38,398 nucleotides of DNA from contig JACPJR010000033.1 of assembly GCA_016187565.1 (NCBI GenBank), positions 1-38,398 of the forward strand. Direction: 5' to 3'. The stretch's first letter is position 1. Every line of letters starts with the position of its first letter. Made by a program: the position numbers and the translations under genes. The notes under the pieces are model-generated. The model saw only the letters and a program-made list of their open reading frames with translations, searched no databases and was not told the origin of the DNA. Source of the DNA: Candidatus Woesearchaeota archaeon (GTDB lineage: Archaea > Nanobdellota > Nanobdellia > Woesearchaeales > JACPJR01). Shown here in pieces: positions 1 to 38,398 of the stretch.

Positions 1-120
1 ACAGTCAGAGGACTCGCCGCTGGCGCATGGCGAGCAGGGGGTTGCCCCATTCGGGGTGGCGAGTAGGACATTTTGCGCACAAAATGTCCGTCATGCCGCC
101 AGTCGCGGCGGCATAGGTTA
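1..120. repeat. GC-rich multi-hairpin element
   Basis: This stretch is much richer in GC than the A/T-rich sequence after it and folds into consecutive hairpins. An outer pair ACTCGCC (12-18) / GGCGAGT (58-64) encloses CGCC-gct-GGCG (15-25) and CCCC-attc-GGGG (45-56). Then come GGACATTTTG (66-75) / CAAAATGTCC (80-89), a perfect 10-bp stem, and ATGCCGCC (93-100) / GGCGGCAT (107-114), a perfect 8-bp stem. No frame reads as a recognisable protein. It lies directly before an incomplete PEP-utiliser frame, so it may be a mobile or dispersed repeat, a structured RNA, or an assembly-edge artefact. I cannot tell which, and I see no second copy in the window. Confidence 0.6.
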
Positions 121-126
121 GTTTAA

Positions 127-522
127 AATCGAATCTACTGCCAATCAGAGAATAACACTAAAGGTATCGCTCTTCTTAGTGGCTTAAGTGCGAATAGGGG
201 AAAAGTTAGAGGAACAGTTAAAGTAATATTAAGTTCAAACGATTTCTATAAATTATCTAAAGGGGATATATTGGTTACAACAATGACCTCTGTTGACTTT
301 ATTCCTGCAATGGAAAAAGCTTCTGCTTTTGTTACCAATGAAGGAGGAGTTACCTCTCATGCATCAATTGTTTCACGTGAGATGAACAAACCATGTATCA
401 TAGGAACAAGAATTGCAACAAAGATCTTCAAAGACGGCGATCTTGTTGAAGTTGATGCAAACAACGGAATCGTGAGGAAGATCTCTACTAAGATTCACCG
501 AGTACCAAAAACACGTTGGTAA
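127..522 (+). pseudogene. PEP-utilising enzyme, phosphohistidine swivel domain only (fragment)
   Basis: The frame opens right after an in-frame TAA (124-126). From about base 181 it encodes a complete PEP-utilising mobile domain, starting GLSANRGKVRGTVKV and carrying the phosphohistidine motif NEGGVTSHASIVSRE near 340-385. This domain carries the phosphoryl group in PEP synthase and pyruvate phosphate dikinase. The ATP-grasp and PEP-binding parts (several hundred residues) are missing, and no ATG precedes the domain; the first usable start is a TTG at 271, inside it. The frame is cut off by the hairpin element, so this is probably the 3' remnant of a disrupted gene with its end intact. It could instead be a stand-alone swivel protein. 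Its last 28 bases overlap the 3' end of tatD on the other strand. Confidence 0.6.
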
Positions 523-1256
523 TTCATGAAGATATTATTTGCTACTTCAATAACATCCATCTGCTTGAGTTTTGCTATTGCTTGCACGGTTTGTTGAACG
601 GCGATTGGTTCATTTCGCTTTCCTCGCTCTGGACTAAGATAGGGTGCATCAGTTTCGGTGAGTAGTTGGTTTATCGTGCATTCCCCGACGAGACGCTGGA
701 AGTGTTGATCCTTATTGATAATTGCAGGAATAGAAAAATACCAGCCATTGCTTATTGCTCGCGTGATAAGCGCTCGTCTGCCAGTAAAACAATGCAAGAC
801 AATTTGTTCTTTGGTGAGCTGTGCACCCTCAAGAAGGGTAATGACATCTTCCTCTGCTTTTCGTGAGTGAACAATAACGGGTTTTTTGATCGTCTTTGCG
901 AGGAGAAGAAGGTTTTGAAACACTTTTTTTTGTTTTACTGGATCTTCAACATGCTTATAATCCAGCCCACACTCTCCAATAGCTACGATCTTTTTCTGTT
1001 GCTTTGTGATAAATACGATCTCCTCAGCAATAGTTGTTTCATCAAGCCCTGCAACAGAAATCGGATGAATGCCTAACGCTGGCTTTACCAGAAGGTATTT
1101 TTGTGCCAAGGCAAGTACTGCACGGTTACTTGTTGGATCAAGGCCATTACTCACCAGCGTAGTAAGACCTGCCTCACCTGCACGCTGTATAACTTGATCC
1201 AGATCATGAGAAAAGATATCATCAGTAAGATGACAATGAACATCAACCAGGTGCAT
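495..1256 (-). CDS. tatD: TatD family metal-dependent hydrolase/nuclease
   Basis: A 253-residue TIM-barrel amidohydrolase-fold protein of the usual TatD length. Visible metal-site motifs, in order: VHCHLTD (residues 6-12), IGECGLDY, VIVHSRKAEED, LHCFTG, and TETDAPYLSPERGKRNEP near the C terminus. Family members are Mg2+-dependent 3'-5' exonucleases or D-amino-acyl hydrolases; the exact substrate here is not shown. It is the last gene of the nop5-flpA unit and starts 22 bases after the flpA stop, behind a GGAGA ribosome site. Its stop overlaps the end of the PEP-utiliser fragment on the other strand. Confidence 0.92.
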   Translation of the reverse strand: MHLVDVHCHLTDDIFSHDLDQVIQRAGEAGLTTLVSNGLDPTSNRAVLALAQKYLLVKPALGIHPISVAGLDETTIAEEIVFITKQQKKIVAIGECGLDYKHVEDPVKQKKVFQNLLLLAKTIKKPVIVHSRKAEEDVITLLEGAQLTKEQIVLHCFTGRRALITRAISNGWYFSIPAIINKDQHFQRLVGECTINQLLTETDAPYLSPERGKRNEPIAVQQTVQAIAKLKQMDVIEVANNIFMNYQRVFGTR

Positions 1257-1278
1257 GGTTTTCTCCGTCTTTATCTGC

Positions 1279-1956
1279 TTATTTGTTCTTCACAACAAAA
1301 ACACAATGATCTCTCTCATAGGGTTCAAGCTCTCTCTTGTCAACGATGTTTACGTGCTGGGCAAGGTAATCATGAACCTCTCGAAAAACTTGTCTTGGCT
1401 TTTTGGCAATATCTATCGAACGAGCCTTTACGCACAAAAATCCAAAACGATCTGGCTTAAGAAACAAACGCATATTTTTGAGAAAGATTTCTGCTTGCAT
1501 CCGTTGGGCAATATCCTGATAGATATAATCAACAGGAGTGATACGGGATGCATAGGTCTGAGGCTGGCTTGCATCTGCTAATAGGGGAGCAATATTTTTC
1601 CGTTGCTGTGCCAGAAAAACGAGTTCTCTGGTTACTCTTGGTGCAATGTCCAACGCAAAAATGAATCCACCATTTCCAACGATATCGCTGACATGGCTTA
1701 CCGTTGTCCCTGTACTTGCACCGAGATAAAGAACCGTATATCCTGGCTTAAGTCCGATTTGACTGACGCCATTGATGAGTGAAGCTGCAAGCTTACTTCT
1801 CCGTGGATTCCACTCGCGGTATTCAACATTCCCTTCTCGCACTAATCGCTCCTGATAGACGCTTCTTCCTGGTGTCAGATTACGGGTCAGGAGTTTTTCT
1901 TTTCCTTTTCTTGTGAATATACCCTGGAATTTAGTTTCATGAATGCGTTCTTGCAT
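1279..1956 (-). CDS. flpA: Fibrillarin-like rRNA/tRNA 2'-O-methyltransferase
   Basis: A 225-residue fibrillarin, the SAM-dependent catalytic subunit of the archaeal C/D-box guide RNP that 2'-O-methylates rRNA and tRNA. The sequence shows VYQERLV and REWNPRRSKLAA in the N-terminal part, the SAM loop VLYLGASTGTTVSHVSD, FALDIAPRVTREL, DYIYQDIAQ, and CVKARSIDI for the catalytic Asp and Lys. The length is normal for archaea. It sits 15 bases after a small membrane-protein gene and in the same unit as nop5 (2994-3752), its RNP partner. Two unrelated genes separate the pair, which are usually adjacent. Confidence 0.95.
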   Translation of the reverse strand: MQERIHETKFQGIFTRKGKEKLLTRNLTPGRSVYQERLVREGNVEYREWNPRRSKLAASLINGVSQIGLKPGYTVLYLGASTGTTVSHVSDIVGNGGFIFALDIAPRVTRELVFLAQQRKNIAPLLADASQPQTYASRITPVDYIYQDIAQRMQAEIFLKNMRLFLKPDRFGFLCVKARSIDIAKKPRQVFREVHDYLAQHVNIVDKRELEPYERDHCVFVVKNK

Positions 1957-1970
1957 ATGCTTGCCTCGTG

Positions 1971-2201
1971 TTATACATTTTTTTCTCTTGTTTGTTTTTC
2001 ATTCTTTTCTTGAAGGTTATCTTCTAATTCAGATTTTACTTCTTTCATCTGCGTTAATGTATATCGCCGGTATCTTCCCGCTAACTCTGGTGGATAGACT
2101 TTCTCATACAGCGCATTGGCGAGTGATAATATTCTTGGGAAAAACATAACAAGCAGAGCAAAAAAAATAATCAGCGTCCATACCATAAAGGATGATGCCA
2201 T
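1971..2201 (-). CDS. Small single-pass membrane protein
   Basis: A 76-residue protein with one N-terminal transmembrane helix (about residues 5-22), then a short basic stretch and a charged helical tail rich in Glu, Lys and Gln. No family is recognised. The start is secured by a strong Shine-Dalgarno site (AAGGAGGTT, 2205-2213 on the minus strand). It lies 18 bases after the AIM24-like gene and 15 before flpA, so it is almost certainly co-transcribed with both. The topology suggests a cytoplasmic tail anchored to the membrane. No function can be assigned. Confidence 0.75.
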   Translation of the reverse strand: MASSFMVWTLIIFFALLVMFFPRILSLANALYEKVYPPELAGRYRRYTLTQMKEVKSELEDNLQEKNEKQTREKNV

Positions 2202-2218
2202 TAATAACCTCCTTATAA

Positions 2219-2959
2219 CTAAATGCCTGTGCCAAAGCTATCAATAATACTGCCCAATCCTCGGCGAGAGCCACCGGCTTCTTTTCCGGTCATGAGATAG
2301 CTTCCAATCTTTCCTGCAAGGTTTGCTAGGGGCATGCTCTGGAGCCAGACTTTTCCTGGTCCACGAAGCGTGGCTAAAAAGAGTCCTTCACCACCGAAAA
2401 AAATGTTCTTAAATCCCTTAACAAATTGGATATCAAAGTCAACCGAAGGCTCGTACATAGCGATATGACCAGTATCTACTTTGAGTACTTGATTTTTTGA
2501 CAAATTCATCTCAGTAATCTCTCCGGCAAGTTCAACGAATGCAAGGCCTTTGCCTGTAAGACGCTGAAGAATAAATCCTTCACCACCAAAAAGACCAGCA
2601 CCAAATCGCTTGCGGAAATGCATTTCCAGAACAACGGTTTCTTCAGCACACATAAATGCATCTTTCTGGCAGATATATTCTTTTCCCTGATCTAAGGTCA
2701 TGACTAATACCTTACCAGGAAATTCAGCAGCAAACGTAATAATCCCTGTTCCTGTTTCACACGTAAAGGTATTCATGAAGATACTTTCTCCTGCTAATCT
2801 TCGTTTAATTCCTTTCCACAATCCACCCTTCATGTTTGTCTCCATCCGGATATTGTCAGACATCCAGGCCATGTTTCCTCGCTCTGAAAAGATGCTCTCA
2901 TTTTTCTTTAATTCAAAATTCACCGTCTGCATAAGTGTTCCATTGATCTTGTATTTCAT
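2219..2959 (-). CDS. TIGR00266/AIM24 family protein
   Basis: A 246-residue beta-rich protein of the TIGR00266/AIM24 family, a trimeric TRAP-like beta-barrel fold of unknown biochemical role found in bacteria, archaea and mitochondria. Typical signs are Gly-rich repeated strands such as [19 protein letters not shown] and [19 protein letters not shown], and the closing segment [14 protein letters not shown]. An ATG five codons upstream (2974) is possible. I chose 2959 because AAGGAGGT ends four bases before it. It is the second gene of the nop5 unit, between nop5 and the small membrane protein. Why it lies inside a C/D-RNP operon is unclear. Confidence 0.88.
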
Positions 2960-2993
2960 GATGACCTCCTTCATAACCTCTATGAGTCAGACT

Positions 2994-3752
2994 TTAATTC
3001 GTGATTTCAGCGATTTTTCGTTCTATTTCTTCTTTTAATTTATTACCGATAAATGAGCCGTGGAAATAATCAACCCGTGCAGCAATGGCAATCTTATCGG
3101 CAAGAGTTCGTGCAATTTTTCCGTGATTTTTTTTCTTGGATTGCGAAATTAACGGATGTTCATGGAGGATGCCATACTTGGGCGGCAGACTGTTTTTATT
3201 TTTCATATGCCTGAACAGGGCTTTTTCAGCACCCAAAAGCTGGATGGTCGAAGCAGGCATTATGGTCAATCGTCGAAAGCCACCGGCAAGGGCAATGAGC
3301 TTCGCTCCTAAGGTAGGTCCGGTGAGCACAAGAACATTGGGGCAGTAATGTTTCATGGTCTTTTCAATATACTCCAGTAAGTGCTTGCGCTTCTCATACA
3401 GATACTGTATGGTTTTTCCAATCTCCATGATTTCGTGCATATCTGTTTGTGGCAAGGGAACGCCTAAAGAATCTTCGGGATTGGAATGCACGCTTTTCAT
3501 GAGCTCTTCTCGCGTCTTTGTCAGAATGAGGGAACTGAATAATTCATGATCAGAGATATCGCGAGAGAGTTCGGGAAGCGTAAAGCTGTACCATTCACGG
3601 AGTCTTTTTGCAAAAAGATTGCTGGTTTTGTCTAATTCATCAAGATACTTAACTGCTTGGATGAGATGGACGTCCCAGGTAATGGCCTTGCGGATATCTT
3701 TAGTTGTTTGTTCGATGTTTTTCTGGTACAATCGCTCAAAATCTTTGTGCAT
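2994..3752 (-). CDS. nop5: Nop5/Nop56-like C/D RNP core protein, N-terminally short
   Basis: Scaffold protein of the archaeal C/D-box 2'-O-methylation RNP. Residues 1-70 match the start of the coiled-coil region (DVHLIQAVKYLDELDKTSNL, RLREWYSFTLPEL). The NOP domain is unmistakable: GPTLGAKLIALAGGFRRL, then STIQLLGAEKALFRHMK, PPKYGILHEHPLI and GKIARTLADKIAIAARVDYF. At 252 residues it is well short of typical archaeal Nop5 (roughly 370-420). The missing part is the N-terminal domain that binds fibrillarin. The ATG lies 27 bases from the centre of a good TATA box (3774-3785), so the short form looks like the real product and is probably leaderless. It is the first gene of the five-gene unit. Confidence 0.93.
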   Translation of the reverse strand: MHKDFERLYQKNIEQTTKDIRKAITWDVHLIQAVKYLDELDKTSNLFAKRLREWYSFTLPELSRDISDHELFSSLILTKTREELMKSVHSNPEDSLGVPLPQTDMHEIMEIGKTIQYLYEKRKHLLEYIEKTMKHYCPNVLVLTGPTLGAKLIALAGGFRRLTIMPASTIQLLGAEKALFRHMKNKNSLPPKYGILHEHPLISQSKKKNHGKIARTLADKIAIAARVDYFHGSFIGNKLKEEIERKIAEITN

Positions 3753-3773
3753 AATAAACCCAGAATTGCTTTG

Positions 3774-3785
3774 CTTTTAAATAGG
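3774..3785 (-). promoter_or_regulatory. TATA box of the nop5 operon
   Basis: On the minus strand this reads CCTATTTAAAAG, a typical archaeal TATA box. Its centre is about 27 bases upstream of the nop5 ATG (3752), placing transcription start at or next to the start codon. No Shine-Dalgarno site is visible, consistent with a leaderless transcript. Confidence 0.65.
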
Positions 3786-3818
3786 TTTCTACAGATCCTC
3801 ACTTGCTTGAACACCTGT

Positions 3819-5909
3819 TTACGAGTGTTGTGCCCGAATGTACTCCATCACACCACCTGCGTTGAGAATTCTCTGTGATAACTCCGGTAAGGGTTTTGCC
3901 GCGTACGTATTTCCTCTAGTGGTATTATGGACCATCATTGCATCTGGATCGAGAATTAAGCGATCTCCTTCCCTGATATCTTCAACAGCATCGCCAATCT
4001 CATAGAGAGGGACACCGAGATTTATGGCATTTCTCCAGAATATTCGTGCGAAGCTTCCAGCAACAATGCCCCTTGTTCCTGATAATTGAACTGACTCAGC
4101 TGCGTTTTCACGTGAACTCCCACAGCCGAAATTATGCCCACCAACAATGACATCACCTGATAAATTCCATTCTCTTGTGCGGTAATAGTCATTAAATGCT
4201 TGATTTCCTCCATCACGGAGAAGGAATTGCATATATTCACGAGGATCTTCAAGTTTGCATGCTTGTGCATTCATCATTTGATCGGTGTTAATATCATCTC
4301 CAAATCTCCATGCATACAATCCTGAACCACGGGACAGAGTATCATCGTGCATAGGTAATACTGAAGCATTATACCGGGACGCAAGGGCTTTTGCTCGTAC
4401 TTCAGTGGTTGTTGCAACAAGCCCTTCGATGCTCGCTCCTAACACTTCTTCATTCTCGTAAAATCTACCTGTTGAAACCGGCGCAGTAAGTTCTCCAGCA
4501 ATGGCACTTTCTATTGCTGCATCTGCTCCGGTGAGAAGAACCTCAACACCTTGACCAAATCGTCCTCTAAAATTCCTGTTCGTGACTTGAATCTTCCATC
4601 CGGGTTGTTTCCATTCAGAGCTCGCTCCAAAACACATACCACATTTTGGTCCCTCAGTTCTACTTCCAGCAGCTTGATATTCCTGCCAGATTCCTTCTCT
4701 CTGGAGCTGGGTCATGTCATCTTCTGATGCGGGGTTAAGTACTACGTCTACGCCTGCTGCAAACCTCGCTCTCGCTATACGGGGACGTAAAGCAGCATAA
4801 TCATCGCTTCTGCCATTGGTGCATCCACCCCAGTAAACACCATTTATGCTCATGGGCCAGACAGTTGCTGGTTCACGACCGTCAACAACATGCTCTAGTC
4901 TCCGGTGAATAGCCTGAGGCATTGTGCTCCAATGCTTCAGTGCGTATCGTGCTTGTTCTATGCCGAGCGCATTGCTTGGAGAGTAGGGAAAGGCAACCAT
5001 GGGAGGAATCTTTCCCAGATCTATTTCTACAGTAAAGGCATAATGAGCGCCTTCATCAGGCCTTAATGATCGATAAAAGTCACTATCCCTTGGTTGAAAT
5101 CTACTTCGCTGAGGAAACCTTTCAGCAGTTGCTGCTAGATAGTCGAGGGTTTTTTGATCAACGGGAAACAGCCCTGCCTTTGCTCCTAACTCGACAGCCA
5201 TATTTGCAGGAATAAATCTTTGGTACATAGCAATAGAATCAATGCCTGGACCAGTGTATTCTAAGGCAGCATAGTTTGCCCCACTTTCATCAAATAAGCC
5301 TGCGAGGTAAAGAATAAGATCTTTGGTAGTAACTCCGTCTCGTAATTCTCCGACAAGATTAACCTGTATGCTCTCAGGTACTTTGAGAGGAAGTTTTCCG
5401 GTAAGTATGCCTACTGCCAAATCAGTCGATCCGACACCAGTAGCCATTGCTCCGAGCGCACCACCACTTGTTGAGTGAGAGTCTGCTCCAATAGCAATAT
5501 CACCGGGCATTAACATCCCCATCATTTCAAAAAGTCGATGTTGGATACCTCCCTGATGGCCTGGTTCAAAAATTTCAAATCCATACTTCTGACTTCTTGC
5601 TCTTCCATCCTCAAAAATAGGAATGAGTTTTTGTGGAGTTGGTAAAATAAAATGATCAAACACTAATCCGAGGCGTTTTGTGTTTTCTGTAATTTGGTCA
5701 TCATATGCTCCTGAAAGAAATCCTGATCGTTTGAGCTGCTTAAATGCCCAATAGACCGTCATTTCACAGCCCCACATAAGATTGAGTGGTGCATCAACAA
5801 CCTCTCCCGCAGAAACAGCATGCCCCATCTGATGTGACATGATCTTTTCGATTAATGTCTGATGAGTAGTTTGATTTCTTTCGTTTGCAATCATCTCTAA
5901 AACCCCCAT
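3819..5909 (-). CDS. Fused aconitase / 3-isopropylmalate dehydratase-type hydro-lyase (substrate unknown)
   Basis: A 696-residue single chain joining a LeuC-like large subunit (about 15-430) to a LeuD-like swivel domain (about 530-696). Large-subunit marks are the GADSHSTSGGALGAMATGVG stretch (141-160) and the three [4Fe-4S] cysteines in GGCTNG (Cys363) and GPKCGMCFG (Cys423, Cys426), followed by TNRNFRGRFG (443-452). The swivel part has FGDDINTDQ (537-544) and GGHNFGCGSSRENA (590-603). LeuC and LeuD are separate subunits in most archaea. After DDINTDQ, the loop that normally reads like IIPARYL and sets substrate choice reads MMNAQACKLED, so isopropylmalate, homoaconitate or citrate cannot be chosen from it. 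The chain is Arg-rich and Lys-poor, unlike proA next door. It follows proA by 46 bases on the same strand; an alternative start is the ATG at 5894. Confidence 0.85.
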   Translation of the reverse strand: MGVLEMIANERNQTTHQTLIEKIMSHQMGHAVSAGEVVDAPLNLMWGCEMTVYWAFKQLKRSGFLSGAYDDQITENTKRLGLVFDHFILPTPQKLIPIFEDGRARSQKYGFEIFEPGHQGGIQHRLFEMMGMLMPGDIAIGADSHSTSGGALGAMATGVGSTDLAVGILTGKLPLKVPESIQVNLVGELRDGVTTKDLILYLAGLFDESGANYAALEYTGPGIDSIAMYQRFIPANMAVELGAKAGLFPVDQKTLDYLAATAERFPQRSRFQPRDSDFYRSLRPDEGAHYAFTVEIDLGKIPPMVAFPYSPSNALGIEQARYALKHWSTMPQAIHRRLEHVVDGREPATVWPMSINGVYWGGCTNGRSDDYAALRPRIARARFAAGVDVVLNPASEDDMTQLQREGIWQEYQAAGSRTEGPKCGMCFGASSEWKQPGWKIQVTNRNFRGRFGQGVEVLLTGADAAIESAIAGELTAPVSTGRFYENEEVLGASIEGLVATTTEVRAKALASRYNASVLPMHDDTLSRGSGLYAWRFGDDINTDQMMNAQACKLEDPREYMQFLLRDGGNQAFNDYYRTREWNLSGDVIVGGHNFGCGSSRENAAESVQLSGTRGIVAGSFARIFWRNAINLGVPLYEIGDAVEDIREGDRLILDPDAMMVHNTTRGNTYAAKPLPELSQRILNAGGVMEYIRAQHS

Positions 5910-5955
5910 GATCTGAACGTTGTATGAATATTATTGAGACATGTAGAGCTATACC

Positions 5956-7299
5956 CTAATATCTAAATTCTTCTTTGAGTGGACGGTGCGTAAATGCTTT
6001 GGGATTTTTTCCTGAGTAGGTTGCCACGACTTGGCCATTGCCTTTGAGAAGGTATTTGTAAATAACTAATCCTTCAAGCCCTACAGGGCCTCGGGCATGA
6101 ATCTTTCCAGTGCTAATACCAATCTCTGCGCCTTTTCCATAGCGATAGCCGTCACTAAAGCGTGTTGAGCAGTTATGCATGACATTGGCAGCGTCAACCC
6201 TCAGCATGAAGAGATGTGCACGTTTGGTATGTTCGGTGACAATGGCTTCTGTATGCTTAGATCCATAGGTATTAATATGATCAATTGCCGATTGAAGGTC
6301 ATCAACTACCATTATAGCAACGATAAGATCATTGTATTCTGTTCTCCAGTCTTCTTCGGTTGCCGTGTTTACCAAAAAGCCATTCAGGATTTCCTTTGTT
6401 TTAGGACAGCCACGCATCTCGACGTTTGCATCGTGGTATTTCTTTGCAATCAATGGTAAAAAACGTTGGGCAATTGCTTGATCAACAAGGAGCGTTTCCA
6501 TGGCATTACAGACACTCGGATATTGTACTTTTGCATCATAGGTAATGGACAATGCTTTATCAAGATCTGCATGACGATCAACAAAAACATGGCAGATACC
6601 TTCGGCATGACCGAGGACAGGAATTGTGGTGTTTGCTTTGATGTATTTCACGAGTGCAGCACTTCCTCGGGGAATAAGGAGGTCAATATACCTGTCTTGC
6701 TTAAGTAACTCAGCAACCTCTTCGCGTGTTTCAACAAGCTGCATCCATCCCTGAGGAATACCTTCTCCTGCTGCAACCGCTATTGTAAAAATGTCTGCGA
6801 GTACTCTATGAGAGTATGTTGCTTCAGAACCTCCTTTAAGGATAATGGCATTCCCTGATTTAAGCGTCAAGCTGGAAATCTGTTGTACTAATTCTGGACG
6901 AGATTCGAAAATACAGGCAATAACCCCGATAGGGCAGGTTACTTGGTAGAGCTCTAAATTGTGATCGAGCTCAAGAGCGTTCAAGGTTTTACCGCATGGA
7001 TCATCTAATTTCATAACCGCAAGCAACCCATCCTTCATCTCACGGATCTTTACTTCATCAATCAAAAGACGCTTCAGCATGACCTTGCTAAGCTTTCCTT
7101 GAGCAACAAGCTTCTCTGCAGCTGCAATATCCTTCTGATTTTCCCTGATGATTCTCTCCTTGTTTGTGACAAGTGCATCTGCCATTGCTTGCAATGCGTT
7201 GTTCTTTACTTTTGTGGGGAGGGCTGCCAGTACCAGTGAAGCATTTCTTGCGGTACTACTTATTGCCTGAATATTCTTTTCACGAGTTGCGACGCTCAT
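5956..7299 (-). CDS. proA: Gamma-glutamyl phosphate reductase
   Basis: A 447-residue NADPH-dependent enzyme of the aldehyde dehydrogenase superfamily that reduces L-glutamyl-5-phosphate to glutamate-5-semialdehyde, the second step of proline synthesis. Diagnostic segments are CPIGVIACIFESRPELVQQ (122-140), LKSGNAIILKGGSEA, IDLLIPRGSAALV and the catalytic cysteine in YPSVCNAMETLLVD (Cys264), then NCSTRFSDGYRYGKGAEIGI near the end. Length and motifs are normal. Its ATG overlaps the proC stop (ATGA), so the two are translationally coupled. The kinase that makes its substrate (ProB) is not in the window. Confidence 0.96.
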   Translation of the reverse strand: MSVATREKNIQAISSTARNASLVLAALPTKVKNNALQAMADALVTNKERIIRENQKDIAAAEKLVAQGKLSKVMLKRLLIDEVKIREMKDGLLAVMKLDDPCGKTLNALELDHNLELYQVTCPIGVIACIFESRPELVQQISSLTLKSGNAIILKGGSEATYSHRVLADIFTIAVAAGEGIPQGWMQLVETREEVAELLKQDRYIDLLIPRGSAALVKYIKANTTIPVLGHAEGICHVFVDRHADLDKALSITYDAKVQYPSVCNAMETLLVDQAIAQRFLPLIAKKYHDANVEMRGCPKTKEILNGFLVNTATEEDWRTEYNDLIVAIMVVDDLQSAIDHINTYGSKHTEAIVTEHTKRAHLFMLRVDAANVMHNCSTRFSDGYRYGKGAEIGISTGKIHARGPVGLEGLVIYKYLLKGNGQVVATYSGKNPKAFTHRPLKEEFRY

Positions 7300-8123
7300 C
7301 GTGCCTGTTGTAATTCTTTACTTCGTTGTACTGCTGCTGCAAATGCTTTTGCAATTGTTTCCTTTAACCGAGAAGCATGAAACACCTTTAAGGCCTGTTC
7401 AGTGGTGCCACCAGGTGAGGCAACTTGCGTCATGAGCGTCGAGGGAGCAAGTTGCTGTTCTTTCAGGAGTTTTCCCGTTCCTAAACAGGTCTGCACCGCA
7501 AGTTCAGTTGCAACCTCTTTGGATAATCCATGCGCAACTGCCGACTCAATCAACAGTTCAGTAAACAGGGCAAAGTATGCAGGGCCACTGCCGCTTAAGG
7601 CAGTAATGGCATCTAAATCTTCCTCAGGAACACAGAATACGTTGCCGAGTGCATCCATGATTGTTTTTATGAGTGTTTTATCTTCCGGAATAACATAACT
7701 CCCCAAGGCATAGGCTCCAGCCATCTCACCTACCAAACAGGGAGTATTGGGCATCACCCGAATAACTCTCGGCTGTTGATTTTTCGAACTCGTTAACCAA
7801 GATTCGAGTTGTTTCAAGGGAATGCCTGCAGCAATAGAAATACACAGATGGTGTGGTGTTACCCGTTCTTTAATCTCGGCAAGAACGGTTTTCATCATTG
7901 CTGGCTTCACACAGAGGAAGACAATATCTGATTCAATAACGACTACTTTGTTATCAGTTGTCGTCTCAATAAGGGTTTTTCCCTGAAGAACTTCAAGCTG
8001 GTATTCATGGGGAGCACTGGCAATAATGTCGGTTGGTTTACTCACCTTTCGCAGAATCAACGCAGCAATCATGGCAGAGGCCATTTTCCCTGCACCAATA
8101 AAACCAAGTCGTTTGGTAAGCAT
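7296..8123 (-). CDS. proC: Pyrroline-5-carboxylate reductase
   Basis: A 275-residue NAD(P)H-dependent enzyme for the last step of proline synthesis. It has an N-terminal Rossmann motif LGFIGAGKMASAMIAALI, the conserved VMPNTPCLVGEMAGAYALG, and the dimer-domain signature ITALSGSGPAYFALFTELL with SPGGTTEQALKVF. The length matches the family. It is the first gene of the proC-proA-hydro-lyase unit. A TATA box centred about 26 bases upstream and the absence of a Shine-Dalgarno site suggest a leaderless message. Confidence 0.96.
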   Translation of the reverse strand: MLTKRLGFIGAGKMASAMIAALILRKVSKPTDIIASAPHEYQLEVLQGKTLIETTTDNKVVVIESDIVFLCVKPAMMKTVLAEIKERVTPHHLCISIAAGIPLKQLESWLTSSKNQQPRVIRVMPNTPCLVGEMAGAYALGSYVIPEDKTLIKTIMDALGNVFCVPEEDLDAITALSGSGPAYFALFTELLIESAVAHGLSKEVATELAVQTCLGTGKLLKEQQLAPSTLMTQVASPGGTTEQALKVFHASRLKETIAKAFAAAVQRSKELQQAR

Positions 8124-8143
8124 ATTACTGAGATAACAGGGGG

Positions 8144-8153
8144 AGTATTTAAG
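8144..8153 (-). promoter_or_regulatory. TATA box of the proC operon
   Basis: The minus strand reads CTTAAATACT preceded by a purine/C-rich BRE-like patch. The centre is about 26 bases upstream of the proC ATG (8123), predicting a leaderless start. Confidence 0.6.
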
Positions 8154-8198
8154 GGTTACGAAATATCCGAGAGAATTAATTACTGAAAATAAGAGGAC

Positions 8199-8219
8199 AA
8201 AATAAAAGAAAAAAGAAAG
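8199..8219 (-). terminator. T-rich terminator after the Cys-rich gene
   Basis: Directly after the stop of the Cys-rich gene the minus strand runs CTTTCTTTTTTCTTTTATTTT, the oligo-T pattern that ends archaeal transcripts. Confidence 0.5.
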
Positions 8220-8220
8220 C

Positions 8221-8544
8221 TCACGAGGAGCTCATCGTATCGTTTACTTTTTGCTTGAATGCCTCGCATTCTTTCATCGATTGCATTTTAGCCTGCCAAT
8301 GCTTCATACAGCCTTCCACACCAGTTTCGGCAAGTTTCTGCAAGTGGTCTCCCATGGTTTTCTCATATTCTTCTTTCATCTTCTCCTTGAGAAGCTCAGC
8401 CCATGCCTCATTGGCAAGCTGAAAAACCATGTCAGTCATTTCACAGCCACTTTCATAACTGCAAGACTTTTGGGACTTTCCACAGCAGCTACCTGATGTT
8501 TCACAGCACCCACTTTGGCTAGCACCTTGGCTACATTCGCACAT
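8221..8544 (-). CDS. Small Cys-rich protein with helical C-terminal part
   Basis: A 107-residue soluble protein of no family I can name. The first 34 residues hold eight cysteines (2, 4, 13, 14, 20, 21, 28, 34), including CC pairs and CCGKSQKSC, a pattern suited to metal or thiol chemistry. The rest is a charged helical region (MTDMVFQLANEAWAELLKEK and onward) with two more cysteines. I chose the ATG at 8544 because GGAGGTGG lies just upstream; an in-frame ATG at 8559 is less well placed. It diverges from an HxlR-type regulator that also has a CC pair near its N terminus. That suggests, but does not show, a redox- or metal-responsive pair. Confidence 0.75.
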   Translation of the reverse strand: MCECSQGASQSGCCETSGSCCGKSQKSCSYESGCEMTDMVFQLANEAWAELLKEKMKEEYEKTMGDHLQKLAETGVEGCMKHWQAKMQSMKECEAFKQKVNDTMSSS

Positions 8545-8563
8545 GTTATCCACCTCCAAGAAA

Positions 8564-8574
8564 GATTTATATCT
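8564..8574 (-). promoter_or_regulatory. TATA box of the Cys-rich gene
   Basis: The minus strand reads AGATATAAATC about 20-30 bases upstream of the ATG, with the strong Shine-Dalgarno site in between. This predicts a short leader. Confidence 0.5.
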
Positions 8575-8604
8575 CTCTACTGGTTTCCATAGGTAAACTC
8601 TTGT

Positions 8605-8629
8605 AATATAAATACGTTTTGTAACAAAA
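8605..8629 (+). promoter_or_regulatory. TATA box and palindromic operator of the HxlR-type gene
   Basis: AATATAAATA (8605-8614) is a TATA box about 40 bases before the start codon. Directly downstream lies a perfect 6-bp inverted repeat TTTTGT-A-ACAAAA (8617-8629), between the TATA box and the expected start of transcription. That position suits an autorepressor site for the dimeric winged-helix protein encoded just downstream. Confidence 0.5.
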
Positions 8630-8648
8630 TGATAACAAGGTGAGGAGA

Positions 8649-9032
8649 ATGAAATCGCTAAAATGTTGTCCTATTGAAAAAACCATGGCGTATATCAGAG
8701 GAAGATGGGCTATCAATATCATTCGTGATCTTTTTCTTGAGAAAAGACGCTTCCGCGATTTTCTTGCAGCAAATCCTACCTTAAGTACGCGTATGCTTTC
8801 TCTTCGTTTAAAAGATCTTGAAAAGAGTGATATTATTACAAAGAAAGTGGTAACCGTAACACCCCTGGTGGTGGAATATGAACTTACTTCTAAGGGCAGC
8901 GCATTGAACCGTGTACTCTATGAGCTTGCACTGTTTTCTATGAAAGAACATCCCCATGAGGTCTTTACCAAAGATCCAAGTGCTAAGGAGAAGACGATTC
9001 ATGAGTTGAAGACCATGCTCCATATAACGTAA
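8649..9032 (+). CDS. HxlR-family winged-helix regulator
   Basis: A 127-residue single-domain winged HTH protein. The family signature is clear: KCCPIEKTMAYIRGRWAINI, then RFRDFLAANPTLSTRMLSLRLKDLEKS for the recognition helix and the wing up to YELTSKGSAL. HxlR proteins are dimeric DNA-binding regulators, often sensing aldehydes, thiol stress or disulfides through an N-terminal cysteine; here two adjacent cysteines sit at that place. I chose the ATG at 8649, with AAGGTGAGG just upstream, rather than the GTG at 8640. It is divergent from the Cys-rich gene and probably controls it and itself. Confidence 0.9.
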   Translation: MKSLKCCPIEKTMAYIRGRWAINIIRDLFLEKRRFRDFLAANPTLSTRMLSLRLKDLEKSDIITKKVVTVTPLVVEYELTSKGSALNRVLYELALFSMKEHPHEVFTKDPSAKEKTIHELKTMLHIT

Positions 9033-9043
9033 CCTTTCGAAAC

Positions 9044-9053
9044 GTTTAAAAAG
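9044..9053 (+). promoter_or_regulatory. TATA box of the tRNA-Val gene
   Basis: GTTTAAAAAG is centred about 29-31 bases before the first base of tRNA-Val, the usual spacing for archaeal tRNA promoters. Confidence 0.6.
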
Positions 9054-9077
9054 AACTCCAGACCCCTTTGCAGTGCT

Positions 9078-9150
9078 GGGTCCGTGGTCTAGTGGCTATG
9101 ACATCGCCCTTACAAGGCGCTGATCCTCGGTTCGAGTCCGGGCGGACCCA
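9078..9150 (+). tRNA. tRNA-Val (UAC)
   Basis: A complete intron-free cloverleaf. The acceptor GGGTCCG pairs with CGGACCC (9143-9149), followed by discriminator A. The anticodon loop CTTACAA gives anticodon TAC (Val). The T-arm CTCGG-TTCGAGT-CCGGG is regular. CCA is not encoded. Confidence 0.95.
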
Positions 9151-9151
9151 C

Positions 9152-9177
9152 TTTCCTTTAGTACTTCACTAAGGAAA
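9152..9177 (+). other. Inter-tRNA hairpin
   Basis: TTTCCTT (9152-9158) pairs with AAGGAAA (9171-9177) around a 12-base loop, in the 37-base gap between tRNA-Val and tRNA-Gly. With no clear TATA box for tRNA-Gly in the gap, the two tRNAs may share a transcript and this hairpin may separate them for processing. Confidence 0.4.
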
Positions 9178-9187
9178 CAATGATCCT

Positions 9188-9259
9188 GCGACGGTAGTCT
9201 AATGGCTAGGATCGCACCCTGCCACGGTGTGGATGCGGGTTCGAATCCCGCCCGTCGCA
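9188..9259 (+). tRNA. tRNA-Gly (GCC)
   Basis: A complete intron-free cloverleaf. The acceptor GCGACGG pairs with CCGTCGC (9252-9258), discriminator A. The anticodon stem GCACC/GGTGT holds loop CTGCCAC with anticodon GCC (Gly). It is followed by TTTTTT (9262-9267), a likely stop of transcription. It lies just upstream of the glycine-cleavage genes, probably by coincidence. Confidence 0.95.
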
Positions 9260-9260
9260 T

Positions 9261-9268
9261 GTTTTTTG
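9261..9268 (+). terminator. Oligo-T terminator after tRNA-Gly
   Basis: A run of six T directly after the tRNA 3' end, typical of archaeal tRNA gene termination. Confidence 0.5.
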
Positions 9269-9276
9269 TCCAATAA

Positions 9277-9286
9277 TTTTATATAT
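9277..9286 (+). promoter_or_regulatory. TATA box of the glycine-cleavage genes
   Basis: TTTTATATAT lies about 80 bases before the gcvT-SHMT start, predicting a leader of roughly 50-60 bases that carries the Shine-Dalgarno site at 9347-9360. I see no riboswitch-like fold in the leader. Confidence 0.5.
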
Positions 9287-9364
9287 CTCTGCACGTTCCC
9301 TCTTGAAAATAATTTGTATGTCTTTTATTTACCGTAATTTCAGAATGTGGGAGGGGTGATTGGA

Positions 9365-12121
9365 ATGGAAGATCATAGTGGAGATCTTGCTCAGACTGTT
9401 CTTCATGCCTGGCATATTGCTCATGGCGCAAAAATGATGCCCTTTGGTGGATTTGACATGCCCATCCTGTATTCTGGTGTTATCGATGAGCATTTAGCAA
9501 CCAGAACTGCTGCTGGTCTGTTTGATGTCAGTCATATGGGACGCTTTCTGGTTTCTGGTCGTGATGCATTACCCTATGTTCAGCGTGTTTTAACCAACAA
9601 TGCAGCTACATTGGATAGCGTAGGGATGTCTCAATACACGCTTATTCCGGATGAGCATGGTTTTGCGGTTGATGATGCCTATCTTTACCGCGTTGGTGAT
9701 CAGCAATATATGGTTGTAGTAAATGCCGCAAATAGACAGAAAGATTGGGATTGGCTGCAGGCGCATCGTATTGGTGGTGATTACGCTATCAGCGACATTT
9801 CTGGTGAGTTTGCAATGATCTCCCTCCAAGGCCCACGATCAACCCATCTTCTCAATGATTTACTCGCGAGAGAAACTCTTAAAGGTTTGTTGCCAGATCC
9901 TCAACGAAATAGATCCTCGGTCCTTTTTTTTGACGGTATTTCTCTACGTGCAGCGCGTACCGGATATACTGGTGAGCCTGTCTGTTATGAACTCTTTGTA
10001 CCTACAGATAGAGCAGTCAATCTCTGGGAAGCATTACTTGACCACGGACAGCATTATGGTGTTAAACCTATCGGACTTGGTGCTCGTGATACCTTACGGT
10101 TAGAGGCTGCGCTTCCACTCTACGGTCATGAACTTGGCCTTGATCCTGAGGGGAATCCGATTCCGATAGGTGCTATCCCCTTGGCTAAAATTGCTGGCGT
10201 GAGCTTTTCAGATGCTAAAGGAGACTTCATTGGAAGGGAAGCACTCTTCAGACAAGCTGAAGAAAGAGTGGCTAGAACACGGCATGGTGTGCACTATGAT
10301 CAGCCACTCGAAGAGCGAGTTTTACCACGTGTAGTACTTGAACTGGCGATTATGAATGACAACCTTGATGGTCCGGGAAGAGCGCCTCCACGAGCAGGTC
10401 ATGAAGTGTATCTGGATGGTAAGAGAGTAGGGTATGTGACGAGTGGTACAACGGTTCCTAGTTGGGAATTCTCAAAGGATGGCATTTTAAGTCAGCCAAC
10501 TGAAGGAAGAATCAATAGACCTATTGCCCTTGCTTATCTTGATGCAACACTCTTTCCTTCAAAAGCAGGAGAGCCAGAGCGACAAGTACTCACTATTCGT
10601 GACCCTAAATCTGGCCGAGAATCCTTAGCGTACATTGTTACTGCCAATATGCGTGCCTTAGCTCCCTATGTTCATCCGATTATTCATCCTGAGCAGCCAC
10701 GGAGATCTCCACAATTGACAACGGATCATTACTCGGGGTTGGCGGCAGATTTAGTACATGAAGCTGCACAGCAAACTGCATACCGACAACATAACACCAT
10801 TAATCTCATCCCCTCAGAGAATACACCCTCTGAACTTGTCCGTACCTTATCCATTTGCGATGCTATGGGAAGATATGGAGAGCATCAACAGCTTAAGGCA
10901 TTAGGGTTAGATTCTGCTGATATTGCCTACTATGAGGGAACAGAATTTATCCTTCGGGTTGAAGAAAAGGTCAGGGCAGCATTGGGAGATATATTCGGCG
11001 CATCTCAAGTTGAGGCAAGACCTATCAGTGGGCAGCAGGCAAATGAGGCAGTGTTCAGTGCCATGGTTCAATGGCTGAACCGAGCAAGAATGAGGGGAAC
11101 AGAACCTCGACGAATGGGCTCAGTCCTTGCGAATTTATTGATACGTGGTGGTCATCTCAGTCAGCAGTATTTCGGGGCTATGCGAGATACGGTAGCCATA
11201 GATCCTGTCCTTGATCGGCCAGCAGTCCATCCATTCCCTGTCCATTCAGAAGATCCTTATGCCATTGATGTTGAAGCAACAAAGGAAGCCATTGAACGAT
11301 ATAGACCAGAACTCATCATCTTTGGAAAGAGCATGTTTATTTATCCAGAACCAGTGAGAGAGATAGCGGATTTTGTTGCTGACCGGAATCCACGACCAAT
11401 CATCATGTATGATGGTGCTCATGTCATAGGTTTGCTCGGCCCGCACTTTCAACAGCCTCTTCAAGAAGGAGCTGATATATTAACAGGATCGATGCACAAA
11501 ACCTTTCCTGGACCACAACGAGGATGTATTGCCAGTCGCATGGATCCGGGTACTGAGTATGCTGGTCTGTGGAATGCAATACTTCAGAGAGAATTTCCGG
11601 GTAAATTAAGTAATCATCATCTTGGAACCCTTGTTGCTTTGCTTGGTGCAGCATACGAATTTAAGGCATTCGGTGAACCCTATCAAGTACAAGTATTGGC
11701 TAATGCAAAAGCCTATGCCCAAGGATTGGTTGATGAAGGATTATCGGTTGCAGGAAATCCAGCACGAGGATATACAGAGACACATCAGGTCATTCTGAAT
11801 GTTGGTATCGGCAATGGACCTGCAGTCGCTCAGCTCTTACGGCGAAATAATATTATAACCAACAATCAAGGGTCTCCTACAGATTTAGGATTTAGCCATG
11901 CTAGCGCCATTCGTATGGGAGTTGCTGAGATGACCCGCTTTGGTATGAAAGAACCAGATTTTAGGACACTTGCTGGCTATGTCGCTGAGGTTGTTAAACA
12001 CAAAATGACCGTAGGACCAGAGGTATCTCAATTCCGCAGAAGATTTACCGAGATGCACTATGTTTTCCCTGCTCAACAAACAGCTGAACTGGTAGCAATG
12101 TTGCAAGATGCTTGGAAGTAG
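9365..12121 (+). CDS. Fused aminomethyltransferase (GcvT) - serine hydroxymethyltransferase
   Basis: A 918-residue chain made of two complete enzymes. Residues 1-440 are GcvT, the T-protein of glycine cleavage: PFGGFDMPILYSG, GLFDVSHMGRF, DDAYLYR with the catalytic Asp, ARTGYTGEPVCYELFVP and LGARDTLRLEAALPLYGHEL. A short linker leads to an SHMT-like PLP enzyme (about 455-918): NLIPSENTPSELVRTLS, ISGQQANEAVFSAM, MYDGAHVIGLLG and the PLP lysine in GSMHKTFPGPQRG (Lys712). GcvT makes methylene-THF from the aminomethyl group; SHMT uses methylene-THF and glycine to make serine, so the fusion joins consecutive steps. The SHMT half is divergent: the usual YAEGYPGKRYYGG region is replaced by a longer variant. 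I chose the ATG at 9365, just after GGGAGGGGTGAT, over the GTG at 9347. The chain is Arg-rich and Lys-poor (about 25 Lys by rough hand count). Confidence 0.9.
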   Translation: MEDHSGDLAQTVLHAWHIAHGAKMMPFGGFDMPILYSGVIDEHLATRTAAGLFDVSHMGRFLVSGRDALPYVQRVLTNNAATLDSVGMSQYTLIPDEHGFAVDDAYLYRVGDQQYMVVVNAANRQKDWDWLQAHRIGGDYAISDISGEFAMISLQGPRSTHLLNDLLARETLKGLLPDPQRNRSSVLFFDGISLRAARTGYTGEPVCYELFVPTDRAVNLWEALLDHGQHYGVKPIGLGARDTLRLEAALPLYGHELGLDPEGNPIPIGAIPLAKIAGVSFSDAKGDFIGREALFRQAEERVARTRHGVHYDQPLEERVLPRVVLELAIMNDNLDGPGRAPPRAGHEVYLDGKRVGYVTSGTTVPSWEFSKDGILSQPTEGRINRPIALAYLDATLFPSKAGEPERQVLTIRDPKSGRESLAYIVTANMRALAPYVHPIIHPEQPRRSPQLTTDHYSGLAADLVHEAAQQTAYRQHNTINLIPSENTPSELVRTLSICDAMGRYGEHQQLKALGLDSADIAYYEGTEFILRVEEKVRAALGDIFGASQVEARPISGQQANEAVFSAMVQWLNRARMRGTEPRRMGSVLANLLIRGGHLSQQYFGAMRDTVAIDPVLDRPAVHPFPVHSEDPYAIDVEATKEAIERYRPELIIFGKSMFIYPEPVREIADFVADRNPRPIIMYDGAHVIGLLGPHFQQPLQEGADILTGSMHKTFPGPQRGCIASRMDPGTEYAGLWNAILQREFPGKLSNHHLGTLVALLGAAYEFKAFGEPYQVQVLANAKAYAQGLVDEGLSVAGNPARGYTETHQVILNVGIGNGPAVAQLLRRNNIITNNQGSPTDLGFSHASAIRMGVAEMTRFGMKEPDFRTLAGYVAEVVKHKMTVGPEVSQFRRRFTEMHYVFPAQQTAELVAMLQDAWK

Positions 12122-12134
12122 AAACAAACATTAA

Positions 12135-12171
12135 GGTGACAAATCGTCCTCATTTGGGGGCGAAAATCACC
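12135..12171 (+). other. Stem-loop between gcvT-SHMT and gcvPA
   Basis: GGTGA (12135-12139) pairs with TCACC (12167-12171). Inside, CGTCCTC (12145-12151) pairs with GGGGGCG (12156-12162), allowing two G-U pairs, around loop ATTT. The two helices are separated by a small A-rich internal loop. It lies in the 99-base gap between the two gcv genes and could attenuate, stabilise or end the upstream message. Confidence 0.5.
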
Positions 12172-12220
12172 AAATTTAGCGTCGATAAAACAGAAAAGTA
12201 TTTTAAGCAGTGTCTCTGTC

Positions 12221-13630
12221 ATGCGTGTGATAACCTTGGCACATTCATGTATTCGAGCAAGTTCTGATGAACAAGCAGCAATGCTTGCACATCTTGGGTT
12301 TAGTTCTCTTGATGAGCTCTATGATGCCATTGTTCCCAAGGAGCATCAGCATGACGGAAAGCTTTCTTTTTTGCGTTCTGCAATGACTGAATCAGAGGTG
12401 GCAGACTTTGTTCAGAATCTGGCAGATGCAAATGCTCGTTTCAAGCCTTCTAACATGTTTATGGGAGCGGGATTTTACCAACGAGTTATACCACCAGCAG
12501 TGGCTCGGCTCGCTTCACACGGCAATTTTTTAACACCCTATACACCCTATCAAGCTGAGGCTGCTCAGGGTATTCTGACCACGCTTTTTGATTACCAGAG
12601 CATCATGGCTGCACTGACCGGTATGAGCGTTGTGAATGCAGGGTCTTATCATGGGCCAAATGCGCTGGCTGAAGGTGTACTGATGGCCTGTCGTATTACT
12701 CAAAGAAATAAAATCCTTGTTTCTGATGCTGTTCATCCAACAGCCATGCGAAATATTGAGACGTATGTGAGACCACGGAATATGGAATTAGTGCGTATTC
12801 CTTTGCGTGAGGGTACAACATCTGTTGAGGAGATTGCAGATCGTGTTGATGACAACACTGCCGTCGTTGTTGTTCAGAATCCAAATTTCTGGGGTTTGTT
12901 TGATGGTATGAATGGTCATGCTGAACCGGTACATAGCAAAGGAGCATTGTATCTTGTCTATGGTGGTGGTGATCAGATCTCACTTGCATTGGCAAAGCCT
13001 CCTGGAGAGTATGGCGCTGATATCTATGCAGGTGAGGGACAACATTTTGGCATTCCTTTAGGGTATGGAGGTCCTCATGTAGGTATCCTTGGCATTGCGT
13101 CAATGGATAACAAGCATCTCCGACAGCTTCCGGGAAGATTAGTCCTTAAAACAAACGATGAGGACGGAAAAAAAGGCTATCGCTTAGGGCTTCAAACACG
13201 AGAGCAGCATATTCGCAGAGAACGGGCAACCTCAAATGCCTGTACCACGCAGACCTATATTTCAGTCATGAATGTCTTGTACCTTGCCCTGGTTGGGCCT
13301 CGGGGATTAGAACAAGCAGCACAACACTCCACGAGCAATGCGCATTACCTTTACCACAAAATAGCACGGTTATCAGGCTTTGAACCTCTCCATCCAGAAG
13401 CAACATTCTTTAACGAGTTTGCTGTACGGACACCAGTGCCAGCAGAGAGAATAGTTCATGATCTTGTATCTCAACAAGGAATCTTAGCAGGTGTTCCTGT
13501 TGCTCGTGCTCTTCCCTATGCAAATAGAGATGAGCATGTCTTACTCATTAGTGCAACAGAGGCCAATGGAAATAAAAGGAGTCTTGATAAATTAATTGGA
13601 GGATTAGAGCAATATGCGGCCACTCAATGA
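12221..13630 (+). CDS. gcvPA: Glycine dehydrogenase (decarboxylating) subunit 1
   Basis: A 469-residue N-terminal half of the split P-protein, the PLP enzyme that decarboxylates glycine and passes the aminomethyl group to lipoyl GcvH. Conserved stretches: FMGAGFYQRVIPPAV, FLTPYTPYQAEAAQGILTTL, FDYQSIMAALTGMSV, then VVVQNPNFWG, GEGQHFGIPLGYGGPHVG and RERATSNACTTQTY. The usual MYDGAT segment reads SYHGPN here. Start ATG 12221 fits the family length; no strong Shine-Dalgarno site precedes it. Its last 17 bases overlap gcvPB, so the two subunits are translationally coupled. Confidence 0.95.
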   Translation: MRVITLAHSCIRASSDEQAAMLAHLGFSSLDELYDAIVPKEHQHDGKLSFLRSAMTESEVADFVQNLADANARFKPSNMFMGAGFYQRVIPPAVARLASHGNFLTPYTPYQAEAAQGILTTLFDYQSIMAALTGMSVVNAGSYHGPNALAEGVLMACRITQRNKILVSDAVHPTAMRNIETYVRPRNMELVRIPLREGTTSVEEIADRVDDNTAVVVVQNPNFWGLFDGMNGHAEPVHSKGALYLVYGGGDQISLALAKPPGEYGADIYAGEGQHFGIPLGYGGPHVGILGIASMDNKHLRQLPGRLVLKTNDEDGKKGYRLGLQTREQHIRRERATSNACTTQTYISVMNVLYLALVGPRGLEQAAQHSTSNAHYLYHKIARLSGFEPLHPEATFFNEFAVRTPVPAERIVHDLVSQQGILAGVPVARALPYANRDEHVLLISATEANGNKRSLDKLIGGLEQYAATQ

Positions 13631-15098
13631 GTTACATATTCCTAGTGCAAATAATTATGCATTACCAGAGCTAAGCATACCTCGGGTTGAGTTTCCGTCA
13701 GAGTACCGTCGTGCAAGTCTTCTCCTTCCTGAGATAGGAAGAAGGGCTTTGGAAGAAGAATTTGCAGACCGAGCAGCAGCAAATATATCCGTTGATAGTA
13801 CTGTCAAAGGAGGAAAACTCTATCCTCTCGGTTCTTGTACGATGATTGAGACACCACAACTGGTCAGAAGAAGTTATCGTGCTTTTAAATACCTCCATCC
13901 CTATCAACCCCTTCCTACGGTCGAAGGAGCACTTTCCCTTATGTATGATCTTGAACGTATCTTATCTGAGATGGGTGGAGCTCATGCAGGAACATTACAA
14001 CCAGCTGCAGGAGCCCATAGCGAGCTTACTGCGCTCTTGATGATTGCAAAGTACTTTGAATCAAATGGACAGCGGGAACAGCGTCGGATTGTGTTGATAC
14101 CTGACTCAGCGCATGGAACTAATCCTGCCACAGCAATGATGGCAGGCTACAATGTTGTTCCTCTTCCTTCTGATGATAAACGACGGCTTGATTATGAAAA
14201 ACTCAGCGCAGTTATGCGAGAACGAGGAAGTGAGGTTGCTGCATTGATGATTACCCATCCGAGTACGTACGGTGTCTATGATGAAAAAATCACTGACATC
14301 ACTTCACTACTTCACGAGCATGGAGCACTGGTCTATGGAGATGGCGCTAATTTTGTTGCCTTAAGTAATCGCGTAACATTTGGTGATCTTGGTATTGATG
14401 TGTTCCATTTTAATCTGCATAAAACCTTTGGAGTTCCCCATGGTGGTGGAGGCCCAGGTGCAGGGTATGTAGGTGCAAATGAGCAACTGACACCTTTCCT
14501 TCCTGTTCCATGGGTGGTGCAGACTGAAACGGGTTATGCACTTTCCTTTGATCATCCTGATTCTATTGGTACCTTGTCTTCTGCCTATGGCAATTTCCTT
14601 GCTGATGTTATGGCTTACACGTATACACTTCTGCTTGGCGCAGATGGCTTTCGAGAAACAAGTGCTGCTGCAGTTCTTACCGGAAACTACATGCAGAGCA
14701 GATTACGTGAACATTTCCCTCCCCATAGTGAGGGATTGGTTATGCACGAGGGTATTGTTCTTGACACGCCGCTTAGCACACTTTCTATGGTAGGCGCCGA
14801 TGGCAGATCAAGACCGATTGGCTGGGCAGACTTTGTCAAGGCATTGCTTGAGCGAGGACATTATGCTCCCACAGTTGCTTTCCCCGTCCACAAAGGCATA
14901 CTTTCTGAGCCTACCTATAGTGCTACCAAACCGGCAATTGATCGATTTGTGGATGATTGTGCGGTGATTTTAGGACAGATTCAGGCAGATCCAAACGGGC
15001 TTGCGCAAGCTCCACGGTATTTACCTGTCGGAAGATTACAGGAAGCAGCGTCAGACAGAAACCCAGTTCCTATCTGGCGCTTGGATGGTAGTCTTTAA
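13614..15098 (+). CDS. gcvPB: Glycine dehydrogenase (decarboxylating) subunit 2
   Basis: A 494-residue C-terminal half of the split P-protein, carrying the PLP lysine. Motifs: KLYPLGSCTMIETPQ, PAAGAHSELTALLMI, VLIPDSAHGTNPATAMMAGY, MITHPSTYGVYDEKI, GALVYGDGANF, and FNLHKTFGVPHGGGGPGAG with the PLP-binding Lys270. The start is set by GGAGG inside the end of gcvPA. Together with gcvPA and the GcvT half upstream this gives P and T activities. GcvH and the dihydrolipoamide dehydrogenase must be encoded elsewhere. T-rich sequence follows the stop. Confidence 0.95.
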   Translation: MRPLNELHIPSANNYALPELSIPRVEFPSEYRRASLLLPEIGRRALEEEFADRAAANISVDSTVKGGKLYPLGSCTMIETPQLVRRSYRAFKYLHPYQPLPTVEGALSLMYDLERILSEMGGAHAGTLQPAAGAHSELTALLMIAKYFESNGQREQRRIVLIPDSAHGTNPATAMMAGYNVVPLPSDDKRRLDYEKLSAVMRERGSEVAALMITHPSTYGVYDEKITDITSLLHEHGALVYGDGANFVALSNRVTFGDLGIDVFHFNLHKTFGVPHGGGGPGAGYVGANEQLTPFLPVPWVVQTETGYALSFDHPDSIGTLSSAYGNFLADVMAYTYTLLLGADGFRETSAAAVLTGNYMQSRLREHFPPHSEGLVMHEGIVLDTPLSTLSMVGADGRSRPIGWADFVKALLERGHYAPTVAFPVHKGILSEPTYSATKPAIDRFVDDCAVILGQIQADPNGLAQAPRYLPVGRLQEAASDRNPVPIWRLDGSL

Positions 15099-15102
15099 AC
15101 AG

Positions 15103-15121
15103 ATTTTTCCATTTTTCTTTT
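15103..15121 (+). terminator. T-rich terminator after gcvPB
   Basis: ATTTTTCCATTTTTCTTTT follows the gcvPB stop within 5 bases, a typical archaeal oligo-T end, in the short gap to the convergent importer genes. Confidence 0.55.
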
Positions 15122-15142
15122 GACTGCCGCATTTGATGTAGT

Positions 15143-15823
15143 TTACTTTGTAGAATCAGAGGATTTTTGGATCAGATCAAGTATTTCTTTTCTTATTGCA
15201 TCACTTTTATTTTTATCAACGTCGATTATTTCTATAACTCTTGTAGGCGATTTACATAATACAACTATTTTGGTTGACAATCTTATTGCTTCCTCAATAT
15301 CGTGTGTTACAAAAAGTATGGTCAGTTTTCTCTCTTTCCATAGTGTTAGTAAGAATTCTTGTACTTTTATTTTGGTAAAGTAATCCAATGAGCAAAACGG
15401 TTCATCCATGAGAAGTATCTCTGAGTTATATGCTAAACATCTTCCAATTCCTGCACGTTGTTTCATTCCTTCAGATACTTGACTCGGATAAAAATCACTA
15501 AACCTCTCTAAATCAATCTTTTCTAATATTAGATCAATATTGGATTGCTCATTAGGTCCGATGAGAATATTTTCTTTAATGGTCTTCCATGGAAATAGGT
15601 TATGATCTTGAAAAACGAATCCCTTTTTACCTACAGATATTATCTCTCCGCTTGTTTGTTTGATTAATCCTTGAATGAGGTATAATAACGTTGTTTTACC
15701 ACATCCACTTGGACCAATAATTGAAGCAAATTCATTTTCCTTTATAGTAAAAGAAATATCACTCAGCACTCTCAGTTCTCCAAAATTCATACATACATCT
15801 TTTATTATGATCTTATTCGTCAT
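15143..15823 (-). CDS. ABC importer ATPase, SsuB/TauB family
   Basis: A 226-residue ATP-binding subunit of a NitT/TauT-type importer. Walker A is GPSGCGKTTLL, the Q-loop FQDHNLFPW, Walker B EILLMDEPFCSLD and the H-loop FVTHDIEEA. The signature motif reads VSEGMKQRAGIGRCL where LSGGM is usual, a modest deviation. It overlaps the permease gene by 11 bases and is the last gene of the three-gene unit. Relatives import sulfonates, nitrate, taurine or vitamin precursors; the substrate is not visible. Confidence 0.92.
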   Translation of the reverse strand: MTNKIIIKDVCMNFGELRVLSDISFTIKENEFASIIGPSGCGKTTLLYLIQGLIKQTSGEIISVGKKGFVFQDHNLFPWKTIKENILIGPNEQSNIDLILEKIDLERFSDFYPSQVSEGMKQRAGIGRCLAYNSEILLMDEPFCSLDYFTKIKVQEFLLTLWKERKLTILFVTHDIEEAIRLSTKIVVLCKSPTRVIEIIDVDKNKSDAIRKEILDLIQKSSDSTK

Positions 15824-16559
15824 TTTTCCATGGTGTCAGCTTTTTAGATAATAACACGAACAACCGATCTATAATTATTCCTAAACTTCCTAAAACAACA
15901 ATGTATGCTATCATCATATCAACTCTATAGACAGACTGCAAGAAAAAAATTCTATAACCTAATCCAGCATATGCGCCTATCATCTCAGCTGCAATTAAAA
16001 CTGAAAATGCTATCCCAATCCCAATTCTTGTTCCATTGAGGATATAATTCAGGGATCCCTTGAATAATACTTCTCTCAGGAAATAAAATCCTCTGATCTC
16101 TAGGCTTTTTGCAACATAATAATATTTGTTTTCAAGATTTTTTACTCCATTATAGGTGCTTATCCATACTGGAAAGAAGCATGTCCAGGCTAATAAGCCT
16201 ATTTTAGAGCCTTCTCCGATCCCAAACCACAATAAAAAAAGTGGAACCAAGGCAAGCGGTGGTATAAACCTAAAAAAATTAGTAAATGTACCAAATATCT
16301 CATTAATATGGGAAAAATGACCGGTGATGATACCAAACAAAATCCCAGAAACAATACCTACAACACTTCCTAATAACAATCGTAATAGACTTGTTTGCAA
16401 GTCAAGAAATAAATTTTTTGATTCAAAAAAAGAGCTAAAAACACGAGAAGGCGTTGGATATAATGTTTTATTTAGATGAAAGAAAATAACTGCAAAATGC
16501 CAACAAAGGAGAAAAAATAAAATAAGTAGCACTAAATATATTACTTTGTTGTTTTTCAT
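15813..16559 (-). CDS. ABC importer permease, SsuC/TauC family
   Basis: A 248-residue membrane protein with about six transmembrane helices. The BPD_transp_1 coupling loop shows as EIRGFYFLREVLFKGSLNYI and GTRIGIGIAFSVLIAAEMIG, characteristic of SsuC/TauC permeases. The start overlaps the end of the binding-protein gene by 4 bases, and its own end overlaps the ATPase gene, so all three are translationally coupled. Confidence 0.92.
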   Translation of the reverse strand: MKNNKVIYLVLLILFFLLCWHFAVIFFHLNKTLYPTPSRVFSSFFESKNLFLDLQTSLLRLLLGSVVGIVSGILFGIITGHFSHINEIFGTFTNFFRFIPPLALVPLFLLWFGIGEGSKIGLLAWTCFFPVWISTYNGVKNLENKYYYVAKSLEIRGFYFLREVLFKGSLNYILNGTRIGIGIAFSVLIAAEMIGAYAGLGYRIFFLQSVYRVDMMIAYIVVLGSLGIIIDRLFVLLSKKLTPWKNDE

Positions 16560-17587
16560 TTTGCATTTTCGTAGGTAACTCCACTGGGCTTTAATTCTCT
16601 AAGATATTTTGCGTCGATTATGTCATAATAATTTGGTGCTTTATTTTGTGAACTTATTCCAATAGCTATAGCCCATTCTGCTTCTTGTTTTGGATATTCC
16701 ACAATTAAATTGTTTAATACAACACCATAATTTTGTTTCTGCATAATGTCCACGAGTAAAAGTTTATCAGTTCCTGAATATTTTGAAACAATCTCTAGAG
16801 ATTCTTCTTTGTTTTCTTTTAAAAACGTCTCTGCCTTCAGCAGAGCTATAATAAATTTCTTTATGGTATATTCATTTTGGTTATCAAAATGACTCATTGT
16901 AACTATATTCCATGTCTCTCCATAGAGATCAGTAGGAGCAAAAACAGTGACTTTACTATTGCCCATTTCTCTTTTTGCCACTGCTGGTGATGGTTCAAAT
17001 ACAATAAACGCATCAATATCTCCTTTAATCAGAGCAGCAACCATATCGCCGGGGTTTAGATAAATCAATTTTACATCAGAAATATTTATTTTATTTCTCT
17101 CAAGAAAGGTATAGGTAAAGAAAAGCGGACCTCCGCCATTGGTTGTTGCTATCTTCTTGCCTTTTAAATCGGTTGGTGTAATTATTCCAGAATCTTTTCT
17201 AGCAACGACCTGAATATTATTATTGGAATATTCGATAGTTGCCAGAACAGAGATATCTTGCTCGGCGAGTCCAGCAAGTGCAATAGGCACATCTGCAGCA
17301 GTTGCAATATCTGCTCCCCCACCAATGAGTGCATCCAAAGCTAATTTACCTGTTGGAAAATGGTGATAATTAATTTTCAGCCCTTGTTCTTTAAAGTATC
17401 CTTTCTCCTCTGCAATAAATAGCAACGCAGAATTTGGAATTGGATTAATAGCTACATTTATCTCGTTTACATTATAGATGACTGCACCCGTTGGACTATT
17501 CATATTTTTGACGAGCATTGATATGCCAATGATAATCACGAGAATTAGTCCGATTAAAACTCCTATAGTTACTTTTTGCTTATTCAT
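16556..17587 (-). CDS. Substrate-binding protein, SsuA/TauA (NMT1-like) family
   Basis: A 343-residue periplasmic-binding-fold protein tethered by an uncleaved N-terminal helix (about residues 7-26). The NMT1/SsuA pattern is clear: NPIPNSALLFIAEEKGYFKE, then GKLALDALIGGGADIATAAD, LKGKKIATTNGGGP and LYGETWNIVTMSHF. It captures the ligand outside the cell for the downstream permease and ATPase; the ligand class cannot be read from the sequence. The ATG follows AGGGGTTGA. It is the first gene of the importer unit and is divergent from the TrmB regulator. Confidence 0.9.
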   Translation of the reverse strand: MNKQKVTIGVLIGLILVIIIGISMLVKNMNSPTGAVIYNVNEINVAINPIPNSALLFIAEEKGYFKEQGLKINYHHFPTGKLALDALIGGGADIATAADVPIALAGLAEQDISVLATIEYSNNNIQVVARKDSGIITPTDLKGKKIATTNGGGPLFFTYTFLERNKINISDVKLIYLNPGDMVAALIKGDIDAFIVFEPSPAVAKREMGNSKVTVFAPTDLYGETWNIVTMSHFDNQNEYTIKKFIIALLKAETFLKENKEESLEIVSKYSGTDKLLLVDIMQKQNYGVVLNNLIVEYPKQEAEWAIAIGISSQNKAPNYYDIIDAKYLRELKPSGVTYENAK

Positions 17588-17621
17588 GATTTCAACCCCT
17601 AATGAAAAGAATAAAGGGACT

Positions 17622-17632
17622 ATTATAAATTC
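17622..17632 (-). promoter_or_regulatory. TATA box of the importer operon
   Basis: The minus strand reads GAATTTATAAT about 39 bases before the binding-protein ATG, leaving room for the AGGGGTTGA ribosome site. It is flanked by a TCTAG motif (17631-17635). Confidence 0.5.
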
Positions 17633-17697
17633 TAGTCCTCCTCTAAAGGAGAACTATCTAGAAACATTTAAATAGAGGAATACAATGTTACTCTAGA
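17631..17697. promoter_or_regulatory. Three TCTAG(A) boxes and an inverted repeat in the divergent promoter region
   Basis: TCTAG occurs at 17631-17635, TCTAGA at 17657-17662 and TCTAGA at 17692-17697, the last touching the TrmB ATG. The first two flank a CTCC...GGAG inverted repeat (17638-17651). These repeats lie over both divergent promoters and are candidate sites for the TrmB-type protein. Confidence 0.45.
17666..17675 (+). promoter_or_regulatory. TATA box of the TrmB-type gene
   Basis: ATTTAAATAG is centred about 27 bases before the ATG at 17697, predicting a leaderless transcript. Confidence 0.6.
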
Positions 17698-18410
17698 TGG
17701 ATACAAAACACCTAGAGAAGATGGGTTTGACACGAAATGAATCGATTATTTACATTTCTCTTTTAAAACTAGGCATTACCAGTGCACATAATGTCGTCAA
17801 AGAGTCGGAATTGCATCGCTCAAGAGTTTATGATAGCTTAGAGTCACTGCAAAGAAAAGGGTTAGTTAGCTATGTTATTAAAGATTACAAAAAGCATTTT
17901 CAAGCTGTCGAGCCTGAAAAATTATTGGATTATGTTGATGAACAAAAGGAAGCTGTGAAACAAATTTTGCCAGAACTAAAAAGAATTGAGGGAATAAAGA
18001 GAGAAGAAATCTCTGCATCAATATATAAGGGGAAGGAAGGACTTAAAACAATTCACTCGGAAATGCTTAAAGAAGGAGAGGATATAATGGTTCTTGGCGC
18101 AAAAGCGTTAATTTATTCTGAGTTGCAGTACTTTCTTCCAAATTTTGAAAAGGAAAGAATAAAAAAAGGAATGAATTGGATATGTCTCTGGGATAAGAAA
18201 GAATATAAAAAAAGAATATTAAGTAGACATAAAGTTCAGGGAAAAGTACTTCCTGCAGGCTTTGATTCAAATGGCGTAGTTAATATCTTTGGAAATAAAG
18301 TTGCAATAGTTCTATGGAAAGAAAAATACCCTTCAGGTTTTATGATTGATAACAAAGATATTGCAAATGCCTTCAGAAAATGGTTTACTCTTATTTATAA
18401 GAAAATATAA
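17697..18410 (+). CDS. TrmB-family transcriptional regulator
   Basis: A 237-residue regulator with an N-terminal winged HTH (about 5-70: MGLTRNESIIYISLLKLG, HRSRVYDSLESLQRKGLV), a coiled linker (75-105) and a C-terminal phospholipase-D-like half as in short TrmB proteins (SASIYKGKEGLKTIHSEML, then IMVLGAKALI). It lacks the long sugar-binding domain of full TrmB. It is divergent from the SsuABC-like importer with TCTAGA repeats in between, so it likely controls that importer and itself. It converges with atpD, with only 7 bases between the stops. Confidence 0.9.
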   Translation: MDTKHLEKMGLTRNESIIYISLLKLGITSAHNVVKESELHRSRVYDSLESLQRKGLVSYVIKDYKKHFQAVEPEKLLDYVDEQKEAVKQILPELKRIEGIKREEISASIYKGKEGLKTIHSEMLKEGEDIMVLGAKALIYSELQYFLPNFEKERIKKGMNWICLWDKKEYKKRILSRHKVQGKVLPAGFDSNGVVNIFGNKVAIVLWKEKYPSGFMIDNKDIANAFRKWFTLIYKKI

Positions 18411-18417
18411 GAAGTTA

Positions 18418-19041
18418 TTACTTCCCACTCTTTGCTTTGATGCGCTTTAATCGTCCGAAACTCTCTCGTTCCATTTCCTCGAGACGCATACGGACAAAGA
18501 TTGCCTGGCGTTCCATGCGAGGGATGACGTCAAACTCAAGTGCATTTACTCGACGTTTTGTTTTTTCAATTTCTTCAAGAATTTTACGCATTGCTGTTTC
18601 TATTTCTGCTACTTCCAGAATTTTGTCCATCAGACGCTCATAGGATTCGCATGCTTCATCAATAGAAGGAGAATTGAAAATACCATACCCACGCTCAGCG
18701 ATGGTTTTGACAATAGAAGATTTTCTGGTAATGGTTGGTACAATAACCCCAAGAAGATTTTTCCTTCCAACCTCAAACTCGGGTGCATACGGAATGCTCA
18801 TGACTAACGACTTAATCTCATAGTCGTACATCATTAACCGTGTTGTGTTCATCTTTTGCAGCGAGTTAAGGTAATGTTTAGTGAGCTCTTCACGGACATT
18901 TTTTGTTTTTTTCAGGAGCTCAAAAAACTCAATGATTAAACCATCCCGCTTTTTTTTCAAGAGCTTATGACCTGACTTGGCAAGCTTAATCTTGTTTTTC
19001 AGCTTCATATACTCTGAGCGTGTTGGTTTTATATCTGCCAT
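18418..19041 (-). CDS. atpD: A-type ATP synthase subunit D
   Basis: A 207-residue central-stalk subunit, predicted as two long helices. The family start is typical (PTRSEYMKLKNKIKLAKSGH, LLKKKRDGLIIEFFELLK), and the C-terminal coil has RRVNALEFDVIPRMERQAIF, the conserved segment of V/A-type subunit D. It is the last gene of the operon, 35 bases after atpB, in the expected place. Confidence 0.95.
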   Translation of the reverse strand: MADIKPTRSEYMKLKNKIKLAKSGHKLLKKKRDGLIIEFFELLKKTKNVREELTKHYLNSLQKMNTTRLMMYDYEIKSLVMSIPYAPEFEVGRKNLLGVIVPTITRKSSIVKTIAERGYGIFNSPSIDEACESYERLMDKILEVAEIETAMRKILEEIEKTKRRVNALEFDVIPRMERQAIFVRMRLEEMERESFGRLKRIKAKSGK

Positions 19042-19076
19042 GGTATCTGGTTATTTAGCTCTAATTATTCTAACCA

Positions 19077-20447
19077 TTATTGTTTTTTCTTGTAGTATTT
19101 TTTCTTCAACTCAGGGCTTATTCTGATCAAGTCACTTTCTGAGAATGTTGAGAGAAGTTCCCAGGCAAGATCTAAGGTTGCAGCAATGCTTCTATCCTCT
19201 TCTCTTCCCTGGCGGACAAATCTACTTTCAAAAATTTCTGCAAACTTTAGGAGTTTTCTATCTCTTTCGCTAAGTGCCTCCTCACCGACAATTGCGACCA
19301 GTCCTCGTAAGTCTCTTCCTTCTGCATAATTTGCATAGAGCTGATCTGATACCTGCTTATGATCTTCTCGTGTTCGCTTTGCTCCAATACCGGCATTCAT
19401 CAATCGAGAGAGTGAAGGCAATATATCAATTGGCGGATAAATTCCCTTTCGGTGGAGCTCTCTACTTAACACAATCTGTCCTTCGGTAATATAACCGGTA
19501 AGATCTGAGATAGGGTGAGTAATGTCATCACCAGGCATAGTAAGAATCGGAATTTGCGTTACGCTTCCTTTCTTCCCTTTAATCATTCCTGCACGTTCAT
19601 AGATGACTGCAAGATCCGTGTACATATATCCTGGATATCCTCGTCTTCCTGGAATTTCTTCTCGTGCTGCACCAATCTCTCGTAAAGACTCACAGTAGTT
19701 GGTAAGATCAGTTAATATTACTAGAACGTGCATATCGCGCTGGAATGCGAAATATTCTGCAGCAGTTAATGCAATTCGCGGTGTAACGAGACGTTCGACT
19801 GCTGGATCATCAGCAAGATTGAGGAAGACAACACTACGCTGGATGGCTCCAGTCTGTTCAAAGTCCTTCATGAAGTACTGAGCCTCTTCGCTGGTAATGC
19901 CCATAGCTGCAAAGACAACGACAAAGCCCTCCTTCTGGCCAACGACCTTTGCCTGTCGTGCTATTTGGAGCGCAATTTCATTGTGAGGAAGTCCACTTCC
20001 TGAAAACAATGGCAATTTTTGTCCACGGACGAGCGTGTTGGTAGCATCGATGGTTGAAATTCCTGTTTGAATAAAATCTGACGGAGATTGTCGTGAGTAT
20101 GGATTAATAGCAGCGCCAATAATCTCTACTCTTTTTTCAGGAACAATCTCTGGGCCACCATCGATTGGTTTGCCTGATCCACTGAGTACTCTTCCCAAAA
20201 GATCTTCAGAGACTCCAAGTTTAATAGGTTCTCCAAGAAAGGTTACCTGTGTGTCTTTACCTATGCCACTCGTCCCTTCGAAGACCTGGGCGACGACCAT
20301 GGTTTCGCTCGTATCAAGAACTTGTCCATTCTTGAGACTTCCATCACTCAGTCGTATCCTGACAAGATCTCCATAGCCTACAGGATGTGTTTTTTCCACG
20401 AAAATGAGTGGACCTGCTACTCGGGTTATTGTTTTGTACTCTTTCAT
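19077..20447 (-). CDS. atpB: A-type ATP synthase subunit B (non-catalytic)
   Basis: A 456-residue regulatory nucleotide-binding subunit of the A1 head. It lacks a Walker A lysine: the equivalent segment is [20 protein letters not shown]. It retains [35 protein letters not shown] and [14 protein letters not shown]. Near the C terminus lies [16 protein letters not shown]. The length is normal. The ATG follows AGGTGG, 8 bases after the atpA stop, supporting joint translation with atpA. Confidence 0.97.
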
Positions 20448-20455
20448 TGTTCCAC

Positions 20456-22291
20456 CTACTTAATAAGCGCTGTTACTTCTTTTTCTATATCTTCTCTCAC
20501 TTTGGTTAACAGCTTTTGGTAATCTTTCTCGAACTTGGCATTGGCAATTAAATCCTTTGATGTTATGTGCAAAAGATCCTGCATTCTTGCTCCTTTTTCT
20601 CCAGCGTCGATAGCTAAATCATAGAAGAACAATATGGTTTTCATAAGCGTAAAGGTCTTTGTTAATTCAGAATAGGTATCGACATCATGGTAGGCATTCT
20701 GCTGGAGGAAAAATTCTCGTAGCATTCGAGCTACCTCGAGCAGCAGTTGCTGTTTCGGAGGCAGTGCATCACTGCCAACAAGTTGGACAATCTCCATGAG
20801 CTTATCTTCCTCTTGGAGGATAGTGTTTACTCGCTGTAATACCTCATGCCATTCTGGAGAAACATTTTCAAGGAACCATGGCTCAAGTGTTCGATAGTAA
20901 AGCGAATAACTCGTCAACCAATTGATCGAGGGGAAATGTCGTCGCTGAGCCAGCTTTGCATCAAGAGCCCAGAATGATTTAGTAACACGTAATGTTCCCT
21001 GAGTTACCGGCTCTGAAAAGTCTCCTCCTGGAGGACTGACTGCCCCAATAATGGTTACTGATCCAATCCCTGTATCCTTTGTTTTGGTAGATAGGGGAAG
21101 AACCCGTCCTGCTCGCTCGTAGAATTCTGCAAGTCTGGTGGAGAGGTATGCTGGATAACCTTCTTCACCGGGCATTTCCTCAAGGCGTGAGGAAATTTCT
21201 CGCATTGCTTCTGCCCAACGTGAGGTAGAATCTGCCATAAGTGCGACATCATATCCCATATCCCTGAAATATTCTGCAATTGTTGCTCCAGTATACACGC
21301 TTGCCTCTCGTGCAGCAACAGGCATATTTGAGGTATTTGCAATGAGCACGGTTCGGTTTAAAAGTGGCTTTCCCGATTTTGGATCAATCAGCTCGGGAAA
21401 TTCGGTAAGCACTTCAGTCATCTCATTGCCACGCTCACCGCAACCAACATACACAATGATCTGTGCATCACACCACTTTGCAAGCTGGTGCTGCGAGACT
21501 GTCTTTCCAGCTCCAAAAGGCCCGGGAATTGCGGCAGTTCCTCCTTTAGCAATAGGAAAGAGTGCATCAAAGACTCTCTGCCCGGTAATTAATGGTACCG
21601 TCGGAGAAAGCTTTTCCTTTACTGGGCGAGACATTCGGACTGGCCATTCCTGCTTTAAGTACAAGGGCTGTTTGTCAAGCGTTCCAATCTGCTCAGTAAC
21701 GGTAAATTTTCCTTCCTTAATGTCACTAATTTTCCCTGCAGTATACTGAGGCGGAACCATTATCTTATGCTTAATTCCCTCAACTTCCTCGACTTCCCCA
21801 ATAATGCTGCCTGGTCCAACACTATCTCCCTTTTTTACCGTTGGTTTAAATAGCCATTTTTTTTCTTGATCCAGCGCAGGAGCAGTAGCTCCTCGAAGAA
21901 TATAGTCACCCTGCATATGCTGCAATACCGGTAAAGGCCGTTGGATACCATCGTAGATGCTCTTCAGAAGACCTGGCCCAAGCTCGACTTTGAGCGGTAC
22001 TCCCTTGTTCACGACAACTTCACCTGGCTTTAAGCCAGTGGTGTCTTCATAGACTTGGATGACCACACTATCTTCTCGTATTTGAATAACTTCTCCCATC
22101 AGTCGTTTTTCACCAACAAAGACGACATCATACATTTTTGCCTTGAGGTTCTTTGCAACGACCACAGGACCAGCTATTCGTGCAAGAACTCCTGTTGCAT
22201 CGCCACTGTTTGTATTATTGTTGCTCTTGTTATTATTATTCTTACTTCCCGTCTCGTTTTTGGTTGTGTCTTTAGTACGCTTGCTCATCAT
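20456..22291 (-). CDS. atpA: A-type ATP synthase subunit A (catalytic), with Asn-rich N-terminal tail
   Basis: The catalytic subunit of the A1 head. Key motifs: the P-loop [31 protein letters not shown], the Walker B region [17 protein letters not shown] and [13 protein letters not shown]. The core begins at [13 protein letters not shown]. Before it lies a hydrophilic tail of about 30 residues rich in Asn, Lys and Thr (including a [10 protein letters not shown] run), encoded by repetitive AAT/AAC codons, that most A subunits lack. I chose the ATG at 22291, just after AGGTGATC, which gives 611 residues; an ATG at 22342 would add 17 more hydrophilic residues but has only a weak ribosome site. 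Confidence 0.95.
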
Positions 22292-22356
22292 TAGATCACC
22301 TGCTTGACGTTTACTTTGATTTTTATTATTCATAGTACTCATATTCCTCAGACTCG

Positions 22357-22692
22357 TTATTGATTCCAGAGATCAACACCAATAGATTTAATGATAATTT
22401 CCCTGAGTCTTCCAATGCCTGATTCCTTTGATAAGATAACAGTTACTGGCTTAATAGATTTTGAGAGATCCTCTTGGCTACGAACTGGAAGATTATGGTA
22501 GGCTTCCTCCTGCACCACAAGCACTCCCGCGGTACTATCATGAAGGAGGTTTTTAATAACGCTGACATTTTCTGTTGTATTTTCCTTCTCAGTATAAACG
22601 TGTTTAATGCCAACGAGCATAAAACCAAGCAAAAAGTCCTCTTTTCCATACACCGCAATTTCTCCACATGATTCTTTTTGTTTCTCTTCCAC
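22357..22692 (-). CDS. atpF: A-type ATP synthase subunit F
   Basis: A 111-residue stalk subunit. The Rossmann-like start [20 protein letters not shown] and the later [10 protein letters not shown] and PVTVILSKE match subunit F. No ATG fits. I chose the GTG at 22692 because GAGGTTATC lies four bases upstream and the resulting length fits the family. The longer upstream frame would overlap atpC and is unlikely. It lies between atpC and atpA, the standard order. Confidence 0.88.
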
Positions 22693-22714
22693 TGGTGATA
22701 ACCTCAGATAATAA

Positions 22715-23794
22715 TCAGATAATAATAAACTGCCGAAGCGTGTGCTCATCAATGCCAAATACTTTTCCCTTGTAGATGGTATGGATATTTTTAATCTCGA
22801 TTTCTTTCGAAAAAATAAATGACACAATACCATTTACCGACAGTACATCGGTGTGGGACGAAGTTCTTGTTCTCGCAAGCGCATTTTGCTTAAGCAGTCG
22901 CTCGGTTGTTACTAAGGTATTTGTACTCTTATAATCATTAAGGGCTCGATCAAACTCCCCTTCTAATTCCTTGGTGATAACCTTTCGTAATTCTTTTCGT
23001 ATGAGATTGATGAACATTTCTTTTTCTCCAGTTTCTATTATTTGCTTGAGCAGGGCATCAAATTTCTCATCGACAGGTATGAGATACTGCGCAATTATTT
23101 TTGGATCTCTATTTTCTCTCTTAAGGCGCATAAGCGTGAGTATATCCGTATTCATAATCTCGTGATACACTAATCGCTTTATGGCTTCTCCCTGCTTCTT
23201 TATCTGTGAAAAGAAGTTGAGCACATACATAAAGTACGCCTTGTCAAAGGCAGTTTCTATTTCTGCCAAATCAGCAAGGGTAAGTGCATCAAGATTCTTT
23301 TTATACAGATGAGTTCCATTGATGTAATCCTTAAATATACTTGTTTTCAACTTTGCAAAAAGCTCACGCACACTTCTCTTGTCTATCATTTCTTCATAAA
23401 ACTCAAGATCATATTTCCCGACGGGGACGAGAAGAGTCAGGATTTCTTCCTTTGCTTGATGCGTGAAGATACCTCGCGTAATAGTCTTCATGTTAAAGAG
23501 ATCATATCGGGTTAGGTATTGTTCAATAACCTCGCGCAATCCTGGATCAGAAATTTGTTTCAGCTTGATATAGGTTCTCGTCAGATTTTGCTTGAGTGCT
23601 CGTTCAAGCAACTCTATCCCCGTATATCTCATGGAGAGTTCAGAGAACTCCTTATAGCCTTTATTTTGGAGATAATGGATGATCTCCTGGAGACCCATCT
23701 TGAGAAGTTTTTCATAGTCTTCTCTGGTGAGCAGGAGACTTTTCATTACCTGAACTCTTACGTATGCATAGGGATAAAATTTCAAGCGTATCAT
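22715..23794 (-). CDS. atpC: A-type ATP synthase subunit C
   Basis: A 359-residue all-helical adaptor that seats the central stalk on the membrane ring. It has the family start YPYAYVRVQVMKSLLLTREDYEKLL, an internal repeat of that fold, and the late LMRLKRENRDPKIIAQYLIP segment. The length is normal (about 350). It starts 36 bases after atpE; a perfect 14-base palindrome lies in that gap and the ribosome site is weak (GGTGCTGA). Confidence 0.93.
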   Translation of the reverse strand: MIRLKFYPYAYVRVQVMKSLLLTREDYEKLLKMGLQEIIHYLQNKGYKEFSELSMRYTGIELLERALKQNLTRTYIKLKQISDPGLREVIEQYLTRYDLFNMKTITRGIFTHQAKEEILTLLVPVGKYDLEFYEEMIDKRSVRELFAKLKTSIFKDYINGTHLYKKNLDALTLADLAEIETAFDKAYFMYVLNFFSQIKKQGEAIKRLVYHEIMNTDILTLMRLKRENRDPKIIAQYLIPVDEKFDALLKQIIETGEKEMFINLIRKELRKVITKELEGEFDRALNDYKSTNTLVTTERLLKQNALARTRTSSHTDVLSVNGIVSFIFSKEIEIKNIHTIYKGKVFGIDEHTLRQFIII

Positions 23795-23812
23795 GTTTCA
23801 GCACCAGGAGAG

Positions 23813-23826
23813 GAGGAGTACTCCTC
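23813..23826. other. Palindrome between atpE and atpC
   Basis: GAGGAGTACTCCTC is a perfect 14-base palindrome in the intercistronic gap. On the message it could form a small hairpin or hide the GAGGAG that resembles a ribosome site. Confidence 0.4.
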
Positions 23827-23830
23827 ATAC

Positions 23831-24394
23831 TTAATTACCCTTGACTGGAGAGGCAAAGAGTAACTTGGACAATTCTGCCAGTTTTTCTTGACTTGCATGG
23901 TGAAGCATGGTCTCAAGACTGTAGTCTACACGTATAGTTCCGTCTTCGTTTTCTGCAATAATGCCACCAACAAGAGGAGCAGACTTTACTTTGTAGCCCT
24001 TGAGAAGCTTAGCATCATCGTCATTGGCATAGATGAGCCCAACACTAATTTCTTTCTGGATGTCCGCCAGCAGATGCTCAATGATTTGTTTTCTTTGTTT
24101 TGCATCGAGGTTCTCGAGCTTCTGCTGTGCAAGTGTTATTGCCTTATTCAGGATCTCTTTCTTTTTCTCTTGCACCATTCGCTTGCCTTGGAGCGTAACT
24201 TCTGATAACTCCTTAACTTCAAGCTGGGATTTCTCCTGAGCGTATACTCGTTCTTTCTGCTGCCGGTATTCCTCGCCTTTCTGCTTTAGTTCTTGCTCTA
24301 ACTTTTTGATCTCATCTTCACCTTGCTTTCGGATTGCTGCTATCCTGCTCTGGTTCTCTGCAAGTAACTCTCGCTTTATGTCTTCAATCGCCAT
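23831..24394 (-). CDS. atpE: A-type ATP synthase subunit E
   Basis: A 187-residue peripheral-stalk subunit. An N-terminal coiled coil (about 5-85, heavy in Glu, Lys and Gln) is followed by the globular head (LVGGIIAENEDGTIRVDYSL), the diagnostic segment of V/A-type E. Its partner in the stalk is the AhaH-like coiled coil at 26688-27038. It starts 12 bases after the proteolipid gene, behind GGTAGAAA. Confidence 0.93.
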   Translation of the reverse strand: MAIEDIKRELLAENQSRIAAIRKQGEDEIKKLEQELKQKGEEYRQQKERVYAQEKSQLEVKELSEVTLQGKRMVQEKKKEILNKAITLAQQKLENLDAKQRKQIIEHLLADIQKEISVGLIYANDDDAKLLKGYKVKSAPLVGGIIAENEDGTIRVDYSLETMLHHASQEKLAELSKLLFASPVKGN

Positions 24395-24406
24395 TTTCTA
24401 CCAGCG

Positions 24407-24634
24407 TTAGCCTGCAAGACCAATAATCATAATCGCAACGACAAGTCCGAAGATGATAATTGTTTCAGGGATAACTGTTAAAATTAACCCTTTTCCAAAC
24501 AGTTCTTCTTTCTCCGCCATTGCTCCTATTGCAGCAGTTGCTATAGATTTCTCTGCTAGTGCTGTAGCAATTGCACTTGCACCGATTGCAACAGCAGCAC
24601 TTAGTCCTATTAATGCAGTTTCAATTCCTGCCAT
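24407..24634 (-). CDS. atpK: A-type ATP synthase proteolipid subunit K (c)
   Basis: A 75-residue two-helix hairpin forming the membrane rotor. Helix 1 is AAVAIGASAIATAL and neighbours; helix 2 carries the ion-binding carboxylate in VIPETIIIFGLVVAIM. It is a single hairpin (two helices), not the duplicated form. No Gln is present near the carboxylate in either helix; many Na+-binding rings have one, so proton use is somewhat favoured, as inference only. I chose the ATG at 24634, just after GGAGGTT, rather than an upstream start at 24673. Confidence 0.93.
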   Translation of the reverse strand: MAGIETALIGLSAAVAIGASAIATALAEKSIATAAIGAMAEKEELFGKGLILTVIPETIIIFGLVVAIMIIGLAG

Positions 24635-24698
24635 GTTTTTAACCTCCGTGTTTATGTTATACTTGCATGACAAATCACATCATGCTCATGCAAGCTCT

Positions 24699-26672
24699 TT
24701 ATTCTTCTATACCGAATGGGTGGAATGGTTTTCCACCTCCTTTATAAAATTTACTGAACATCTCGACATAATGAAGTCGGAGTGAGTGCAAAAATGGTCC
24801 TAAAAGTCCGAGGAGGATATTAATGAAGTGACCAACGAGAAGCAAAAGTATGCCTCCGATAATTCCTCCGATCCCCTGATGGAACAATTCAGCTGCAAAT
24901 TCATTGATAACAACAGCAAGCGCTGCAGAGGAAAGTCCTATTGCCATAATTCTCGCATAGGAAAGAATATTGCTGAAGATTCCGGGAAGTTCAACAAGTC
25001 CTTTTACTCCTTCACCTGCATAAATAAGAACAGCACTTACGATAACGATGATGATTCCAGGAAAGATTGATGTATCTGCATAGATACCATAGCCAATTGC
25101 TCCTGCGCCTATCTGGAGAAGCATCCAGCTTGCTTTCTCTAAAAATGCTGCCTTGAAACCATGCATCCGGTATTCATTGATAAAGCCAAGGATTAGTCCA
25201 ATATTGATGTGCACAATCCCGATGATAATTGCAAAGACAAGAAGTTGGTTTATGTCTTCGAGACGGTGAATGTAGGGATGGAGCTCGTAGCCTAAGATTA
25301 CTTCGGTACCAAAAAACTCGCCAAACACTACGCCGAAGAGTATGGTCCATAATGATGCAAGGATAAGGATATTAAGAAAGCCCTTGATTTGTGGCACGAA
25401 TTTTTTCATAACCAGAAAGATCAACAATGTTATTATTCCATACCCTATGTCTCCTAACATAGCTCCGAAAATAAGCGGGAAGGTAAGGAAGGTTATCATG
25501 GATGGATCGATCTCTGAATATTTTGGCAACGCATAGAGATTAAGAAACATCTCAAATGGCTTTACCGCTCCTGGATTCTCTAAGAGGACTGGAGCATCTT
25601 TTTTTCGCGAGATTGCTTCATCCTCTAGGTAATAGGCATTCCCTATCCTTTCCTTAAGCCTTCTTCGTAGTTCCATGAGTTTATCGCTGGGTACGAATCC
25701 CTTCACACAATAAACTCTCTTGGTTTTGCGAAAGAGTAGTGGTGCTTCTAATTTTTCAAGTTCTCTCGTAAGGATAGTATTATCCCTGATGATTTCAGTC
25801 ACGGATTTTTTTATTTCCTCTTTCTGCTGATTGATATCCGCTAAGTCTTTGTTTAGCTGGGATTTTGCTTGTTCCAGTGTTTCTATTGCTCCGCGCAATG
25901 ATGCTTGCTCTTGTATATATCCTTGAAGGTCAAGGGGAGTAAAGGTGTATGGTGCTATTGCCTTTTCAATTTTTTCTTTGTATTTCTGCAAGGTAATGAT
26001 GACGACTGGCGTTCCATTTCCGGTTGGATCATTACCTGTCCAGATTACCAATGCTTTTGCGATTTTTGTCAGTTCTTTCTTGAATTCATCGCTATTTTTC
26101 TCTTTTATTGAACCAATAATCATTAAAGGAGCGTTTGCTTTTGTTGCCTGAGAACTCATAGTCTCGACAAGCATGCCAAGAGAGGCATCTTGGACAATAC
26201 TTTCCTTGAAAGGAGTAAGTGTTAAGAGCTGTTGGTTTATCTCTCCCTCTGTTGTGGAAAGTTTTTTTTTCTGTTCCAAAAGGAAGGATGTTTGTGTGTA
26301 TAATTTTTCAACACGCGCAATACTTTCTGCAATCTCTTTCTCTGCTGCATACTTCTCCTGTTTGTTATCATCCCGAGCAGGTTTTTGTTCCTTCAGCGTT
26401 TCTTTTGTCGATGTTATTTCTTGTTTGGGAATGGCGAGAAAGGACAGTACCGCATTTATCTTGTTCAATGCTTCAGATACGTGTTCTGCACGGGCAAGAG
26501 GAGAAGGTGTCTCAAGAACAGGGTTTCCGTTTTTTAAGAGACTTCCATTCCAAAAATCCTTTTCAGTAACAATGTGATATACCTTGAGAGAATGCAGCTC
26601 GTCAATCATTGCCTTGAGATTGCTCTCAGTGACATATAACGCTACTTTTGATAGTTCTTTTGTTCTCAGCAT
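24699..26672 (-). CDS. atpI: A-type ATP synthase subunit I (a)
   Basis: A 657-residue stator subunit. The first 340 residues are soluble, with coiled-coil stretches. The C-terminal 300 or so form about seven transmembrane helices, beginning at MITFLTFPLIFGAMLGDIGYG. The essential arginine of the ion path lies in LSYARIMAIGLSSAALAVV. It ends LRLHYVEMFSKFYKGGGKPF, typical of the family. I chose the ATG at 26672 behind TTGAGGAAG; a TTG at 26684 is possible. It lies 15 bases after the H gene. Confidence 0.95.
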   Translation of the reverse strand: MLRTKELSKVALYVTESNLKAMIDELHSLKVYHIVTEKDFWNGSLLKNGNPVLETPSPLARAEHVSEALNKINAVLSFLAIPKQEITSTKETLKEQKPARDDNKQEKYAAEKEIAESIARVEKLYTQTSFLLEQKKKLSTTEGEINQQLLTLTPFKESIVQDASLGMLVETMSSQATKANAPLMIIGSIKEKNSDEFKKELTKIAKALVIWTGNDPTGNGTPVVIITLQKYKEKIEKAIAPYTFTPLDLQGYIQEQASLRGAIETLEQAKSQLNKDLADINQQKEEIKKSVTEIIRDNTILTRELEKLEAPLLFRKTKRVYCVKGFVPSDKLMELRRRLKERIGNAYYLEDEAISRKKDAPVLLENPGAVKPFEMFLNLYALPKYSEIDPSMITFLTFPLIFGAMLGDIGYGIITLLIFLVMKKFVPQIKGFLNILILASLWTILFGVVFGEFFGTEVILGYELHPYIHRLEDINQLLVFAIIIGIVHINIGLILGFINEYRMHGFKAAFLEKASWMLLQIGAGAIGYGIYADTSIFPGIIIVIVSAVLIYAGEGVKGLVELPGIFSNILSYARIMAIGLSSAALAVVINEFAAELFHQGIGGIIGGILLLLVGHFINILLGLLGPFLHSLRLHYVEMFSKFYKGGGKPFHPFGIEE

Positions 26673-26687
26673 GCTCTTCCTCAAGAA

Positions 26688-27038
26688 TTACTCCTTGTTT
26701 CCCGCTGTTCTTTTCTCAGCTAAGGCATTTATCATGACTTCTTTAAAAAGTAGCTCTGAAGCCTGTGGAAGCTTGCTGCTAGCATCCCGCTCAAGTTTCT
26801 CAGCTTCACTCACAAAAGCAGCGAGAACCTTCTCTTTACTCTTTCCGAGATCTTTCTGATACTTCTCTAATTTTGCGTCATACTCATCGTCAAGCTGATC
26901 TTTCCATTTTTGATGTTTCTGGAGAGATGCAACCTTTGCAGCCTTTAGTCGCTCTTCTTTGTCCGCAATGCTTTTTTGAATTTTTTTATCGCACGAATCT
27001 TCCGTGCTCTTAATTTCAAGAAGTATATTTTGTGCCAT
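26688..27038 (-). CDS. ahaH: A-type ATP synthase subunit H (peripheral-stalk coiled coil)
   Basis: A 116-residue protein that is almost wholly charged coiled coil (Lys, Glu, Asp, Ala), matching the G/H subunit that pairs with E in the peripheral stalk. Sequence identity is low in this family, so the call rests on length, coil pattern and its place as first gene before atpI. A TATA box about 28 bases upstream of the ATG and the lack of a Shine-Dalgarno site suggest a leaderless operon start. Confidence 0.85.
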   Translation of the reverse strand: MAQNILLEIKSTEDSCDKKIQKSIADKEERLKAAKVASLQKHQKWKDQLDDEYDAKLEKYQKDLGKSKEKVLAAFVSEAEKLERDASSKLPQASELLFKEVMINALAEKRTAGNKE

Positions 27039-27060
27039 AAGTGCTGTGGAAAAAGACCTT

Positions 27061-27073
27061 CTTTTTAAATTTT
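27061..27073 (-). promoter_or_regulatory. TATA box of the ATP synthase operon
   Basis: The minus strand reads AAAATTTAAAAAG, centred about 28 bases upstream of the ahaH ATG. It is the only good promoter seen for the H-I-K-E-C-F-A-B-D unit. Confidence 0.6.
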
Positions 27074-27086
27074 TGTACTTTCAAAA

Positions 27087-27096
27087 ATTTTATATA
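27087..27096 (+). promoter_or_regulatory. TATA box of the intron-containing tRNA-Ile gene
   Basis: ATTTTATATA is centred about 29 bases before the tRNA 5' end, back-to-back with the ATP synthase promoter. Confidence 0.6.
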
Positions 27097-27158
27097 GCGA
27101 AGCATAACCACATACCTGGTGGGCCCGTAGCTTAGGCTGGTGGAGCGCTGGTCTTATA

Positions 27159-27190
27159 TGGCCGCATTGCACCTTGCAATGGCTCAAGTC
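27159..27190 (+). other. Archaeal tRNA intron, anticodon-loop site 37/38
   Basis: A 32-base intron. It contains a perfect hairpin CATTGCA-CCT-TGCAATG. A bulge-helix-bulge can be drawn: 5' bulge TA|T, 3' bulge TC|A, and a central helix CTT/AAG with an A-C mismatch as the fourth pair, a relaxed form of the splice motif. Confidence 0.75.
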
Positions 27191-27212
27191 AGCCAGTGGT
27201 CGTGCGTTCAAA

Positions 27213-27254
27213 TAGACAAAGAAACTACCAAACCACGTTGCTTTGTGAGGAAAG
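27213..27254 (+). other. Non-canonical tRNA intron in the T-loop (near 59/60)
   Basis: A 42-base intron. ACAAAG (27216-27221) pairs with CTTTGT (27241-27246). The 3' bulge AG|T and a central helix TTC/GAA place the cut near position 59/60. A T at both ends leaves the exact border uncertain by one base. Confidence 0.7.
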
Positions 27255-27289
27255 TCGCGCCGGGCCCATTTTCTTTTTGACATCGCAAC

Positions 27290-27300
27290 GTTTAAATACG
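27290..27300 (+). promoter_or_regulatory. TATA box of the tRNA-Glu gene
   Basis: GTTTAAATACG is centred about 30 bases before the tRNA 5' end. Confidence 0.6.
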
Positions 27301-27324
27301 GTTGCCATTTCTCACTCGAATGTT

Positions 27325-27427
27325 GCTCCGTTAGTGTAGTCCGGCACAGGAATCGACAAGATCCCTGCGGGAACAATCATCTTGCCCTTTCGAGGCAAGG
27401 ACCCGGGTTCAAATCCCGGACGGAGCA
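27325..27427 (+). tRNA. tRNA-Glu (UUC) with a D-loop intron
   Basis: The acceptor GCTCCGT (27325-27331) pairs with ACGGAGC (27420-27426), discriminator A. The anticodon stem TTGCC/GGCAA holds loop CTTTCGA, anticodon TTC (Glu). The T-arm CCGGG-TTCAAAT-CCCGG is perfect. A 28-base insert (27346-27373) splits the D-loop. Without it the tRNA is 75 bases and the D-loop reads AGTCCGGC-CA, as in ordinary archaeal tRNA-Glu. A T-rich end (27428-27439) follows. Confidence 0.9.
27346..27373 (+). other. Non-canonical tRNA intron in the D-loop
   Basis: A 28-base intron. A full bulge-helix-bulge is visible: the central helix TCCG (27340-27343) pairs with CGGG (27368-27371) with one G-U pair. The 5' bulge is GC|A (27344-27346) and the 3' bulge AA|C (27372-27374). 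The inner stem CAGGAATC/GATCCCTG has one mismatch and a 5-base loop. Cutting after the second base of each bulge restores the normal D-loop. Confidence 0.8.
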
Positions 27428-27516
27428 TTTCTCTTTTTGGAATCTTGTGGAGCAAAATCTCTGGTGATGTCTCCCCCCGTAGATGTAAACACTATAAAGT
27501 GGTGAATATCCGAAAT

Positions 27517-27526
27517 ATTTATATAT
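27517..27526 (+). promoter_or_regulatory. TATA box of the secreted GExH gene
   Basis: ATTTATATAT is centred about 26-27 bases before the ATG at 27548, predicting a leaderless transcript. Confidence 0.6.
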
Positions 27527-27547
27527 TACCCCTTCTTTCTGAGAATA

Positions 27548-29188
27548 ATGAGGTCACTAACAAAACTTATCCTTGGTGCTAGTCTTCTTGCTTCAGCTCC
27601 ACTCCCATGGTTATATGCAGAGTCTAGGCAGTATCATCAGGCAAACACCCAAACAATACAACTCCCTGATGGAAACACCTTTACCTTTAGCCAACCTGAT
27701 ATCACTGGAAGGGATGCAGAGCCTGCATTGGCTAATTTTTATGGAACTGATATCGAACGGGGAATATACGAGCAGATGCAGTCATTTATCGAACGGGGAA
27801 TATATGAGCAGATACAGTCATTTTTCCTGCGTTATGGTTATGATAAAAACAGGGATGGCTTTATTCATATAGCAAATAAGAATTTCTTTGATCCCAAGAA
27901 CCTTGTCATTTATGGTGACGATGATCGAGGCACGTATATTGCGACTGATGGTAAGGATGCACGGATCTTCTGGCCAGATGATGGCAGGAAGATTGGCGAA
28001 TATGATCTGAGAGATGCGCACTCGATTGATGATTATGTTGTCCTGGATAATCTTGTTAATGATGAGAAGGTCTATGCTTCTCGTGACCTTCTCAGCAGGA
28101 GTTATAAGGTAGGACCTGATGCTCGGGTTGTTGATGCAATTGGTGATCGATACCTCATTGAGTCCCCATCTTTGGGCAACTTATTTTTAGTTTCACGATG
28201 TCCAAACCCCTTTCCCAACGAAAATTTTCACGCAGATTTTCTACAAAAACATCATCAAAAAAAACCACTGGATGACGCTTATACGACGATTCAAGAAGCG
28301 ACAACAAACGGCTATGAGGCTTTTACCCAGGCTGTTATAGATCCCGCAACAAAAGTGTTGCTACTGGGGGAGATGCATTTAGGAGAAGCACGGTTAGATT
28401 TTTTGATACCTTACCTTGGTCTCCTCAAGGAAAACGGCTATGTACTCGGTATCGAAGTTTCAAGGGGTGCAATGTCCAAATTTGGTATTACTGCTGATGA
28501 CTTTTTCACCCAGTACAATGCCGGCTGTGTGTCCATCCCCCAGGACCACGGAACAACAAGGCGATGTCTCGATAAGGATGAAATAGTTTCACAATTTCAT
28601 GATTGGTATGATGATCTCTCCGTTCCAGATTTTCTTGAACGATGCCATGCACAGGGCATTACTATTATTCCAATGGAAGAGGAGGAAAAAGCGAGGACTG
28701 CCTACTATGCACTACCACCTAAAGAGCGAGAAAAAGGATCAATATATACCCGTGATTATTTTATGCATGGCAATATTCTTGGCGAGGTTAAAGCAGGGGC
28801 AAGAGTGGCTATGCTTGTAGGCCGTAATCATGTATCTGTCGATCCAGTGCCGTATGTTGCTGAGTCTGAGTTATTCGTGGCTGGATTTTATATGGACTTT
28901 GATCACCAACAGCCACTTGGCTTCAGGCTTGAACAGTCGGTTGGAGATAATGCTGTTACGAGCATTGGGCTTTATGATGACTATGTATTCTGGGATTGGT
29001 TCCAACCTTTTGGTGGATGCGAAACGCATAGACTTCATCAACTATATGGAGAGGTAGAATGGCTGAAAGCATTCCTTCCTTTTACTGGCTATGGTGCTCT
29101 TGCATTTGATCCAACACATCCCATGTTCGCACCACAGCATACTGAGTTACCGCTCCTCATATTCCCCCAACCTTCTTCGACGAAATAA
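27548..29188 (+). CDS. Secreted protein with a C-terminal ChaN/EreA-like GExH domain
   Basis: A 546-residue protein with a Sec-type signal peptide (basic start, hydrophobic 5-22, likely cut after WLYA). Residues 69-80 and 81-92 are a near-perfect tandem duplication of IERGIYEQMQSF. An EF-hand-like loop DKNRDGFI (99-106) could bind calcium. The C-terminal half (about 265-440) has LLLGEMHLGEARLDFLIPYL (271-290), GIEVSRG, YTRDYFMHGNI and VAMLVGRNHVS (424-430 region). This is the GExH ... RNH layout of the ChaN/EreA/TraB-like superfamily, which includes haem-binding proteins, esterases and metalloproteases. The exact activity is unknown. No neighbour clarifies its role. Confidence 0.75.
   Translation: MRSLTKLILGASLLASAPLPWLYAESRQYHQANTQTIQLPDGNTFTFSQPDITGRDAEPALANFYGTDIERGIYEQMQSFIERGIYEQIQSFFLRYGYDKNRDGFIHIANKNFFDPKNLVIYGDDDRGTYIATDGKDARIFWPDDGRKIGEYDLRDAHSIDDYVVLDNLVNDEKVYASRDLLSRSYKVGPDARVVDAIGDRYLIESPSLGNLFLVSRCPNPFPNENFHADFLQKHHQKKPLDDAYTTIQEATTNGYEAFTQAVIDPATKVLLLGEMHLGEARLDFLIPYLGLLKENGYVLGIEVSRGAMSKFGITADDFFTQYNAGCVSIPQDHGTTRRCLDKDEIVSQFHDWYDDLSVPDFLERCHAQGITIIPMEEEEKARTAYYALPPKEREKGSIYTRDYFMHGNILGEVKAGARVAMLVGRNHVSVDPVPYVAESELFVAGFYMDFDHQQPLGFRLEQSVGDNAVTSIGLYDDYVFWDWFQPFGGCETHRLHQLYGEVEWLKAFLPFTGYGALAFDPTHPMFAPQHTELPLLIFPQPSSTK
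27751..27822 (+). repeat. Tandem 36-base duplication inside the secreted gene
   Basis: The 36-base unit at 27751-27786 is repeated at 27787-27822 with only a few changes, adding 12 residues in frame. The near identity suggests a recent duplication. Confidence 0.8.
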
Positions 29189-29207
29189 TGTCCGGGAAAA
29201 CCAAAAG

Positions 29208-29218
29208 ATTTAAATACA
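29208..29218 (+). promoter_or_regulatory. TATA box of the Cys-flanked membrane protein gene
   Basis: GATTTAAATAC lies about 58 bases before the ATG at 29270. This gives a leader of about 30 bases that carries GGGGTGAT. Confidence 0.5.
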
Positions 29219-29269
29219 AGCTTCCTTTAGGTATTCTAACTGATAGTTTACAAATGGGGTGATGTGATA

Positions 29270-29488
29270 ATGTGTATGTGTAAGAAGTGCGGGACGCTTT
29301 GCGGCGTTATTGTTCTTATTGTCGGAGTGCTGTTTTTACTCCAAGATCTAGGCGTTTGGAGATTCTGGGGATTAAATTGGTACACCGTGCTTTTCCTCAT
29401 TGCAGGAATAGGCATGATTGGCCATGCAACTTGCCCAGAGTGTAAGGCAATGTGCTGTCCAGAACCAGCTCCAACCAAAAAGAAGTAA
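29270..29488 (+). CDS. Small two-helix membrane protein flanked by Cys clusters
   Basis: A 72-residue protein. MCMCKKCGTLC at the N terminus and CPECKAMCC after the second helix form two cysteine clusters around two transmembrane helices (about 12-27 and 38-53). Both clusters would lie on the same side of the membrane and could jointly bind one metal ion, like a split zinc ribbon. No family is recognised, though the helical part resembles small membrane proteins with an LiaF-like core. I chose the ATG at 29270 with GGGGTGAT upstream. Confidence 0.75.
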   Translation: MCMCKKCGTLCGVIVLIVGVLFLLQDLGVWRFWGLNWYTVLFLIAGIGMIGHATCPECKAMCCPEPAPTKKK

Positions 29489-29495
29489 ACAGCAT

Positions 29496-29510
29496 TCTTT
29501 TTTATTTTTT
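29496..29510 (+). terminator. Oligo-T terminator
   Basis: CTTTTTTATTTTTTA follows the small membrane protein gene within about 10 bases. Confidence 0.5.
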
Positions 29511-29756
29511 ATATCTTGTTCTTTGGGAATGTAATGCATGGATAGATAAGCGAGTGCTTTCTGCTATTTGAAATAGCTATTTCACAAAATATATTCTGCT
29601 TATAGCTTAAAAGATACAATCAAAATCTAAATCTTTCGATAAATTATGCGGAGAAGGGATAGTTAAAATATTCAATCAAAAGATAAATCTTACAAGCGTT
29701 TATAGCTTATAATCTGTAGGTATTGATTCAATAATCTTGTCACTCTTAAGGACAAC
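29511..29756. other. A/T-rich intergenic stretch with direct and inverted repeats
   Basis: No gene is seen here. It holds CTATTT-G-AAATAG (29564-29576) running into AAATAGCTATTT (29571-29582). TATAGCTTA occurs at 29601-29609 and again exactly 100 bases on at 29701-29709. A 19-base repeat CAATCAAAA..TAAATCTT occurs at 29617-29635 and 29673-29691 with two mismatches. This dense set of sites precedes the promoter of the small coiled-coil gene and suggests multi-site binding by a regulator or a structural protein. Confidence 0.55.
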
Positions 29757-29770
29757 AATATTTATATACT
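29757..29770 (+). promoter_or_regulatory. TATA box of the small coiled-coil gene
   Basis: AATATTTATATACT lies about 50 bases before the GTG start, leaving a leader with GGGGGTG. Confidence 0.5.
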
Positions 29771-29814
29771 CAAATGAGATCACTAGCCAGTAATTACAAT
29801 AAGGGGGTGTGAAC

Positions 29815-30012
29815 GTGGATACTAAACATAATATAAAATGGTCTTTTCTTAAAGTAAAGCAGGACATGCTTGCATTAAAGCAGAATATGACTGGCTGGAT
29901 TATGCATTTTAACGCACGTGATAGAGCAGTTGAGGAGCGTCTTTACCTGCTTGAGCAGCGCGTTCAAGAGCTCGAATATGCTCGTAAAATCCAGGAACAA
30001 AGGAATGAGTAA
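29815..30012 (+). CDS. Small coiled-coil protein
   Basis: A 65-residue charged helical protein starting VDTKHNIKWSFLKVKQDML. A heptad-like pattern runs through ALKQNMTGWIMHF and EERLYLLEQRVQELE. No DNA-binding fold or membrane helix is present. The GTG at 29815 is preferred over the GTG at 29809 because GGGGGTG then has proper spacing. It could be an oligomerisation partner of the two regulators that follow, but this rests on position only. A hairpin GTAAAT-ttcatgc-ATTTAC directly follows the stop. Confidence 0.7.
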   Translation: MDTKHNIKWSFLKVKQDMLALKQNMTGWIMHFNARDRAVEERLYLLEQRVQELEYARKIQEQRNE

Positions 30013-30031
30013 GTAAATTTCATGCATTTAC
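30013..30031 (+). terminator. Hairpin directly after the coiled-coil gene
   Basis: GTAAAT (30013-30018) pairs with ATTTAC (30026-30031), beginning at the base after the stop codon. No T-run follows, so a role in ending or protecting the transcript is only possible. Confidence 0.3.
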
Positions 30032-30310
30032 GGCCAAATGCTGATGTGTCGTTATCATCCCTTAATGACTCTACCAACTCCCCTATTTGCCCATCTTTTG
30101 GCATCTTTGCATTGATAAGGGGGGGTTCACCGGTAAAACACCCCCAAACTCATTTGTCGGTAGAATCCCCAATTGGTAATGTATTATTTCGACCTGTAGG
30201 AAATTATCCCAAAAATCATCATCTTTCTTGAACCTGTCGATTCGGTATGATCCCGAAATTTGCATTCAAATGGTTGTTTTTGGAAAAAGGGTCGTTTTTT
30301 AGCCATAGTG
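30032..30310. other. Intergenic stretch without a convincing gene
   Basis: Short frames exist on both strands but have no ribosome site, promoter or recognisable sequence. A GGGGG/CCCCC pairing is possible around 30119-30147. I see no tRNA-like or C/D-box arrangement: one ATGATGA box-C-like word on the minus strand has no matching CTGA. Confidence 0.4.
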
Positions 30311-30314
30311 TATG

Positions 30315-30416
30315 CTAGGGGCATCCTAAAAATGCTCTATACATGCCCTTGCCTAGATTTGATTGGAACCTTTAATCAAAACTAGGAACTATTAACCGGA
30401 TAAGAGCCGGATTTTT
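30315..30416 (+). ncRNA. Candidate structured RNA: three hairpins in series
   Basis: Hairpin 1: CTAGG-GGCAT (30315-30324) pairs with ATGCC (30343-30347) and CCTAG (30352-30356), with a 4-base bulge. Hairpin 2: TTTGATT (30358-30364) pairs with AATCAAA (30374-30380). Hairpin 3: CCGG (30396-30399) pairs with CCGG (30407-30410), followed by ATTTTTG as a possible terminator. It lies upstream of the TATA box of the next gene, so it is not that gene's leader. No promoter is clear for it. A regulator-binding region is the alternative. Confidence 0.35.
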
Positions 30417-30429
30417 GCTCAAAGCATCA

Positions 30430-30440
30430 AATTTATATAT
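30430..30440 (+). promoter_or_regulatory. TATA box of the HTH regulator gene
   Basis: AATTTATATAT lies about 43 bases before the GTG start, giving a leader with GAGGTGATC. Confidence 0.55.
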
Positions 30441-30478
30441 ACCATTGCCCTATCCGTGCTTGAGGGAGAGGTGATCTT

Positions 30479-30976
30479 GTGAAAATTGTTCTGACGAATC
30501 GTGAGCCTGGCTTAAATCCAAGCTCAGAGGAACTTGCCCTTATTATTATTGAGCGCATTGGTCTTGTACCCCGTAAAAAAGGCTCGACTGACAAGATGCA
30601 CCATGTGCTTATTGAGCTTTATGAACGGAGTAAGCAGGCTCATCGAACAAAAGAGCCAGAGCTTGGCATGATGACTGTAGAAGAAATGGGTACCTTTGCG
30701 GGTATTACCCGGCAAACCATGTATGATTACCTCAAGCGATGGCTCGAGATCAACCTCATTGTTAAAACAAGTTACTTTAAAGGAACAAAGATCATGCATG
30801 GGTATCGTTTGAATGGACCAACGCTTGAAGCTGCGTTTGAAAAATGTATCCAAACGGTTCACAACAATCTGGATACCACGATGAAATATATCCAGGAACT
30901 CCAAAAGGTAGTGAAGAATGAAAAAATTAAGCGATCTCAGCAAGAACGGGTAGGAGATAAAATTATTGAGCAATGA
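30479..30976 (+). CDS. Helix-turn-helix regulator of unknown family
   Basis: A 165-residue protein. The central part (about 65-115) is a winged HTH: MMTVEEMGTFAGITRQTMYD, the recognition helix, then LKRWLEINLIVKTSYF and a wing GTKIMHGYRLNG. The C terminus (120-165) is a long charged helix, probably for dimerisation. GTG at 30479 is the start, since AGGTGATC sits just before it and an upstream ATG is absent. I recognise the fold but not a named family. It is convergent with the second coiled-coil HTH gene; a palindromic terminator lies between. Confidence 0.8.
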   Translation: MKIVLTNREPGLNPSSEELALIIIERIGLVPRKKGSTDKMHHVLIELYERSKQAHRTKEPELGMMTVEEMGTFAGITRQTMYDYLKRWLEINLIVKTSYFKGTKIMHGYRLNGPTLEAAFEKCIQTVHNNLDTTMKYIQELQKVVKNEKIKRSQQERVGDKIIEQ

Positions 30977-30985
30977 TTAAATCAT

Positions 30986-31007
30986 TTAAGAAAAAGGGAA
31001 CGTTCCC
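30986..31007 (-). terminator. Palindrome plus oligo-T terminator of the 31056-31592 gene
   Basis: GGGAACGTTCCC (30996-31007) is a perfect 12-base palindrome. On the minus strand it is followed by TTTTTCTT, an intrinsic-terminator layout for the minus-strand gene upstream. Confidence 0.6.
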
Positions 31008-31055
31008 TCTTGCTCATAAAATCTAATCATTGCCTAAAATCTTTATGTAACTTTA

Positions 31056-31592
31056 CTACATGCTTTTGACAACATCCTCATCAAGCTGGACAATGTTCTC
31101 CTTGGTCTGGAGGTTCCTAAATTCTGGGTCAAGACTTACGTACACAAGATTATTTTGAAATCGCTTTATGAGAGGAACACCTTTTTGGATGACATTGGCA
31201 ATGTACTGCTCTACCATTTGAACGGTAAATCCGAGCTTACGGGCAACCTCAGCATACGAGAGAAATCCCTGTTCATGGGTATAGAGTACGAGAAACAATT
31301 CCTGCTCACGATGCGTTAACGGTTGAACAACATACTGCTGATGTCCTGATTTTGCTTTGGTCTGTCCAAGCAAGAGCATTAAACTATCAACCTTTTCAGC
31401 TACCTTTTCTATCTTGGCGTCAAGTGCACAGAGATACTCATAGTTTGTTTGAATCTCATTCGTGTTCTCGTTAATGGCATCAAGATGATCGTCAAATTCT
31501 TCACGAAAAGAATTGATCACCCGCTGAAAATCACGAACAGTGGCATCAAAGTCCTTTTGAGCGACGCCTCCTTTACCAAATAAAATAACCAA
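31056..31592 (-). CDS. Coiled-coil winged-HTH protein
   Basis: A 178-residue protein. Residues about 15-75 form a coiled coil with many Asn, Asp and Glu. Residues about 90-145 form an HTH: LTHREQELFLVLYTHEQGFL, then SYAEVARKLGFTVQMVEQYI. A short tail rich in Asp and Val ends the chain. No ATG suits. I chose the TTG at 31592, four bases after GGGGGTGAT; a TTG at 31607 lies before that site and is unlikely. It is divergent from the METTL5-like gene and convergent with the other HTH gene. Likely a regulator; its target is unknown. Confidence 0.75.
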   Translation of the reverse strand: MVILFGKGGVAQKDFDATVRDFQRVINSFREEFDDHLDAINENTNEIQTNYEYLCALDAKIEKVAEKVDSLMLLLGQTKAKSGHQQYVVQPLTHREQELFLVLYTHEQGFLSYAEVARKLGFTVQMVEQYIANVIQKGVPLIKRFQNNLVYVSLDPEFRNLQTKENIVQLDEDVVKSM

Positions 31593-31631
31593 CGATATCA
31601 CCCCCAATGTACTGTTATTTATCAGTATTGG

Positions 31632-31642
31632 TATATAAAAAC
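31632..31642. promoter_or_regulatory. TATA box, probably of the minus-strand HTH gene
   Basis: TATATAAAAAC reads as a TATA box on both strands (minus: GTTTTTATATA). Centred about 45 bases from the TTG start at 31592, it would give a short leader carrying GGGGGTGAT. Confidence 0.45.
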
Positions 31643-31663
31643 TTTTCGAAAGTCGTTCCGCTG

Positions 31664-31672
31664 TATAAAAAC
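31664..31672 (+). promoter_or_regulatory. TATA box of the METTL5-like gene
   Basis: TATAAAAAC, 30 bases after an identical word at 31634-31642, is centred about 32 bases before the ATG at 31700, predicting a very short or no leader. Confidence 0.5.
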
Positions 31673-31699
31673 CTTTTTATGGAGAGGGTTATTCTAATC

Positions 31700-32365
31700 A
31701 TGGTTATGACTTATAGACCAAGCATGAGTAAATCCCAACTGGCAGTTATGCTCTCAAAGCTTCACAGCTTTGACCTGCCAAATAATCAACTGGAACAATA
31801 CACAACTGATCCAGAGATTGCTGCCACTGTCCTCCACCTTGCAGCCCATTTTGGAGATATCACGGGAAAGAGCATCGTTGATTTGGGTTGTGGGACAGGT
31901 ATGTTAGGCATAGGAGCAAGCATCTTAGGAGCAAAAAAAGTAGTGGGGATTGATATTGATGAGGCTGCACTTCAGCAGGCAGCAATAAACAAGGAAAAGG
32001 CTGGTATTCCTGGTTCACGGATCATCTTCGTGCACCAAGATATCAAGGATATCAAAATCCCTCTGGGTATGGCGCAGATAGATACGATAGACACGGTTAT
32101 TGAAAACCCTCCTTTTGGTATTAAAAAATCACATGCAGATCGTTTTTTTTTAATGAAAGCAATGGAACTTGCTCCAGTTATTTACACGTTTCATAGCCTT
32201 GCCAGCCAAGGATTTATTGAAGCCCTGAGTAAAGATCACAACTACAACATAACCCATCAGTGGGCATTTGATTTTCCTCTGAAAGCAACCTATGCTTATC
32301 ATCAGCGAAGAATCCATCGCATTAAGGTAGGGTGTTGGAGATTAGAGAAGATAGACAAGCCATAG
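31700..32365 (+). CDS. METTL5-like SAM-dependent methyltransferase
   Basis: A 221-residue class I methyltransferase. SKSQLAVMLSKLHSF and QLEQYTTDPEIAA at the N terminus, the SAM motif SIVDLGCGTGMLGIGASILG, VVGIDIDEAAL and the catalytic NPPFGIKKSHADRFFL are the METTL5 pattern. In eukaryotes METTL5 makes m6A in 18S rRNA; archaeal members are assumed to act on rRNA or another nucleic acid. The start is chosen from the TATA position and the family N terminus; in-frame ATGs at 31706 and 31724 are possible. The gene converges with the P-loop kinase, stops 5 bases apart. Confidence 0.88.
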   Translation: MVMTYRPSMSKSQLAVMLSKLHSFDLPNNQLEQYTTDPEIAATVLHLAAHFGDITGKSIVDLGCGTGMLGIGASILGAKKVVGIDIDEAALQQAAINKEKAGIPGSRIIFVHQDIKDIKIPLGMAQIDTIDTVIENPPFGIKKSHADRFFLMKAMELAPVIYTFHSLASQGFIEALSKDHNYNITHQWAFDFPLKATYAYHQRRIHRIKVGCWRLEKIDKP

Positions 32366-32370
32366 TCTTA

Positions 32371-32985
32371 TTAACGTGTGATGGCTGTTCTCATAGACTC
32401 AACCGTTTTACCGAATGTTTGGCATGTGTTAATGATGGTAACCCCATGCCGCACGGCTTCTTCAAGGAGGTAATCTTGGATCCATCGTATTCGTTCAAAA
32501 TTTGTTTGAAAGGTAGTCAACAACTCTGAGTGATGCCCAGCCTTTGCAGTAAATCTTTTTAGATGAGTTTCATTATCACTAACATAGAGAAGTATTGCTC
32601 TTACATCAGTACCCTGATCTCGATAATCCATAACGGTTGTAGGAATAATATGAACCCCTTCAACAACAAGCCCGTTTTTTGTCTCAACAGCAAAGTTAAA
32701 AGCAGTTCGAACATAGGGGTCAAGTGCCTCTCGGTAATCCCTAAATCCCTGAATAACATGCTTTTGCGTTGGCTCACCAAAGCGTCGCCAACACTCATAA
32801 CTATCGTACCTAAACCGCTCATCATCAGGATGTTCAAATCGATAAGGACCTTTAAGGTAGTCAGTGCCTAGGACATTTACCTCTTGTTCAAGGCCTTCTC
32901 TTAGCATAGATCCAACTATATGCGATAAAGTACTTTTTCCGCAAGCATTAACACCATACAGTGTGACCACGAATCCTTCTGACAT
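32371..32985 (-). CDS. P-loop kinase, possibly 2-phosphoglycerate kinase-like
   Basis: A 204-residue single-domain P-loop protein. Walker A is YGVNACGKSTLSHIVG near the N terminus. TDYLKGPYRFEHPDDERF and VVEGVHIIPTTV give the Asp and acceptor-binding segments, and HLKRFTAKAGHH is lid-like. The layout resembles 2-phosphoglycerate kinase-like and other small AAA_33-type kinases. The substrate is not certain. I chose the ATG at 32985: the TATA box (33004-33015) then lies about 26 bases upstream, predicting a leaderless start. The ATG at 32991 is two codons longer. Confidence 0.75.
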   Translation of the reverse strand: MSEGFVVTLYGVNACGKSTLSHIVGSMLREGLEQEVNVLGTDYLKGPYRFEHPDDERFRYDSYECWRRFGEPTQKHVIQGFRDYREALDPYVRTAFNFAVETKNGLVVEGVHIIPTTVMDYRDQGTDVRAILLYVSDNETHLKRFTAKAGHHSELLTTFQTNFERIRWIQDYLLEEAVRHGVTIINTCQTFGKTVESMRTAITR

Positions 32986-33003
32986 GGGCATCTAAAACCG
33001 GGG

Positions 33004-33015
33004 GTTATATTAAAT
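33004..33015 (-). promoter_or_regulatory. TATA box of the P-loop kinase gene
   Basis: The minus strand reads AATTTAATATAA, centred about 25 bases upstream of the ATG at 32985. Confidence 0.5.
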
Positions 33016-33080
33016 TTAACTACTTTACAGATGTCAATTTTTCCTTGTAGAGGGGGTTCGGTAGTCATTCTCCCATAATC

Positions 33081-33139
33081 AAATGAGGAATAACACCAAA
33101 AAACATAAAACGCAAAGGTTTTTAAATGAGTCCTCATTT
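33081..33139. promoter_or_regulatory. rpoL promoter with inverted AAATGAGGA motifs
   Basis: TTTTTAAATG (33118-33127) is a TATA box about 26 bases before the rpoL ATG. Overlapping it is an inverted repeat AAATGAG-tc-CTCATTT (33124-33139). The word AAATGAGGA (33081-33089) reappears in reverse complement at 33131-33139. A factor bound at 33124-33139 would block the promoter. Confidence 0.5.
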
Positions 33140-33148
33140 CTCCCCTGC

Positions 33149-33427
33149 ATGGAAATGCGTATTCTCGAGGATAATAAGAAGCGATTGGTGTTTGAATTAA
33201 AAGGAGTACAGCATACATTTATGAACTCCTTGAAACAAGAGCTTCGAAATGACGAGCACGTAACCGTTACTAGTTATAACATTTCTCATCAATTGGTAAG
33301 CGAACCGCTATGCATTCTTGAGACTGATGGCAAAGATCCGCGAACAACTCTCGTTGATGCTGCAAAACACTTACAAAAGGCAAACGAGAAGTTTGAAAAG
33401 GCAGTTGCAAAGGATCTCAAGAAGTAG
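33149..33427 (+). CDS. rpoL: DNA-directed RNA polymerase subunit L
   Basis: A 92-residue Rpb11/RpoL subunit, which dimerises with RpoD (Rpb3) to start polymerase assembly. MEMRILEDNKKRLVFELKG, GVQHTFMNSLKQELR, VTSYNISHQLVSEPL and the C-terminal helix LVDAAKHLQKANEKFEK match the family and its length. I chose the ATG at 33149 because the TATA box lies 26 bases upstream and the family starts here; upstream codons in frame are not family-like. TTTTTTT follows the stop. Confidence 0.93.
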   Translation: MEMRILEDNKKRLVFELKGVQHTFMNSLKQELRNDEHVTVTSYNISHQLVSEPLCILETDGKDPRTTLVDAAKHLQKANEKFEKAVAKDLKK

Positions 33428-33434
33428 TTTTTTT
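33428..33434 (+). terminator. Oligo-T terminator after rpoL
   Basis: Seven T immediately after the TAG stop. Confidence 0.55.
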
Positions 33435-33494
33435 CTCGTCCACCATTTATTTTCATAGGTCAGTAATGGTTATTATCTCGTTGTAGTGATCCCG

Positions 33495-34466
33495 ATGGCA
33501 GCATTACTTGTTGACGGACTGTGTAAAGCATATGTATCTCATGGACAGCAGTACCAAGCAGTCAATGATATCTCTTTTCAGATTGCAGAGGGAGAGATGT
33601 TTGGTTTGCTCGGGCCAAATGGGGCAGGAAAGACAACAACAATCAATATCATTGCAGGCATCTTAAAAAAGGATAAGGGAACAATCCGTATTCTTGGAAA
33701 GGATCCTGAACATCACCATCATGTCAGAACTCAGATGAATATCTGTTCTGCTTATTTTGGACTTTCTGATATTCTCAGTGTTAATGAAAATCTCCAAATC
33801 TATGCACGTTTATACCATGTGCAGAAACCTCAGCAAAAGATTGATGCATTACTCGCTACCTTTGGCATGCTTCATTTACGGCATAAGAAAACAAACACCT
33901 TAAGTAGTGGTGAGCGTACACGGCTTTCGCTCTGCAAAGGACTCCTCAACGATCCTAAACTTCTCCTTCTCGATGAATGTACGGTTGGCTTAGACCCTGA
34001 TATTGCAGAAAGGACAAGAAATGTCATTAAAGAATACCAACAAAAACACAAAGCAGCAATTCTTTTTACCTCGCACTATATGTATGAAGTTGAAGCGCTT
34101 TGCGATCGTATTGCATTTCTCATCAACGGTAAAATTATCAAAATTGATACTGCAGATAAGCTAAAAGAGCTCATTAAAATGCAACAGGTCGAGATCTACT
34201 TTCTGAATGCAGATAAAAATCTCAAGAAACTCTTTCAAGACAAAGGTATTGATGTTTTGTTCCTTAATGAAACAACGGTACGCTTTGATATTCATGCGAA
34301 GGGAACACGACTCTATGCATTAATGAACACTCTTTTTAAGAATGGGTATAAGATCAGTGATCTGCGTATTAAACGTCCGACACTTGAGGACGTGTTCATT
34401 AAAATTACGCGTCATGCTCATGATACTGCTCATCCTGGCAAAACGAGTAATGCAGGTGATCGTTGA
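33495..34466 (+). CDS. ABC-2 type exporter ATPase
   Basis: A 323-residue ATPase of the ABC-2 (NodI/DrrA-like) family. Walker A LLGPNGAGKTTTINIIAG, Q-loop region, signature TLSSGERTRLSLCKG, Walker B LLLLDECTVGLDPD and H-loop LFTSHYMYEVEAL are all present. Walker B carries Glu-Cys where Glu-Pro is usual. A DUF4162-like C-terminal domain (about 225-310) ends TLEDVFIKITR. I chose the ATG at 33495 over the GTG at 33486. Its end overlaps the permease start (TGATG), so they form one transporter, perhaps exporting drugs, lipids or polysaccharide. Confidence 0.92.
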   Translation: MAALLVDGLCKAYVSHGQQYQAVNDISFQIAEGEMFGLLGPNGAGKTTTINIIAGILKKDKGTIRILGKDPEHHHHVRTQMNICSAYFGLSDILSVNENLQIYARLYHVQKPQQKIDALLATFGMLHLRHKKTNTLSSGERTRLSLCKGLLNDPKLLLLDECTVGLDPDIAERTRNVIKEYQQKHKAAILFTSHYMYEVEALCDRIAFLINGKIIKIDTADKLKELIKMQQVEIYFLNADKNLKKLFQDKGIDVLFLNETTVRFDIHAKGTRLYALMNTLFKNGYKISDLRIKRPTLEDVFIKITRHAHDTAHPGKTSNAGDR

Positions 34467-35251
34467 TGAAATGGTATCGCATTAAAGCATTACTTTTAAA
34501 GTACTGGTACCTTACAAAAAACAGGCTAGACCGTCTTTTTGATGTTATCTACTGGCCATTAATCGATGTCTTTATCTGGGGATTTGCGATTTATTTTATT
34601 GAGTCGATCAGTGAGGTAAGTGTGCTGAGCATGATCATGGGAGGCATTATTCTCTGGGTTTTTATCTGGCGGGCGTGCCAGGATTTAGTTGTTTATGTCC
34701 TTGAGGATTTTTGGTCACGAAATGTGTATAACTTATTCACCTCTCCCATAACAAGTATGGAGCTTGTTGCATCGCTCATGATTTTCAGTCTGCTCCGAGC
34801 AGCAGCAACTTTTCTGATTATGTGGATTCTAACGGCAGTCGTCTATGCCTTTGATATTACAACACTTGGCCTATTACCCTTTGTTGTTTCCATTCCTGTT
34901 CTTGTACTTTTCGGATGGGTTCTTGGCATATTTATCACTGCACTTATTTTTATTTTTGGAAAAAGTATCCAGGTTTTTGCATGGAGTATCGTCTGGGTTA
35001 TCCAGCCATTCAGCTGTGTTTTCTATCCTTTAGCAGCGCTTCCTGAATGGGCACAGAGCATTGCTATCCTCTTTCCAACAACGCATGTTTTCGAGAATCT
35101 TCGTCAATCCATTACGACTGGAACAATGAACTGGCCAAGTATTGGATATGCTTATGTTGTTAGTGTCATACTCCTTGTTCTTGTCAGCCTCTTTTTCCAG
35201 TATGCACTAGAACGAGCCAAAAAAACAGGATTACTCTGTCGGTATGAGTAA
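34466..35251 (+). CDS. ABC-2 type exporter permease
   Basis: A 261-residue membrane protein with about six helices in the ABC-2 pattern. It starts MKWYRIKALLLKYWYLTKNR, an amphipathic entry helix. YWPLIDVFIWGFAIYFIE, FTSPITSMELV and PLAALPEWAQSIAILFPTTH, shortly before the last helices, are typical. The start is set by AGGTGATC inside the end of the ATPase gene, with a TGATG overlap. No substrate is evident. Confidence 0.9.
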   Translation: MKWYRIKALLLKYWYLTKNRLDRLFDVIYWPLIDVFIWGFAIYFIESISEVSVLSMIMGGIILWVFIWRACQDLVVYVLEDFWSRNVYNLFTSPITSMELVASLMIFSLLRAAATFLIMWILTAVVYAFDITTLGLLPFVVSIPVLVLFGWVLGIFITALIFIFGKSIQVFAWSIVWVIQPFSCVFYPLAALPEWAQSIAILFPTTHVFENLRQSITTGTMNWPSIGYAYVVSVILLVLVSLFFQYALERAKKTGLLCRYE

Positions 35252-35357
35252 ACACAGTCACTAGGCTGAAATCCTCAAATTCCTTGTCAGCAGGCGCTAT
35301 ATCCGCATGTTGGTTTCTGACACTTACGATGATACAACTCTTGTGCGCACAACAGAA

Positions 35358-36257
35358 CTATCTGTTTTTTCTTCTTCGTCTGAACTCCTCAGGCTTAAAT
35401 CTACCGGGGTAGGCATTCTCTATAACTACAGCAGGAGAATTATTGCAAGCAACAAGTACCCTTGTTAGCCGATGTTTTCTGAGAAATCGTGTTGTTATGG
35501 TTGTGGGTATTTGAGAGATGGGGATCTTTAATTTCTCTTCAATGAGCCATTTCGTTGCTTCTCGTACATGACGTTTCCCTTGTTCTCCTTCCCAATATCT
35601 TTTGGGAGCCCATCTAAATTCCCATGGATGAAATCGTCCAGGATATGCTTCTTCGATTGCATCAAAATACCACCTCTTGTGGAAGTTATCGAGGATTCCT
35701 CCTAAATTATGTTCATAAAAGGAGGCGGACGTCAGGTTTTTCGGCACGTCTCCAAGACGGCGGATATGTAACCGTTCATGGATCAGCCAATGGACAGCCT
35801 CTATGCGATGCTTTTGTTGTTTCCAATAGTTTTCTGAAATATAGGCCATCTGCCACGGTTTAAACCGACCAGGATAGGCATTATTAATAACAGCATGCAA
35901 TGAATGAAAACCAACATGGAGCATACTAAGCAACTTATATTCTTGTAGGAAAAAGCGAGTAAACCATGAGGGAAATCGCTCTATGTTTTTCAATCGTAAT
36001 TTCTCCTCAATCAAATACCGAATCAATATTTTCGCATGGCGTTTCCCATCAAATTTCCAAAAACCTAAAGGGAATTGTTTACGATGGCCAGCCAGAATTT
36101 CTTCATAGATCTTAATGACTTCATACTGAGAGTACTTCTTTAGTGAACGGATATGATAGGGACAAACAAGGAGACGTTGTCTGTTAATACTTACTCTTTT
36201 CCTTCCACAGAAGACACATTGTTGTTTTTCTTTCGGGAAATTAAAGGGTCGGGTCAT
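35358..36257 (-). CDS. Zinc-finger protein with three AYPGRF-type repeats (DUF4046-like)
   Basis: A 299-residue basic protein. A CVFC...CPYH zinc-finger-like knuckle (14-35) is followed by three repeats of about 77 residues. Each repeat runs: aromatic-Trp, Arg...Ala..WLIEEKL, Pro, Thr..Phe, then a helix and the closing AYPGRF (127-132, 204-209, 282-287) with KPWxF or HPWEF. I recall this repeat from DUF4046-type proteins of bacteria; a function is not established. The basic charge, the finger and the helical repeats suggest nucleic-acid binding, as inference. Its ATG lies inside the last codons of the surface-protein gene, overlapping by 17 bases, so the two are translationally coupled. Confidence 0.8.
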   Translation of the reverse strand: MTRPFNFPKEKQQCVFCGRKRVSINRQRLLVCPYHIRSLKKYSQYEVIKIYEEILAGHRKQFPLGFWKFDGKRHAKILIRYLIEEKLRLKNIERFPSWFTRFFLQEYKLLSMLHVGFHSLHAVINNAYPGRFKPWQMAYISENYWKQQKHRIEAVHWLIHERLHIRRLGDVPKNLTSASFYEHNLGGILDNFHKRWYFDAIEEAYPGRFHPWEFRWAPKRYWEGEQGKRHVREATKWLIEEKLKIPISQIPTTITTRFLRKHRLTRVLVACNNSPAVVIENAYPGRFKPEEFRRRRKNR

Positions 36258-38398
36258 TGGTCAACACCTTTTTTTTCTTTTGCCTTAGGTACTTAACACC
36301 ACTGAACACAATGAGTAAGGCCGTAAACCCAAAGAGCATCAAGAGATCCCCCTTAGGTATGATAAACGTCCATGGCTCTGGCTGAGGTTCAGTCATATTA
36401 CTCGGTACAACCAGTGGACGTTCAATTTCTGGCTCTTTGGGCCCTTCTTCTTGTAGAAGCACTACCTCTTGCACAGGCTCAGGTTCTTGTTCCACAGGAG
36501 GAGTTTCCACGACAACGGGTTCTGGTTTCTTGCCGGCAATCGCAAAATAGCTGAAGCCTGGTGTTTCAGCTTGGTACGTAACAGCCAATGACGTTTCATC
36601 TATCTTCCTGGTCGGCAATGCAACCCAATCACTGGTATAACGATAGACAACAACATCAGCAGCAGAAAGTCCATTAGCATCCAGCCATGCCTTTTCAACA
36701 GCAACGTGGAAGGTAACGTCTTTAAACGAACTGCTGTCCATATTCTTGGTCTGCACCTGTAGATAATAATACAACAAGCCTGAAACACTCCCATACAACC
36801 CTACGGGCCTATTAGCATACGTGGTTATGCTGATTTCTGGGTGTTCCATTGCCTTTTTAGTGGTGAACGACAACTCTTTAATCGCAATAGTGTTATCATA
36901 GATCCTCCAGGTGATTTCAGCATTCGCATCAAGCTTATCCCATGCCCGCGAAACCTTTGGTTCGGTTTGCACGATCGTAACAATAGGGGCATTACCACCA
37001 CCCTGCTCTCCCACCGGACATTCACCACAATCTACCGGACAGGAAGAGCAGCTTTCTCCGGTGTCGCACCTTGTATCACCACAGTAACTGGCATTAGTCT
37101 GGGCACTGTTGTTGACCCACGTGGTATTAACATTGCCGTAATGATCAACGCTCAACACGCTCAACATATAGACGCTGTTTGCTAATAAGTTAGACGCTGT
37201 GTACTGATGATCCGGTGCATACACGGCGGTGAGGTAACTGCCATTGAGATACACTAAACTGTGGTTATAATCTCCATTCGCATTGCTCCAGTTCCATTGT
37301 AACCAGCTCGAATCTCGGTTGATAACCAATAAGTTGCTAATGGTTCCCGGTGCAGTCGTATCTACTGCTGTTGCGGTGGTTTGATTAACCCAGCTGGTGT
37401 TGATGTTGCCACTATGATCCACGGTTCGTGTGCTTAACGTGTAGTTCGTATTGTTCTGTAAGCCTAAGGCAGTGTAGTTATGCATCGTATAACTCACATT
37501 TGCCACAAAGCTGCCATTTACGTAAAGCTCGACATGGTTGTAGTCACTTTCATTCGGGTTAGTCCAGTTCCACGTAATGCTCAAATCAGTTACTGAAACA
37601 TTGGTCAGGTTAGTTATCGTACCTGGTGGTGTCGTATCAGGTACGGCATTGGTGCTAGCGGTGTTATTGACAAACGTCGTGTTGACATTACCGGCATGAT
37701 CGACCGTTCTCATACTTACGGTGTAATTCGTGCTGTTGGTTAAACCCGTAGCAACGTAATTATTTGTAGGAGAACTCACATTGGCCAGCCAGCTGTTGTT
37801 CAACCACACTTCAGTATGGTTAAAGTCATCGTTTGTTGGATTGCTCCAGTTCCACTGAATCCAACTCAAGCCTGTACTCTCATTTGTTAAATTGGTAATA
37901 CTTCCCGGTGAGGTCATGTCAACCGTAAAGCTTTTGTTAGTATCTCCAACGTCAGTGTTGGCTGCATCGCCATCCAACGATTCAGTATCATAAGCTTCAC
38001 AGTTCCAGCCGTACATACCTTCACCAAGATTGGTCAGATTAAACGAGACTGACGATGCATTTCCACTAATATTCTGCGTTTGGTTAATGGCAGCTACGCC
38101 ACTCTGGTTCGTGTATAAAGAGATATTGTACAGATTGTTACTCGGATCAGTTGCACTGCAATTTAGGGTCATATTACCGGTATTGCTCCACACACCTTGC
38201 TGCGTATCCAACGAAACTGTAGGGCTTCCATCAAGAACCGTTATACTTGTTGTTGCTTTCTGCACCTGTCCCACTGAGTCATTCCCGAACAACGATAGGT
38301 AAACCGTGTAACTTGCAGAAGATGGACTCTTGGCGTACAAGGATTCGTTCAGCATAAGCGAGTAATTACTTCCTGCTGATGTTAACGTCCCTGCACGA
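36241..38398 (-). CDS. Surface protein with FN3-like repeats and a PGF-pre-PGF domain (5' end outside window)
   Basis: At least 718 residues; the frame stays open to the window edge, so the N terminus, presumably with a signal peptide, is missing. It shows an Ig-like part, then three FN3-like repeats of about 90 residues, each opening PGTITNLTN or similar, with a WNWSNP/WNWTNP strand and closing VDHxGNVNTTWVNN. N-x-S/T sites are very dense. A Cys-rich knot CGDTRCDTGESCSSCP follows. Then comes a PGF-pre-PGF-type domain (AVEKAWLDANGLSAADVVVY, TPGFSYFAIAG), a Pro/Glu-rich stalk and a transmembrane helix (LLMLFGFTALLIVFSGVKYL) with a Lys-rich cytoplasmic end. It is a glycosylated cell-surface protein, probably adhesive or S-layer-linked. 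Confidence 0.88.
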   Translation of the reverse strand, partial: RAGTLTSAGSNYSLMLNESLYAKSPSSASYTVYLSLFGNDSVGQVQKATTSITVLDGSPTVSLDTQQGVWSNTGNMTLNCSATDPSNNLYNISLYTNQSGVAAINQTQNISGNASSVSFNLTNLGEGMYGWNCEAYDTESLDGDAANTDVGDTNKSFTVDMTSPGSITNLTNESTGLSWIQWNWSNPTNDDFNHTEVWLNNSWLANVSSPTNNYVATGLTNSTNYTVSMRTVDHAGNVNTTFVNNTASTNAVPDTTPPGTITNLTNVSVTDLSITWNWTNPNESDYNHVELYVNGSFVANVSYTMHNYTALGLQNNTNYTLSTRTVDHSGNINTSWVNQTTATAVDTTAPGTISNLLVINRDSSWLQWNWSNANGDYNHSLVYLNGSYLTAVYAPDHQYTASNLLANSVYMLSVLSVDHYGNVNTTWVNNSAQTNASYCGDTRCDTGESCSSCPVDCGECPVGEQGGGNAPIVTIVQTEPKVSRAWDKLDANAEITWRIYDNTIAIKELSFTTKKAMEHPEISITTYANRPVGLYGSVSGLLYYYLQVQTKNMDSSSFKDVTFHVAVEKAWLDANGLSAADVVVYRYTSDWVALPTRKIDETSLAVTYQAETPGFSYFAIAGKKPEPVVVETPPVEQEPEPVQEVVLLQEEGPKEPEIERPLVVPSNMTEPQPEPWTFIIPKGDLLMLFGFTALLIVFSGVKYLRQKKKKVLTNDPTL

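Follow-up and report, generated by a model that had tools for sequence, protein, structure and literature searches.

A covarying exon-intron hairpin predicted for the precursor of tRNA-Ile(UAU) in Woesearchaeales, and its possible role before splicing

Background

The persistence of tRNA introns is a long-standing question. It is raised anew by a tRNA gene of a Candidatus Woesearchaeota archaeon, which combines the anticodon UAU with two introns, one at the usual anticodon-loop site and one in the T-loop. Does either intron do anything for the tRNA, and how is AUA read with this anticodon? In eukaryotes, the textbook example of an intron required for modification of the anticodon is that of tRNA-Ile(UAU).

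T-loop introns as such are already known, as are archaeal tRNA-Ile(UAU) genes with an intron. The published intron sites of archaea include position 59/60 (PMC4090602), the UAU tRNA of Korarchaeum has an intron (PMC6000648), and a tRNA-Ile intron is common to N. equitans and Nst1 (PMC3655853). The tRNA species, recorded in 2 of 167 archaeal genomes (PMC6000648), is common in the DPANN group considered here. A class-wide obligate intron or an exon-intron helix of the kind reported below was not found described in the open-access literature searched.

The gene and its two introns

The source genome (1.94 Mb, 96.7% complete) carries the gene on contig C33, which provided the window, i.e., the whole stretch of 38,398 nucleotides that was analysed. 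Contig C30 (2962 bases) of the same genome appears to consist entirely of N, as if masked or withheld, and the N count of the genome is likewise 2962. The cloverleaf and an intron-aware scan resolve the locus and its neighbour as follows:

27121..27268, + strand: tRNA-Ile(UAU) gene with two introns, discriminator A73 at 27268
27121..27158, + strand: exon 1, tRNA positions 1-37, anticodon UAU at 27155-27157
27159..27190, + strand: intron 1, 32 nt, site 37/38, central bulge-helix-bulge (BHB) helix C32UUA35:CAAG with 3/4 pairs
27191..27212, + strand: exon 2, tRNA positions 38-59
27213..27254, + strand: intron 2, 42 nt, T-loop site 59/60, central helix U54UCA57:GGAA with 3/4 pairs
within 27213..27254, + strand: inner helix of intron 2, ACAAAG/CUUUGU
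27255..27268, + strand: exon 3, tRNA positions 60-73
27325..27427, + strand: tRNA-Glu(UUC) gene with a 28-nt D-arm intron, 57 bases downstream of tRNA-Ile(UAU) (intron-aware scan)

Once both introns are removed, 27121-27268 gives a complete cloverleaf with the acceptor stem GGGCCCG/CGGGCCC, D-stem GCTT/GAGC, anticodon stem CTGGT/GCCAG, anticodon loop CTTATA-A, T-stem GTGCG/CGCGC, T-loop TTCAAA-T and A73. Read in line, the gene is GGGCCCG-TA-GCTT..GAGC-G-CTGGT-CTTATA-(32-nt intron)-A-GCCAG-TGGTC-GTGCG-TTCAAA-(42-nt intron)-T-CGCGC-CGGGCCC-A. The acceptor GGGCCCG gives it the same body type as tRNA-Ile(GAU), that is, an Ile-type body. The bulges are U36A37/U and UC/A38 for intron 1 and A58A59/U and AG/U60 for intron 2 (the slash marks the exon-intron border). 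The BHB geometry is right at both sites, and with three of four central pairs at each the motifs are relaxed. An initial annotation made from the letters of the window had placed one intron at 37/38 and a second of 42 bases in the T-loop near 59/60, both with relaxed motifs of three good central pairs; its coordinates are exact to the base, and one mismatch per four pairs is indeed found at each site.

ARAGORN and Rfam at gathering threshold both missed the gene because of its two introns. When introns were allowed, ARAGORN reported a tRNA-Ser, which we rejected as a false merger of this gene with the neighbouring tRNA-Glu. Our own intron-aware scan of the whole genome recovered tRNA-Ile(UAU) with a score of 51, the best presumed false match scoring 46. 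Genes of a V/A-type ATP synthase adjoin the locus; in a comparison of the A subunit, the closest named genomes were a Woesearchaeota MAG (68%), an Aenigmatarchaeota MAG and a DPANN MAG without assignment.

The T-loop intron does not stand alone in this genome. The same scan found 59/60 introns in seven tRNA genes (Cys-GCA, Lys-UUU, Ile-GAU, Pro-UGG, Pro-CGG, Ala-UGC and Ile-UAU), where Pro-CGG (C9:70969-71078) is our own reading of a gene that the scan printed as Phe, and D-arm introns in several others. There is no categorical difference from other non-canonical 59/60 BHB introns of archaea: they are frequent in the order and share the central helix UUCA:UGAA. Across the class, an intron lies exactly at 59/60 in 33 tRNA-Ile(UAU) genes, among them the window gene. 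Their T-loop motifs are mostly strict (4/4 pairs in 24 of the 33), while the window locus is relaxed at both sites. About a third of the tRNA-Ile(UAU) genes of the order carry a T-loop intron, as does 1 of 19 from other orders. We therefore regard the T-loop intron as probably one member of the frequent 59/60 family of the order, with no special role.

Distribution of the 37/38 intron among relatives

Relatives of the gene were collected with one strict search pattern that covers the 5' exon only, ends at position 37 and is blind to everything downstream. It matches 101 of 192 genomes of the order, as against about three for a reversed-pattern control, so the matches to tRNA-Ile(UAU) are not due to chance. 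All 90 parsed relatives of the order possess the 37/38 intron, as does the window gene, and so do all 19 genes from other orders of the class, which makes an intron present in all 110 archaeal tRNA-Ile(UAU) genes read. Its length in the order ranges from 17 to 77 nt (median 31; 88 measured). Roughly half of the genomes of the order yield no match to the pattern, so that divergent or intronless forms may exist among them.

As a control, the same pattern was applied to the paralogous tRNA-Ile(GAU) of the order, of which 15 of 29 have a 37/38 intron (Fisher p = 1.2e-10 for UAU versus GAU, ignoring phylogeny). A tRNA-Ile(UAU) is widespread in the order and T-loop introns are common in it, and neither is individually special. 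The initial annotation could not reveal that no copy read lacks the 37/38 intron, nor that this intron covaries with the exon.

A predicted alternative exon-intron hairpin

A further element in the window is delimited by covariation in 89 genes and by MFE folding of the 5' exon together with its intron:

27149..27164, + strand: alternative hairpin of exon 28-32 UGGUC (27149-27153) with intron +2..+6 GGCCG (27160-27164), loop UUAUAU (27154-27159)

The 5' end of the 37/38 intron (G+2 R+3 C+4) is complementary to positions 30-32 of the 5' anticodon strand. The hairpin has the form C-UUAUAU-G and its loop shows the anticodon. Its covarying core comprises exon 29-32 with intron +2..+5. In the order, 30:+4 is a Watson-Crick pair in 89/89 genes (80 G:C, 9 C:G) and 32:+2 is C:G in 89/89; 31:+3 is paired in 81/89 and 29:+5 in 59/89, the latter with compensated A:U, U:A and C:G cases. 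Two genes, L334 (misparsed; its intron can be made out by eye) and L340 (unusual acceptor), were left out of these counts. By mutual information, 30 x +4 stands out (z ~50, the next 5). In a gapless alignment 89% of the cells of the hairpin helix are paired, as against 9-51% for slid versions and 95% for the BHB fold on the same alignment, paired-cell counts that include related sequences. Folded without the 3' exon, 68/108 cases have the hairpin in their MFE structure, as against 5/108 with shuffled introns.

Outside the order, 18 of 19 genes from the rest of the class have the 30:+4 pair. Base 30 is found in either state within the families f62, f70 and f74 of the order and f101 outside it, so the switch probably happened several times; L410 is one exception. 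The pairing is moreover confined almost entirely to the UAU species: positions 32, 31 and 30 are all paired in 80/88 UAU introns, 0/15 GAU introns and 2/19 CAU introns. We interpret this pattern as one that suggests that the universal, covarying intron may do a job before it is removed.

Two other explanations of the match were considered and rejected. Intron +2..+5 could be taken for the real 3' anticodon strand, but this register gives an 8-nt loop and 3-4 pairs, whereas the 39-43 strand pairs in 99.8% of cells. Nor is the 30:+4 match an artefact of parsing, since +4 is counted from the invariant TTATA and the choice of the 3' splice site therefore cannot affect it.

A second conserved stretch, approximately RCGTTYYRTACAA (RCGUUYYRUACAA), lies 3' of the hairpin at intron +6..+18 (27164-27176 in the window) and is seen in the tRNA-Ile(UAU) introns of the order (L227-L346).

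Decoding of AUA without TiaS

AUA is used at 13.4 per 1000 codons in this genome and makes up about 20% of its Ile codons. TiaS (PF08489) was found neither in the source genome nor in any of 60 relatives of the order or 236 genomes of the phylum; four control archaea were positive. A CAU tRNA-Ile2 was not found in this draft genome either, yet the search, which recovered only the initiator CAU tRNA, also failed to find an elongator tRNA-Met, a gene that has to be there. Because the elongator escaped as well, the missing Ile2 of one draft assembly says little by itself, and the case for AUA therefore rests on the clade: among 100 genomes of the order, pattern-matching CAU tRNAs number at most one per genome, and those of the order that were read have acceptor stems of the Met-elongator type.

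The initial annotation had suggested that UAU replaces the agmatidine-modified CAU of most archaea and had pointed to tiaS as the gene to look for. The absence of TiaS at all three levels supports the replacement, which is, however, not peculiar to this locus, being widespread in the order and having precedents in Nanoarchaeum, Korarchaeum and ARMAN-2. As in the tRNA-Ile3(UAU) of Nanoarchaeum equitans, Nst1, Korarchaeum cryptofilum and ARMAN-2, UAU serves directly instead of CAU and an intron is present. Unlike those reports of single cases, the arrangement is here widespread within a class, with an intron in every copy read, and the window gene adds a T-loop intron. The locus is best read as a working tRNA-Ile(UAU) gene, predicted to decode AUA without agmatidine.

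The wobble enzyme Elp3 is present in the genome (609 bits). The TruA/Pus1 family (PF01416) is absent from it, and a TruD homologue (TruD-like) and Cbf5 are the only pseudouridine synthases that were found.

A possible role before splicing

We propose, with a probability of roughly 55%, that the gene encodes an AUA-decoding tRNA-Ile(UAU) whose conserved 37/38 intron builds a hairpin for the modification or shielding of U34/U36 before splicing. The nascent 5' exon plus intron would fold first as the hairpin, in which U34 and U36 would be modified, or shielded from Elp3. The 3' exon would then displace the hairpin, the BHB would form, and EndA and a ligase would remove the intron. In this way the anticodon UAU would be kept from reading AUG (Met) by mistake, as is thought for the intron of yeast tRNA-Ile(UAU).

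In yeast, Pus1 needs a helix between anticodon and intron to form Psi34 and Psi36 of tRNA-Ile(UAU), and does so in the precursor only; without the intron, U34 becomes ncm5U, which is able to read G (PMC11408192, PMC9602550, PMC4090602). The archaeal precursor resembles that of yeast in its anticodon, in its anticodon-loop intron, in the pairing of anticodon arm and intron and in the risk of reading AUG: with Elp3 present, the hazard would be the same, namely a wobble modification of U34 that can read G. The hairpin probably acts on the pre-tRNA, probably controlling modification of U34/U36 as the yeast intron does. The two systems differ in that the hairpin here, predicted from sequence, pairs the anticodon stem and C32, but not the anticodon, with the intron, and in that no Pus1/TruA gene is present. 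The yeast mechanism therefore could not be copied enzyme for enzyme, and an explanation by Pus1/TruA is ruled out for this genome by the absence of PF01416. In Cyanidioschyzon merolae, introns interrupt the D-, anticodon and T-arms of tRNA-Ile(UAU) (PMC9602550), so that anticodon-loop and T-arm introns are combined in the same tRNA species, although this organism is a eukaryote and its tRNA has three introns. The Pus1 of C. merolae barely modifies U34/U36 of the tri-intronic tRNA (PMC9602550), which counts against the modification model.

The main rival to this proposal is that the hairpin serves folding or the order of splicing only, holding the 5' anticodon strand until synthesis of the 3' exon. 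Hairpin and BHB are mutually exclusive, since they compete for C32 and the 5' strand of the anticodon stem, and the MFE folds agree with such a succession: that of the 5' exon plus intron contains the hairpin in 68/108 cases, and with the 3' exon added it does so in only 40/108. The window gene likewise switches in silico from the hairpin UGGUC-UUAUAU-GGCCG to the BHB when the 3' exon is included. However, in the same organisms tRNA-Ile(GAU), tRNA-Met and further tRNAs manage with introns that lack the hairpin, so a general need in folding fails to explain its occurrence in UAU only, and we consider this reading unlikely, if still a serious contender.

Less probable again is an ordinary intron inherited from the class ancestor and never lost, whose pairing with the exon would be a relic or a functionless constraint. 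Many tRNAs here have introns, and such introns can persist, but the GAU paralogue has kept one in only about half of cases, and the joint switches of base 30 and +4 in several families are hard to account for without selection on the pair.

If the proposed role of the hairpin before splicing is correct, intron function becomes directly testable in archaea, and it is explained how a UAU anticodon stays safe beside AUG with Elp3 present. A broader statement would be that a DPANN class without TiaS guards AUA/AUG decoding by an obligate intron and a decoy anticodon hairpin, in a way that is convergent with or homologous to the eukaryotic system and does without Pus1; this we put forward tentatively, at somewhat less than even odds.

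The splicing endonuclease

The type of splicing endonuclease, which the initial annotation had raised as a point to check, proved to be a single-gene EndA of ~180 aa, and nearly all of the 41 genomes of the order tested have one gene. The protein is closest to NEQ205, the catalytic subunit of N. equitans. It has no CSL-type insert in comparison with the crenarchaeal chain 2cv8, and a second subunit was not found in the order (41 genomes), where a highly divergent beta subunit could remain. Neither the second subunit nor the CSL/ASL loop of the broad-specificity types, (ab)2 or e2, was thus recognised. Non-canonical tRNA introns are usually linked with a two-subunit or CSL-bearing EndA; here a single-gene EndA without CSL (L225, C21:12174-12434) is found in an order rich in such introns. 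According to the rule given in a review, efficient cleavage of relaxed motifs is limited to (ab)2 and e2 enzymes (PMC6379350), and the EndA beta subunit was likewise not found in Nst1 (PMC3655853).

That AUA is instead read by a CAU tRNA with a substitute for TiaS, and that the locus is an unspliced pseudogene, is very improbable. In its favour, neither BHB is strict, and a single-gene EndA is generally believed to favour strict motifs (PMC6379350). Against it, all stems are intact, the gene is conserved in >100 genomes, no CAU Ile2 was found in the order, and AUA is normally used.

Other tRNA genes

The 28-nt D-arm intron of the neighbouring tRNA-Glu(UUC) is identical to that of tRNA-Glu(CUC) at C3:14631-14732, which suggests recent copying of the intron or of the gene. 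A tRNA-Arg(CCU) of the source genome (G000 C10:23664-23856; anticodon by our own reading) combines a D-arm intron of ~84 nt with an anticodon-loop intron. Its tRNA-Thr genes (G000 C1:48488-48560, C3:72601-72673 and C11:15094-15233) are without the usual G18G19 and have the T-loop GTGCAAC, not TTCRANY. In the order, the 37/38 introns of tRNA-Met(CAU) resemble box C/D guide RNAs, with tgatga/ctga-like motifs (L347, L352, L354-L359, L363-L367, L369-L371, L373-L376), and are in this respect comparable to the tRNA-Trp intron of Haloferax.
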